Shown: piece by piece, positions 1 through 64,000 of the stretch
Layout: every line of letters starts with the position of its first letter
How positions within the stretch are numbered: the first letter of the stretch is position 1
Origin: Rhynochetos jubatus
Lineage: Eukaryota > Chordata > Aves > Eurypygiformes > Rhynochetidae
DNA: 64,000 nucleotides
Assembly: GCA_027574665.1 (NCBI GenBank)
Contig: CM050690.1
Span: 39,842,665 to 39,906,664 of the forward strand
Direction: 5' to 3'
Notes under the pieces: model-generated
Seen by the model: the letters and a program-made list of their open reading frames with translations, nothing else
The model's database searches: none
Told to the model about the DNA's origin: nothing
Position numbers and translations under genes: made by a program

Positions 1-1595
1 GGACAGTACTGCTAGATCACCCACTCCATTCCCACACCAGTCCTGAACTGGTGTGTAAGCAGCACACATAATACTGCTCTTGTCCACTCAGTAGAACAAC
101 ACGCTTAAAGAACCAGGCTTTCTGTTATCCGGCAAAATGCATTGTTATAATCTGATTTCCCCTGTCTGTTCAGTCCAAATTCTGCAATTTCTTTCCTTTT
201 TTTTCCTCCCTTCTTTCTTTCTTGTAGAGTATGTAACTGCATGCCAAACATTAGTGGTCTATTAACCCCACAATTTATTCCGAGGTACCTAGTGAAGCTC
301 CACTTAATATGTTTATCAAAGGCCTTGAATCATCTCTTTTCTTTCCATTTCTCTCCCTCTTGGTAACTTTCCTTGCACACCCATGTTCAACAACTACACT
401 GACTGCACATTTCTCTCCAAAGGCATACAAAATACATACCCTTAAGAGTGAGAAGGGTCTAAAGAGTTTAATTAAATTTAATGGGGGCATGAATCAGATG
501 CACCAGGCATAATCCACTGTCTTGTAAATGACATGTTACATTACTGTTACATTGCTTACTAAAACAAAACATCTTGTTTGCAGCTGGGATGCTACTGCAT
601 TTTTCAAGTGCAAAGTGACTTGAGGAGCGCAACAATAACATGTATGGAAAGATTATGGGAAGATGTAAAATACAGGAACAGAAGCGTACGGGGAATACTG
701 TGGTTGCTAAATGCAGCTAAGGACTTGCTGGTCTAGTCACCATACCTCATCCCATGATCAGACTTCATGTCTGATCATCTTTTTGACCACAGGCAAGGCA
801 TACTTCATTATATTTTGTAGGAAAACAAAAGATTTAGAAGACACTGGAGAGTATAAGAATTGAAGACGGGTTTGCAGTGAAAGAGGATTAAAAGCATACC
901 TGGGCTTCATTTCTTTGGGGTTTTGGGGGGGGTTTTGGTTGGTCTTTTTTTGCTTTTTCATGTTAAAAGTCCAAGGAAAAGATTAAACTTCTAACCAAGA
1001 CTTTCAAAACTCCTACTACAAAACACATGTTTATCTAATAGCTACACAGAATTCCTTAGTCCCTGGGACAGCTACCAGAAGTAATTTACATCCTCTATTT
1101 CCATAAAGCTCTAGTAGGACTTACTTTGTGCACCCTGTGTGAACTTCTACACCAAGTACAGAGAAGCATTTCAATGCAGAGATTCCATTTTTATAAAGAG
1201 AAGTAATTTACAGAGTCATGAGACTGGAACATGATACTAATCAATCTAGACTATCAAAAATTGTACCTTCATTTCTGACTGATACATTCATCAGTCAATT
1301 CTGCCATCACACATTAATGATATGATACCAGGGTATCCCATACCTGTATCTAACTGTATCATTGCATTTGCAACCCGATTATTTCAGGAAATACTCACAA
1401 AAAGGGTAATATTTTTAAGTCCCTTAAATTGGGCATACAGCTCTAGAAGAGGAATGAGATAAAATTTCAAATTAGATAGACACAATGAAAGTATAGTGTG
1501 ATACTCTCATTTCCCTTCATCTTAAGGAGGTAAAAGTTATTCCAGAAGATTTGTTTATTGGGGTCACACAAGAGAGTAACAGGTAATATTGTCAG
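1..1595. other. non-coding, nothing recognised
   Basis: AT-rich sequence without a recognisable gene, RNA or repeat family. The open frames here are short and overlap on both strands. If the leftward gene beginning in the CpG island near 7.9 kb is real, this stretch may be intron, but no exon could be shown. Confidence 0.5.
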
Positions 1596-2806
1596 AGACA
1601 CGTACAGGACAACCAGGTGATCAGACCCAGTCAGCATGGATTTATGAAAGGCAGGTCCTGCCTCACAAACTTGATCTTTTTTCTATGACAAGGTGACCTG
1701 TTTAGAGGGAAAGGCTGTGGGTGGTGTCTACCTAGACTTCAGTACAGCCTTTGACACTGACTCCCACAGCATTCTCCTGAAGAAACTGGTTGCTGGTGGC
1801 TTGGATGGACATATTCTTCTCTGGGGGAAACAATGGCTGGATGGTCAGGCCCAAAGAGTTGTGGTGAATGGAATTAAATCCAGTTGGTGATGGTCACCAG
1901 TGGTATTCCCCAGGGCTCAGTGCTGGGGCCAGTTCTCTTTAGTAGCTTTATCAATAATTTGTACGTAGGGATCAAGCGCACCTTCAGTTAGTTTGCAGAC
2001 CTCACCAAGTTGGGCGGCAGTGTTGATCTGTCTGAGGGTAGGAAGGCACTTCAGAGGGATCTGGACAGGCCAGATCGATGGGCCAAGGTCAACTGTATGA
2101 GGTTCAACAAGGCCAAGGACTGGGCCCTGCATTTGGGTCACAAAAACCCTAGGCAATGCTACAGGCTTGGGGACAGGTGGCTGGAAAGCTGCCCAGCAGA
2201 AAAGGACCTGGGGGTGTTGGTCAACAGCTGGCTAAATATGAGCCAGCAGTGTGCCCAGATGGCCAAGAAGGCCAGGGGCATCCTGGCCTGCATCAGGAAC
2301 AGTGTGGCCAGCAGGCCCAGGGCAGTGAGTGTCCCCCTGTACTCGGCACTGGTGAGGCCGCACCGCAAATCCTGTGCTCAGTGCTGGGCCACTCACTGCA
2401 AGAAAGACACTGAGGTGCTGGAGCGTGTCCAGAGAAGGGAACGGAGACGGGGAAGGGTCTGAAGCACAAGTGCTGTGAGGAGCGGCTGAGGCAACTGGCG
2501 TTATTCAGCCTGAAGTAGGAAAGGCTGAGGGGAGACCTTACTGCTCTCTACAAATTCCTGAAAGGAGGTTGCATAGAGGTGGGTGTCTCTTCTCACAAGT
2601 TACAAGCAACAGGACAAGGGGCAAAGGCATTGGAATGAGCTGCCAGGGAAGCGGTTGTGACCATCCCTGGAGGTACTTGAAAGATGTGTGTGGATGTGGT
2701 GCTTGGGGATGTGGTTTTGTGGTGGACTAGGCAGCGTCAGGTTAATGGTTGGACTGGATCATCTTTAAGGTCTTTTCCAACCTAAACGATTCTACGATTC
2801 TCGATC
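1596..2806 (+). mobile_element. CR1 LINE, 5'-truncated, decayed
   Basis: Remnant of a CR1 non-LTR retrotransposon, covering the later part of the reverse transcriptase and the 3' tail. Around 1720-1790 the frame reads LDFSTAFDT, the CR1 motif normally written LDFSKAFDT. The FADD catalytic box near 1990 reads FADLT, so the second catalytic Asp is lost. From 2010 to 2450 a 150-codon frame carries the typical CR1 series [26 protein letters not shown] and [10 protein letters not shown]. The element ends near 2806 with the avian CR1 tail (GGTCTTTTCCAACCTAAACG, then repeated GATTCT). Frame changes show it is dead. The 5' end is approximate. Confidence 0.9.
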
Positions 2807-3318
2807 ATGTAACTTGTCAGAAGCTATACGATCAGACCACTGTTAAAATGTTTTGATTCCCTTTGTTTATCTCTTGACCTGTTGTAGCTCTTGTTTCATC
2901 GACATTCGGATCTCACACATCCTCCATTCACTCCACCTTTTCACAACATAGCCAGATGAATACCTGATTGCAGGATCCAGATGTAATATAAGTTTGTGAA
3001 TAATCTGACTTTGCCCAGTACAACAGGAGAAGAGGAAGTACAGCTTCTTTCCATGACATACGCACATATGGCCTGGGAAAACGTGTGAAAATGCTGACAG
3101 CTTAAATCCCTAGTGAACTGCAGGCTACGAATGCCCAGAGACCTGTAACTTAAGCAAATTTAGTCTCACTTTCACAATTTTAGCAATAGACATCTCCAGT
3201 GCAAGGCTGCCTTCTTGCTAAATTTTCAACTACTCTTTATGAAGAAACTAAGAGGGCTTAAGGCCTTCATGAAAGAAAGGTCATCAGAACTGCTTCAAAT
3301 TATATTTTTCCCACATAC
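2807..3318. other. non-coding, nothing recognised
   Basis: Stretch between the CR1 and the candidate minus-strand exon. A few splice-like AG and GT signals occur on the minus strand, but no exon could be supported. Confidence 0.45.
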
Positions 3319-3543
3319 CTGCATTCTCAGAAATGGCTCTACAATTGCCTGAAAGTTTCCTAAAAACATCTGGTTGAAGTCAGGTGCCCACCATGGCAAA
3401 AAGCCAGCCCAAAGTCCACTAAATTTGTAAGTAAACAGCAGCTCTGCAGAAAAGGATGGGGTAGGGGCTGAGCTGGTAGGCACTGAGTTGACCATGAGAC
3501 AGCGATGTTCCCTTGTGGTAGAAAAGGCCAACTGTACCTTGAG
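3319..3543 (-). CDS. candidate internal exon of the leftward gene (weak)
   Basis: On the minus strand there is an open stretch of 75 codons that starts after an AG (3545-3544) and ends at CAG followed by GTATGTGG (donor GT at 3318-3317). It is phase 0 at both ends, so it would join in frame to the signal-peptide exon at 7856-7936, which also ends in phase 0. The peptide includes [16 protein letters not shown] and [10 protein letters not shown], which I do not recognise. Against it: the acceptor lies in the first bases of a CR1 fragment, so it may not be ancestral. A better acceptor, with a pyrimidine tract before TTCTGCAG inside the stretch, would give a phase that does not match exon 1. It could be a chance open frame. 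Confidence 0.25.
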
Positions 3544-4128
3544 CTGCATCAAACAAAGCATTGCCAGCAGGTCAAGGGAGATGATCCATCCCCTCTACTT
3601 TGAACTGACGACACCATGCCTGGAGTCCCATCGCCATTTCTAGGCTCCCAAGTACAAGAGAGAGATGGATATACTAGAGAGATTCCAAGGAATGGCCATA
3701 AAGATGATGAGGGTACTGGACCATCTCTCTTACAAAGAAAGGCTGAGAGGGGCTGTTCAGCCTCGAGAAAAGCAGGCTCAGTGGGGATCTTCTTAACTAA
3801 GTAACTGAAGGGAGGGTGCGATGAAGACAGAGCCAGGCTCTTTTCAGTCGTGCCCAGTGACAGGACCAGAGGCAACGGGTGCTGATAGAAACACAGGAAG
3901 TTCCCTCTGAACATCAAGAAACAATTCTTTCTTGTCAGAGGACTGAGCCCTGGCACAGGCTGCCCAGAGAAATGGTGGAGTCTGCCTCCCTGAAGATACT
4001 CAGAAGCAGCCTGGATGTAGTCCTGGGCAACTGGCTCTAGGTAACCCTGCTTGAGCAGGGGCAATTGGACAAGATGACCTCCAGAGGTTCCTGTCAACCT
4101 CAACCAGACGATGATTCTGTGATTCTAA
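3538..4128 (+). mobile_element. CR1 LINE 3' fragment
   Basis: An older CR1 3' fragment of a different subfamily from the copies at 13.1, 30.8 and 34.7 kb. Matching landmarks are GCTGCATCAAACAAAGCATT at the left edge, the AGGAATGGCCATAAAGATGA region near 3690, the GCACAGGCTGCCCAGAGAAA region near 3953, and the terminal GATGATTCTGTGATTCTAAT. It contains no intact coding frame. Confidence 0.85.
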
Positions 4129-7100
4129 TTAGAAGGGGAGAGGCTGTCATTATTTGAAACAACAGGAACTTGGATGATATGACAGATCATGATGCAAAAA
4201 GAATATACCTTCCTGCAGCTTCATGCCTTCAGCTGACACTATAACCAAGAACACATTCTGTCTACTACAAAGCTCAAAAGACTATTCCAATCTTTAAAGT
4301 AACAAAAGCTTATATAAGCCTTCCACAACAAGGTAAAATTTCTTTGAGTTTGCTCAACTTTGACACTACCAGATACAATTATGTTCATCAATATAATCTT
4401 GGTCATAATATTACCAAGATCCACAAGAAACACATGACAAAATTATTTTGATGGGTACGAACAGCTTTCAAGATTATTCTACACAAAACAAGTAGGGGCA
4501 TGGTGATATTTCAGTGTTGGTTGACTAGTTGAACTATACAAATTTTCTGCTTGTATTACAGTATTTTGTCCTCATCTCGTTTTCTCATCTAAATCTCAAT
4601 CTCATCTAAAATGCTTCCAGACAAGTATTTTGACCTTCTAACTGTAACATGGTCAATTTTTGAAATTTAGGGATTGTGAGTGTATTCCTATTTTCAGTAG
4701 CTTTTACCAGCTTTGTTTCTGACTTTATTCAACAGAAGAGAAAGTTAGAGTCTCCTCTGGACAGTAGAACAAAATTCAGTGAATTTTTACTTGCTTATTA
4801 TTTTGTTGGAGAAAATTTAAAGGTAGATGCTTAATATACTTTACTGTTATGTCACTACATGCCAGTATTTTAGCAGGATGCTTTCTACACCACACATACT
4901 ATTTCCTACTACACAAAATACCCCCACATCACTTCCTCCCACCCTGTAACACCTGTTGTGGACATATGAAAGGGGACATTATCAACCACACTGTCTAAAT
5001 AAAGAGGATATAGCAAATATGAGGCACAAAAATTTTAGGTGTACAATGACAAGCATGAAAATTCAATTTACCAATAGTCTACATTTCTCCACACTCCTTC
5101 CAGACCTAAACCTGCTCATATCCAGTCAGCCCATAAACACATGCAAAAATGCCTGCACTTATCCTCAAAGCTCGTACATGAAGTCTTAAGTGGAGCTAAA
5201 AGCTGGGTCTATTCAAATAACTATTATTTCACAATGAAATTTAAAAAGCCACATTAGTTTCTTTTGTTGGAGTATCTACTATAATATCTTGCACATTTTT
5301 AAAATTTGCAACAGCAAATTAAAAAAAAAAAAATCACCGTGAGAAGAGTGACTCTGAGAAGTTCTACTAAAACCCAATGTATTACAGACCTACAGGACAA
5401 AATTATAAGAAACGGTGATAACCATTCCCTGTCAAAAGTATGCAAAAAGAAGAGGAAATTGAAATACCACAGGAACACTGAACTGAGGCTGCAGTAGGAG
5501 CACCTGTCATCCCCAGCAAACTAGCACTTAATCCCAAAATACAGCTTGAAAATAGAGTTCACACCTCTAATTATTAATAGATTCTATTTACTACTAATTA
5601 AAAGATTCAATTTGGTCTAGTTCCTGAAGGGCCTCTATAATAGTAATAACAACACCACACAATTTGAAGACTCACGTCTAAAAAAAAGGCTAAGGGTTTT
5701 ATCGTAATTCGGTGTGGCAGTATCAACCAAATCCTAAATTCATGGTCATACTTAGTACATGAGAACAAACATTTGTCATCTGAATTTAACCTAAAATTTA
5801 GATTAATACAATGCAGCGTTCCTGAATTACAATCGTTTTAAATATCGGCTCTGTGATACATGCACATACCTGTGACTGCTCAGTAACCGTAACTTTAATC
5901 CCCATGTATATCACCATCTCGCATTACAAATGCTAGGAAAACAACAGGAGGCTTCCGGGCTGATCGTGTTCTTGGCCTTGGGAAATGCTGTCCATAAGGA
6001 CAGCATTTGGATAGTCCAACGGATTTCATTCACACTATCACTGTGTAAATTTGAGACCAGAGGCAGAAGGCAGCGCCAAACTCTGCTGTTTCAAGAGCAA
6101 CACTACCTTAAGTACCGTAAAATGAAATTCATGTAACGGACTATCCAACATAAAAGCCAAAGGCAACCAAACTCCCTGTCTGTTCCAGCTCCCAGGCCAC
6201 TGCACTGCATCTCACTCATTCCACACTTTTTCAAAAGTAAGCCTGAATATTCTCTATTTGCATGTAAAAAAAATAAGTAAGGAGCTATTTTAATTCCCCA
6301 CAAAGAGGAGCCACATGCAAGAAAGAGGGCGAGCAGGTGCACGGGGCCAGGATAAGCAGGGACGGAGCTGAGTGCCAGGGGAGATCAGCTCAATCCGAGT
6401 CCTGGGAACGAAGGAGGTGGCAGGGTTAAAGGATGTGACAGATGCGGTTTCCATTGCAGGATCACAGCTATCATGGCTCTAGTGGCCTTTATCGGAAACA
6501 GATAACAGATCCCATTAGACAACGGTTTCTACAGGCCAGGCTGTGCACTCCTGAGGCACACCAGCACTACCAACGGACCACACAGCCTTTTGTCAACCCC
6601 TTTTCCAGTGACACCATCATGATCCAGTCCTGACCACACGCCTGCAGGTGTAGGTTGGTATCACACATCATTTCCCACAGCCCCCCTGCAACGTGCTTTT
6701 GAACCACCTCCTTCGCACGGGATCCAGAACTGGTGCAACAGAAGGCTTAGTAATCTAACATAAACGTTTATCTGTCAAAATAAGGAACTTTACTCAGATC
6801 ACTAGACTAACCTCAGGGATGTACAATTAACACAGAGGTTCAAGGGAGGATAAAATACATGGTCAGGAGCTCAGGATGAGACCAGAAATGTCCCACTCAG
6901 CAGCAGCCTGGAGTTACATGAAGAATAATGTTTCTAAGTTTGTTTCAAGTGGCCCTGTACTTTTTCTTTTTTTTTGTAATTTCAATTCTTAAGGGTTTGG
7001 GTTTTTTCTTGAGAGGGTTAAATTAAGCTAACACCCTAAACAGAAAAAGATCATCACCTTTACAGCAAATGTGCTACTACTTATTTAAAACTCATCTTCA

Positions 7101-7559
7101 AAATTTAAGAACAAAAAAAAATGGGAATGATTTAGGAGAGCCATGTTCGCACTTGCTTTTCTTTAGGGCACGCACAGAGCTGAAAGTGAGTTCATTTATT
7201 GTCTCCAGAGGGCTGACTGGGGCATCATCAGAGAGGCTTCTTTTTTTTTTTTTTTTCCCACTCTTTCTTTTTTTGCCTTGGCTAGAGTCTGAAATAAAAG
7301 CTGGGCAATGGCAAATTGATGACTAAGCGAAGCAAACTACCTGTGCAGCATGTCAGAGGATGTGAATTACACCCGAGGGAAACGCAGTGACACGGCTCAG
7401 CTCAGCCCTGCGCTCCCAGAACGGGACACCCGTCTGAGAAACGCTGGCGAGGGGCTCCCCAGAGTTGTTCCGCGCCTTGGAGAGCATCCGCCCCCTCCTC
7501 GAAGGAAGCTGAGAACCTCACCCCCCCGACACTCCGCAGCCCTCCGCAGCACCGTAACT
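4129..7559. other. non-coding, nothing recognised
   Basis: About 3.4 kb of AT-rich DNA left of the CpG island with no supported gene or repeat family. Small A- and T-rich tracts occur (for example 5319-5332 and 7240-7258). If the signal-peptide exon is real, this is first-intron sequence. Confidence 0.5.
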
Positions 7560-8450
7560 TTCGTACTAACGACACTCCCATCCTCCCTTCCCGAGGGCCG
7601 TAAAACCAGCCTGGCGCAGCCTCCCGGAGGCAAACACGGCTGCGGGCAGAGCCTCCCGCCAGCCCCCCCGTGCGGGGCAGCGCCTGCGGGCGGCCGCGGC
7701 ACCTACCTGCCGCCTGCGGAGGAGCCCCGCCGCCGGCCGGGGCAGCGCTCCCCCGGCCCGGCGACGGCAGCATCCCAGCGGCCGCAGGTGCGGGGCGCCC
7801 CGCCGCTCCCGCCGCCCCCACCCCCCCCACCCCGAGAGCCCCCGGACTCCCTTACCTGCGCGGCGGCGAGGAGCCCCAGGGCGAGGGCGGGCAGGGAGGC
7901 GGCAGTACCCCGGCGCTGCCCCGCCGCCGCGGCCATCCTCCTCCCGCGACGCTCCGGCGTGGTGCACCGGGGGTGGGGGAGCCGTCCGCTCCTCGGCTCC
8001 GCGCCTGCCTCGCGGCCGCCCCTGCGCGCCTCTGCGAGCGGCGCGGGGTGCGCGGCGCCTCCGGGCCCCGCAGGGCAGGGAGGTGCGCGGGGGCGCGGCC
8101 CCCCGCTGCCGGGCGGCGGGGAGGGAGGCGGGGAGCCGCCGCCGCCGGTCCGCCCCCGCCCGCCGCCGCCTTCCCCGAGGCTCCCCGGGGGTTCGGGCGG
8201 AGCGGGCACCGCGCAGGGTGCGCGGGCAGGCGCGGGACGTGCTCGGGCGGGCGCAGGGGCACCCTGCGGCGGGGACGGGTCCGCCCGGGACGGAGGGGCG
8301 CGGGGACGGGGCGCTCAACGCAGGGACGGAGCGCGGGCAGGGATGGGGCGTGCGGGCGAAGATGCGGCGTTTGGGGAGCGGTGGGGCGCGCGGGCAGGGA
8401 TGGGCCTCCCAGGGTGAGGCCGGCAGGGATGGGGCATGGAGGTGGGGGTG
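7560..8450. promoter_or_regulatory. CpG island promoter
   Basis: Roughly 0.9 kb of very GC- and CpG-dense sequence, sharply different from the AT-rich DNA on both sides. It contains several GC-box-like blocks (for example around 8149-8165, CCGCCCCCGCC) and long C- and G-runs. It surrounds the start codon and donor site of a minus-strand first exon, which fits a TATA-less housekeeping or developmental promoter firing leftward. A rightward transcript from the same island is possible, but I see no exon for one. Confidence 0.85.
7856..7936 (-). CDS. first coding exon with signal peptide, gene unidentified
   Basis: The minus strand has an ATG at 7936-7934 in a strong start context (A at -3, G at +4). 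It opens 27 codons reading MAAAAGQRRGTAASLPALAL and then GLLAAAQ. This is a textbook secretion signal: a basic N-terminal stretch (QRR), a hydrophobic core (LPALALGLLAAA) and small residues before the likely cleavage point. The frame runs directly into CAG followed by GTAAGG (donor GT at 7855-7854), leaving phase 0. The position in the middle of a CpG island fits a first exon. The product should be a secreted or type I membrane protein transcribed leftward. The signal peptide alone does not identify the gene, and the remaining exons are mostly or wholly outside what I can recognise. Confidence 0.6.
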
Positions 8451-8580
8451 GTTGAAGCAGAAACGGGACATGCTGGCGAGGGTGGGACGCGGTGGCAAGC
8501 AGCGGGCGGGCACAGGCATAGCTAGCCGCGGAGGCGCAGGGTGTGCGGACGCGGGGATGGGCCCCGCTGGTCCGTGATGT
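8269..8580 (+). repeat. degenerate G-rich minisatellite-like sequence
   Basis: Imperfect reiteration of a GGGCAGGGATGGGG-like word, clearest at about 8335, 8392 and 8427, in sequence with many GGG and GGGG runs on the plus strand. It lies at the right shoulder of the CpG island, upstream of the leftward gene. The density of G-runs gives strong G-quadruplex potential. Copies are too diverged for a fixed period. Confidence 0.55.
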
Positions 8581-11538
8581 GCCGGCCTGCTAAGCCCGCG
8601 AGCATTTCTGGGACGTGTAAGGTGACACGCCGGTGTGCTGTGACACTTGCTGCTCACCTCTGCCTGGAGGCAAAGGATTCCGTTTGTCTGTGGGGCAAAG
8701 TCCCTTCATACAGCTCTCTCAGACGCCTTCCAGCCTTCGCTTGAAGGTGTTGGCCGGTACCTGCAACTCCAGCATCAGCTAATGGAACAATGGTCAAGCG
8801 GTGGCAGTCAAACGAGAACATCGCCCCGGGACAAATCTGTATTGGCCGCTTGTGAAAAGTGCGTGGCAGCTTCTGTAGGTCTCTTGCGAAACCACAAGAA
8901 AATGTATTGCTATTACACACGTTTCTAAAGCTTCCACCGTGAGCCTATTCGAATGCTCCCGTAGCATCCGTGCACATGTATTTACATACTTGGATTATCT
9001 CTGGAAAATGTGCACCTCATTGAAGAGCCAAATAAATCGCATGGGAAGACTAAATAAAACTGTAGGTTGATGAAGCAGCACGTGCATGGACTGCCATGTT
9101 ACTCTTCATCTTTTATGTGCTGTCCACCATTGCTGAGAAAGTCTGTCCCACGCGGAGAAAGCACGTAGGGTTTAAGGCTCAGATCTGCACGTGGATTGTA
9201 ACAGCTCTCTTACACCGAGATTTATAACCTATTTCATCTGATAACTCTCTACAACCTGCTGTTTATACAACAAACAGAAGTGCCGTGGTTAACATTAAAA
9301 GTGTTCTTTCAAGTACAGCTACATAAAGCACAGTAGCTTAAATTGAAAAGTGCTTGCTTATTCAAGTACACCCAGGAATAATCTATGAATATGCATGACA
9401 GATTAAGTTCTGGAATTTTTGTTTTCTTTCTAAAGACATGCAGTTGGGCAAAGATGTAAACATTCTGAAGTTCTTGTTTTTATTAGCATGTCATTATAGA
9501 GGGTAAGGCTCCTGTATGCATGGAGTAATGTGGTCTAAAATATGTCATAAATGCTGCATGAAACGCAGCTTGGCTGAACAAAACATGACATCCAATTTGT
9601 CAGGAATGATCTGTTTACAGGTTTCATGTTGCAAACCATGCTTATCTTTTAATAAATGAGGAGGACATTTCCTGGCATTTACAACTGTCTGAAGGGCCTG
9701 AGGGTTCAAGGTAAAGCCCAGTTACATGTTAATTGTCAGGAATGGTTTTATTGACAGTTGTTACTATTTACATTATGAGTTCTGTGTTATTAGCATATAA
9801 AATGTAAGATTTCCCTATTCTCACACTGACTGTGCAGCTACAGGTGATTTTACATTCCTTTGATACTGAAAGTGTACCATTGTTGTCTAACAGCAATCTA
9901 ACAACAAGTAATTTTTCTTAACTGTTGTGTCTAGAAGAACAGTAGAGTTATGTGTTAATGACTGGGGGGAAAAGAGCTTTCTGAAAGTGTCTTTCCAATT
10001 AAATGGACATGAAGGCATTTGACAATACTATTTTTAACTGGAGAAGAACTTAACAGAACTTACAGAAGTATGCTTCTTATTCTTTTGCGAGACAACAATA
10101 TTGCCAGGCACGAGATACCAGATCTACGCTGTCATAAGCCTGGGGATGTGAGAAGACTTAGGAAGATTTAAGATCTTTTAAGATCTCTGAAAAGATCAAG
10201 GCTTCATGTGTAGGGAGGGAATGTACGTAAGGAGATTTCCTAAGGAATGACTGTCCTTGTTCAGAAAAAGAGATGGGTTGACAACTTTGAAGTCATTTTT
10301 AGCCAGAAGAAGGTAAATAATATGCTTAGCAAGGATATGCTTTTCTCCACATTTAGAAATCAGGCAGGGTATGCTCTTAGCAATTCAACTTTTTTTCTCC
10401 CAGCAACATTTTCTTGGTATTACAAGACAGGATTGTCCAGTGTCTCTTTCTGGTTCCTATATAACTTCTTTATTTCCTCAGAAACAGCAATACATTTTTA
10501 AACACAGACTTGCAGTTCTAAATTCAGGTAGAGCCTCTGACCAGGCATAATACATGGTAGGTTGATGTTAAATTAAACTTCTGAGGCTTTAGGCATTTTC
10601 CTACACTGTTCTCAGAATTACACAACAAGTTTGACCAAAATGTTCCTCTGCGCTACAATAGTGATGTCCCACCGCTCTCAGTATTGCTGCAGGATTAATT
10701 CCAGGGTCCCAGGTTTTCCAGTGGCTCTGGAACTACAAAGGGGGCTGCGTTGTCTATTTAGATATTCGCAGTTTCCACTTAGGTGCTTGCATAAATAGAA
10801 CTTGCATCAGCGAGCAGCTGCTTGTGTTGTAAGTACACAATCCTTTCGTAAACATAGAAAGTTGTGGTGATGCTTTGGTCCTGCTTAGATGGTTGGAGGG
10901 TTCTGAACATGAGAGCCCTCAGGTGTGTCACAGGGTAGGTAGGCCCTTTGTTCCTGTATGTCGCCTGATGCTCAGTGTAGACAGTGAAGAGCCCCAGCAC
11001 TTTTCAGAGAATATAGAAAATGCGTGTATAAGTTTACCCTTCTTTCCTCCACTGCTTGCCACTGGTACCATGATTTTCATACTGTCTGACAGTTGTTTCA
11101 TTCCAGAGCTAGATTTAGCTCAAGTACAGAGTGGCTGTGACTGAGGTGTACAGTCTGAGTAAGTATCTTCAGATTCTTTTCTTCTGCATTTTTGACTACA
11201 AATTATTCGAATTCAGTAGTAAGTAGCAAACGTGATTTTCTTTATAGTTAACATCTGGCAAGACTGTGACTTGCACCTTAAAAGTCAAATAAAAGATAAT
11301 CAGTGGCAAAAGCATTTTATGCAGAAAACAGCAATGTTTGAAATACTGCAATTTTTTGGAGAGCTAAAATTCTTGTTCCTGTGAAGTTAATCATTATCCT
11401 TAGAACACACAGTTTTGATGCTGTAGTTCCATCCCAGAGAGTGAAGCTGAGGGGAGTTCCGTCTCATAGAAATATGCCTTACTACTAACAATACAAACAG
11501 TGAAGCAGATCATCTACAACTCTGCCCCCTTGCCTTGC
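8581..11538. other. non-coding, nothing recognised
   Basis: AT-rich DNA right of the CpG island. No supported coding frame, RNA gene or repeat family was seen. This may be intergenic sequence upstream of the leftward gene. Confidence 0.5.
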
Positions 11539-11726
11539 CTCCTCTCCTCTCCTCTCCTCTCCTCTCCTCTCCTCTCCTCTCCTCTCCTCTCCTCTCCTCT
11601 CCTCTCCTCTCCTCTCCTCTCTCCTCTCCTCTCCTCTCCTCTCCTCTCCTCTCCTCTCCTCTCTCTCCTCTCCTCTCCTCTCCTCTCCTCTCCTCTCCTC
11701 TCCTCTCCTCTCCTCTCCTCTCCTCC
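11539..11726 (+). repeat. (CCTCT)n pentanucleotide microsatellite
   Basis: About 185 bases of CCTCT repeats with two places where the phase slips (near 11620 and 11662). The complementary strand is purine-only (AGAGG), so triplex-forming potential is high. Open frames across it on both strands are artefacts of the repeat. Confidence 0.98.
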
Positions 11727-12351
11727 ATTATTCCTTTGTCCTTTTTCATTTCCTAAAATTGTTGCCTATGTGCATGCATCAATTGGATTTCACATTGTGG
11801 TATCCGACCAGACAATCACCTTTTAACTCTAGCTGCTCTGCATCTCATTGTGATCTGTCTTTGGAGCCACTCAGCCACCAAACACATGACTATACCAGAG
11901 GTGGTCTTTCAGAGTCTTCAGAATCAAGCTGCTTCAAAATCTGTTTCAGAGTGATAGAATATAGTGAATTAGTAAAATTCGTAGAAAGTAAAAGTCACAG
12001 AAATTCAGGAATTAGCTAAAAAAAAAAAAAAGGAACAAAGAGTTCATATGAAAATGTAAACATTAAAACTACTTTGTATGAAAAGCATCATTACAGTACA
12101 GTAGTAGAAACTTATCAGCGGGTTTATCTTTTTATATTCAAATCCACAGTTTATTGGAAGCAGTTCAGAGATAGAGAAGCCAGGCTGAACTAACTAATCA
12201 GATGAAATGTTAAGTGTTTGAAACACTTAATCTCTTGTTTGGAGCTTGTTCAAAACACAGAATGTGACAGAATTTTATTTTCTTAACTTACAAAAAAATG
12301 ACATCATGAACTGTTAAATTGAACAACGCAGCACAACTTTAGGATTTCAGT

Positions 12352-12353
<2 letters not shown>
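11727..12353. other. non-coding, nothing recognised
   Basis: Unique-looking AT-rich sequence between two simple repeats, with a short poly-A near 12019. Confidence 0.5.

Positions 12354-12409
<56 letters not shown>
12354..12409 (+). repeat. 56-base poly-G homopolymer
   Basis: An uninterrupted run of 56 G followed by TGATGGGGGGT. Such long mononucleotide G runs are rare in vertebrate DNA and hard to sequence, so the exact length is doubtful. A proline-rich open frame on the minus strand is produced by it and is not a gene. Confidence 0.95.
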
Positions 12410-12410
<1 letters not shown>

Positions 12411-13124
12411 GATGGGGGGTAGTGGTGTTTTGAATACTTGGTTGTTTCATGGAAGAAAACCTGTTCTTTATATAAGAGTTCCCAGCAGAGACTGCATCTA
12501 AAACACTTAACATTCCAAAGTATAATAACACATATAAACTCTGTTGGGTGAGGCTTTCTGGGTGAGGCTTAACTAGCTATACAAGGTCTAGGATTAATAA
12601 CAATAAAAAGTTGTTGAAATTGTCACAGTGTGTTTAAAGACCTTCCCAAACCACTTACCATCTGCTGTTCCCCAAGGATATGCAGGAGATACTTAAAATA
12701 CTAAGGTACGTAACATTTGTGGAAGAGGCAGACTGATGCAGAAGTTATTTCTGATTCCCTTAGGACCTCATCTTAAGTCTCTATACTTGTGATGTAATCA
12801 GGAAACAGTCACATATAATGTACTGAATTTAGTTTCAGACTACATTTGGTAGGACTATGATTTTTCAAGGATCTATATTTTGTTTTAAACATTTCCTTTA
12901 TCCAAATAAGGAGGCCCCAGAAGTGGAAGTCAATAATGCTGCCAAAATATGTGGTCATGTCTACAGTAAGAAGTGCATCAATTCAGGGCAGTTCCAGGAC
13001 AGACTCCTCTAGCAGTTCTCCATCGTCATTTCGGGAAAAGGGATGACAACAGTGAAAAAAAATGCAACCTCCTTGACTTGAGAATGTAGCCTGTGATGTA
13101 AGACAGCATATTATAGCAGCCTTC
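12410..13124. other. non-coding, nothing recognised
   Basis: No supported gene or repeat family between the G run and the next CR1 fragment. Confidence 0.5.
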
Positions 13125-13460
13125 CATACCTGAAGGGGCCTGCAAGAAAGCTAGGGGGAACTTTTTACAAGGGCCTGTAGTGACAGGACAACGGGTGATG
13201 GGTTTAAATTGAAAGCGGGGATATTTAGGTTGGATATCAGGAAGAAATTCTTCACAGAGAGGGTGGTGAGGCACTGGAACAGGTTGCCCAGAGAAGCTGT
13301 GGGTGCCCCATCCCTGGCAGTGTTCCAGGCCAGGTTGGATGAGGCTCTGAGCAACCTGGTCCAGTAGAGGGTGTCCCTGCCCGTGGCAGGGGGGTTGGAA
13401 CTAGATGGTCTTTAAGGTCCCTTCCAACCCAAACATTTCTGTGATTCCATGATTCTGTAT
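13125..13460 (+). mobile_element. CR1 LINE 3' end
   Basis: A short, fairly well-preserved CR1 3' fragment. Landmarks are CCTGAAGGGGCCTGCAAGAA near 13130, GTAGTGACAGGACAACGGGT near 13176, GGTTGGATATCAGGAAGAAA near 13226, GGTCCCTTCCAACCCAAACA near 13415, and a GATTCCATGATTCTGT tail. It belongs to the same subfamily as the copies at 30.8, 34.7 and 48.3 kb. Confidence 0.92.
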
Positions 13461-13634
13461 ATACTCAAATTGGTGGACAGAATCATTGCTGCAACATCTG
13501 AGGGAAGGAAGCCTCTCCCAGACCTATTTAAAAGTTGTTATCTGTTAGGATGAATTATGTTCTTCATCCTGCACTTACAATCCTTGGTCTCCTTTCAGGT
13601 GCTGGAAGATGAGACAGGTGGAAGCAAAACTTTG
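13461..13634. other. short unique spacer
   Basis: Sequence between a CR1 tail and a solo LTR. Nothing recognised. Confidence 0.5.
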
Positions 13635-14406
13635 TGTCATGGTTTAACCTTGGCTAGCAATTAAGTACCACGCAGCTGCTTGCTCACCTTCCCCCATCCT
13701 CCACTGGGGGAGGAGAATCGGAGGAAAAGACAAGGAAACTCATGCATGGCTATAAGAACAATTAAATAAGTGAATAGAAATTAATAAAATGGTGGTACTA
13801 ATGATATTAAACCACTAATAATACTAAGATACTACTACCAATATGTAATGAAAATAATGGAACGTAAAACAAATTATATAACTACTTTCCACCTGCCAAT
13901 GGAGACACAGCCAGGTCCCAAGTAGCAAGAGTCAGAGCCAGAGCCCCTGAGAGCCAGAGCCCCTGAGAGCCAGAGCCTGAGAGTGATCTCAGCAGAGTCC
14001 GAGGCAAGTCTGAGAGAGGGATCACACCAGAGTCCAAGCGAGCTCCATGAGCAAGAGAGCAACTGAAAGAGCCATCTGACCCACCAGTTAACTATCAAAC
14101 AAACTGTGGTCCCCCAGCCCACCCCCAGCTTATATGCTGAGCATGACGTGCTATGGGATGAAACACTCCTTTGGCCAGTTTGTGTTAGCTGATGGGGCTG
14201 CGTCCCCCACCATTGCATCCAGCACGAAAGCTGGGAACACAGGTGCAGTGTCAGAAGCTGAAAAAGCCCTTGAATCGGTACAAGCGTTCCTCAGCAACAG
14301 CTAAACCCAGCAGTGTTATCAGTGCTCTTCGCAGGGCAGATCCAAACCATAGCCTCGTACCAGCTACTGTGGAGAAATTAACTTTGACCTGACGAAAACC
14401 AGCACA
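13635..14406 (-). mobile_element. solo LTR of an endogenous retrovirus (fossil)
   Basis: About 770 bp bounded by TGTCATGGTTTAACC on the left and the complement of TGTGCTGG on the right, the two ends of an avian ERV LTR lying on the minus strand. Its internal landmarks match the LTRs at 31.3 kb and 52-62 kb: a GAGGAGAATCGGAGGAAAA block near the left end, repeated GAGAGCCAGAGCC words in the middle, and GACGTGCTATGGGATGAAA toward the right. It has no internal viral genes, so it is a solo LTR. It is clearly diverged from the array LTRs and therefore older. No exact target duplication was found. Confidence 0.85.
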
Positions 14407-17400
14407 CTCTTGTCACCTCCTTACTCTCCCTCAGCTCTTCTCAAGCAATTTAACAACCCAAAAAAGAGGATGGGAGCAGTATAGTCAGCAGCATCTGAAT
14501 ATGCTATGTAAGGAGCTGTGGAAAAAGAGATTCACCTTCTTACTGACCTGTAAATGACCATTTGTGATGTAGACTGTAAAAGCAGGATGCCTTTACCCTC
14601 CAACTGGAAGATGGAGTGACATGGGAAACACTCTTTTGACATAGGAGCTGTCAGGCAGTTACACATTCCAGCCCTAGAAAACATTTTCTGCTGCAGTAGA
14701 ATGGCAGTCTCTGACATTGCTGAAGTATTTGTTTGCGTATTTTGGTGCTTTTTTTCCCATTCATGAAGACATCATTCTAGCACAGAACCAGGACATTTTT
14801 TGTTACGTTTTGTGTACTTACAGCATACCTGGGAAACTCTTTCCTGAGATTTGGTATTTATTCCAAAACAAATAATGGCAATTCCTACATTCTGTCATAA
14901 TGTGTTAGCAGCACAACTTTTGGAGTTTATTAAGTATTTTTTATTAGTCTTATCTGATAATAAAAATAAGCAGTCTTGTTTGCCTCCTAAGGAACTTTTC
15001 AGTACTATGAGCTTTTGCTCATGATGCATTCGCCCTTAGATGAATTCATTGTAATAAAAATAAAAATAGGCTTTCTCCGTCTAATTAGATTGTCATCAGC
15101 AGACTCCTTCTGCAGCACCAAACAAGCCAATTGCTTCTATCAACCCGTTCCTTTGACCCTATTTTAGAGGAAAATACAGTCTTTTGTGACATAAAATCTA
15201 ACAGATAGATTTATAACAGCGAGCAATGAAAATGCAAGAAGTAAACATCCAGGGCCTTTGAATTATAAAGGCTTGATTAAAAAAAAAGAAAAAAGGAGAA
15301 AATATCCGTAATCGATTCATACTATGGTTTCATTTGCACTGTTCAGATACTGTTAAACTGCCATCCGGTTATCTTTCAAAAGCACCATGTTACTGAAATT
15401 TTAGTAGAGTATCTATTATTATACTTGAATCCAAACATGGTCGCTAGGTCCTGTATCACTTCAAACACTTAATTCTCGAGGCCAAAAATATTTCTGAGCT
15501 AATATCATTCAGCTTTTGGTACAGAGCACCAATCATGTTGTAGTCAATAAGCTGGCTGGACAACACAGTCACTGCAGTTCTCATTGTGAAACACTAGTTA
15601 TTTCACATCAGATGATAATACGGTGTCAACCTGAAAGATAGAAACCTGAAGTAATTCAGTCTTTAAAGATCTTATTTAACACTTTATTTTCATGTATTGA
15701 AAGGCAAAAGGCACAGTTTTGATCACCTGTACTGACTTACTGTGTAAGACCAGCCACAGGACTTCCTGAACTGATGCAACCTATGGCTTTATCAATATTA
15801 TTCTCTGAAAAACTTGAGTAGATTTGATTCCCTAACTCTTTCCTTAATCATTCCTTTGTCTCTGGTTAGAGACTTCTTTAGTTCAGCATCCTGAACTAGA
15901 GTTTTGGATGTAAGAAAATGGTACTTGCACCTGTGCTAAACACGCTGGTAATATCAGCTATTCACCACTAGTTAGTTGTAATTTTTTCCACATCCAGTGG
16001 TTGGATAAAACCTTTTGGCTAATGTATCACTGACTCATAGTATCAACAATAAACTGCAACGTTTTTTCCAGAGTACCTGTTTTCTAGGTGAAGTCTGCTA
16101 TCCCATAACATGAGTTGTGTTTCTTTATAGTTACAGGTAGGAACACAATTGATTTAAACAAAATCTACATGGTACATTTATACCTACCCTACTTATAAAG
16201 GAAGTCCAAATCATTCTGTATTACTCAGAATGATCACAGTCTATCATTATGTAAATCACATCAGTATAATCCCCAGCATTTGGGGGTTATCTGCATTTTT
16301 TAAATGAATGCTCATTATGGTCGATATGACCAACATGATGACATGTTGACTTTTTGTAGATAGAGCAGCACCTGTTCTGGAAGGGTTGTTCCTCTTTTTG
16401 TTGTGTATTCCTTCCTTCTCCACAGAAAAGGGATCAATTTTCCACAAAAGCAGAAGTATTTATCTTATTACTTGTAAGCTCTTTATAGGCATAATTTGTC
16501 TTCATTTTCTTACAGTACAGGAAGGTTTTTTTCAAGAGGATAATTTAATCTTTTTCCTCTTGCATCCTCCTAAATTCCCAGGAGTTATTTGTAAGACAAA
16601 TCATGTATTCTCTGCACCATTGTCTTTTGAGAGTTACTGAAAACCAAAATGTTTTAGTGATATAAACTATTGAGTTTCAGCATTTTTTTTTCTTTTTATT
16701 CCAACTTGGTTTATCCCAATACTGAATGAACTTTCAAACATCAGTCTGAGGTATAGGGACCACCCACAATTCCTCAAGTTAAAAGGCCACATAAACAGTC
16801 AATTTTTTTTTAAATTTGGTCCAGGAGAACTACTTTTGTACTCAAATATTCTTTACTGCCAGAAAAAATTGACCAATATTTTGCAGTTACATTTGGCCAG
16901 CAGTAGGGTGAAATCAGAATCAGGCCCAAAATTCTTTGATGAGCCTAGGCTGTCTGCGTGAAAGGAAGGCAACCGTTACATGGAAAAATTGCCAGCATAG
17001 AATATCTTCTCTTAACATATACAGTGTATGCATTGTAAAAACATTTACATTCATGAGTGGCTTGCACAGATAACCAAGCAACTTCTCTCCTTCCTAGCAA
17101 TGATGAGAGAGCAGCCCACGTGCTCATAAAGACAAAGCAACCTGAAAAGTATCGACAGTCTTAACTATCCTCTCCTTTGGCACCAAGCAACATTTCACGT
17201 CTCTGTTAAAGTGCAGCAGAAAAATAAAATAGAAATCCTATTATCACTTTGTGTTCTGTACAAAACGGAAGCTCTAGCCAACAATAATGCACTTTATATC
17301 CTGACGGTTTGAAGCAGAACATTGTGAAATTCTGCAGGTGCACACTGGACTTACTGGAACACTGAATGGAAAAAACTGCTATCTCCTTTTTAGAGTAACA

Positions 17401-20400
17401 ACAATAACTCCACACCAGGGATCCGGAGATGATCCAGTGAAGAACAAGCTCTGAATCAGGTATTTGGTCAGCAGCTTAGCCATAAAGCAAATCTACCTAT
17501 CTTTCTACTGACTGATACTCATTTATCCAATATTTCGTTTCATGAGCAAGTAACTGAAGTGTGAAGCATTTTTAAATCATCACAGTTTGAAAGCTCTCCT
17601 GTCTTTGCTTTTAGGACAGCTGTTTCTTTTGGATTGCATTCTCCTTCCCTCTATAGCCTAAAGCAAGGGTCCTCCCACCTAGGAAGAGTCAGCGAATACC
17701 AGTCAGATGGCATTTGAATAGACTACTGCTGCAGTTACATCAGCTTTTCTATCTCATTGACATAAACAGGAGCAGGAAAGCCAACAAGTGGTATGACTAA
17801 ATAGAAATGTGTTTCAGATGGAAAAAAAAAAAAAGAAATAAGACAAATATTAACAAGTTAATCCCATGGCCCATGAAACTTATTGGTGAGGTAGATCAGT
17901 TGCAGCCTTCTGAAATATCATTTCAGAAGTCAGAGAAGTTTGGTCCTCCTGGTAGGGAAGTAATTGGAGCCTGACGAGAAAGCCAGCAATACCCTCTTAT
18001 CTGAGATTTAAAAAGTCGTGCCCAACTGTGATGATTCCTAGCTTTGTGTATGTCTGTAAATCTCATTTCATTCCATTTTAAAACAGGCTAAAACTCATTA
18101 TAAAACTCCAGATAATGTATTTATTTAATGACTTTCATTCAACTTGTTGATGCTCATGGAGCTCAATATCACTGAGAATTTTCCTCTTCACCTGTTCTTA
18201 CAAAGTTTTCAAAGTGGAACTCCTACAAGATGAAAAAATGTACTTTTTGAAAATTGAAAGATGAACATATTACAGCCACAAGATGTCACTGAGGCTAAAA
18301 AATCACTAGAAGGCAAAGTGGGCTAGACATACTGCAAGGAAAGTAACTGTGGTTCTAAAACATGGTGTATAGAAAGCACCAGGGACAAGATACATGTGTC
18401 AGCCTCCTGCTATCTGATGTGGACTAGGCAGAAACGTGCACTGCCTTGGCACACAGTTTACTGAATTCTAGCATGCATGGCCACAATCTGTCCGGCACTG
18501 ACAGACAGAGCCTCAGCCAAGCAGGCTACAGGGCACCTCCTTCATAATTAGTCAAAAACGAAGAGCAGGAAAGATGAGCTCAGCAACAGCTTTTGCTAGG
18601 GCTCTGCAGATTTGTATTCCAGTAACTCTGGGGACTAACTCCTGCTCTGGAGAAAGTGGACCAGGCTTCCTCATCCTTTGCTACAGGAGTCCTATCAGTC
18701 AGGATAAGATTTCACAGTGTGAAAGAAGGTGAAAACTGAACTTCCAGTCCTACTTACACCTTTTTTGAAATAGAGTAGAAGATACCCATGCACAGCATCT
18801 AGGCAGTTGGCACCAACTTCAACACTCTGCAGCCTGCTCTGCAACTCACCAGGGACTCCCTAAGGGGTCCAGGCTGCAGAGCCTGCTGCTCTCATGAGGA
18901 CTACCTGACTCGGCTGCTAGCTGCGTGTATAAATGGTTCACAAACTTCTTTCCTTTCTTGACCAGAAGAAAAAAATAAAAGAAAGAAAAATAGAAGATAT
19001 TTCTAGAATATGTGTTCCTTTTAAGACTTGTTTTTTATGAACTATACTCTGCCCTAACAATTATTTCCAGGCCCTTCAATTACACAGTATTCTGAATTTT
19101 GCCTTTTGCCTTAGAATTTTTCAATATATATTTAATATTGCTCAAATAGGAGCATCAACAGTTACTACAAAATTGTTCCACATGTGATTTTTGTTCATCC
19201 ATGTATAGCAAAGAGGAGAGGAAAAAGTGAAGGCTAGAACATGAGGAATACACAATCCAATATACCTTTTGGCTACTACATGCTACCAAACTACATTTTT
19301 TAATAAAGAGCTACGAGTAGTCAAATCTGATCACTGATTTATCATCTTGTACTATCATTTAGCCAAGTTTTACATCTTTTAATAAAACCCTTCAAGCTTT
19401 GGGAAACCGAATGCATCAAAAGTCTATGAGTAGTTAAACATTTGTTTAAAAAAAAAAAAATGAAGGAATCTCCAGGGTTTATGGTAAATATATCCTGGTT
19501 ATCTTGGCGCAGATCACCACTGACTACAGACTAAAATCATGCTTCCAAGAACTCCTAGATTTTAGTGATTTGCATTGTTTCGGTGGACCTGAACTCAGGT
19601 GGTAGCATGTATCATATTCTCTATCAAAATATAAACTCAAATCACACATTTTATGGATGATGTGCCTTTAAGTCTGCATTTTGCAGGTTCTATCCTTTTT
19701 TCCAGCTTGCAGTTAAACCAATGAACGTATAACTAACTATAAAAAGTCTTCACACATCACTAATGAAATAAAATTGCTGCCAGTTTTCAGAGCTGTATTT
19801 TGAGTAATTTTGAGCCCAAAAGGATTCCCATTACAAAAGCTGCCTTTGCCACTGCTCAGGAGTCTAAAAATGCCAAGGGATCAGTACACTAAGCAGCAGT
19901 AGTACACTCCTAGGTAGACCAAGGTGAAAACATGTGGGGCACCATGGCACTGTCTATTCTCAATCTGAAAATTGTTATATAGCATGTTCCACAAACACAG
20001 ATGTCTGAACACCATTTAGAATAGCTGCTGATAAGATCATAGGTCTGATTTATACCAACTACTTTGCCTACTGAAAAAAAAAAAAAAGTATGAAGGACCA
20101 TACTATAAAGAATAATCAAATGAAGAAATACTCAGAAGATCTGATACCGCAGAAAAACAGATTCCAAAATGGAAATCCCTGATTTTGTATGATTGTTTTG
20201 AATACTGCTTCACAGAATCAGAAAAATTTTTTTAAAACCTGTTTAAAATTTCTAATAAAAATAAATGTATTTGATTGGACTTTAAAGCAATCCAGCAGTT
20301 ACAACTAACCACTTTCCTCTGAGGTAGCATTAACACGGCTATCTACTCCTTTATTGTGGTTGTGTGGAGGACAGAAGCACAGAGAACATTAGACTGCATC

Positions 20401-23012
20401 ACAGTGTCATTGCCAGTTTCTTAAAGCAGAATTTTAATCAGTTCTTCACTAGAAATTAGAGAAATGTCATCATCCTTGCATTCTACATGACATTCATTTT
20501 TTTAAGTAGTAACAGAGGGTGTTATCAAACATGACAGAGCTGTTACATACTATAGTGCTGATTTCTATATAAGAGTTTTTTGTTGTTTGTTTTTATTTTT
20601 GTTGTTGTTAATATAGCTGTAAACTGCCTTCTGATTTGAACTGTCAAGTAAAGCGTGGATACTGTGACTATTCAGTTTTACATAAGAAATACCTTCTGCC
20701 TCTGAAAGTAGCCTTTTTGCCTCTTGATTAAGATCACTTGTTCACGGTGGCGGTTGCTTTAATCTGGACATTTGTCCCTTTGGAACAAGGTTAACTGAAT
20801 AACCAAGGGCGCAAGAACATTTAAACCTTAACTACAATTACGATTTAGCTCCTACGCCTTTAGAAACAACCTGTGGACTTCAAGAATGCCCACATCAGAC
20901 TTCCTCTCTGAAGCAAGAATGAACATGGACCTTACATGGGGAAAATAGGAACTCTGCCTTTTTTAAGCAGAAAGAAAAAAATCCCACCTGTTCTCTAACT
21001 ACACAGCTACACACACCCTAGTGCAAATACTTGGATGAAAGGTAGAGAGGTTATATACTAAATTTATGACACTTTCAGACAGTGGACCAATATGACAATG
21101 AATTATTTGGTCTGTTTTGCTTTCCTCTGCTCATAGTGATATCGCTTCCAACCTACAATGCTGCCATCTGACTGCTGCTGTCTAGCAAGAATTACTGAAG
21201 AGGATCTAATGACAGTTGTGTATGAAAAGCAAGTTCTTTCTAGAGCTGTAATTGGCCAATGCGTTGCAGTTTACTATTCACAAATATGCCATATAGGAAA
21301 CTGCAACTTCATGTACAAAGATATATATGAAAGCCATGAATAATTTATTGACACATGCAATGGATCTGCAAAAGTTACCCTGAAAAACTCTGTGCATCCG
21401 CGCAAGATATAAATATTTGTAAGCGAATACGTCGGTACGTAATGAAACTGGACACTGAACCATATTTGCATTTAGCTTTCAGGCTTAGCTTTGCGAATTG
21501 TGCCATAGAAAATTCACCCCAGGAAATTTACATTTATTCACAAAGCTAACATACACTTAAAACAAGTGTTTCACACTTCACTACAATGATAATATCATCC
21601 ACCTTAAGTGAATTCCATGTTTTATTGGTGGGGAGATGAGACAGGGTCTGCTTGAAGGGTTAATATAAATAGATAAGGAGTCTTTATGACTCCACTTGTT
21701 TGTGCAGCATTCCACACTTTCCTAAGAAAGGCTATGAATATTGCAAAAGGTGCATAACTTCTCCCTGAACTGATCCCTTCAGGGCTAAATCAAAATTAGC
21801 ATTCAGACTGAGTGAATCAAGAAAGACATGTTTAATTATACTGCCAAGCAATATTAACTTCAAAATATATTAAAAGCCTACAGCCCATCAGTCTAAATGA
21901 AAACAATTTGAAAGCCTCAGTTGTCTTTTCCTCTTTGGGCTTTATCAATTATGGCTAGCTTATTTGCCAGAAATCGTATTTTTTACATGCAAGGGAATGA
22001 AGAGTCTTACGTCTTTGGGCTGTATTGGGTAATACATATTCACCAATATTCATCTGATATCTGCGGGAATTTTAATTTCTTACAGAAAAAATATTAAGAT
22101 CTTTCCAATAGTGAAAAATGGGAAGGAAGGAAAAAAATGCAGTCAATCCTGTTTATTCCTGGAATGTTTTCTGGATACAACTCAAACACACAAGAACACA
22201 AGATTTCAAACTATCACAGCAATAGTCAGTTTTAGTTCATTTTCATTCAAAGCAAGGCTTGTGGGGCAAGAAATAGTACTGTGGATACAATAGTTAATTT
22301 GTGTGTATGTGTGTGTCATTTACTATTCAACAGTTTCACTCCAGAAAATTGTAGAAATCTTTCACCACTGACATGATATCGGGAAGCTAAACTATTCTAA
22401 TACACTGCTCTGACTTCAAAATCTACTTCTGAAACTCCAGAAGACCACGTTTGAGTCTGTCGAGCACGGAATACATTAACAATCACAGCTGCGAAGGAAG
22501 TCCTAAAGAGACTAAGTAGGAACAGAGGCCAAGATGGACTGTTTTGAGGTTGCTGGTGCAAGTAGATCACATTGGTTCAAGAATTGTCTGGTTGTAGGAA
22601 CTGCTTCTTCCCCTGCCTCTGTGGATATAGTATCTTCCAGTGCTGTTGAAGTGGCATCTGCCATGAATGGTATTCAATACTCTTGATTTAAGTCTGTCTG
22701 TTCATACTACAATGAGGAAACTAACTTGAAGAAATAAATTAATAACTTTCCTTCAAAAATAAGCAGAAAAAAATCACGTAATAAGATGATCACTTCTTAA
22801 TAGTGATTTGGTAGTAACCAGATGCCATAAAAAAGAAGACTGTTAAAAATGCATTCATATGGACCAAAACCAAAATATTTTTAGGCACTGTTCTTCCATT
22901 AGTAATTTGCAGCATGCTTTGCAAACCAAAGTATAAAGATCTCTGTTTCACAGATTGGGAAAGAAAGGCACACAGAGATACGTTAACTTGCTTATAAGGT
23001 AGAAACTGTCAT
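14407..23012. other. long non-coding stretch
   Basis: About 8.6 kb of AT-rich sequence with no recognisable gene, RNA or repeat family. Only small A-rich tracts stand out (for example 17821-17834, 19448-19460, 20076-20088). Open frames are all under 85 codons and have no domain signal. Parts near 15.0-15.4 kb look slowly evolving by their homeodomain-like TAATTAG words, but conservation cannot be measured from one sequence. Confidence 0.5.
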
Positions 23013-23054
23013 GAATCATAGAATGGTTGGAAGGGACCTTAAAGATCATCTAGG
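23013..23054 (-). mobile_element. CR1 LINE terminal fragment
   Basis: Only the last 40 or so bases of a CR1 in reverse orientation, reading AATCATAGAATGGTTGGAAG followed by GGACCTTAAAGATCATCTAG. This is the exact complement of the avian CR1 3' end, a typical extreme 5' truncation. Confidence 0.85.
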
Positions 23055-25540
23055 ATAAATAACAGGGTTAGGAGAAATAAACGTGAGCCAGTGTAAAATG
23101 GAGCACTGCTATGTGTAAGACCTGACCCTGTCTGTTGCAAAGCTTTCATTGTAGTAACACTAGAGCAGTTTTACCTCTGAAGGGCCTGGAATCTATTTTA
23201 AACTTTGAAATAATGGGTTTTGAATACAGAAAACTAGTTCAAATTTTGTTGTTGTTGTTGTTTTTTTTTTGTTTGTTTGTTTTCAGCAAGTCAGGTCTAA
23301 TTACTTTTGTAAAAAATCACTTTTAAGCCACATCATTATTTTTCAGCTGTGGTATGCACTCTTCCAAAGTATAAGTACATTTTTTCAGATAAATAATTCT
23401 TCTATAATGTACGGTCAAGTGGGAGCGGAACTACCTTCATCTAAGGCACAGCTAAGATTTCAGTACATGTGTGTGATACACAAAGGCAGAACCTACTCTA
23501 AATGAAGACCTGTGATACGTAACATCATTCAGGTATTAATTATATCTTCCCCTTATAGCGCCATTGGCAATAAGTAATCCATAGAGGTCAGAATGAGGAA
23601 TTACTTCTTTGCCTAAAGAGGTGACTCTCTGCCATGCTCGTACTGAAGACTACTGAGTGTTATGGGCAAGCTTGCAGCAATTTTATGAGAAGTAGGACAA
23701 GAAAGATGTTTTTGTTATAAGAGGCTCTGTATGGAATTTTCTGTTATATATGTGGCATTATATGTACCTATGGCATTTATCCTACCATAGATGGGATTAT
23801 AAATTCACGTGTATTAAACTACTTGAATGGAAAAAATCAGGTTTTGTTGTTTGCTTTTCCTAGTAAACACTGAACATGTTCATGTGTAGCTTTGGGGTCA
23901 AAGAATGTACCTTCGGTGGGCAGTAAGTAGAGTTTCCTTAACGGCTTGAAAAAGACTCACCCTAGATTTAAAGATACAGATATATCATTTTACAGTTTCC
24001 TATGTGAATTTTCAAATAACCACCTATTTTTCCTGGATTTTAAATCTCCAAATTAGTACCCTTTCCCTGCAGTATATCTTATGAGAAAGTGTTGTATTAT
24101 AGATAAAAATTTGAGCAGAATGGGCTAGCGCCAAGGCCCTGTGTTGAAAACATGCTTAGCAATTTCAGTAAGTTGTTCCAAGATAAACAGATTTTCAGAT
24201 CTGATGGGATGAAACCTACAGCAAAACTAGAACAAACCACTTAGTTAATACAGCAGAAGGGACATAAAGGACAACCCATCCATTTCAGGGCTCAGATACA
24301 CTTGTGGTGAATGTTGTAGTACTGCTTTTTGTATCGTTGCTGAGGTAGGATTAAGTGAGGTCTAAAGTCCCTCAAGTCTGAAGAACAAAATCTCATGGAC
24401 TACACTGCTTCTTTCTCTTGTTCACAAAAAAAAAAAAAAAAATTGTATTTTGATCTCCCAAACACAACAACCATATTTGTTGGAATCAATAAGGAGTGAC
24501 TTGCTTGTAAGTCAAGTTTAGGAAGGGACAAGGTAGATGATAAACTGCAGGTAGCAGAGACCTTTACAGATATTGGTAATTTGGGATATTTAAATATGTG
24601 TTTGATATAAAAGAAGTAATAAGTCATTCAGTCTAAGAATTCCTCCTGTGCATTCAACATCAACTTTAAGCTCGTGTATTGAGTACGATCTCGTAAGCTC
24701 ACGTTTCTCAAATAGGTTCCTAGTATTTACACTGTTAATGTGTAGTTGCTTTAATGCCCATTAGGCATTCATTCTATTAGGACAAATATAGTTTTGGGTT
24801 CTGGCTAGTGATGGAAGGGCGGTTAATAAATCCATCTAAACCAAGGAATAAGGCTCCTGGATCCACATATGTACTGTGGCCACTTTCCAGCTGCTGCTAA
24901 AAGACCAGCGTGTGGATCATACTCCTACTTGACCTCATTCCCCTTAGAAAGAAGGCTGAAGGGACAGGTGGAGATGGACTGTTTTACAGTTCCAGAGTCG
25001 CCATGACAGAACTGTGGAGCACACCACCAATGGAGTACAGGAATAGGAATAGGAATTGACAGTCCCCTATATAAAACAGTACATATTATCAGTGAAATTA
25101 TAAAAACATAACTGCAAAAAGAACTTACTTTTTGGTCTGCCTTTCCATTTGGTCAGTGCTTTTTGATTTATTTTGTCTTTATGATCAGTCAAAAATTGGG
25201 TGATATTAGGTGATGTTTGATTAACAAAAGGAAAAACCAAAAAACTTTCTTCAGTTTGAAGAGTCAATTTTAAGCACCAGATTTTGAGCTTTGGATTCAA
25301 GCTTAGTGGTTTAAGGCCACTTAAACTTAGGTGAGAGTGTGTTTAATGAAGATATTTTCCTGGGTCAGTATCTCAATGCTTTCAATTTTCCGTTGTAGTG
25401 TTCCCTCATCCTGAGCCTTTCTGAATGACTCTGAATTACTATCCCTACCAAAAACTCTAAAGAGCCTCTTTGGCAACCACATTGTCAGGCACAGAGAGAG
25501 GTAGGCACAAAACTACCCGCACTGAGGCAGGAATGGGGGA
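23055..25540. other. non-coding with low-complexity tracts
   Basis: No gene recognised. A GTT/GTTT-rich stretch lies at about 23240-23285 and a poly-A at about 24426-24442. Confidence 0.5.
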
Positions 25541-25648
25541 ATGCTGGGAGTGAGGCAGGAAGGCAGGAGGGCAGGCAGGCAGGATGGAAGGAGGGAAGGC
25601 AGGCAGGCAGGCATGCAGGCAGGCAGGAAGGCAGGAAGGCAGGCAGGA

Positions 25649-25680
<32 letters not shown>

Positions 25681-25886
25681 AGGCAGGAAGGAAGGCAGGC
25701 AGGAAGGCAGGAAGGCAGGAAGGAAGGCAGGAAGGAAGGCAGGAAGGAAGGCAGGAAGGCAGGAAGGCAGGAAGGCAGGAAGGCAGGAAGGCAGGAAGGC
25801 AGGAAGGAAGGAAGGAAGGAAGGAAGGAAGGAAGGAAGGAAGGAAGGAAGGAAGGAAGGAAGGAAGGAAGGAAGGAAGGAAGGAAA
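25541..25886 (+). repeat. compound AGGC/AGGA tetranucleotide microsatellite
   Basis: About 345 bases of purine-rich tetranucleotides. The left part is mainly GGCA units, the middle alternates GGAA and GGCA in eight-base higher-order steps, and the right part (from about 25801) is pure GGAA. The gradient suggests growth of a GGAA block at the right end and C-containing interruptions spreading on the left. Arg/Gly/Lys-rich and Leu/Pro-rich frames on the two strands are repeat artefacts. Confidence 0.97.
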
Positions 25887-28440
25887 CCTTGCTTGTGTAT
25901 GCAATTTCAGAGAAATGTTGACAATGAAAAGTGACCATCTGCCAGAAAAAAATTACTGTGAAGTGGCTGACAACCTCAGCTGGAGCTGTTTCCCATTTAC
26001 TTAACATTATAAACATATCAAAAGATTTCAACTATTTCCTGTGCTTCATGGTATGGCCTCCCACACCCGAACTACTTTACATCATCCTGCTAGAATGTCC
26101 TATGGGGAATATCCACTATTCAACAAGGAACAGTTTTATTTAAGCACAACTGCACGGGGCTTTTTTAGAAAGTGTCTCCCTGCATTCATTTTGCATTCAG
26201 ATGGTCTTTAAAGCTGCTGTGCTTCATTTCTTCCCCATTTATAGACTCATTTTCAAACATACCAGAAACACCTGCTGCTCTTATAATAAGTAGCTTGGCT
26301 AGCCCAACGTCCCTGATAATCAACTAATTAATTCACCGTTTCACTGTTGTTACTTTTTGAACCTCCCCCATTACTGTGGTACATAGAGTTAAAGCATAAT
26401 ACCGATTGCCTGGATGATACTGTTTACTACAGGGCTGTCTTTGCAGTAGCCCACAGGCTAAGCTGGGGGTTTGAAGGCAACCCATGCTGGGGTTTCAGTG
26501 TGCCAGGTCCTGTCACACTCTAAGATCTGTTTGGAGACTGCTTTTAGAATAGCAGATGGCACAGTGTAGGGCTTGCTGCAATATGTATATATATCCCCCT
26601 TCACAGATTGTCCCTTGTTCGTCTGTAATTAATAAACAGTTGCAGTCACCATTCTCCAGCATTTTAGGGAAGTCGAGAAACCAGACATGTAAAATGGTTG
26701 GAATATTTAGTAAATTGTCCATATGTTAAAAGGTAGTTTGGTGCCTTAGTCTCCCAGATTCAGAAAGCATGGGCAACATGTGCCTTCAAAGTAAATACTG
26801 CTGTTAACACGAAGGCAGGAAGTAAAATCATCACGTTTAAATGGATGTTATATTAAACTATGAGGTTAACAAAAGCAGCCATAGGAAACCTAGCAGGGAA
26901 TATAAAAATTTAATAAATTAGAAAAATCAGATGAACTATAACCAAAATGAAACATCCATAGGTTCAAAAATTCATTCATGCATGCCTGGGTAGTAAAACT
27001 ATAAAATCAAAAAAAAATCTGAGAGGAAATTCCAGGTGGGACTGTCAGGTTTTCACTGATTGTGTTAACTCTCATAAAATATATAGGTTTTGTTTGTTAG
27101 CTTTTATTAGCTCACAGGCTAATTCAGCATGAGTGACTAACTGATATGGCACTGCTATCCCAATACGTGTTCATGATAGTGTCTTTGGAATATTTTGGAA
27201 TATTTATTTGGATGCCATCATTTTGAAAAATGATCATACCAGTTTCCCTGTTTCTCCTACAATAGATATATAGCATATCTTTTAGCAAAAGATTCCTCTC
27301 TCAAACTGTAACGGTTATTACAGTTTCCATTTTCTCAGAATTTTAGAAAGCCCTTGTTTACCTCCAACCTGCTCGTATGGTGAGAACGACAGAAACAGCT
27401 TAGAAAGCAATCAAAAAGGGGGGTCGAATATACACAGCCGCCCTCAACATATCATGGGTATTTTATGCCCCTCTCCTGTGCCTGTCATATTCTGGGATGT
27501 AAGGAAAAGTGTTCCACCCCCTCTGAAGGGTTGAACCTTGCCAGCTGCGCTGGGAGGGCAGAGCGGCTGCCCCCTGCTCCCAGGGAACTGTGGTGATTGC
27601 TGATCTGGAAAGTGTGTGAGCACAGGGATGATATCCTTGTACGTTCCCCCTCTGGCACCATTGTGTGGGTTGCGACCCAGCCCAAAGTGGTTTTACTTCT
27701 CTCCATTTTCCCATCCTAATAGCACCGTGCTATCAGAAGTATTTTTTCTCTTTTTTTATGGTTTGACAGAATCCTCTCCACTGCCACTCTGGCCACAATA
27801 ACTTTGTTTGTTGTTAAGAGGACAGGAGGGGGGAGGAAAGGGTGAGAAAGAGAGAGGGGAGACCTGCACGCTTGATGTTGAAGAAAAGCCTGTTTGTGCT
27901 TAATACATTGGAGAAATTGTTCAAGAACAGTTCATCCATGTGAAAAACATAACCCCTACGTGGCTGCCAAATTCAGTAAGACCTAGCATGATCAGTTATG
28001 TAAGTGCCAATCCTAAAACTTGAAGCTGCCTGGAGGCAGTTTCAGCCTCTACACCCTATTTTTTCTAAGGCTGAAGTACATTTGAGAGAGATGTTACTTG
28101 CGTGTTCTTGTCAGCTCCTTTCCCTTTTTATCTGCTTGGTCCAAACTTAAGAAAAAAAGAAATCAAAAAATAAAATTTAAAAAAAAAAATTGTGAGAACA
28201 TCTGTGCATCTGGCAAGTTCCATAAAATCAACACCTAATTCAGGGAGCTGGGATACGGATACCACATAGCGTAAAGGGACCAGAGAGTACCGGAACAGTT
28301 ACAGGAAAATCTTGTGTTTTCATACATTTTTAGGCACCTTTAGTTAACACAGCAACCCACGTGTTTTCATGCTGTCCTAGAACTGGCTGATGGCCATTCC
28401 ATCACACCGTCTTAGGCAGTCTTTGGGTCAGGAAGAACAC
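25887..28440. other. non-coding, nothing recognised
   Basis: Mixed AT-rich sequence. A slightly GC-richer patch at about 27460-27830 has short frames on both strands but no recognisable domain or repeat. Confidence 0.5.
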
Positions 28441-28690
28441 AGACATAAAAATATATAAAATTGTATCCAATATATACACATATGTAGAAAGATATATGCA
28501 TAAAGGAGTGAAAGAATATGTACATAAATATTTTTATATACACAGATAGTATTATAGATATGCATTTATAAAAATATAGAAATTAAATATATATAATCCA
28601 TGAAAACATAGGTATAAAATGGATAAAGAATTATTTAATAAGAGCTAATACAATGAATAATTAAAGTTTAAAGTTGAATAGAAAGCAATT
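28441..28690. repeat. AT-rich low-complexity tract
   Basis: Dominated by short TATA, ATAT and AAATA words with no other content, just left of the region where the Polinton fossil may begin. Confidence 0.7.
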
Positions 28691-30259
28691 AAATAGAAGT
28701 TGAGGCCAGCTAGGGGTCCCTCACTTTACCAGGCTGCAGAGCAAGCCCAACACAATGAGGGAAGATGACTTCAAGAGTGCTGAGTTGTGCCAAAAGGGTG
28801 GGGAACATGCCCAAGGGCTATGGAACCTTCCTAGGAGGCTTATAGAGAGGCCATGGTGCAGACGCTGTTGTGTGCAAAGAAGGGCCTGATCCCATGAGCC
28901 TGACCATGAAGATTCCAGCAGGATGGCCACGGCAACTGGGGCAGGCTCAGGGCTTTGCTCGGTGTTGCAAGACACAGGCTGTGCTGTCTGAAAAAGTGGA
29001 AAACCAGAGCAAAATGCTGACTGCGGAAGAAGATGCGTGTGGGGGCAACAAGGAAGAAACCTGAGGGGAATCCCAAAGAAGACCAGGTGAAAAAGAAGAA
29101 CTGGGCAATGGGCCCATGAACTGCAAACTGGATTTCAAGGTCAGTGTCACACAGAGTGGGGTGGGTAGTGGTGGGAAGCTCCCTTCTCTGTGGTTGTGGG
29201 GGATCTTACAGCTTACCTGTAACACCATTATGGGGTGCAGGCTGGTGCTATATGTGTGTCCGTATCCTGAGACTGATGCTGCAATAAGAGATGGAGGACT
29301 GAACATGCCATAAAGACTGTTCTCTTAGAACAACCTGATAACTGCAAAGCCTGTGTCCCAGGCTTTGGGACACAGACTGCAGCCCCACGTTCTCAGACAA
29401 CATCATCAGGATGCTGCTGAAAAAAGGGAAGGTGGTGGTGCGATGACAGAGGCTGAAGAAGTCAGTAGTATGGTCATACAAGGCTGTGGCTGGTGTTCAC
29501 AGGACATCAAAGCTAAACACAGCGTTACAAACAAGGCCATTAATTAGTACAGCTAAGCCAGTGTTTTGGGGGGTGCAGCAATAAACAATAAGAAAGTTTG
29601 TAACACGTTCAAGCTATTTTGAAATAGTTGATTTCAAATTTAATACTTTGATTATTTATTTTTAAGCACAGAGAAGTGACAAAGCGTTTGGTGGTGATGA
29701 AAGGGCTGGTGGGGCTAACAGGCCAGAGAAACAGAAAAAAAAAATGTTAGAAGGAAGACTGCTAATTAGGAAAGCCAAATGGATTTTGCATCACTGATAT
29801 CGTCAAGGGTGAATCAGTAGAGTTCTGACGTGCAAACTGCTTTTCTGAAAGTGTGGGCCAGTGAACAAAGTCCCATGAGGGGAGAAGGTGACCCCCTGGA
29901 AGAGGCTTCCAAGTTTTTACAGCAGAGGTGGAGGAGGCAGCAGTCTGCCCTCTGCCTGCCATGGAGCATGTTAGGTGTGTTAGGCAGTGAAGAGGTTTGG
30001 AGCAAGGTGGTGTGTAGAAGAATACAGATTTATTACTTTAGATGCAGTATCCCTACTTGAAGCTTATGAAACTTTCATTCACAGTGTAAAGAAAACTTTT
30101 GATCATTTATGCCTGCTGTTTGAACCTGGTGATTATGCTCCACTCCATCCTGAAGCTGTCATACCTCCATATTCTCCCTCTATTCATTTAAACACTGTGA
30201 ATCCAACAGCATTTTTAGATTGGGTCAGTACTCCCCCCCAAAGCATGAGAGAGCTGTGT

Positions 30260-30789
30260 TTTGATTAAACTTTCATTCTGGTTGTCATTATTGTGAGAGC
30301 CATAAGAGGCAGGGTTTGCAGAACCCTGCAGCCTATCCCCTAACCCGAGATTACAGACAAAAAGCTGAATGATATAATTGCTGTCGTAACAGTGACAATA
30401 ATTTCTGGGTTGCTGTGACTCTTGCAGCCTTCACAGCCAAGAGGGACCTGAGAGATGCAGAACTATTAAGCAGAGCAAAAGAGCTACATGACAAACTGTA
30501 GTGGTCTGTGCATGGAAAGGTCATGTTGAGTGACATATCCTTGCAAGAGAATCTGCAACGTGCCAATATATGTATCTTCCTCCTCTCTAAGGGGTTCAAA
30601 GGGTGAGAGATTTTTAAGCCAAAGGATAGTCTTAAATACCCCAAGACCTCTTTCCTTCTTTTACATTATGAACATTATTCCAGTGTTAAGGAGATCAGGA
30701 AGATCTTTGGGATGAGAAACCTTTGTCATACATTGCATAACCACAGCCACAGCTGTTGCTGTTACTGTCGGTTCTGCTTGTCTAATGGT
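30260..30789. other. unassigned stretch inside the fossil interval
   Basis: Sequence between the coding-like fragment near 29.99-30.27 kb and the inserted CR1. Short open frames occur on both strands. No domain could be named, so membership of the Polinton is inferred from position only. Confidence 0.35.
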
Positions 30790-31232
30790 GGTCAGGGGCT
30801 TGAGCAACTCTCCTGTGAGGAAAGGCTGAGAGAGTTGGGCTTGTTCAGCCTGGAGAAGAGGAGGCTCCAGGGAGACCTGATAGCACCTTCCAGTACCTGA
30901 AGGGGCCTACAAGGAAGTTGGGTGGGTATTCTTTTTGCAAGGACCCGTAGTGACAGGACAAGGGGTAATGGATTTAAATTGAAAGCAGGGAGATTTAGAT
31001 TGGATATCAGGAAGAAATTCTTCCCAGAGAGAGTGGTGAGGCACTGGCACATGTTGCCCAGAGAAGCTGTGGATGCCCCAGCCCTGGCAGTGTTCCAGGC
31101 CAGGCTGGATGAGGCTTTGAGCAACCTGGTCTAGTGGAGGGTGTCCCTGCCCATGGCAGGGGGGTTGGAACTAGATGGTCTTTAAGATCCCTTCCAACCC
31201 AAACCATTTTAAGATGATTCTATGATTCTATG
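30790..31232 (+). mobile_element. CR1 LINE 3' fragment inserted in the Polinton region
   Basis: CR1 of the same subfamily as the 13.1- and 34.7-kb copies. It begins near CTCCTGTGAGGAAAGGCTGA, passes through TTCAGCCTGGAGAAGAGGAG and the ATATCAGGAAGAAATTCTTC region, and ends with CCTTCCAACCCAAACCATTT and a GATTCTATGATTCTATG tail. It contains no complete reading frame. Being better preserved than the surrounding Polinton, it must have arrived after that element. Confidence 0.92.
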
Positions 31233-31317
31233 TGTATTACACAACACAACAAAAGATGGACCACCTGAAGAGAGCAGGATTTAACATCAGATCTAATCAG
31301 CTGCATGAGTGGGTCAG

Positions 31318-32100
31318 TGTCCTGGGTTTGTTCAGGAAAGAATTAACTTTACAGTGGTTATGTTATGAAGCTGTGTTCCTGGATTTACACTGAGAAAAGC
31401 ACTGAAGAAGTGTCTTTAGCTGGTGGTGGGGAGTGCTTGCACCAAATTCAAGATCTTTCTCCGCTTCTGATACTGCAGCTGCGTCCCCAACTTTCTTGCT
31501 ACAGGCAGTGTGGGGGACACACAGTTCAGACAGCAGACCCAAACTGACCAAAGGGGTATTTCATTCCACAGTAAGTCAGTCGGTACATAAGCAGGGAGTG
31601 GGTTTGGGGACCATTACACTTTTACTTTCTCTTGCACTTGCTCACACTCTCTCTAGCTCCTTTGTTAGCTGCTTTTCTAACTCCCTTGCTGGCTCATTCA
31701 TCAGTGAGTTGGTGGGTCTGTTAGTTTTCCCAGTCATGCTGCTGCTGATTGGGTTCACTCAGACTCTGCTGCGATCACTCTCGGGCTGCGGCTCTCGCGC
31801 TCTCTGGCTCTGACTCTCACTTCTCAGGACCTGGCTGTGCATCGGTCGGCAAGTGATGAGCAGTTGTATCATATTGTATCATATGTTTTATTTTCTACAG
31901 TTTTAATTACTAATTAGTAGTATTTGCATGTATTTTATATATTATTAATTTATATTCAATTAATAGATAGCTCTTATCTCAATTTTATGAGCCTCCTTGT
32001 CTTTTTCCTCCGCTTCTCCCCTCTGCTGGAGGAGGAGGGGGTGGAGCTGTGAGAGCAGCTTAGTGGTATTTTGCTGGCTGGAGTTAAACCAGTATGTTTT
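31318..32100 (+). mobile_element. solo LTR inserted in the Polinton region (fossil)
   Basis: An avian ERV LTR on the plus strand, the same family as the LTRs at 13.6 and 52-62 kb but diverged from them. It opens with TGTCCTGGGTTTG, carries the CTCTCGGGCTGCGGCTCTCG word in the middle and the TTTTCCTCCGCTTCTCCCC block near the end, and closes near GGAGTTAAACC. The 5 bases GTCAG stand directly before it (31313-31317) and at 32101-32105, a plausible target duplication. Five bases would fit an ERVL-type element. The exact right end is uncertain by a few bases. No viral genes accompany it. Confidence 0.82.
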
Positions 32101-33440
32101 GTCAGTATGACAAAATCAGACACAGAGCTTTCTGACAAACTGCTTACACTGCTGGTCCGCACAGATGCACTTTTCGGTGGCAGGACAAATGTCATTTGTG
32201 AGTATTACTGACAGAAAAGTACTACAGTATAATTTTGCTATCCTCTATCCTTTCATCAACAAAACAATACATTCCCCTCTTGGACATCCTGGAGTTATTT
32301 TTGAGAGTTTTTACAGCCTACTTTGGGATGTTCAAAGTAAAAGCCTACCCACCTCATGAGCTCTTTTTCCCTCTGCTTCCCATGTGTGTAAATGGCAAGC
32401 TACTGTTTCCCTTGTGCCACACTTGTGCAGAAAGCTGCCAGGCACTCAGCATCCACAGCAGCAAAGAAGGAGCCCTTGTAAGTAGCTGTATTCCCTGGAA
32501 CCAAACAAGGCTCTGGAGAAGGGCTACAGGGTCTGTGATCTTTATGACGTTTGCCATTTTGAATAGGGTAGGAGTCTTTTCCCAGGTTATATAAACCTCT
32601 ACCACTGCCAGAAGCAGGAAGCTTCAGGCTACCCAGCCTGGTATACAAAAATTGGCAAAAAAACCTAGTATGTTGAAGATCATAGGCAGAAAGAAGATGT
32701 GATTTTGTGGTCTGAAGGAACCCCTGCCAAATGCCAAATTGCAAAACCACTTTGAAATTCCCCATCAGGAAAACTGAGGCAGAGATCCAAGCTACCCAAC
32801 ACTGCCATTGTAAGAGAACCAGATGAGTTGTAGGGTTACCTCTTTACTCTGGTTTACAATATGTGTCCTCCAGAGGTTGTAATGATTAAGATGTGGACAC
32901 TGTGTCATGGAAGCACGACAAAGGAATGTAAGACTAACATTTTCATAGTGCGCTTCACCGGCATAGCCAGGCCTCAAGCCTTACAGCCTCTTACATGCCC
33001 TACAAAAACCATTGCCTTAATCATGACACAGACCCTGTGACAATTGTGAGTCATCTGGGGGACTCAGTGCTGCTGCTCAGAGACTATTTAGGTGAGTTGA
33101 CAGACAACTTGCCACCAGACAAGCACATTATGGAGTTTGTGCCATCAGGCCCCTAAATCCTATGGCTACTTGCAGTCTGGAGGCAAGTGTTTAAACATTA
33201 AAGGGATCACTCTAAATGCAACAAAGAGAGGAAATATCAATTTTGAGGCACTGAGGAGGCTTGTGTTGGACACAGGATAAATGCAGCCAATGATGAGCTT
33301 AAGAAGAGGGTGGTATAGCAGTGCTCTATCATCAGGTGTGAGGAGAAGTGGGCAATAGAAAGCAGGACCCTTCGGAACAAGCAGATGGCAGTCTATGACA
33401 AAAAGTACCAACCCAAATTTTAAAAGCCTCCCCTACAGTT
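32101..33440 (+). pseudogene. Polinton type B DNA polymerase remnant (fossil)
   Basis: Fragments of a protein-primed family B DNA polymerase in plus-strand order. They include a palm-like region with YPFIN near 32250, a segment with PPHELFFPLLP and NGKLLFPLC near 32345-32410 (the zinc-finger-like stretch after the first palm motif in Polinton polymerases), LGELTDNLPP near 33100, a PSGPKSYGYL stretch, then KGITLNATKRGNINFEALRR, and finally a YDKKYQPNF end near 33410. In Polintons this enzyme copies the element using a protein primer. This copy is broken many times and cannot be active. It is a fossil. Confidence 0.75.
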
Positions 33441-34085
33441 TTTGATCATGTAAGTACCCCTCTTCTGCTATTTTGGCACAGCCTATCAACTCCGGGAAAA
33501 TTTGTTTTGTAAAAAGTCTTTTGGAGAATGCCAACCACTTCCTCTCTGTTATGACTGAGAATAATGTGTTTTCTGACAGCTGTTGGCAGGAACTGCTCTG
33601 TAAATACTCTTTTATTGGGTTTGTGGAGAACTCATCTGAAAGTGTTAGTGATAACCATTTATTTCCCACTAATAAAGTAAATATGTTTGTGACCAATGAT
33701 TTAATGAAATCTGCTTGTGAGAGCAATGAAACTGTGAAAACTTTTACTAAGTATGAATCACAGGAATCTCAGTGTCTGTAAAGATTTTTTTTTTTGCCTG
33801 GGAAAAAAGAGCTGCACAGTTACTCTTAACACAAAATACATGGTGTCATTTGAGAATCCCAGAGATAACCTCCAGGTTGTGTCCATAGCCAGGCAGATGT
33901 ATCCTGCAAGGCCCTGTTCTTTTTAGAAGCATTTGGAGGCTTTTAGGCTAAGAACTGGTCTTTTCCAGCCAGAGCAGCTGACTCTTTAGACATTGAAAAC
34001 ATGAAAAAGTTGTGTTCAACAGTAAATAGAGAGGATCTGGACTGATATCTTGTATTCCTATCAGTGCAGACTTAGGAACACAGTT
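33441..34085 (+). other. coding-like stretch after the polymerase, unassigned
   Basis: The plus strand holds an open frame of about 100 codons at 33473-33781, directly after the polymerase end, followed by low-complexity T-rich sequence. The predicted peptide (starting MAQPINSGKICF) matches nothing I recognise. Position suggests a Polinton accessory gene remnant, by inference only. Confidence 0.35.
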
Positions 34086-34480
34086 CGGTCTCTGTCCCTC
34101 CTGGCGCTGTTGATCAGTCCTTCCTGTGGCAGAGGAAAGCAATGTTCTGCACTGCTTCTGATGACGTGATAAAGGCCATTTCAGAAATTGCCCAGAATAC
34201 ATTGAAGGGGAGCATTACATTAGAACCCCAAGACATACACATGCTGAAAATGTTTTGCAGATTCATCAAAAGCTTGAGTAGTAACAGCATGTCCCTCAAA
34301 CTCCTGTTCCTTGCAAGGCTATCACAGGCATGTCTCCATCCAAGTCTACACATCATGACAGTGCCCACTGAAAAGAGAACACTGGATATAAAGCATTTCC
34401 ATCCTCATCCAAACTGGCGTAAAATCTACAGTCTCTCAAGCCTCAAGCTGAAATTAGAAAGGAAGGTTTAGTTTAGTAGG
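34086..34480 (+). pseudogene. small Polinton accessory frame (fossil)
   Basis: A plus-strand frame at 34142-34471 begins near TASDDVIKAISEIAQNTLKG. This resembles the short basic protein common in Polintons and adintoviruses, in which a TAS-(D/P)-(D/E)-L-I-R/K-A-I motif is followed by N-L-KG and a positively charged tail. Its function in the family is not settled. It lies downstream of the polymerase on the same strand and supports the Polinton assignment. It is part of a broken element. Confidence 0.5.
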
Positions 34481-34748
34481 CTGGGTGGGTTCTGGATGAA
34501 ATGGATGGATGAAAAATATTTTGTAGCAAAATATTCTTTCAATATATGGCCATTTTGGCATCATTATGGCATATAAGGTAGATAGAAAGCACTATGGACT
34601 TACAATTTTTCTTTCTTTTCCACATTCCATAAAAGCAAAAACTTTTTCTTAAACCTGATGAAGAGCCAGAAAAATGCTTTTTCCTATAAAAAATAAATAA
34701 GTACTAGTCATGTATTGGCTGGTCTTGTTCATCATCATCATCATATAC

Positions 34749-35135
34749 TGGGCTTGTTCAGCCTGGAGAAGAGAAGGCTCCAGGGAGACCTGATAGCACC
34801 TTCCAGTACCTGAAGGGGCCTACAAGAATGTTAAGGGGGCTTCTTTTTACAAGCACCTGTAGTGACAGGACAAGGAGTAATGGGTTTAAATTGAAAGTGA
34901 GGAGATTTAGATTGGATATCAGGAAAGAATTCTTCCCAGAGAGGGTGGTGAGACACTGGCACATGTTGCCCAGAGAAGCTGTGGATGCCCCATCCCTGGA
35001 AGTGTTCAAAGTCAGGCAGGATGAGGCTTGGAGCAACCTGGTCTGGTGGAGGGTGTCCCTGCCCGTGGCAGGGGAGTTGGAACTAGATGGTCTTTGAGCT
35101 CCCTTCCAAACCAAACCATTCTGTGATTCTGTGTC
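34749..35135 (+). mobile_element. CR1 LINE 3' fragment at the Polinton right edge
   Basis: CR1 3' fragment starting with GGGCTTGTTCAGCCTGGAGA and ending with CCTTCCAAACCAAACCATTC and a TGTGATTCTGTG tail. It is preceded by a short CAT trinucleotide tract (34729-34745). Same subfamily as the 13.1- and 30.8-kb copies. Confidence 0.92.
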
Positions 35136-38100
35136 TAAGTGGCAGAGGCATACAATTAGTCAGAGCAGATCAATGGGGATGCTGTTTATGCAGGACACTC
35201 CTGTCTATTTCTACTGGTGTTGGTAGCAAGATTACTCTTATTTTCTTAAATGCGGTGATCCTACCCAGACTGAAGGGAAACAGCCAGAAGAGTCTAGCTC
35301 ATTCAGATCCCAAGCCTGGAGTTAAAGATATTCTATTACAGTTGTAAAAATTTTGTGCTGCCTCTGCCTGCATAATGCTCTGAATCACACAGCTTTTCCC
35401 TTTGGGGTTTCCAGCAATATTCTGCCTGGCCTACTCAAGCAAATTCCTGTGGGTGTTTTGAATAGATGGGGGTCACAGTCCAGCAGGTTTACGCTGTCTT
35501 AATTTTTATTCCTAAGCAAATCTCATCAGATTTTGTTTACCTGATGACAGCAACTTTCATTCCTGGCTGAAAAGTTCTCTACTGCAATTGTTAGTAAGTC
35601 TTGATAATTCCCTCAAGCCCTGCAAAGGAGCTAGCAAGAAGAACAAATAAATTTTGAATCGCTGCTAGGCATGTGAAACTTGGAGGTCTGAAAGTGTGAG
35701 GTTAGATGATCTCCCAGGATACAATTTAAGCCCACATTTGAGCCTATTATTTATTGGCATGAAGCGGGTGGAAGCAAAGAAGAGAGGGAAGAATGATTTA
35801 GCTGTTTGAACTAAGTAATAAGTAGTAGAGGGGAAGAACCACAAAAAATCCCAAAGGGAGTTTAGTAACGTGCGTGCAGTTAGAATGCTGGTTTCTTGCT
35901 TTTATGCCTTTGGGTCCCTCAAGCATATTCATTAAAAAATTCAAGATTTAGTTCAGTGCAATTCTCTTTGGCAGTACCTGATTTAAAAAATCATACAGCC
36001 TCATGAGACACTGCAAGGACAAAGACTGCTATGAGGGTCAACAAACACCATGCATTGGGGGTTAAAGAAAGCACGACACAGTTTGCTTTTTCTCATTCAG
36101 TCTTTCATCATAGTGAGGAAAAAAAAAAAAGAAAGAAAGAAAGAAACCTTCCTGGAAAGCCAAGTGCTCACACAGGCCTCTGCTTCATGGGGATTAATGA
36201 TCCCCATTCAAAACTGTGCTACATTCAGAGTAGCAGGGATAACTATATTGTTTGTTGGCATGAAAGGGTGGGTCTCCTTTGACTTCAGCGAAGTTTGGCT
36301 TATTTATGCTAGCAGAGAATTTGGCCCTGAAATTATTAGTTGCATTATAAGTACCTTCCTCTGCCAGAGCAGGATTATTCCCTCATTCAGTACATTTTGC
36401 AGTCTAACGTTAAACATGAAATGTTAAGCATTCCATATGACAGGGTTTTCCCTATACCTCTTGGGATGCGAACTCATTAAGAACTTTTTCTGATTGCTCA
36501 GCCTATGCTGATTTCTCTTTATTACCATCTGACTCCAGTACTCCCAGCTCTGCTGCATGGTACCACCCAAAGCAATTCTCCATCCCTTCTGTGTGTGTAA
36601 CTATCATGTTTCAGGAAAAGGAAGGATCCTCTTTTCGTAACACTAACCTATGCATATCTGATTGTTCTGCAAAATGTTCAACATTTTTTATTACAAGAGT
36701 TACAAGTTCATTTAAGAAATAAGCAGAACGTAACCTTTGATCTTGCTTATGCGCTAAAAGGAGTACAAAAATTCTTATTGAGCAGGTTGCCAGGAAAAAG
36801 CACATGAAGATGTACACTATGCTTCTGCCCCTACATGTAGGTGAATGGAGATTGCCAGATTCACTAGAGGCACTCTTTAAATGGGAACCATAAAGAAAGC
36901 AAATGAGGAGCTTCCTACTTCTCTTCTCGTGCTGGAAGTACACTCTGTACACTCCCTTTTACTGCTGCTAAATGCCAGAGACTGAGCCCTGCTTGTTGAG
37001 ATGGATTACATGAGCAGAGCTCTAAAAAAAGATCAACAATTCCTTGGCCCACTGTAAGGCCACTTGCTTTGGATTCCCCAAGATTGTAAAGGTAGCTCTG
37101 CCTCGTGACCTAATTTTGCTTTTCTTATGTATTTTAAGCAATAATTTACCGTCCAAGTATTTCCTCAGAAATCAATAAGGCTACTTGTGAAATAAAATGT
37201 TACTCCATTACTAGTAAAGATGGCACCAAAAAATAGCCCCTGAGCTCTCCTTTTAAAAATCTTGCTATTAGACAGCTTAGTAGGAGTTTAGCCAGTATAC
37301 ATACTTTCAGGCTATCCTGAGTTGCAGAAGCTAGAAGTCCTGCTCAGCTCCTGATACAGGAATTTTGTCATTCCTTTTCAAACAAAAATACGCATCTCAT
37401 TCTATCTTTGTAAGTAAATATTTGCACATTTGCAAATAGGGTGCTGCAAGTCATTCCTCCTAATACACCACGAAGTAGGTTAAACTGAGTGGAGATTGAT
37501 GCCTAATATAAAACTAGTCTTATAAAGTGAGAACTCAGAGCTTTGTGATTTTGGCTGCGGAGCCTCACTGGGCTTGAGCAGCTAAACTGCTGGACCCCAA
37601 GTGTAATTCTGATGCCAAACATTTGTCTGCAGACTGTTCCTGTGCAGCTCAGGCTCAGCTTTGTCAACATCCCTGTGACTTAGGAGGCACTGCTCCTCCT
37701 TGCCTCACATGTGGAAAGTGTCCCCTGTTAATGAAGTCATACTGACTGAACGTAGCATGCTCCAAGTGAACACTGATCGTAGGGCACGGGAGACACACAA
37801 AGAAAGACCCTGCCCTCCCCGCCCCAGCACGCACCGTTTTACAGCCCATAGCTTTCTAGCAGGAAGACAATGCAGAAGTGTCACATCCTCCAACTCCCTG
37901 GTGAAAGGTGCTCCCAGCTTTGCCTTTGGATGGTCACCACCTGCAATACACTTCAGCAGAATAGAAGTATGTTTATGAAGCAGGGAATTCATTTTCTCTG
38001 TTCGTCTAGATGCCACAGAACAAATTATTTTCAAATACGGCCCCTCCTAGATGAAGGTTTTGTTTGCACGCTGCACAGTCTACAATACAAAATCAGTAGA

Positions 38101-41100
38101 ATATTCACTATTCTTAGTGAAAGATACTTACATTGCAGTGTACTTGTTTTCTAAATTAGGTAGACTAACCTAGCAGTCCATTCTTGGTTTTGGCCTCTGG
38201 GCTTAATTTCATCAGAAAGCAAAACAAAGTTTGCTGAAGTATACTCTGCTATGGTTAAGGTATTTTCTTCAGTGATCTCATTAGCTTAAATCATAAAGAA
38301 TTCCCCTTCCAGGTTCATTTCCATGAACAGTTCAGAGAAGGTATCATCATTCAGGAACAATGGCACTTGTCAACTAATTGGAATGATTAGCCTGTGCAAA
38401 GGAAGCAATAAATCAGTAACAAATGGGGAGTAGAGCTGACAGGTTGGAGTTAAGCAATTCCAAAAGGAGGAAAAAAAATTCATAATAATAAATGAAAATG
38501 CTAGATCTGCCAGTGTGTTACAAACTGTGTGGTCTTCAGTATCTATATGGTTCTGGTTTGGAAAACATCTTATGCTGGATTTTTTAATCCAAAGGACACC
38601 TTTTTGACTTAGTATGAACATGACACAATTGTGTTAGCGAGAAAATCCTTTTAATTTGAAACTCACATTTGAAAAATATTTTTCCTCCATTTTTAAGATT
38701 TGAAATGGTTAGCTTAACTGGTCTTACAAGGCAGTAGCAATGTCTTGAAGATTTCCAGCTTCTGAAGTGATACACACCAAAACTGAATTCAAGTTACTGG
38801 CCAGTAGTAGAATTCCACAATGAATTAATGCAGAATGGTCCTTATACAGTATCATGCTTGCCCTCTCTTTCTATTGCATTAAAAAAAAAGAAAAAAAAAC
38901 CCAACAGGATTGAAGGAATTTCAGTGTTCAAATACAAGCAGCATAAATCTTACTGTGTCAAAATATATGTCAGGTATAAAATGAAAATAAAAATGTAAGA
39001 ATGTAAAAACCAGACAAAAATCAAACAAATAGAATGGCCCAAGCAAGCAAAACTCCCCACCAAACATCTGGACACTGCAAACTCTGAGGAAGTTACTGCA
39101 TCAGACTCCAGATTTTGCAGCTGTCTTGTAACAAGCTGAACCAAAACCTTGGATGTGACCATATCTGAGTTTTAAAGATGTTTGGAATTGGACCTTAGTT
39201 TCTAGCTCTGGAGCAGTTACAATACATGCATTTTAGATGTTTCTGAGCCACCAAAATGATTGAGCTTTGTAAAAAACAAAACATTTGTTGAGATGATCTA
39301 TCATATTAAGAAACTGGATTAATTAATTTTAAATTTTCTTATGTAGGACTTGCTCACTTAGGTAAAATTTTAAGTGTGAATGCTTTATTAGTCCTACGGA
39401 ATGTGCATGCATTACAGGTCTGTAAATTCCACCTTTTACATTACAAAGAAGTACAGGATAGTTAAGAGGCAACTAAATGCTTTTTAGCAGGTTTGTTTGC
39501 ATACAGTACTACTTTGCTTAGTAAGCAAAAAGTACCATTTATTGAACCGCTTACTTCTTTATATCATGCTTTCTCACGTATCAGTCAGAATTCTTTACGT
39601 TTTTCAGAGGTCATTCAGAAATCTTGAAGATCTTTGGTATTTACCAGAATATTTTCCCTTGCAAGATAAGAAGCCTTTTTTGTCTGAGTAGAAATATGAG
39701 TAAATAACACTTCCTTATTTCCTTGTTTGCTGTCATACAGATTAATTATTTTTGTACCACAGAGATACAAATTAACTTCTTCAAATGCTATTGCTTTTAA
39801 AGATAGTTATTTTAATTGTTTCATCTCTATCACGTGAGATAGAAATACTTAGACAAAAGTACCTGACAGAAGTTTTTCAGAGAATAACTACTGCAAGACA
39901 GTGATTTGCGAAGTCTGAGCCCCACTATAATAAAAAAAACCTGTCACAACCCAGAGATCGAAGATCTGCCAAGTACTTCTGGTATTCCCCCAGGCTGCAG
40001 TGACCCTGTCGTCTTTCTTTAAGTACCAGTCACCTTGTACAAGCACCTCACCTCAGCCAGAAGCTGGGTTTCAGAAATGGTATGCCTGAAAGCGCAGCAG
40101 AAATAGAAGTGAAACTGCTCTGCAGGAAACTGAATTACACCATCACTGAGGAGATCGATTGCAAAGACTAGTCAGCTACAGTTAAAAGCCCAGGGCGCCA
40201 GTGTTTTTATAGAGTTCTTCACCCAGAAGGCTAAAACAGCAGCAGGATAACAAAAACCCTTTGAAACACAGTATTTTTTCCCCTCTGTAGAGAATTTGGG
40301 GTAGTAGAATTTCCTTTTCCTTCAGGATACATTTTTGTCTTTCTTGACTGTTCAGAGAGGTGTGTATCAAACTGCACTTCTACCACCATGCAGATTACCG
40401 TCACAATTGCCATTCAAAATAGAAGGTTCTTTAAAATCATTACAATCAAGGTGTTGAAATGCCCTTTTTAGCTGTTCCTTTTTTTTTTTTTTTTAGACTC
40501 TAGAAAGCATTTGGAAATCCTGTAAGTATTTTTGAGCAAGAAACAAAAGGTTTCTCATGTATCCAGTACCATCTACATGTTAATAGATTTTCAAATAAAA
40601 CTGGAGATCTTGCAATAGATGCTTATAACAAACTTTGCTTTTTGACTGCACTGATCAAGAGAGCTAAAACAATGCCATGCAATGAGCCATGAATATAATT
40701 TAACTATTGTTTTTCACTCCTCTGTGTCTACTATCAGAATAACTACATGGAGATCAAGTCTTGATCAGTGATTCAAAATCGGATCCTAAAAACACTACTG
40801 CTTTCTCCACCTTTATACATCCTTCCTCACCTATTGGTGAACCATATTTAAAAGCAGCACTAAGGAGTTCTGAATGAACAGACTTCTTACACAGACTGAA
40901 GTTTTGGTGTGAGCCAAGGGGAGTAAATGAAACCACAGTCCTAGGACTTAAGAAAGATCAATGAACCAGCTATTTAGCTTTCAAGGATTTTCAGCCAGTC
41001 AGCACAAAGGGACTAGATGATATCCACACTGAAATGGAAGTGGGACATCACTTGCACTTAATGCTCTGACATTTTAGTTAGATAAGTGAAATCCAGAACA

Positions 41101-43379
41101 TCAGTAATCATGATCGACGTAAGAGGACGACAGGCATCTACACTGGCAAGGGTCATATCTCATTTTCCCATTTGAAGCAGTAGGTAAAACAGATAGTTCA
41201 TGTGCTATAACTTGCTTTTAAATTGTCCTACTGTTCTACCTAGCTTTGCTTCACGGGAGACACAGGAAAAAGGATGCTGAGGGAGTGAATGTCTCTCAAT
41301 TCTGCAGCCATTTAATTTACAAGATGAATAAATGCTATTAAAATGAATCACAGGACACCTTTAAGAAAGCAGCAGGAATAAATTCTTCATGTCAAATGAA
41401 GGACTCAAATCTTGCAGGCTGGTAATGAGATACAGTGTTTTCTACAGCTAAACGAAAGTGCTGTTCCGAAGCTATTATAACGATCAAAATTAATCAACAA
41501 TCTCACTGGAAATTTAAGATGAGTGATTGAGGATTTAATGATAGTCTTAGGTATAACTCTGGAGCCCATGGTGCAGCAAGTCAGTAAGACAATAAGTCTG
41601 TTTTAGAAAAATATAGGGGGGATCAGGGTGATAGCTAAGGTCAGTTCCTGCAACGAAAAACGCACCGTAAAAAAGGCTCAGCTCATATATCTATCTACAT
41701 GATTTCTATTCTGTATGCTCTCATAGAACCCACAGCAATTCTCAGTAGCCTACAGAAAGGTTAAAGCCAAATGAGGAGAATCCACAACTATAAAGAAACA
41801 GAGGAATATGGGAAGTGAGCAGAAAGGACAGAAAGGGCACAAATCTCATAGCTTCCTGATGCAGCAGGGACCCCCTTTGATGAACCTCCCAGCTGATCCT
41901 CAGCAGGAAACCCCACCTTAGGTTACTGAAGAGAAGGAAAAAACCTCTAATTTTTCTTCCAATGTGATCTAAAGGAACATTACTTCTTTCTCCCAAAACT
42001 GATTCCTGGATAAATCCTGAGCATATTAATTCATCACATCACTCAGATACGAGGTAAAAACTACTATCAGTAATCACACTTTACCTATATTAAATTTATT
42101 TTCAGTCCAGTGATTCAGAGAAAGAGGGCAATGCCCAGCAGCTGATCTTTAAAGTGCTCACTGAAGGGGGCAAGGAAGGGAGGAAGACTGAGAAGGAGGA
42201 GAAGAGAGTTTTCTTTCCTTGGCAAGGAAATAAGCCTCCATAGCAACTAGCGGGACACTTAAAGCACATGTTAATGCAGCAAAGTCAAACTGCAAACAAA
42301 GAGTATTCCAGACTCTTTTCAAACTCCTTTTGTAATATGATGTACTCACATATCCAAAACTTCACTCCTGATCTCCTAGGAATGATCTTATTTAAAACAT
42401 AAACCCCTGCTCCTACGTTTTCCAAGATTCATATTAAAAAATTTGAATTTATTGACCATTTATCTTATTTCAAATGATATTACAGGACTTCTCCTTAGAT
42501 GGCTGCAAATGCTATTGTAACAGTATTTGGGTTAGTACTTTAGTATTCAGTTATGATTAATTTCTTCATAACCAGTATATAACCATTTCAATAAGCAATT
42601 TTGTTATCCTTTAAATTAAAAAGTGTTTCACCTTCCTTAGATACTCTACTTTGCAAGTCTTCATAGTAGCTCTTCTGTGCACCTGTTCCAACTTCAGTTC
42701 ATCTTTCCTCAACATACAGGATGACAAACAACTGTATGATATAAAATCATACAGGTTCTTCAATGACTTTATAAAAATATCTATGGGTAGAATTGGTTTT
42801 CTGGAGCTACAATTTATTGGCCTCTCAAAAACAAGTTCTTACTGATCAGAACACTGATCACTTTGGTGATCCAATTGTCTCCCATGATTGGGTTTTCCAC
42901 TTACATCATATTATAATTTCTAGCATATGATTCCATGGTATACACTTGCACTATTAAATCTCTTTCTATGCCATTGTCATCACTGTCAACAGAAGGAGTT
43001 AACATCTACTGGTCTATGCTGGAGGACAAATACCAAAAACACTCTCTTGGCTGTTAAACATTTGCCCTACCAAACATAAAAGAATGAGAGAAAATAAACA
43101 AAATGCAATTCCAGACTGAAACCCAAGGTCAGGTCTCATTCAGGTATTTCAGTCAGCTTGATGATAGAGCTCAACTGAGTAGGGCTTGGACATCAGGATC
43201 TGGTCTTCAGCCTTCCACCAGAGTGCTGACAGTTTTGGTAAGTCAAACCCCACAATGAACTTCAGTTCCTTATCTGAATCTCTGTTCTCTTTCTGGGGAG
43301 TCAATGGAGTTTGATTAATGGAAAAGCAACTGTATAAACAACTGGCAAAAGTCTCAGACATTCATGTTCACCCACCAGA
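35136..43379. other. long non-coding stretch
   Basis: About 8.2 kb with no supported gene. Small features include an A/GAAA tract at 36118-36146, poly-A at 38880-38898 and poly-T at 40480-40495. Open frames stay below 130 codons, overlap on both strands and show no domain. Part of 42.6-42.75 kb may be a very old CR1 relic but is too diverged to call. Confidence 0.5.
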
Positions 43380-43505
43380 GAGAGGCTCCAGTCCCTTCAC
43401 CATCTTACTGGCCCATCGCTGGATTCTGGTAGCTCTGCATTTCTTTTGTACTGGGAAGCCTGGAAATGGACACAGTACTCAAGGTGTGGCAGGAGTCCTA
43501 TTAAA
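43380..43505 (-). mobile_element. old CR1 LINE relic
   Basis: The minus strand reads like the CR1 segment that surrounds GTACTGGGaaGCC-type words followed by GGACACAGTACTCAAGGTGT on the plus strand. This corresponds to the ancient CR1 text in which a tester/clustered primer segment precedes the 3' UTR. It is well diverged, so only the family is given. Confidence 0.55.
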
Positions 43506-43559
43506 CAAGACTGGACCCTCTACTCACCTCTGGGGTACATCTTGCCGCAGGAAGGTGTA

Positions 43560-44870
43560 GGATGTGCTTAGCTGTGTTCTGCAGTGGGTCTGTTGGAGCC
43601 AGCTGGGAAAACCTGTGTATGGAACAGGGCAACCATGGCCTCTCTTCACAGAGGCTCCCTCAGGAGTCTCCTTGCTGCCAACACCTGCGCAGAGACAGCC
43701 AGTACATCAAAATACTGGGCAAAGGTGTCTGGAGTGGTGCAATTGCCTGGCAAGGGAAGCAGCAGACTAGGTGGAGGGGCTGTGGCTGGTGGAGGAGTCG
43801 TGGCAGGGACATCTGCTAAGAGGCTTCCAAAGGCCTGTCTTCTGGCCAGGACTTCCACATCAGTGGCTCGCCCCTCTCTTCAGATTCATGGCATGGAGAC
43901 AGCACACAGCAGGTCTCCATCTTTATCCTGTCGTAGATGTTCACTCTCGTCATGGCCTAGTAAGGCCCTGCACAAGCTGCCTTGTCCCAGAAGGAGCTAT
44001 TGTGGTCTCCTGGATGCTCATGCACCTTGTTGAGGATGGAGGTGTGCAGCAGCCCCTTGGCACGTGCCTGGGGCCACTTTGGTGGTTGAAGCTTCTCAAG
44101 AAGATGTGGACCCAGATGGGCTGAGTGGGCTAAAGCCCCAGGCAGCCCCAGAATGTGTCGTCCACAGACAGCGCTCCATCTTTGCCCCATGGGATGCCCC
44201 TCATCTGGTAGGGCTGGTTCTGAGCAGACAGGGGGAATGTAGGGGGCCATGCTCACTACCCACTAGGCCTGCGTGCTGCCATGCCGGATGTCCAGTGCCT
44301 GTCTACTCACAAATGCACAACACACTGTCAAGTGGGCTGTGGGGTCTGCGTCCACCCTCTGCCGCCCTGTAACTCTGTCTGTGACAACAAACACAGTGCA
44401 GGGCCAGGCCTCTGTGATGTTTGCCACTAGGGGCCATAAGCTGTGGGTCTGGGAGGAGCTCACAGTGTACTGGTGTCTGTCTCCAGGAGGAGATCTGCCC
44501 AGACAGGCAACACTCCTGCGGCGGAAGGAGAGCACAGAAGTGTGCAGGATTTCTAACCAGGATGGCAAGGAGAAAGGCTCCTCCAAGAGCTCAGGGGGCA
44601 GGCCGGTCAAGGTGAGGAGCCAGCACAGCCTGGGAAGATCTCCAGAGGCCCGAGGCACTATATGGCAGAGGCCTGCACGATGCAATGCTGCAGGAAATGA
44701 GGGTCACTTTAGTGCCTCCTCTCAGCCCACGTTCGCACCAAGCCTGCCTGGCTTGTCTGGGCCCCACAGTCCTGCAGAGCCAGTGTCGTCCTGCCACAAG
44801 AGAGGCCTGGGGCCACCTTGGCTACGTGACAATGACATAGCTGGCTACAATGTCCATGTCTTTGTGTGAT
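43560..44870 (-). pseudogene. decayed coding-like block, unidentified
   Basis: A 1.3-kb block distinctly GC-richer than its surroundings. On the minus strand one frame stays open from 44685 to about 43820 except for two in-frame stops, near 44264 and 43958, about 290 codons in all. The frame shifts on both sides, with continuing open stretches at 44797-44591 and 43858-43646. Peptide words such as SLPSWLEILHTSVLSFRRR and WPCTVFVVTDRVTG look like ordinary protein, but I recognise no family. Plus-strand frames of up to 198 codons also cross it, so the strand is not certain. It may be a retrocopy or a decayed multi-exon gene. No poly-A tail was seen. Confidence 0.35.
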
Positions 44871-47800
44871 GCTGTACTAACCATGGGATACCCCAGGACT
44901 CAAACCTAACACTGCCTATTTCACCACATTCCATCCTTAGGAGTCAAAGTATTTTATGTATGAGTAGTTCTATTCAGCAATCTTAGGCTAAAGCTGAAAA
45001 GCAGTGATCTATGCATAGGTACCTCCCACGCCAAAGGAAAAGGTAGAATAAAAAAAAGACTCTCAACCCATGTTTTTATCTACTATTATACAACCTCTCT
45101 GAAAGTCAGTTTGAAATTATGAAAATGAAAACTAGGAGAAAAATACTGGTCCCTTGATCAGAGGAGGACTGACAGAACTCAGGATGTAATTTTACAGTGT
45201 TGCAAGTTGTTTTCATGAAACAAATGACTGTTACCCTAATCTGAAATACTTCTAGTCTGTAGTTCTTACATTAGCTTAAATTGTCCAGTTTTGGCCCTGC
45301 ATCTCTCTTTGGCCCGTGCTTCTGCAGACTTCTTAAGACACAATAGTGCACATTTGCAAAAAATGAAGAATATCTGCAGGCTAAATTATTTGCAGAGATT
45401 TGCAAAATTGTAGGCTGAAGATGAGCAGTAGAAATAAATATTAAAAGAACTTCATAACCTATAATCTACTGAAATACAGCAACTGGGAAGAATTCCTCTA
45501 TCAGGACAGAACAGTAACACGGAAAGTAAATAGTTTTTTCCTCACTGTTTTGGCTGAAGCATGTGGCATTTTACTTCACCTATTTGTGCTTGTGCCTAAG
45601 CAGGATGAAAGACTAAGCAGATAAAGGGGATTTTGACTGGCACATTCTGTGAGATTATTTTTCAGGTGGTTTTAAGTGTGTTTCAAGCACTTCACTAGCA
45701 GTACACAATTCTTCCTGTTAAAGCTTCTGGAGATGGAAGAGGTCATCGATTCGCTCAGTGTAGGATTTCAGTCCTGATACAAAGCCCATTGAACTAAGCA
45801 GAACACTACATTATGGTTCAGTTTAGGTGATGTCAGTATATTGTTTGCCTCAGATAGTGCAAATTGACTGTTCAATATCCAAACCAATACATTGGTGCAC
45901 ACAAAAGTCATTTTATTCACAGCACAGCAAACTGGTACTTAGAGCCATGTCAATAAATATTATGGTAACTATCACATAGACAACAATTTTTCAACAGGTT
46001 GGGTAATATTAATGATATAAAATTAACAAGCGCTATTGAGGTATGCAAATTATGCAGTATTTTGCATTGATGTGTACATATATTGTATATATAATGTAGA
46101 GAGGTATGCGTTATTTTGATGAGGTGAACGGAGTGAATCGTACCAAATCTAAGTACAAATCACAGATGTTCTACCCTATAAATTATCAAAAAATTGGATC
46201 AAATAGAAAGGCAATGTTCAATATTTTGCAGCAGTGAACTGTGCTATCCGTAATCATTAAGGTAAAGACGTTGATTTTTCTTTAAAAGAAGCTTAAAGCA
46301 TAAAAATACCATGAAGTTTAGATTTTTTCAGTTTATTATCTATGCAGTTGAATAATAATTCTGATTTCAAGATGCATACAATACATGGGAAAATGGTGAA
46401 TTCTGTCAAAGAGATAGACAGTGAAGAAAGTTTGAATAATTAGACACCAGATACTGTCATGTAGACTCTAACAGAGAGTTTAGTGCAGCTGTTAAATCAG
46501 AAAAAATAGTCTGGATATTATTTTCTTCCTCAACTCTATCAGTGGTTCTCTACATCCAATATTTATGACTGAAATTTACCTTTTCATGAGCCACTTTTGA
46601 GACACTTGGAAGACAAGCACTGCATTTAATGTATTAATGATCAAGTAAACTAAGCTCCATAATAGGTGCTTTCTGAGAAGAAACGAAAAATTAAGCAACC
46701 TATTGAACACTTCCAAATGCAAACAGCATTTCCCTCTCATCACCAAGATTCTTCTCAGTTTGCCTGGATAGCATGCAACCCTTTCTCACTGCATTAAAGG
46801 TACTCGCAGGCATCCATTACTTTCTGTCTTGGCCTGGAGATGGTTGCTCAGAATCGTCGAAGAGCTGGAAGTGAGACAAAGCCTTCATAGTTTTGCATGA
46901 AAAATAGCACACAGATCATTTGTAAAAAGATTTGATGTTGTCATCTATCAGCTTGTGTATCATTTCTAGCAAAAAGCCTGTATGAGCTTCACATGATATA
47001 GTTTACCCACTTACGCTATCTTAATGTGTTTGACATATTTTAAAGATTACTCAATTATCATTATATCTTTTACTTTACAAGGAGTTCATTTCTTTCCCTA
47101 GTTACATAAAAAAGAACAAGGACATTGCAGCTTCTTTCATAAAATGAAAATATGCAGGGTATCCAGAGGTGTGCTAATAATGCTTGACATTAAGAATGTT
47201 TTCTGTAACAAATAGAAAATAGAAAAGAAAAAGCACTTGTAGGCCAGCTAGGCAGAGATTTTAAATGTGATAACACTTCTATTGCACTGTGCAGTTCTAG
47301 CATGCTGTTACAAGTACCCAAATAAAGTACAAGAACATTCTTCAGGTCTAGCTGCAGCTAAAGCACCCACTAAAAACTTTAAAATCACCTATCATTAATG
47401 CAAATTTCATTGCTCTTCAGGTACTAAAGAAACTTACAATGCCATTAAGCTAAAATGGATGAAGTCAGGTAAATTTTCAGTACAGGGAGTATGGAAGTGA
47501 AATGCTGAAGGGTTTTATTTTATAATGTCAAATTAAAAGATTTATGTAGCTCTCCATGTTAGGAAGATCCTTGTGTTATAGTGTCTTTTAAAAATACACA
47601 CATGGGAATCTTCAGCTTTGAAGAACACTAGAAAAGCCAAGTATGAGTGGGAAAGAGCTGGTTGTAAATTTCGAAAGAAAAGCAGTGCCTAAATACAAAT
47701 ATTTCTGTTTTATCTTGTTTGCAAGTTAGATTTTATTTTTCAATTTTTTAATTCAGTTCAATCACAAGAAAGTTCCCTTAGGTCATTAATGTGGCATAAT

Positions 47801-48311
47801 TACTGTGACCCATAGATATAAGATGGTGTAGTTAAACATTAACACATCTCAGTCATTCTCCAACGCTCCTCGCTTGTTTGAAGCTCTTGAGTGAAAACTG
47901 CTGATCATAGCAATTGAGTCATACTAAATCATACTGAGAATGTATTTAGTTAAAATCCCCACTACATGCCTATTTTTTTCTGACACTTTTTTGTCCTGAA
48001 ATTGCAATTTACAGTAATGCAATAAATATTGTTACATTTTTTTAAGTACCATAGTGTATTCTTTCCATATACAATATTTTCTCTGGAATTCATTGCCAAT
48101 AAAGACTAGCTACCATAGTGAAAGATTATGATAGTTAGCTTTTTTGACAGCATACTAGTAGGATAAAATATGAGGTTTTCAGATCCTATTAACCCGTTCA
48201 TCTGAGACTACGCTATTGGTCTGACTTGTCAGTCAGGGATAGCAACCTGTTCAGAATCCTTAAAAGAAAGGAAAGAGGAATATAGAGAGGAAACCTTGAA
48301 TATTATACACT
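44871..48311. other. non-coding, nothing recognised
   Basis: AT-rich stretch of about 3.4 kb with no open frame above 60 codons and no recognised repeat. Confidence 0.55.
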
Positions 48312-48628
48312 GATAGAATCATAGAATGGTTGGAAGGGACCTTAAAGATGGCCTGGTTCCAACCCCCCTGCCCTGAGCAGGGACACCTTCCACCAGACCA
48401 GGTGGCTGAGAGCCTCATCCAGCCTGGCCTTGAACACTTCTAGGGATGGGGCATCCACAGCTTCTCTGGGCAACCTGTGCCAGTGCCTCACCACCCTCTC
48501 CTGGAAGAATTTCTTCCTGATGTCCCAACTCAATCTCCCTCTTTCCAATTAAACCTGTTACCCCTTGTCCTGTCACTATGGGCCCTTGTAAAAAGTCCCC
48601 CTCCACCTTTCTTGTAGGCCCCTTCAGG
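48312..48628 (-). mobile_element. CR1 LINE 3' end, reverse orientation
   Basis: Complement of the avian CR1 3' end. The left edge is AGAATCATAGAATGGTTGGA, then come CCACCAGACCAGGTGGCTGA, ATCCACAGCTTCTCTGGGCA and TTCTTCCTGATGTCCCAACT, ending at GGCCCCTTCAGG. Same subfamily as the other younger copies. Confidence 0.92.
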
Positions 48629-51180
48629 TTGTTCTACCTTCCTGTTATCTACCTTTTCTTCTTAGATGGCATGTTCTTTTCTTCCCCTATCCTCCAATTC
48701 CCTTGGCTTCTTCACTATCAGCTTCTTTAAGAGTGGTAGGGGCTATTAAATACATAGGCAAATGTATTCAAGCCACAGAATTTCATTCAGTTTCCACTTA
48801 ATAACTACATCTATAAACTGTGCCTTATTACGCTCTGCGTTTTGGAGGGGAGCCAGTCACTAACAGACTGTGAATGCATCTCTTCCATTCATATTTTGGC
48901 CAACAGCTTTTCTTTACTATATTTATGAGCTTTATTAGACCCAGTATGTTATCTATTTTATCACATTTATATAAATGAATATATTTTCTACCAAAACTAA
49001 GTGTTCTCTCTTTCTTGTTAAGTTAAACAAGGATTGAGTCTTGGCAGGGTGTTTCCCCAGTCTTCAAGTAATTAGAAACTATTTTACCATATTTCCATTT
49101 CTCAGTTCTTTGTAAGTGTTGATGTCAGAGTTGTGTATGTTGTTCTGGCATCAGTTTCACAAAAATCACCTCTCTCCATCAACTGATTACTACCCTATTT
49201 ACATATTTCAGAAAATTAGTGGCATCATTGTTAGGATGGAAATGTAGCATTTATTTTTAATTGCTGCAAGCAGCTGTAAAGGTAGCAAATATGTGAAAAA
49301 GTCAATATATCTGTAATCAGAAACTGGCGTTTACAGCTCAGGCTTTATTTTGAACATTTCTCCCAAGTGATGCTTAATGAGGATATTGCATGTGACACCA
49401 ATTCTGTTTCTGACTGTGTTGTCTTGTGTAAAAGTTTGTGACATTTGTTTTTATACCTATGTCTTAGTACTGGTACCCGTGTTTTCATCTGACGCTGATT
49501 GTTATGATGTCTGCTTATCAGCCTCTAACAGCAGCCCAGAATGAAAATGAGTTTTCATTTTGAAAAGTTGTAGAGGTAAATAAAGAGCATAGACATTAAA
49601 AGGTGGGGAATAAAAACTTCACAAATGTTCAGACCTTTCTGATAGCCTAAGCAGGTACAAGAAATGGAATTTTGATCACTTCTTAAAGAACAAACCAGAG
49701 GTTGTCAGTATGAATTCCTGTAAATGTCAGATTACCTGCACAGAATTATTAGGAAAGATTTCTGGATTTATGCAGCTGTAACGTAAGAGAAACTGTCCAG
49801 AAAATGTGGCCATTCTTTATTAATTATAAAGTTTTACAAAGTAAAACCACCTGTCTTATCTTATCCATGTGGTCATCTATGCCTTAGTGACTTTCAAGAT
49901 GTCAGAAACTATGTTAAGCATAGTCACACAGAAGCTTACATGAAATATTTTCACTTTGGGAATCAACACTTTGGGAATCTATTTTGTGGGAAGATTTAGC
50001 TTTCTTGCTCTTAACTGGAAATAATAAACCCAGAAGCTATGAGATGCTCACACAAGAAAATTTCTTCAGACCTAATGGGCTGATAAGAATGTATCCCAAT
50101 GCTTTTGCTCTTATTACTCTGAGAGAAGAGCATTTAGTGAGAAGTTTTTTGCTTGTTTTATGTTCTTTGTGTCCAGCTGAGCAGGGACCTTGATGACATC
50201 CTGCTTGATACCAACCAGCCAGGAATGTCCTAATTACCCTTTCCTATCACCAGTTATTCAGCAGATGCCTAACCTTCCACATCCTTTGCCATCTCCCTTT
50301 GTGCACAGACACCCCCACGCTAGCTGCTTCCAGTTTGTAGCAGTGCTAACCCCAAGGGTACCAACTTCACAGGGTTAGCTGATTCTAAATGCTGCTAATT
50401 CAAGACACTTTGCCTGTTACTTGTTTTTTCTGTAAGTGCCCTTGGGCAGCAGCATCTGAAGGTTGTCCTTACAGTCTACATGGTCATTACAGAGTTTAGT
50501 ACTGGAGATCTTTGAAAGAAAATCTGCATAATATGCTATTACAGAAAATATACAGAAAACCTACTTAGTCCAAGATGAAGCTATACTGGGTATTATGTAG
50601 GATTGTGTCTATAGCTGCTAAGGACTGATATGCAAAATTACTGTAGCACCATGCCAGGCATAGTGTTAAAAAAAAAACAATACAGAGATTTTTTTTTCCG
50701 TCTTTCAATACTGACTACTATAGAAATAAAGTCAAATATCTGATTGCCTAGGCATAGGACCAAAATAGTTGAAAGTTAAGGGACATACACACAGCCTGCG
50801 CAGCACACTTATAAGTACAGGCAGTAGTTACAAATGTAGGGGATTTTAAACAGTGGTTTTCAGCTAGACCCCTCTTGTCTGAGCATCCAACACAAAAATA
50901 AAAAAAGCTCTAGGATGTTTTACAGAATGCTAAGTAGGAGAGGACAAAGCCTAAATGCAAAAGAGTTGCAGAGGCTATTCTGTTGTGTAGCCAGAAGAGG
51001 TGGTAAGGAACTATTTTCAGCCTCTGCTGGAACAAGAGCAGATTCCCAGGGTTTACAGTGAATACACAAGAGAGATGTGATGACAGGAAAAAAATGAAAA
51101 TAGGAAGAATAATGTTGAAAACAGAGATTCAGAAGTTGGTATTATCTTTATCAAAACTATCTCCTGCAGGGCAAACTTCT
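48629..51180. other. non-coding, nothing recognised
   Basis: AT-rich stretch without supported features. Short open frames near 49.98-50.38 kb on the plus strand show no domain. Confidence 0.5.
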
Positions 51181-51747
51181 TGTTGTGGTTTAACCCCAGC
51201 CAGCAGCTAAGCACCACATAGCTTCTCATTCATTCCTCCCAGGTGCAATGGGGGAGATAATCTGGAGGGTAAAAGGGAGAAAACTCGTGGGTTCAGACAA
51301 AGGCAGTTCAATACGTAAAGCAAAAGCTGCGCGTGCAAGCAAAGCAAAACAAGGAAACCATTCACCACCTCCCATCAGTAGGCAGGTGTTCAGCCATCTC
51401 CAGGAAAACAGGGCTCCATCACACGTAACCGTTACTTGGGAAGACAAATGCCATAACTCTGAATGTCACTCCCTTCCTCCTTCTTCCCCCAGCTTTGTAT
51501 TACCAACCCTTTTGTCGTTGGGGTCCGCTGTTCCGGCTGTGTTACCTCCCAGATTTTTGTGTCCCCCCAGCATCCTCACTGGAGTGGTGTGAGGAGTAGA
51601 AAAGACCTTGACTCTGTGTAAGCACTGCTCAGCAGTAACAAAAACATCCCTGTGTTAACATCACTGTTTTCAGCACATAGCCAAAACACAGCCCCATCCT
51701 AGCTACTATAAAGAAAATTAACTCTATCCTAGCCAAAACCTTACCAA
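51181..51747 (-). mobile_element. solo LTR of a second avian ERV family (fossil)
   Basis: About 570 bp starting with TGTTGTGGTTTAACCCCAGC and ending near CTCTATCCTAGCCAAAACCT. It has the common avian LTR words CTTCCTCCTTCTTCCCCCAG near 51473 and CTTGACTCTGTGTAAGCACT near 51609. It is a different family from the LTRs that follow. It lies on the minus strand with no viral genes. No exact target duplication was found, and the right end is approximate. Confidence 0.8.
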
Positions 51748-52149
51748 GTAGGTGTGCATCCTCTACATAAACAAAAGTCATCATCCATGTAAACATGAAA
51801 TAATAAAAAAAAAAGGCTGTTGCTTCAATCTGTAGACTGGAAAACTAGTATGGGGTTAAAGACATGGTGCAAGTTGTCCAGTAATTTTGCATATCAAAAC
51901 AGCTGTAGATACCATCTTGGGTAACACACAATATAACAAGACTAAAAAGTCTTCTTGTAGCTAGGTGACATGTCTGAATTACAGGGATACTCAAGACCTC
52001 TTCAAAAATTGTTTGCCAAAGCTTATTTTTGTCTGAAAACAAATGTTAAGACTTTTTAATTACAATTTGTTTCTATGGCATTTTTCTTAGAAACCAACTC
52101 ACATTAGAATACCTGAAGAGTGTGAAAGTTTTAAATACTTCTTTCAAAG
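51748..52149. other. spacer between two solo LTRs
   Basis: AT-rich unique sequence with nothing recognised. Confidence 0.5.
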
Positions 52150-52944
52150 TGTCGTGGTTTAACTCCGGCTAGCAAAATACCACGAAGCCACTCTCACAAA
52201 TCCCCCTCCCCTCCTCCAGTGGAGGGGAAGAATCGGAGGAAAAAGAAATAAGGAAGCTCATAAAATTGAGATAAGAACTATTTACTAATTAAATCTAAAT
52301 CAATACATACAGGTACTACTAATAATAAATACTTAAAATAGTAGAAAATGAAACGTATAGTACAATATATACAATATGATACAATTTCCCACCATCCACT
52401 GACCAAAGCACACCCAGATGTTGAGTGATGAAAATCAGACCCCGAGAGCCCGAGACCCACAGCCCGACAGCGATCGCAGCCCGAGAGCCACGGCCTGAAG
52501 GCCGGAGCCCAGGAGCCTACGCAGTGGATTCCGAGCAAACCTTATCCCCGATAACACGGCCCGAAAACTCAAAACAATCCACCAGCTCCCACACGAGTGA
52601 GCCAGCACAGGAGTTAGCAAAGCAGCTAACACAGGAGGGTTAGCAAGTGCTCGGAGAGACGAGCAAGGGAGTAAGGGAGAGAGAGAGAAGGGAAGAGTAA
52701 TGGCTACCAGACCCTCTTCCCCACCCAAAGAGACCGGAACATGACGTACTATGGGATGAAATACTTCCTTGGTTAGTCTGGGTCAGCTACAGTATCCGAA
52801 GCGGACAAAAGACCGTGAGTTCAGTACAGGCCATCCCCAGCACCAGCTGAGGCCTTATCAATGTTTTCAATTACTGTCCAGCAACAGAGTTCCCTGGCAA
52901 CCAGAGTAAAGGGAGTTAGCCCTTTCCTGACTGACCCCAGCACA
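52150..52944 (-). mobile_element. solo LTR with intact target duplication (fossil)
   Basis: A 795-bp LTR running from TGTCGTGGTTTAACTCC to CCCCAGCACA on the plus strand, so the element lies on the minus strand. A perfect 5-bp duplication, CAAAG, stands at 52145-52149 and 52945-52949. A clean 5-bp duplication fits an ERVL-type avian element. It is closely similar to, but separate from, the LTRs of the adjacent array and stands only 73 bp from the first of them. Confidence 0.92.
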
Positions 52945-53017
52945 CAAAGCTAGAAATATTCCCACATCTTTCCATTCCTCTTCATTTTACATGCTTTCTT
53001 TTCTGCTGAAACGTGGT

Positions 53018-53807
53018 TGTCATGGTTTACTACGTCTAGCAAAATACCACAAGGTCGCTCTCACAAATCCCCCTCCCCTCCTCCAGTGGAGGGAAAGAAT
53101 CGGAGGAAAAAGAAGTAAGGAAGCTCGTGAAATTGAGATACGAACTATTTACTAATTGAACCTAAATCAATATATACAGGTCCTACTACTACTAAGTCAT
53201 TAAAATAGTAGAAAATGAAACATACGGTACAATATATACACGATGATACAATTTGTTCCAATTTCCCACCACCCACTGACCAATGCACACCCAGGTGCTG
53301 AGTAGTGAGAGTCAGACCCAGAGAGCCCCACAGCCACAGCCCGAGAGCAATCGCAGCCTGAGAGCCGCAGCCCGAGGGCCGGAGCCCGGGAGCTGACGCA
53401 GCAGATTGCGAGCGAACCCTATCAGCGATAGCGCGGCCAGGAACTCTAAGCAACCCAGCAGCTCCCACCCGAACGAGGCAGCACAGGAGTTGGCAAAGCA
53501 GCTCACGCAGGAGGGTTAGCGAGTGCCCGGGAGTAGACGAGCAAGGGAGTAAGGGGGAGAGTAATGGGAAGAGTAATGGCTACCGGACCCCTTCCGCGCC
53601 CAAGAGAGACCGGAACATGACGTAGTACGGAATGAAATACTTCCTTGCTCAGTTTGGGCCAGCTACAGTATCCACAGCGGACAAAAGACCTTGAACCCAG
53701 TACAGGCCATCCCCAGCACCAGCTGAGGCCTGATCAATGTTATTCATTGCACCTTCTTAGTCACCGCAGTAAAGGGAGTTAACCCTTTCCTGACTGAACC
53801 CAGCACA
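53018..53807 (-). mobile_element. array unit 1 LTR, recombinant left end (fossil)
   Basis: A 790-bp solo LTR. Its right flank is ACATG, as in the other units, but its left flank is GTGGT, so it lacks the target duplication seen in units 2-4. Its first 50 bases differ from the other array LTRs at about ten positions and are closer to the neighbouring LTR at 52150. After about 53066 it is nearly identical to units 2-4. Confidence 0.92.
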
Positions 53808-53905
53808 ACATGAAATGTATGCACCGCGTTTGCGCTTCACCACATTTGCTGAGGCTGGTGAAGGGGCTGGACGCTCCCAGACACAGCATTTGTTCAAAGA
53901 AGTGA

Positions 53906-53911
53906 TTTATT
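53906..53911 (-). terminator. poly(A) signal of gene copy 1
   Basis: AATAAA on the minus strand (TTTATT on plus), about 350 bp after the stop codon of the ITPRIPL1-like frame and before the LTR. It recurs in the other units at 56742, 59578 and 62414. Cleavage would be expected 10-30 bases further left. Confidence 0.7.
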
Positions 53912-54258
53912 GACATCTTTGCACCGCGCAAAGTTCCCAGAGATAATGGACCGTCTGAGGGAGGGAGGGTGGTCGCTGCCCAGGTGGTGCCGGGAGTCTC
54001 CGTCGCAAAGCTGCGTGCAATGGCCCTTTCAGCCGCACCGGGTCCCAGTGTGCAGCGTGTGCTTGTGCTGTGAAGGAAAGGTGTGGCTGCAGTGGCGCCT
54101 GCCGGTGGAGCGACGTGTTTTCCGTGTCCAGCGTCCTCAGTTCTGCAGCACTGGCTTCCCCGGGAGCGCCTTCAGGCCTGTGCCTGAAGAACTGCACCCC
54201 TGCCATCGCACAGCTCTCTCTCTGGCCACGTCCTGCTGCTGGTAGCACTGTCTTCTGC

Positions 54259-55269
54259 CTACTCGATGCTCAGCACGGTGCCCGAGTCCCGTTGCTTCAC
54301 CCCAAATATCATCTCAATGAGGAGGGGCTTACCGGAAGCATCTGTGAGCCGGAGTTTGCAGGAGTGCCTGGAGGGCAGCACTATTAATTGGCAGTGTCTT
54401 GACTGAGGCCAAAGCATCCAGGCTGCTTTTACCAATATTTTGAACCAGCAGGTGGTTTTCTCCAGGTCTAGGTAGGGGCCGGTGCAGAGGGTGCCTAGGA
54501 GGCTGCTACTCTGATTTTTCCTCAGCTCCTCCTTGGGGCGGTGGAGGAAGCACAGCATGTCCTCCACCCGCCGTTCCCTCGTGCAGGTGCACTCCAGGGC
54601 CACGCGCAGTCTGGAGTTCCTCGCCGGCATCTCCTCCGCGGCGCCCAGCTCCAGGTGGAAGGTGTGGCCGTGGGGGGCCTTCAGGGGCACGAGCAGGCAG
54701 TAGACAGGATCATGCTCAGGCGGAGTCCCAGCTTGCGGGGCGCTGCCAACCATGATGGCTGGCTGCAGTCGCGGCATGAAACTGTTCCTGGAGAGCTTGT
54801 GGCACATACGGAGAATTTCATCCACCAGCTTCTCCACCATCTGGAACGATTCTGGCAGGTCCAGTGTTCGCTTGGCTGAAATTCTGCCCACATCCAGTGC
54901 AACACCGGGTTTTTCTTCTTGCTTCTCCTCATCTGCCTTCTTTCTGCAACTGCCCTGCTTGCGGCTGCTGGCTCTCTGACTGGTCCTTCTGCCGAGCAAC
55001 CGGCAGAGCCAAAAGAGCAGGACCAGGACTGCAGCAAGGACCCAGAAGTGCCACTTCTGCAAGGCCGCAAGGGGCAGGGCTCTCCGGGCCCCACCACTCT
55101 GCTCTTGGGTCTTCTGCTCCATCTCCTCCAGCAGCCGAGCCATCTCCCGGCTCAGATGCTCCTCACGCTGCTTCATGCGCTTTTGCGTGGCCTCGCCCAG
55201 CTCGTCTGCCACCTTGCGCGCATTACTGATGAGGGTTCTGAGGGTTTTTGCGATAACCTTGGCCACCAT
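54259..55269 (-). CDS. ITPRIPL1-like membrane protein, copy 1, C-terminally shortened
   Basis: A 336-residue protein of the inositol 1,4,5-trisphosphate receptor-interacting-protein-like family. Residues 18-57 form a charged coiled coil. Residues 73-92 (WHFWVLAAVLVLLFWLCRLL) are a single membrane segment, followed by a basic and then acidic linker (to 121). From about 135 runs the Mab-21-like domain with VGSAPQAG (174-181), HDPVY (186-190), FHLELG (204-209) and LIEMIFGV (317-324). Family members are usually about 550 residues, so roughly the last 200 are missing. A further frame after the stop (54248-53907) holds AMAGVQFFRH, which resembles the family's AVAEAKFFRH, so the C-terminus was lost by a frame change and deletion. 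The start ATG has G at +4 and follows a good splice acceptor. Residue 329 is Ser. Human ITPRIP binds the IP3 receptor, but the bird paralogues' role is unknown. Confidence 0.82.
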   Translation of the reverse strand: MVAKVIAKTLRTLISNARKVADELGEATQKRMKQREEHLSREMARLLEEMEQKTQEQSGGARRALPLAALQKWHFWVLAAVLVLLFWLCRLLGRRTSQRASSRKQGSCRKKADEEKQEEKPGVALDVGRISAKRTLDLPESFQMVEKLVDEILRMCHKLSRNSFMPRLQPAIMVGSAPQAGTPPEHDPVYCLLVPLKAPHGHTFHLELGAAEEMPARNSRLRVALECTCTRERRVEDMLCFLHRPKEELRKNQSSSLLGTLCTGPYLDLEKTTCWFKILVKAAWMLWPQSRHCQLIVLPSRHSCKLRLTDASGKPLLIEMIFGVKQRDSGTVLSIE

Positions 55270-55853
55270 GGTTCAGTGTGTCTGGGAGAAGGGGAGGTGG
55301 CAGCGGGGGGAGCGGGACAGGAGCCACAGGGGGCAGGTAGGGGAGAGAGGGCAAGGCAGCTGGGAGGCAGCAAGGCCTTGTGCCCAGGCCCAGCGGCAGC
55401 GGCACTGCGGCCTGCCCAAGGTGCTCCCACAAGCACCTGAGGCCTGGATGCAGGGTGAGGACTTACACCCTTGGGGTCCGTGTTGCTGCCCTGGCCCTCA
55501 TCCAGCCGTGCCTTCCACGCCTGCGCACTCACCGCTGGCCCAGGCTGAACTGGGACAGCGCTGCCTGCTGTCACCCCTGGTGACTACCCCCATTGTGACG
55601 CGCCCCCTGGGCCGGCACAGATGTCAGAGCCCGTCACAGGCCACGCCCGCTGACCAGGCCCGGCCTTCGTCCCCACCCAGGCTCAGTGACCGCGTGGGCT
55701 ACTGCTTAAGGCTCCCACTTCCTTCGTGGGAGCTTGCACGCTCTCCCTGTTGTACTTCTCCACCTGTTGCACTTCTCTACCTGTTGTGGGTTGTTGGGGC
55801 TTTTTTTTTGTTACTGATTTGAAAATGAGATCTTTGCCTTTCTGTTGCACATG
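55270..55853 (-). promoter_or_regulatory. upstream region of gene copy 1: promoter and possible 5'UTR intron
   Basis: GC-rich 584 bp between the start codon and the next LTR. On the minus strand a pyrimidine-rich tract ends in TTCTCCCAG (AG at 55283-55282), 12 bases before the ATG. Two donor sites lie upstream, GTAAGT at 55466-55461 and GTGAGT at 55532-55527, giving possible 5'UTR introns of about 185 or 251 bp. Further upstream are GC-box-like and GTGACG words (55590-55680) and a perfect 8-bp inverted repeat (GCTCCCAC, 7-base loop, GTGGGAGC; 55711-55733). The same sites recur 2836, 5672 and 8508 bp to the right, as far as the window reaches. Confidence 0.55.
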
Positions 55854-56643
55854 GGTCGTGGTTCACTCCAGCTAGGAAAATAGCACGAGGTCGCTCTCAC
55901 CAATCCCCCTCCCCTCCTCCAGTGGAGGGAAAGAATCGGAGGAAAAAGAAGTAAGGAAGCTCGTGAAATTGAGATACGAACTATTTACTAATTGAATCTA
56001 AATCAATATATACAGGTCCTACTACTACTAAGTCATTAAAATAGTAGAAAATGAAACATACGGTACAATATATACACGATGATACAATTTGTTCCAATTT
56101 CCCACCACCCACTGACCAATGCACACCCAGGTGCTGAGTAGTGAGAGTCAGACCCAGAGAGCCCCACAGCCACAGCCCGAGAGCAATCGCAGCCTGAGAG
56201 CCGCAGCCCGAGGGCCGGAGCCCGGGAGCTGACGCAGCAGATTGCGAGCGAACCCTATCAGCGATAGCACGGCCAGGAACTCTAAGCAACCCAGCAGCTC
56301 CCACCCGAACGAGGCAGCACAGGAGTTGGCAAAGCAGCTCACGCAGGAGGGTTAGCGAGTGCCCGGGAGTAGACGAGCAAGGGAGTAAGGGGGAGAGTAA
56401 TGGGAAGAGTAATGGCTACCGGACCCCTTCCGCGCCCAAGAGAGACCGGAACATGACGTAGTATGGAATGAAATACTTCCTTGCTCAGTTTGGGCCAGCT
56501 ACAGTATCCACAGCGGACAAAAGACCTTGAACCCAGTACAGGCCATCCCCAGCACCAGCTGAGGCCTGATCAATGTTATTCATTGCACCTTCTTAGTCAC
56601 CGCAGTAAAGGGAGTTAACCCTTTCCTGACTGAACCCAGCACA
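55854..56643 (-). mobile_element. array unit 2 LTR, complete solo insertion (fossil)
   Basis: A 790-bp LTR flanked by ACATG at 55849-55853 and 56644-56648, a perfect 5-bp target duplication. This shows that the sequence left of it (gene 1 upstream region) and right of it (gene 2 downstream region) were joined before the LTR arrived. Confidence 0.93.
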
Positions 56644-56741
56644 ACATGAAATGTATGCACCGCGTTTGCGCTTCACCACATTTGCTGAGGCTGGTGAAGG
56701 GGCTGGACGCTCCCAGACACAGCATTTGTTCAAAGAAGTGA

Positions 56742-56747
56742 TTTATT
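56742..56747 (-). terminator. poly(A) signal of gene copy 2
   Basis: AATAAA on the minus strand, at the same place as in unit 1. Confidence 0.7.
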
Positions 56748-57094
56748 GACATCTTTGCACCGCGCAAAGTTCCCAGAGATAATGGACCGTCTGAGGGAGG
56801 GAGGGTGGTCGCTGCCCAGGTGGTGCCGGGAGTCTCCGTCGCAAAGCTGCGTGCAATGGCCCTTTCAGCCGCACCGGGTCCCAGTGTGCAGCGTGTGCTT
56901 GTGCTGTGAAGGAAAGGTGTGGCTGCAGTGGCGCCTGCCGGTGGAGCGACGTGTTTTCCGTGTCCAGCGTCCTCAGTTCTGCAGCACTGGCTTCCCCGGG
57001 AGCGCCTTCAGGCCTGTGCCTGAAGAACTGCACCCCTGCCATCGCACAGCTCTCTCTCTGGCCACGTCCTGCTGCTGGTAGCACTGTCTTCTGC

Positions 57095-58105
57095 CTACTC
57101 GATGCTCAGCACGGTGCCCAAGTCCCGTTGCTTCACCCCAAATATCATCTCAATGAGGAGGGGCTTACCGGAAGCATCTGTGAGCCGGAGTTTGCAGGAG
57201 TGCCTGGAGGGCAGCACTATTAATTGGCAGTGTCTTGACTGAGGCCAAAGCATCCAGGCTGCTTTTACCAATATTTTGAACCAGCAGGTGGTTTTCTCCA
57301 GGTCTAGGTAGGGGCCGGTGCAGAGGGTGCCTAGGAGGCTGCTACTCTGATTTTTCCTCAGCTCCTCCTTGGGGCGGTGGAGGAAGCACAGCATGTCCTC
57401 CACCCGCCGTTCCCTCGTGCAGGTGCACTCCAGGGCCACGCGCAGTCTGGAGTTCCTCGCCGGCATCTCCTCCGCGGCGCCCAGCTCCAGGTGGAAGGTG
57501 TGGCCGTGGGGGGCCTTCAGGGGCACGAGCAGGCAGTAGACAGGATCATGCTCAGGCGGAGTCCCAGCTTGCGGGGCGCTGCCAACCATGATGGCTGGCT
57601 GCAGTCGCGGCATGAAACTGTTCCTGGAGAGCTTGTGGCACATACGGAGAATTTCATCCACCAGCTTCTCCACCATCTGGAACGATTCTGGCAGGTCCAG
57701 TGTTCGCTTGGCTGAAATTCTGCCCACATCCAGTGCAACACCGGGTTTTTCTTCTTGCTTCTCCTCATCTGCCTTCTTTCTGCAACTGCCCTGCTTGCGG
57801 CTGCTGGCTCTCTGACTGGTCCTTCTGCCGAGCAACCGGCAGAGCCAAAAGAGCAGGACCAGGACTGCAGCAAGGACCCAGAAGTGCCACTTCTGCAAGG
57901 CCGCAAGGGGCAGGGCTCTCCGGGCCCCACCACTCTGCTCTTGGGTCTTCTGCTCCATCTCCTCCAGCAGCCGAGCCATCTCCCGGCTCAGATGCTCCTC
58001 ACGCTGCTTCATGCGCTTTTGCGTGGCCTCGCCCAGCTCGTCTGCCACCTTGCGCGCATTACTGATGAGGGTTCTGAGGGTTTTTGCGATAACCTTGGCC
58101 ACCAT
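57095..58105 (-). CDS. ITPRIPL1-like membrane protein, copy 2
   Basis: Identical in length and domain order to copy 1, with the same coiled coil, membrane segment and shortened Mab-21-like domain. The only residue difference noted is Leu instead of Ser at position 329, eight residues from the end, caused by base 57120. It has the same acceptor before the ATG, with upstream region 58106-58689. The complete solo LTR 55854-56643 lies downstream of it and the unit 3 LTR lies upstream. Confidence 0.82.
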   Translation of the reverse strand: MVAKVIAKTLRTLISNARKVADELGEATQKRMKQREEHLSREMARLLEEMEQKTQEQSGGARRALPLAALQKWHFWVLAAVLVLLFWLCRLLGRRTSQRASSRKQGSCRKKADEEKQEEKPGVALDVGRISAKRTLDLPESFQMVEKLVDEILRMCHKLSRNSFMPRLQPAIMVGSAPQAGTPPEHDPVYCLLVPLKAPHGHTFHLELGAAEEMPARNSRLRVALECTCTRERRVEDMLCFLHRPKEELRKNQSSSLLGTLCTGPYLDLEKTTCWFKILVKAAWMLWPQSRHCQLIVLPSRHSCKLRLTDASGKPLLIEMIFGVKQRDLGTVLSIE

Positions 58106-58689
58106 GGTTCAGTGTGTCTGGGAGAAGGGGAGGTGGCAGCGGGGGGAGCGGGACAGGAGCCACAGGGGGCAGGTAGGGGAGAGAGGGCAAGGCAGCTGGG
58201 AGGCAGCAAGGCCTTGTGCCCAGGCCCAGCGGCAGCGGCACTGCGGCCTGCCCAAGGTGCTCCCACAAGCACCTGAGGCCTGGATGCAGGGTGAGGACTT
58301 ACACCCTTGGGGTCCGTGTTGCTGCCCTGGCCCTCATCCAGCCGTGCCTTCCACGCCTGCGCACTCACCGCTGGCCCAGGCTGAACTGGGACAGCGCTGC
58401 CTGCTGTCACCCCTGGTGACTACCCCCATTGTGACGCGCCCCCTGGGCCGGCACAGATGTCAGAGCCCGTCACAGGCCACGCCCGCTGACCAGGCCCGGC
58501 CTTCGTCCCCACCCAGGCTCAGTGACCGCGTGGGCTACTGCTTAAGGCTCCCACTTCCTTCGTGGGAGCTTGCACGCTCTCCCTGTTGTACTTCTCCACC
58601 TGTTGCACTTCTCTACCTGTTGTGGGTTGTTGGGGCTTTTTTTTTGTTACTGATTTGAAAATGAGATCTTTGCCTTTCTGTTGCACATG
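58106..58689 (-). promoter_or_regulatory. upstream region of gene copy 2
   Basis: Same layout as the copy 1 upstream region: acceptor just before the ATG, donors GTAAGT and GTGAGT at 58302-58297 and 58368-58363, and the 8-bp inverted repeat at 58547-58569. I saw no difference from copy 1. Confidence 0.55.
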
Positions 58690-59479
58690 GGTCGTGGTTC
58701 ACTCCAGCTAGGAAAATAGCACGAGGTCGCTCTCACCAATCCCCCTCCCCTCCTCCAGTGGAGGGAAAGAATCGGAGGAAAAAGAAGTAAGGAAGCTCGT
58801 GAAATTGAGATACGAACTATTTACTAATTGAATCTAAATCAATATATACAGGTCCTACTACTACTAAGTCATTAAAATAGTAGAAAATGAAACATACGGT
58901 ACAATATATACACGATGATACAATTTGTTCCAATTTCCCACCACCCACTGACCAATGCACACCCAGGTGCTGAGTAGTGAGAGTCAGACCCAGAGAGCCC
59001 CACAGCCACAGCCCGAGAGCAATCGCAGCCTGAGAGCCGCAGCCCGAGGGCCGGAGCCCGGGAGCTGACGCAGCAGATTGCGAGCGAACCCTATCAGCGA
59101 TAGCGCGGCCAGGAACTCTAAGCAACCCAGCAGCTCCCACCCGAACGAGGCAGCACAGGAGTTGGCAAAGCAGCTCACGCAGGAGGGTTAGCGAGTGCCC
59201 GGGAGTAGACGAGCAAGGGAGTAAGGGGGAGAGTAATGGGAAGAGTAATGGCTACCGGACCCCTTCCGCGCCCAAGAGAGACCGGAACATGACGTAGTAT
59301 GGAATGAAATACTTCCTTGCTCAGTTTGGGCCAGCTACAGTATCCACAGCGGACAAAAGACCTTGAACCCAGTACAGGCCATCCCCAGCACCAGCTGAGG
59401 CCTGATCAATGTTATTCATTGCACCTTCTTAGTCACCGCAGTAAAGGGAGTTAACCCTTTCCTGACTGAACCCAGCACA
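58690..59479 (-). mobile_element. array unit 3 LTR (fossil)
   Basis: Same 790-bp LTR with ACATG on both sides. It differs from unit 2 at the position matching 56269 (G here, A there). Confidence 0.93.
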
Positions 59480-59577
59480 ACATGAAATGTATGCACCGCG
59501 TTTGCGCTTCACCACATTTGCTGAGGCTGGTGAAGGGGCTGGACGCTCCCAGACACAGCATTTGTTCAAAGAAGTGA

Positions 59578-59583
59578 TTTATT
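59578..59583 (-). terminator. poly(A) signal of gene copy 3
   Basis: AATAAA on the minus strand, same position in the unit as the other copies. Confidence 0.7.
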
Positions 59584-59930
59584 GACATCTTTGCACCGCG
59601 CAAAGTTCCCAGAGATAATGGACCGTCTGAGGGAGGGAGGGTGGTCGCTGCCCAGGTGGTGCCGGGAGTCTCCGTCGCAAAGCTGCGTGCAATGGCCCTT
59701 TCAGCCGCACCGGGTCCCAGTGTGCAGCGTGTGCTTGTGCTGTGAAGGAAAGGTGTGGCTGCAGTGGCGCCTGCCGGTGGAGCGACGTGTTTTCCGTGTC
59801 CAGCGTCCTCAGTTCTGCAGCACTGGCTTCCCCGGGAGCGCCTTCAGGCCTGTGCCTGAAGAACTGCACCCCTGCCATCGCACAGCTCTCTCTCTGGCCA
59901 CGTCCTGCTGCTGGTAGCACTGTCTTCTGC

Positions 59931-60941
59931 CTACTCGATGCTCAGCACGGTGCCCAAGTCCCGTTGCTTCACCCCAAATATCATCTCAATGAGGAGGGGC
60001 TTACCGGAAGCATCTGTGAGCCGGAGTTTGCAGGAGTGCCTGGAGGGCAGCACTATTAATTGGCAGTGTCTTGACTGAGGCCAAAGCATCCAGGCTGCTT
60101 TTACCAATATTTTGAACCAGCAGGTGGTTTTCTCCAGGTCTAGGTAGGGGCCGGTGCAGAGGGTGCCTAGGAGGCTGCTACTCTGATTTTTCCTCAGCTC
60201 CTCCTTGGGGCGGTGGAGGAAGCACAGCATGTCCTCCACCCGCCGTTCCCTCGTGCAGGTGCACTCCAGGGCCACGCGCAGTCTGGAGTTCCTCGCCGGC
60301 ATCTCCTCCGCGGCGCCCAGCTCCAGGTGGAAGGTGTGGCCGTGGGGGGCCTTCAGGGGCACGAGCAGGCAGTAGACAGGATCATGCTCAGGCGGAGTCC
60401 CAGCTTGCGGGGCGCTGCCAACCATGATGGCTGGCTGCAGTCGCGGCATGAAACTGTTCCTGGAGAGCTTGTGGCACATACGGAGAATTTCATCCACCAG
60501 CTTCTCCACCATCTGGAACGATTCTGGCAGGTCCAGTGTTCGCTTGGCTGAAATTCTGCCCACATCCAGTGCAACACCGGGTTTTTCTTCTTGCTTCTCC
60601 TCATCTGCCTTCTTTCTGCAACTGCCCTGCTTGCGGCTGCTGGCTCTCTGACTGGTCCTTCTGCCGAGCAACCGGCAGAGCCAAAAGAGCAGGACCAGGA
60701 CTGCAGCAAGGACCCAGAAGTGCCACTTCTGCAAGGCCGCAAGGGGCAGGGCTCTCCGGGCCCCACCACTCTGCTCTTGGGTCTTCTGCTCCATCTCCTC
60801 CAGCAGCCGAGCCATCTCCCGGCTCAGATGCTCCTCACGCTGCTTCATGCGCTTTTGCGTGGCCTCGCCCAGCTCGTCTGCCACCTTGCGCGCATTACTG
60901 ATGAGGGTTCTGAGGGTTTTTGCGATAACCTTGGCCACCAT
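59931..60941 (-). CDS. ITPRIPL1-like membrane protein, copy 3
   Basis: Protein identical to copy 2, including Leu at residue 329 (base 59956). It is a full 336-codon open frame with the same start context and upstream acceptor. Units 2 and 3 differ at only one site that I could find over their whole length, so these are extremely recent duplicates or a conversion pair. Confidence 0.82.
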   Translation of the reverse strand: MVAKVIAKTLRTLISNARKVADELGEATQKRMKQREEHLSREMARLLEEMEQKTQEQSGGARRALPLAALQKWHFWVLAAVLVLLFWLCRLLGRRTSQRASSRKQGSCRKKADEEKQEEKPGVALDVGRISAKRTLDLPESFQMVEKLVDEILRMCHKLSRNSFMPRLQPAIMVGSAPQAGTPPEHDPVYCLLVPLKAPHGHTFHLELGAAEEMPARNSRLRVALECTCTRERRVEDMLCFLHRPKEELRKNQSSSLLGTLCTGPYLDLEKTTCWFKILVKAAWMLWPQSRHCQLIVLPSRHSCKLRLTDASGKPLLIEMIFGVKQRDLGTVLSIE

Positions 60942-61525
60942 GGTTCAGTGTGTCTGGGAGAAGGGGAGGTGGCAGCGGGGGGAGCGGGACAGGAGCCACA
61001 GGGGGCAGGTAGGGGAGAGAGGGCAAGGCAGCTGGGAGGCAGCAAGGCCTTGTGCCCAGGCCCAGCGGCAGCGGCACTGCGGCCTGCCCAAGGTGCTCCC
61101 ACAAGCACCTGAGGCCTGGATGCAGGGTGAGGACTTACACCCTTGGGGTCCGTGTTGCTGCCCTGGCCCTCATCCAGCCGTGCCTTCCACGCCTGCGCAC
61201 TCACCGCTGGCCCAGGCTGAACTGGGACAGCGCTGCCTGCTGTCACCCCTGGTGACTACCCCCATTGTGACGCGCCCCCTGGGCCGGCACAGATGTCAGA
61301 GCCCGTCACAGGCCACGCCCGCTGACCAGGCCCGGCCTTCGTCCCCACCCAGGCTCAGTGACCGCGTGGGCTACTGCTTAAGGCTCCCACTTCCTTCGTG
61401 GGAGCTTGCACGCTCTCCCTGTTGTACTTCTCCACCTGTTGCACTTCTCTACCTGTTGTGGGTTGTTGGGGCTTTTTTTTTGTTACTGATTTGAAAATGA
61501 GATCTTTGCCTTTCTGTTGCACATG
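60942..61525 (-). promoter_or_regulatory. upstream region of gene copy 3
   Basis: Same acceptor, donor pair (61138-61133 and 61204-61199) and inverted repeat (61383-61405) as copies 1 and 2. Confidence 0.55.
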
Positions 61526-62315
61526 GGTCGTGGTTCACTCCAGCTAGGAAAATAGCACGAGGTCGCTCTCACCAATCCCCCTCCCCTCCTCCAGTGGAGG
61601 GAAAGAATCGGAGGAAAAAGAAGTAAGGAAGCTCGTGAAATTGAGATACGAACTATTTACTAATTGAATCTAAATCAATATATACAGGTCCTACTACTAC
61701 TAAGTCATTAAAATAGTAGAAAATGAAACATACGGTACAATATATACACGATGATACAATTTGTTCCAATTTCCCACCACCCACTGACCAATGCACACCC
61801 AGGTGCTGAGTAGTGAGAGTCAGACCCAGAGAGCCCCACAGCCACAGCCCGAGAGCAATCGCAGCCTGAGAGCCGCAGCCCGAGGGCCGGAGCCCGGGAG
61901 CTGACGCAGCAGATTGCGAGCGAACCCTATCAGCGATAGCGCGGCCAGGAACTCTAAGCAACCCAGCAGCTCCCACCCGAACGAGGCAGCACAGGAGTTG
62001 GCAAAGCAGCTCACGCAGGAGGGTTAGCGAGTGCCCGGGAGTAGACGAGCAAGGGAGTAAGGGGGAGAGTAATGGGAAGAGTAATGGCTACCGGACCCCT
62101 TCCGCGCCCAAGAGAGACCGGAACATGACGTAGTATGGAATGAAATACTTCCTTGCTCAGTTTGGGCCAGCTACAGTATCCACAGCGGACAAAAGACCTT
62201 GAACCCAGTACAGGCCATCCCCAGCACCAGCTGAGGCCTGATCAATGTTATTCATTGCACCTTCTTAGTCACCGCAGTAAAGGGAGTTAACCCTTTCCTG
62301 ACTGAACCCAGCACA
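61526..62315 (-). mobile_element. array unit 4 LTR (fossil)
   Basis: Same 790-bp LTR flanked by ACATG on both sides. It matches unit 3 as far as I could check. Confidence 0.93.
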
Positions 62316-62413
62316 ACATGAAATGTATGCACCGCGTTTGCGCTTCACCACATTTGCTGAGGCTGGTGAAGGGGCTGGACGCTCCCAGACACAGCATTTG
62401 TTCAAAGAAGTGA

Positions 62414-62419
62414 TTTATT
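62414..62419 (-). terminator. poly(A) signal of gene copy 4
   Basis: AATAAA on the minus strand, same position in the unit as the other copies. Confidence 0.7.
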
Positions 62420-62766
62420 GACATCTTTGCACCGCGCAAAGTTCCCAGAGATAATGGACCGTCTGAGGGAGGGAGGGTGGTCGCTGCCCAGGTGGTGCCG
62501 GGAGTCTCCGTCGCAAAGCTGCGTGCAATGGCCCTTTCAGCCGCACCGGGTCCCAGTGTGCAGCGTGTGCTTGTGCTGTGAAGGAAAGGTGTGGCTGCAG
62601 TGGCGCCTGCCGGTGGAGCGACGTGTTTTCCGTGTCCAGCGTCCTCAGTTCTGCAGCACTGGCTTCCCCGGGAGCGCCTTCAGGCCTGTGCCTGAAGAAC
62701 TGCACCCCTGCCATCGCACAGCTCTCTCTCTGGCCACGTCCTGCTGCTGGTAGCACTGTCTTCTGC

Positions 62767-63777
62767 CTACTCGATGCTCAGCACGGTGCCCGAGTCCCGT
62801 TGCTTCACCCCAAATATCATCTCAATGAGGAGGGGCTTACCGGAAGCATCTGTGAGCCGGAGTTTGCAGGAGTGCCTGGAGGGCAGCACTATTAATTGGC
62901 AGTGTCTTGACTGAGGCCAAAGCATCCAGGCTGCTTTTACCAATATTTTGAACCAGCAGGTGGTTTTCTCCAGGTCTAGGTAGGGGCCGGTGCAGAGGGT
63001 GCCTAGGAGGCTGCTACTCTGATTTTTCCTCAGCTCCTCCTTGGGGCGGTGGAGGAAGCACAGCATGTCCTCCACCCGCCGTTCCCTCGTGCAGGTGCAC
63101 TCCAGGGCCACGCGCAGTCTGGAGTTCCTCGCCGGCATCTCCTCCGCGGCGCCCAGCTCCAGGTGGAAGGTGTGGCCGTGGGGGGCCTTCAGGGGCACGA
63201 GCAGGCAGTAGACAGGATCATGCTCAGGCGGAGTCCCAGCTTGCGGGGCGCTGCCAACCATGATGGCTGGCTGCAGTCGCGGCATGAAACTGTTCCTGGA
63301 GAGCTTGTGGCACATACGGAGAATTTCATCCACCAGCTTCTCCACCATCTGGAACGATTCTGGCAGGTCCAGTGTTCGCTTGGCTGAAATTCTGCCCACA
63401 TCCAGTGCAACACCGGGTTTTTCTTCTTGCTTCTCCTCATCTGCCTTCTTTCTGCAACTGCCCTGCTTGCGGCTGCTGGCTCTCTGACTGGTCCTTCTGC
63501 CGAGCAACCGGCAGAGCCAAAAGAGCAGGACCAGGACTGCAGCAAGGACCCAGAAGTGCCACTTCTGCAAGGCCGCAAGGGGCAGGGCTCTCCGGGCCCC
63601 ACCACTCTGCTCTTGGGTCTTCTGCTCCATCTCCTCCAGCAGCCGAGCCATCTCCCGGCTCAGATGCTCCTCACGCTGCTTCATGCGCTTTTGCGTGGCC
63701 TCGCCCAGCTCGTCTGCCACCTTGCGCGCATTACTGATGAGGGTTCTGAGGGTTTTTGCGATAACCTTGGCCACCAT
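62767..63777 (-). CDS. ITPRIPL1-like membrane protein, copy 4
   Basis: Protein identical to copy 1, with Ser at residue 329 (base 62792 is G). The 336-codon frame is intact, with the same start, coiled coil, membrane segment and shortened Mab-21-like domain. The upstream region runs to the window end and has one private base change at 63902. Unit 4 is cut at 64000, about 360 bp before its expected end. Confidence 0.82.
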   Translation of the reverse strand: MVAKVIAKTLRTLISNARKVADELGEATQKRMKQREEHLSREMARLLEEMEQKTQEQSGGARRALPLAALQKWHFWVLAAVLVLLFWLCRLLGRRTSQRASSRKQGSCRKKADEEKQEEKPGVALDVGRISAKRTLDLPESFQMVEKLVDEILRMCHKLSRNSFMPRLQPAIMVGSAPQAGTPPEHDPVYCLLVPLKAPHGHTFHLELGAAEEMPARNSRLRVALECTCTRERRVEDMLCFLHRPKEELRKNQSSSLLGTLCTGPYLDLEKTTCWFKILVKAAWMLWPQSRHCQLIVLPSRHSCKLRLTDASGKPLLIEMIFGVKQRDSGTVLSIE

Positions 63778-64000
63778 GGTTCAGTGTGTCTGGGAGAAGG
63801 GGAGGTGGCAGCGGGGGGAGCGGGACAGGAGCCACAGGGGGCAGGTAGGGGAGAGAGGGCAAGGCAGCTGGGAGGCAGCAAGGCCTTGTGCCCAGGCCCA
63901 GTGGCAGCGGCACTGCGGCCTGCCCAAGGTGCTCCCACAAGCACCTGAGGCCTGGATGCAGGGTGAGGACTTACACCCTTGGGGTCCGTGTTGCTGCCCT
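63778..64000 (-). promoter_or_regulatory. upstream region of gene copy 4, cut by window end
   Basis: Contains the same acceptor before the ATG and the GTAAGT donor (63974-63969). The inverted repeat and next LTR would lie beyond the window. Confidence 0.5.

Follow-up and report, generated by a model that had tools for sequence, protein, structure and literature searches.

A tandem array of a short ITPRIPL1-like gene in the kagu, with signs of an origin inside an endogenous retroviral LTR

The DNA analysed here is a 64,000-nucleotide stretch (the window) of a chromosome of the kagu, Rhynochetos jubatus, which is probably the Z chromosome, and it ends in a tandem array of a short ITPRIPL1-like gene (Table 1). 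From position 53018 to the end of the window, self-identity is 99.8% at a lag of 2836 bp and does not exceed 31% at lags other than its multiples, which bears out the exact period and the four near-identical units described in a first-pass annotation. The three sites that had been seen by eye to vary in units 2 to 4 were recovered as the same three (phases 415, 1266 and 2376), and the intact ITPRIPL1-like frame claimed for each unit is present as an open 336-aa minus-strand frame in all four. The array had also been said to leave the window. It does so: in the assembly it covers 17.8 kb (C48:39895682-39913486, C48 being the contig of the window) and consists of six bodies and seven LTRs. Each repeat unit contains one solo LTR, here called LTR_B, and 2.04 kb of host DNA that comprises the gene, the gene's own flanking sequence and a poly(A) signal. 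Five units are 2836 bp long and the sixth is 2826 bp, with a 10-bp deletion located in its LTR. Pairwise, the six units differ at 1 to 4 sites and each can be distinguished from all the others. A point against the origin proposed below is that the LTR of unit 1 has two private changes (positions 144 and 611).

Table 1. Features of the array and its surroundings, in window positions unless a C48 coordinate is given
Feature	Position	Strand	Remarks
Separate upstream solo LTR, same LTR family	52150..52944	- (inferred LTR sense)	Perfect 5-bp target-site duplication CAAAG, 52145-52149 / 52945-52949
GTGGT, left flank of putative resident LTR	53013..53017	.	Partner CTGGT outside window, just after C48:39913486
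Left border LTR	53018..53807	-	First 48 bp of putative resident type (10 differences), remainder array type
Unit 1 body: gene and own flanks	53808..55853	-	ACATG at either end (53808-53812, 55849-55853)
Unit 1 short ITPRIPL1-like gene, 336 aa	54259..55269	-	AATAAA 348 bp past stop
Inner LTR of unit 2	55854..56643	-	Flanks ACATG/ACATG
Unit 2 gene, 336 aa	57095..58105	-	S329L vs unit 1
Inner LTR of unit 3	58690..59479	-	
Unit 3 gene, 336 aa	59931..60941	-	S329L
Inner LTR of unit 4	61526..62315	-	
Unit 4 gene, 336 aa	62767..63777	-	
Units 5 and 6 and right border LTR	C48:39907026-39913486		Outside window

Read from left to right, the 5-bp flanks are GTGGT/ACATG at the leftmost LTR, ACATG/ACATG at the inner LTRs and ACATG/CTGGT at the rightmost LTR. 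Both border LTRs are hybrids: the leftmost begins with 48 foreign bp, where 10 differences separate unit 1 from units 2 to 4, and the rightmost is foreign in its last ~110 bp. The 10 left-hand differences are absent from the first-pass annotation and hold the key to the origin. The outer flanks, GTGGT and CTGGT, match at 4/5 positions and not at 5/5; by arithmetic, chance would give 4/5 or better at the outer flanks with a probability of 16/1024 and the inner 5/5 match with one of 1/1024. Among 10 other LTRs of the family, judged by eye, six have flanks matching at 5/5 and three at 4/5, and the remaining one abuts a primer-binding-site-like sequence; two further solo LTRs of the family have 5/5 flanks. 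Using TG...CA ends and a 5-bp target-site duplication as the marks of a solo LTR, both the upstream LTR (CAAAG/CAAAG; 83% identity to the array LTRs) and the inner LTRs were classed as such, the latter beginning with GG rather than TG. A resident LTR split by successive copies of LTR_B plus body predicts the series of flanks described above. Hybrid borders and matching outer flanks, taken together as the signature of insertion into a resident LTR, are both found at the array, with the outer flanks at 4/5. From these junctions we consider it likely that the units lie within one older resident LTR, joined to it by LTR-LTR recombination, and that the array then grew to six copies.

A simple crossing-over between LTRs, which was our initial reading, was rejected on the flank pattern. 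In its ordinary form, two independent LTRs that flanked one gene would have undergone unequal crossing-over and expansion would have followed. LTR-LTR exchange is well known, and the inner LTRs do join the 5' flank of the right border LTR to the 3' flank of the left one. However, this history predicts t1/t1 at the leftmost LTR, t2/t2 at the rightmost and unmatched inner flanks, whereas the flanks are unmatched at both borders and matched inside; nor does it account for the presence of the same unit in another LTR at a distance of 120 kb. We regard it as improbable.

That second locus, L011 (at C48 40.03 Mb), holds a single unit inside another LTR of the family. Its left LTR is foreign up to position 124 and its right LTR from position 642; between these points the two LTRs are identical to each other and near-identical to the array LTRs, and the body differs from the array body at 6 sites. 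When 40 of 5988 candidate LTRs were scored, those lying elsewhere than at these C48 loci reached no more than 89% similarity to LTR_B, so the LTR middle common to the array and L011 is not a default of the family. No common blastn match at E 1e-3 was found between the outer flanks of the array and those of L011 (2.1 to 4.1 kb a side). L011 has hybrid borders; one of its outer sides is provirus sequence, leaving no pair of outer flanks to compare, and over the next 19 kb no additional LTR of the family turned up. The primer-binding-site-like sequence at this locus is the reason for taking the sense of the array LTRs as minus. A partial LTR at a third locus, L012, is 95.6% like LTR_B; we read that locus as a truncated, rearranged copy that adds little to the case for recombination.

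The first-pass annotation had proposed a very recent amplification, an array kept uniform by exchange, or partly an assembly product. The first two proposals stand. The third, in which the assembler would have multiplied or collapsed one or a few real units, has in its favour that the units are about 99.9% identical. Against this, every unit differs from all the others, through the 10-bp deletion or single-unit SNPs; no N occurs in the window or in two other stretches (L009 and L010); and elsewhere in the same assembly stand arrays of this family whose periods are different. Because of the unit-specific differences and the hybrid border LTRs, a pure assembly product is unlikely.

The order LTR, gene, LTR, in which gene and LTR share one inferred orientation, is also what a retrovirus would leave if it had taken up the gene and transported it between its LTRs. 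The DNA between the LTRs argues against this. Compared with a sister array on C6, the coding sequence is 77.5% identical and the alignable flanks are 77.7 and 75.5% identical; since coding part and flanks match equally well, the unit is host DNA, and viral capture was judged unlikely on the same ground. In addition, the gene has its own AATAAA, and the inner LTR lies between two matching 5-bp flanks, like a solo LTR inserted in host DNA. We give viral capture hardly any weight.

Recombination into a resident LTR probably proceeded as follows. In an older tandem array, an endogenous retrovirus (ERV) would have landed between two copies of the gene and shrunk to a solo LTR. LTR-LTR recombination would then have released the unit, either in circular form or through copying in the course of gap repair, and homologous recombination would have brought it into resident LTRs. 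In one of them it would have multiplied to six copies, which exchange keeps uniform. No locus carrying the pre-LTR tandem array was found, so the 5-bp match is the one piece of evidence for an LTR_B insertion between gene copies. More tentatively, and at somewhat less than even confidence, the host gene, enclosed by a solo LTR, may now be a mobile unit that travels by recombination: it would enter resident LTRs of that large LTR family by homologous recombination, without an integrase or transposase of its own, and seed new arrays. The gene family concerned is a fast-changing one of avian membrane proteins, amplified in parallel at seven or more places in one genome.

Homology searches with the 336-aa protein gave 75 protein matches, including Aquila (65% over 100% of the query) and Phoenicopterus (63% over 99%), which places the gene among ITPRIPL1-like genes. 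Just one of the 75 comes from the kagu, a 53% partial relative (P0069), so annotation of the array gene may be missing. For two sister arrays, the proteins correspond to Rhynochetos jubatus at a listed 100% identity, one of the two differing by a single residue. ITPRIPL1-like families had earlier been described as large in passerines; the kagu is not a passerine, and a passerine origin was set aside. The array had further been described as an LTR-bounded array of a shortened form. It is LTR-bounded and its frame is short, but the form is not peculiar to it: it belongs to an avian ITPRIPL1-like subfamily with a common stop position, found in ducks, grouse and many other birds. Local truncation as the source of the short form was rejected on account of this shared stop. 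The kagu genome contains at least seven tandem arrays of the family, one with 58 units, and unit lengths range from 1833 bp to about 5.3 kb; over longer aligned pieces, the C48 body is 65-72% like the other arrays. The 58-unit array, on C1, holds an LTR-related stretch that is about 70% alike, which was weighed as a possible ancestral shared insertion. Among the matches listed from the open-licence literature, no paper on bird ITPRIPL1-like arrays was found.

The array protein ends before the C-terminal Mab-21 lobe and so has less than a full MAB21 fold. No Pfam family scored above its curated cut-off (the best was Focal_AT, E 0.0012, 19.2 of 23.3 bits), and PF20266 was absent from the matches at E up to 1. 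As the stop precedes the PF20266 lobe, the protein was filed as a short subfamily rather than as ITPRIPL1 proper. A structure model (mean pLDDT 70) weakly suggests a MAB21/cGAS-like core: Foldseek matched a nucleotidyltransferase-like core to cGAS, MiD51 and MAB21L1 at E 6e-5 to 4e-4 (50 matches listed), with TM-scores of only about 0.3. The first lobe of the fold is predicted to be retained, as are a transmembrane helix and the N-terminal segment; the N-terminal hydrophobic segment is weak in C48. Taking from cGAS which core acidic positions presumably matter for catalysis, E185 and D187 are present in C48, and the residues aligned with this stretch are GNGAAY in C6 and GSSIAY in the C4 array at 38.4 Mb; acidic positions are lost in some sister arrays, so these core residues are not conserved as in a catalytic cGAS-like enzyme.

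What such copies might do is a separate matter. It is conceivable, though doubtful, that they encode a membrane protein without catalytic activity, with an immune or reproductive conflict behind its dose and fast change. Somewhat more plausible, if still short of even, is that the arrays are a selectively neutral, satellite-like amplification of a drifting family, with no function favouring copy number. Neutrality competes with the functional step and not with the recombination origin. The nearest sister array, on C6, shows dN about equal to dS against C48 (0.299/0.319), and its frame is kept open. In raw counts, variable codons within arrays are nonsynonymous in 34 cases and synonymous in 13 among the copies examined. 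The weak hydrophobic segment points the same way, as do a TGA within the match in 8/8 matched units of one C4 array and a TAA in one unit of the other. Against drift, the frames mostly stay open, the matched part being free of stops in 121/123 family match rows; many birds retain the common stop position, and dN lies well below dS in some pairs (C48 vs C17, 0.39/0.72). A substitution-only neutral simulation gave a chance of 0.0004 for no stop in both C48 and C6. The recombination origin is clearly the strong part of the explanation and the functional step the weak part.

Target-site flanks and hybrid LTRs thus offer a readable record of a gene array that probably arose inside an ERV LTR and reached a second LTR. 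Concertedly evolving tandem gene arrays in vertebrates consist of near-identical head-to-tail units; here, in contrast, a single genome contains seven or more arrays of one family that differ in unit length. They point to a little-described avian family with a common short form and repeated, internally uniform amplification. The long form, ITPRIPL1 (CD3L1, of the MAB21 family), is related by homology and shares a predicted membrane helix, and its structure model resembles MiD51, cGAS and MAB21L1. Many long bird ITPRIPL1 forms carry PF20266, whereas the array protein is without that lobe and stops at its subfamily-specific position. Passages in two reports describe human ITPRIPL1 as a CD3-epsilon ligand and testis immune privilege factor (PMC11357910, PMC13365830), and the bird copies merit interest given this reported T-cell checkpoint ligand among their human relatives. 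For the exit of a unit, the closest parallel is yeast GAP1, where, according to passages of one report (PMC10667340), recombination between flanking LTRs can release a host gene as a circle. The GAP1 circle arises under nutrient limitation, whereas in this bird genome the unit sits inside resident LTRs at two sites and a circle is inferred from sequence.

The tandem array on contig C48 is real in the assembly, and it is recent. Within the window (C48:39842665-39906664), self-comparison from position 53018 to the end gives 99.8% identity at a lag of 2836 bp; lags other than multiples of 2836 reach at most 31%. The first-pass annotation had described a 2836-bp repeat with an intact frame in each unit, three variable sites among units 2 to 4 and an array that leaves the window, and all of this can be reproduced: one open 336-aa frame lies on the minus strand of every unit, the same count of three sites is obtained inside the window, and the array continues beyond it, to a total of 17.8 kb that comprises six bodies and seven LTRs of the array type. 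The unit length is 2836 bp in five cases and 2826 bp in the sixth, whose LTR has a 10-bp deletion. The six units differ pairwise at only 1 to 4 sites (mean 2.7, first 60 columns and gap columns left out), in line with the recent amplification or upkeep by exchange that the annotation gave as options. If the neutral rate is about 2e-9 per site per year, this divergence would place the common ancestry or last exchange of the units roughly 0.2 to 0.3 million years ago.

Each unit consists of an LTR of about 790 bp and a 2.04-kb body, and the origin of the array is best explained as recombination between LTRs that placed the units in a resident LTR, an older member of the same family. With the inner LTR of unit 6 as the reference, ten differences fall in the first 48 bp of the left border LTR, and beyond these only positions 144, 278 and 611 differ. 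The right border LTR matches the reference before 679 except at 278, a position also variable among inner LTRs, and departs from it at many places from there to its end. The flanks read GTGGT-LTR1-ACATG, ACATG-inner-ACATG and ACATG-LTR7-CTGGT. A resident LTR split by n copies of the array-type LTR (LTR_B) plus body predicts these flanks exactly, save for one base of the outer pair. Two independent LTRs flanking one gene would instead predict GTGGT/GTGGT on the left LTR, where GTGGT/ACATG is seen, and recombination into a resident LTR is thus preferred. The 5-bp flank rule holds for the LTR family, because among ten other LTRs fetched and read by eye, flanks match at 5/5 bases in six and at 4/5 in three; the tenth adjoins primer-binding-site-like sequence and so can show no flank pair. 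A first look gave 5988 candidate members of this large family; of the 40 that were scored, none outside the C48 loci described here exceeds 89% identity to LTR_B. One of the two diverged LTRs in the window is on the opposite strand.

Unit sequence is also found at three other C48 loci. In L011, a single inverted unit, the left LTR is foreign to position 124 and the right from 642; between these limits both LTRs have one and the same sequence, which departs from that of the unit-6 LTR only at 225 and 278. Six sites, two of them within the gene, separate the L011 body from that of unit 1. The predicted LTR sense is that of the gene, because an L011 LTR borders primer-binding-site-like sequence, presumably of Lys type; the array gene has its own AATAAA, 348 bp past the stop. 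One side of L011 runs into proviral sequence, with no further LTR of the family found within the next 19 kb, and the flanks of L011 and of the array site show no matches to each other. L012 (C48:39760495-39761063) is a truncated copy whose protein is 97% identical; compared with unit 1, nine of its codons differ nonsynonymously and four synonymously. At several sites its gene retains residues of the family type that the array does not share, and small scrambled body pieces lie next to its LTR. L019, an old copy, also has a separate solo LTR with flanks GAACC/GAACC.

Features of the window (bare positions), related C48 loci and arrays of the gene family
Feature	Position	Description
Simple repeat	11539-11725	CTCCT x37
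G run	12354-12409	56 G
Diverged LTR	13637-14190	same family
Simple repeat	25553-25885	AGGCAGGA x42
Diverged LTR	31418-32091	same family
Upstream solo LTR	52150-52944	flanks CAAAG/CAAAG, perfect
C48 array	53018 to C48:39913486	one of at least seven tandem arrays of the family in the genome
L011	C48:40.030-40.034 Mb	inverted; single LTR-body-LTR unit
L012	C48:39.759 Mb	truncated copy, intact 336-aa frame
L019	C48:31.14 Mb	old decayed copy, six stops
C1 array (L013-L018, L033, L034)	142.87-143.10 Mb (142865798-143095963)	at least 58 units, ~4021 bp, ~230 kb
C6 array	46.61-46.68 Mb	at least 13 units, ~2.7 kb, plus two nearby
C17 array	12.51 Mb	at least 9 units of 1833 bp
C4 array	38.38-38.41 Mb	at least 9 rows (10 with second query), spacing mostly 2455 bp
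C4 array (L028-L030)	56.70-56.74 Mb	at least 7 rows ~3415 bp apart, plus one inverted
C1 array	59.06-59.08 Mb	at least 7 rows, period ~5.3 kb, two gene copies per period

A protein search of the genome (120 scored of 202 candidates) gives 123 match rows, which group into the tandem arrays listed above. In 121 of the rows the match contains no stop; a few rows represent parts of a single gene, and the array counts are lower bounds. Unit length is specific to each array, and every array scanned has at least one locus in which adjacent units share 99.8% identity or more over their best 800 bp. Longer aligned pieces of the C48 body are 65-72% alike to the other arrays. Among the units scanned, LTR-family sequence is found in C48 and, as a diverged stretch, in the 58-unit C1 array; the other arrays have no more than fragments of it, at the right edge of C6 and in the left locus of C4 38.4 Mb. 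With a second query, from the sister C4 array, one TGA lies inside the match in 8/8 rows at C4 56.7 Mb; one TAA is found in 1/10 rows at C4 38.4 Mb. The long frame at C4 56.7 Mb stops a few residues early. The 58-unit array, much larger than that of C48, carries a long ITPRIPL1-like gene, with 495 aa counted from the family-type start. Short proteins, mostly of 336-347 aa, come from C48, C6, C17, C4 38.4 Mb and C1 59 Mb, where one of the two gene copies per period is a 202-206-aa frame.

The proteins of these five arrays share one end position in the alignment, and most of the aligned short bird proteins stop there too. Among 163 protein endings, the short-form pattern is seen in 82 (in P0092 by chance); 6 others stop two residues before it, 54 belong to long forms, and the remaining 21 come from partial or other proteins. 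The short form probably predates Neoaves, because it is present in ducks and swans (P0096, P0089, P0097), grouse (P0131) and two passerine proteins with the same ending (P0159, P0160). A 43-row tree, rooted for drawing only, has two short groups and one long, and in it the C17 protein and one from a crane form a pair (100/100). The main short group also includes two long rows, of ibis and cormorant, a placement suggestive of conversion or of mixed gene models. In cormorant (P0010/P0019) and pelican (P0012/P0034), a short and a long protein of one species have a near-identical N-terminal stretch, which points to gene conversion between the two kinds of gene.

In the structural model of the short form (mean pLDDT 70, pTM 0.52), a helical N-terminal part is followed by a helix at 65-97, which contains the predicted membrane segment, and by a core that begins at 140; the short form stops after the first lobe. 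The top PDB matches of the model are cGAS, MiD51 and MAB21L1 (E about 1e-4, TM about 0.3), and the long-form model matches MiD51 at 1.6e-10. The array protein is taken as a putative pseudo-enzyme because acidic positions of the C48 protein are missing in C6 and C4 38.4 Mb. Its membrane topology is uncertain, since the N-terminal best 12-mer hydropathy (0.89) is similar to that of C6 (1.07) and the 58-unit C1 array (1.22) but below that of C17 (1.94), C1 59 Mb (2.57) and C4 38.4 Mb (2.88).

We read these genes as evolving fast with their frames preserved, but neutral drift is a serious rival. Between C48 and C6, dN is 0.299 and dS 0.319, and identity is 77.5% in coding DNA, 77.7% in the alignable 5' flank and 75.5% in the 3' flank. 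The indels separating the two genes are in frame, and the chance of no stop in both is 0.0004 in a substitution-only neutral simulation. Constraint varies, because other pairs, including C48 and C17 (dN 0.39, dS 0.72), show lower ratios than C48 and C6. Within arrays, the full-length copies examined (14/58, 6/15, 4/9, 4/10, 2/7 and 6/6) have 34 nonsynonymous and 13 synonymous variable codons, many of which may come from one outlying C4 copy.

C48 is probably the Z chromosome, because it has three DM-domain matches within 98 kb (67.50-67.60 Mb, one partial) and birds have the DMRT1-DMRT3-DMRT2 cluster on the Z; C11 has two such matches. The array gene may be unannotated in the kagu, a bird of the Eurypygiformes and not a passerine: the sole kagu match of the window protein (54259-55269) is P0069, a partial relative at 53%, while the C17 and 58-unit C1 proteins each match a Rhynochetos jubatus protein at 100% as listed, the former with one residue unlike the listed sequence. 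Among the literature matches listed, no description of bird arrays of ITPRIPL1-like genes was found. Human ITPRIPL1 is reported to be a CD3 ligand (PMC13365830, PMC10770237, PMC11357910), and testis immune privilege is also named (PMC13365830). The combination of processes proposed for the array, and the gene family involved, were not found described among the matches listed; the processes themselves are known, and in yeast the GAP1 circle is reported to arise between LTRs (PMC10667340).
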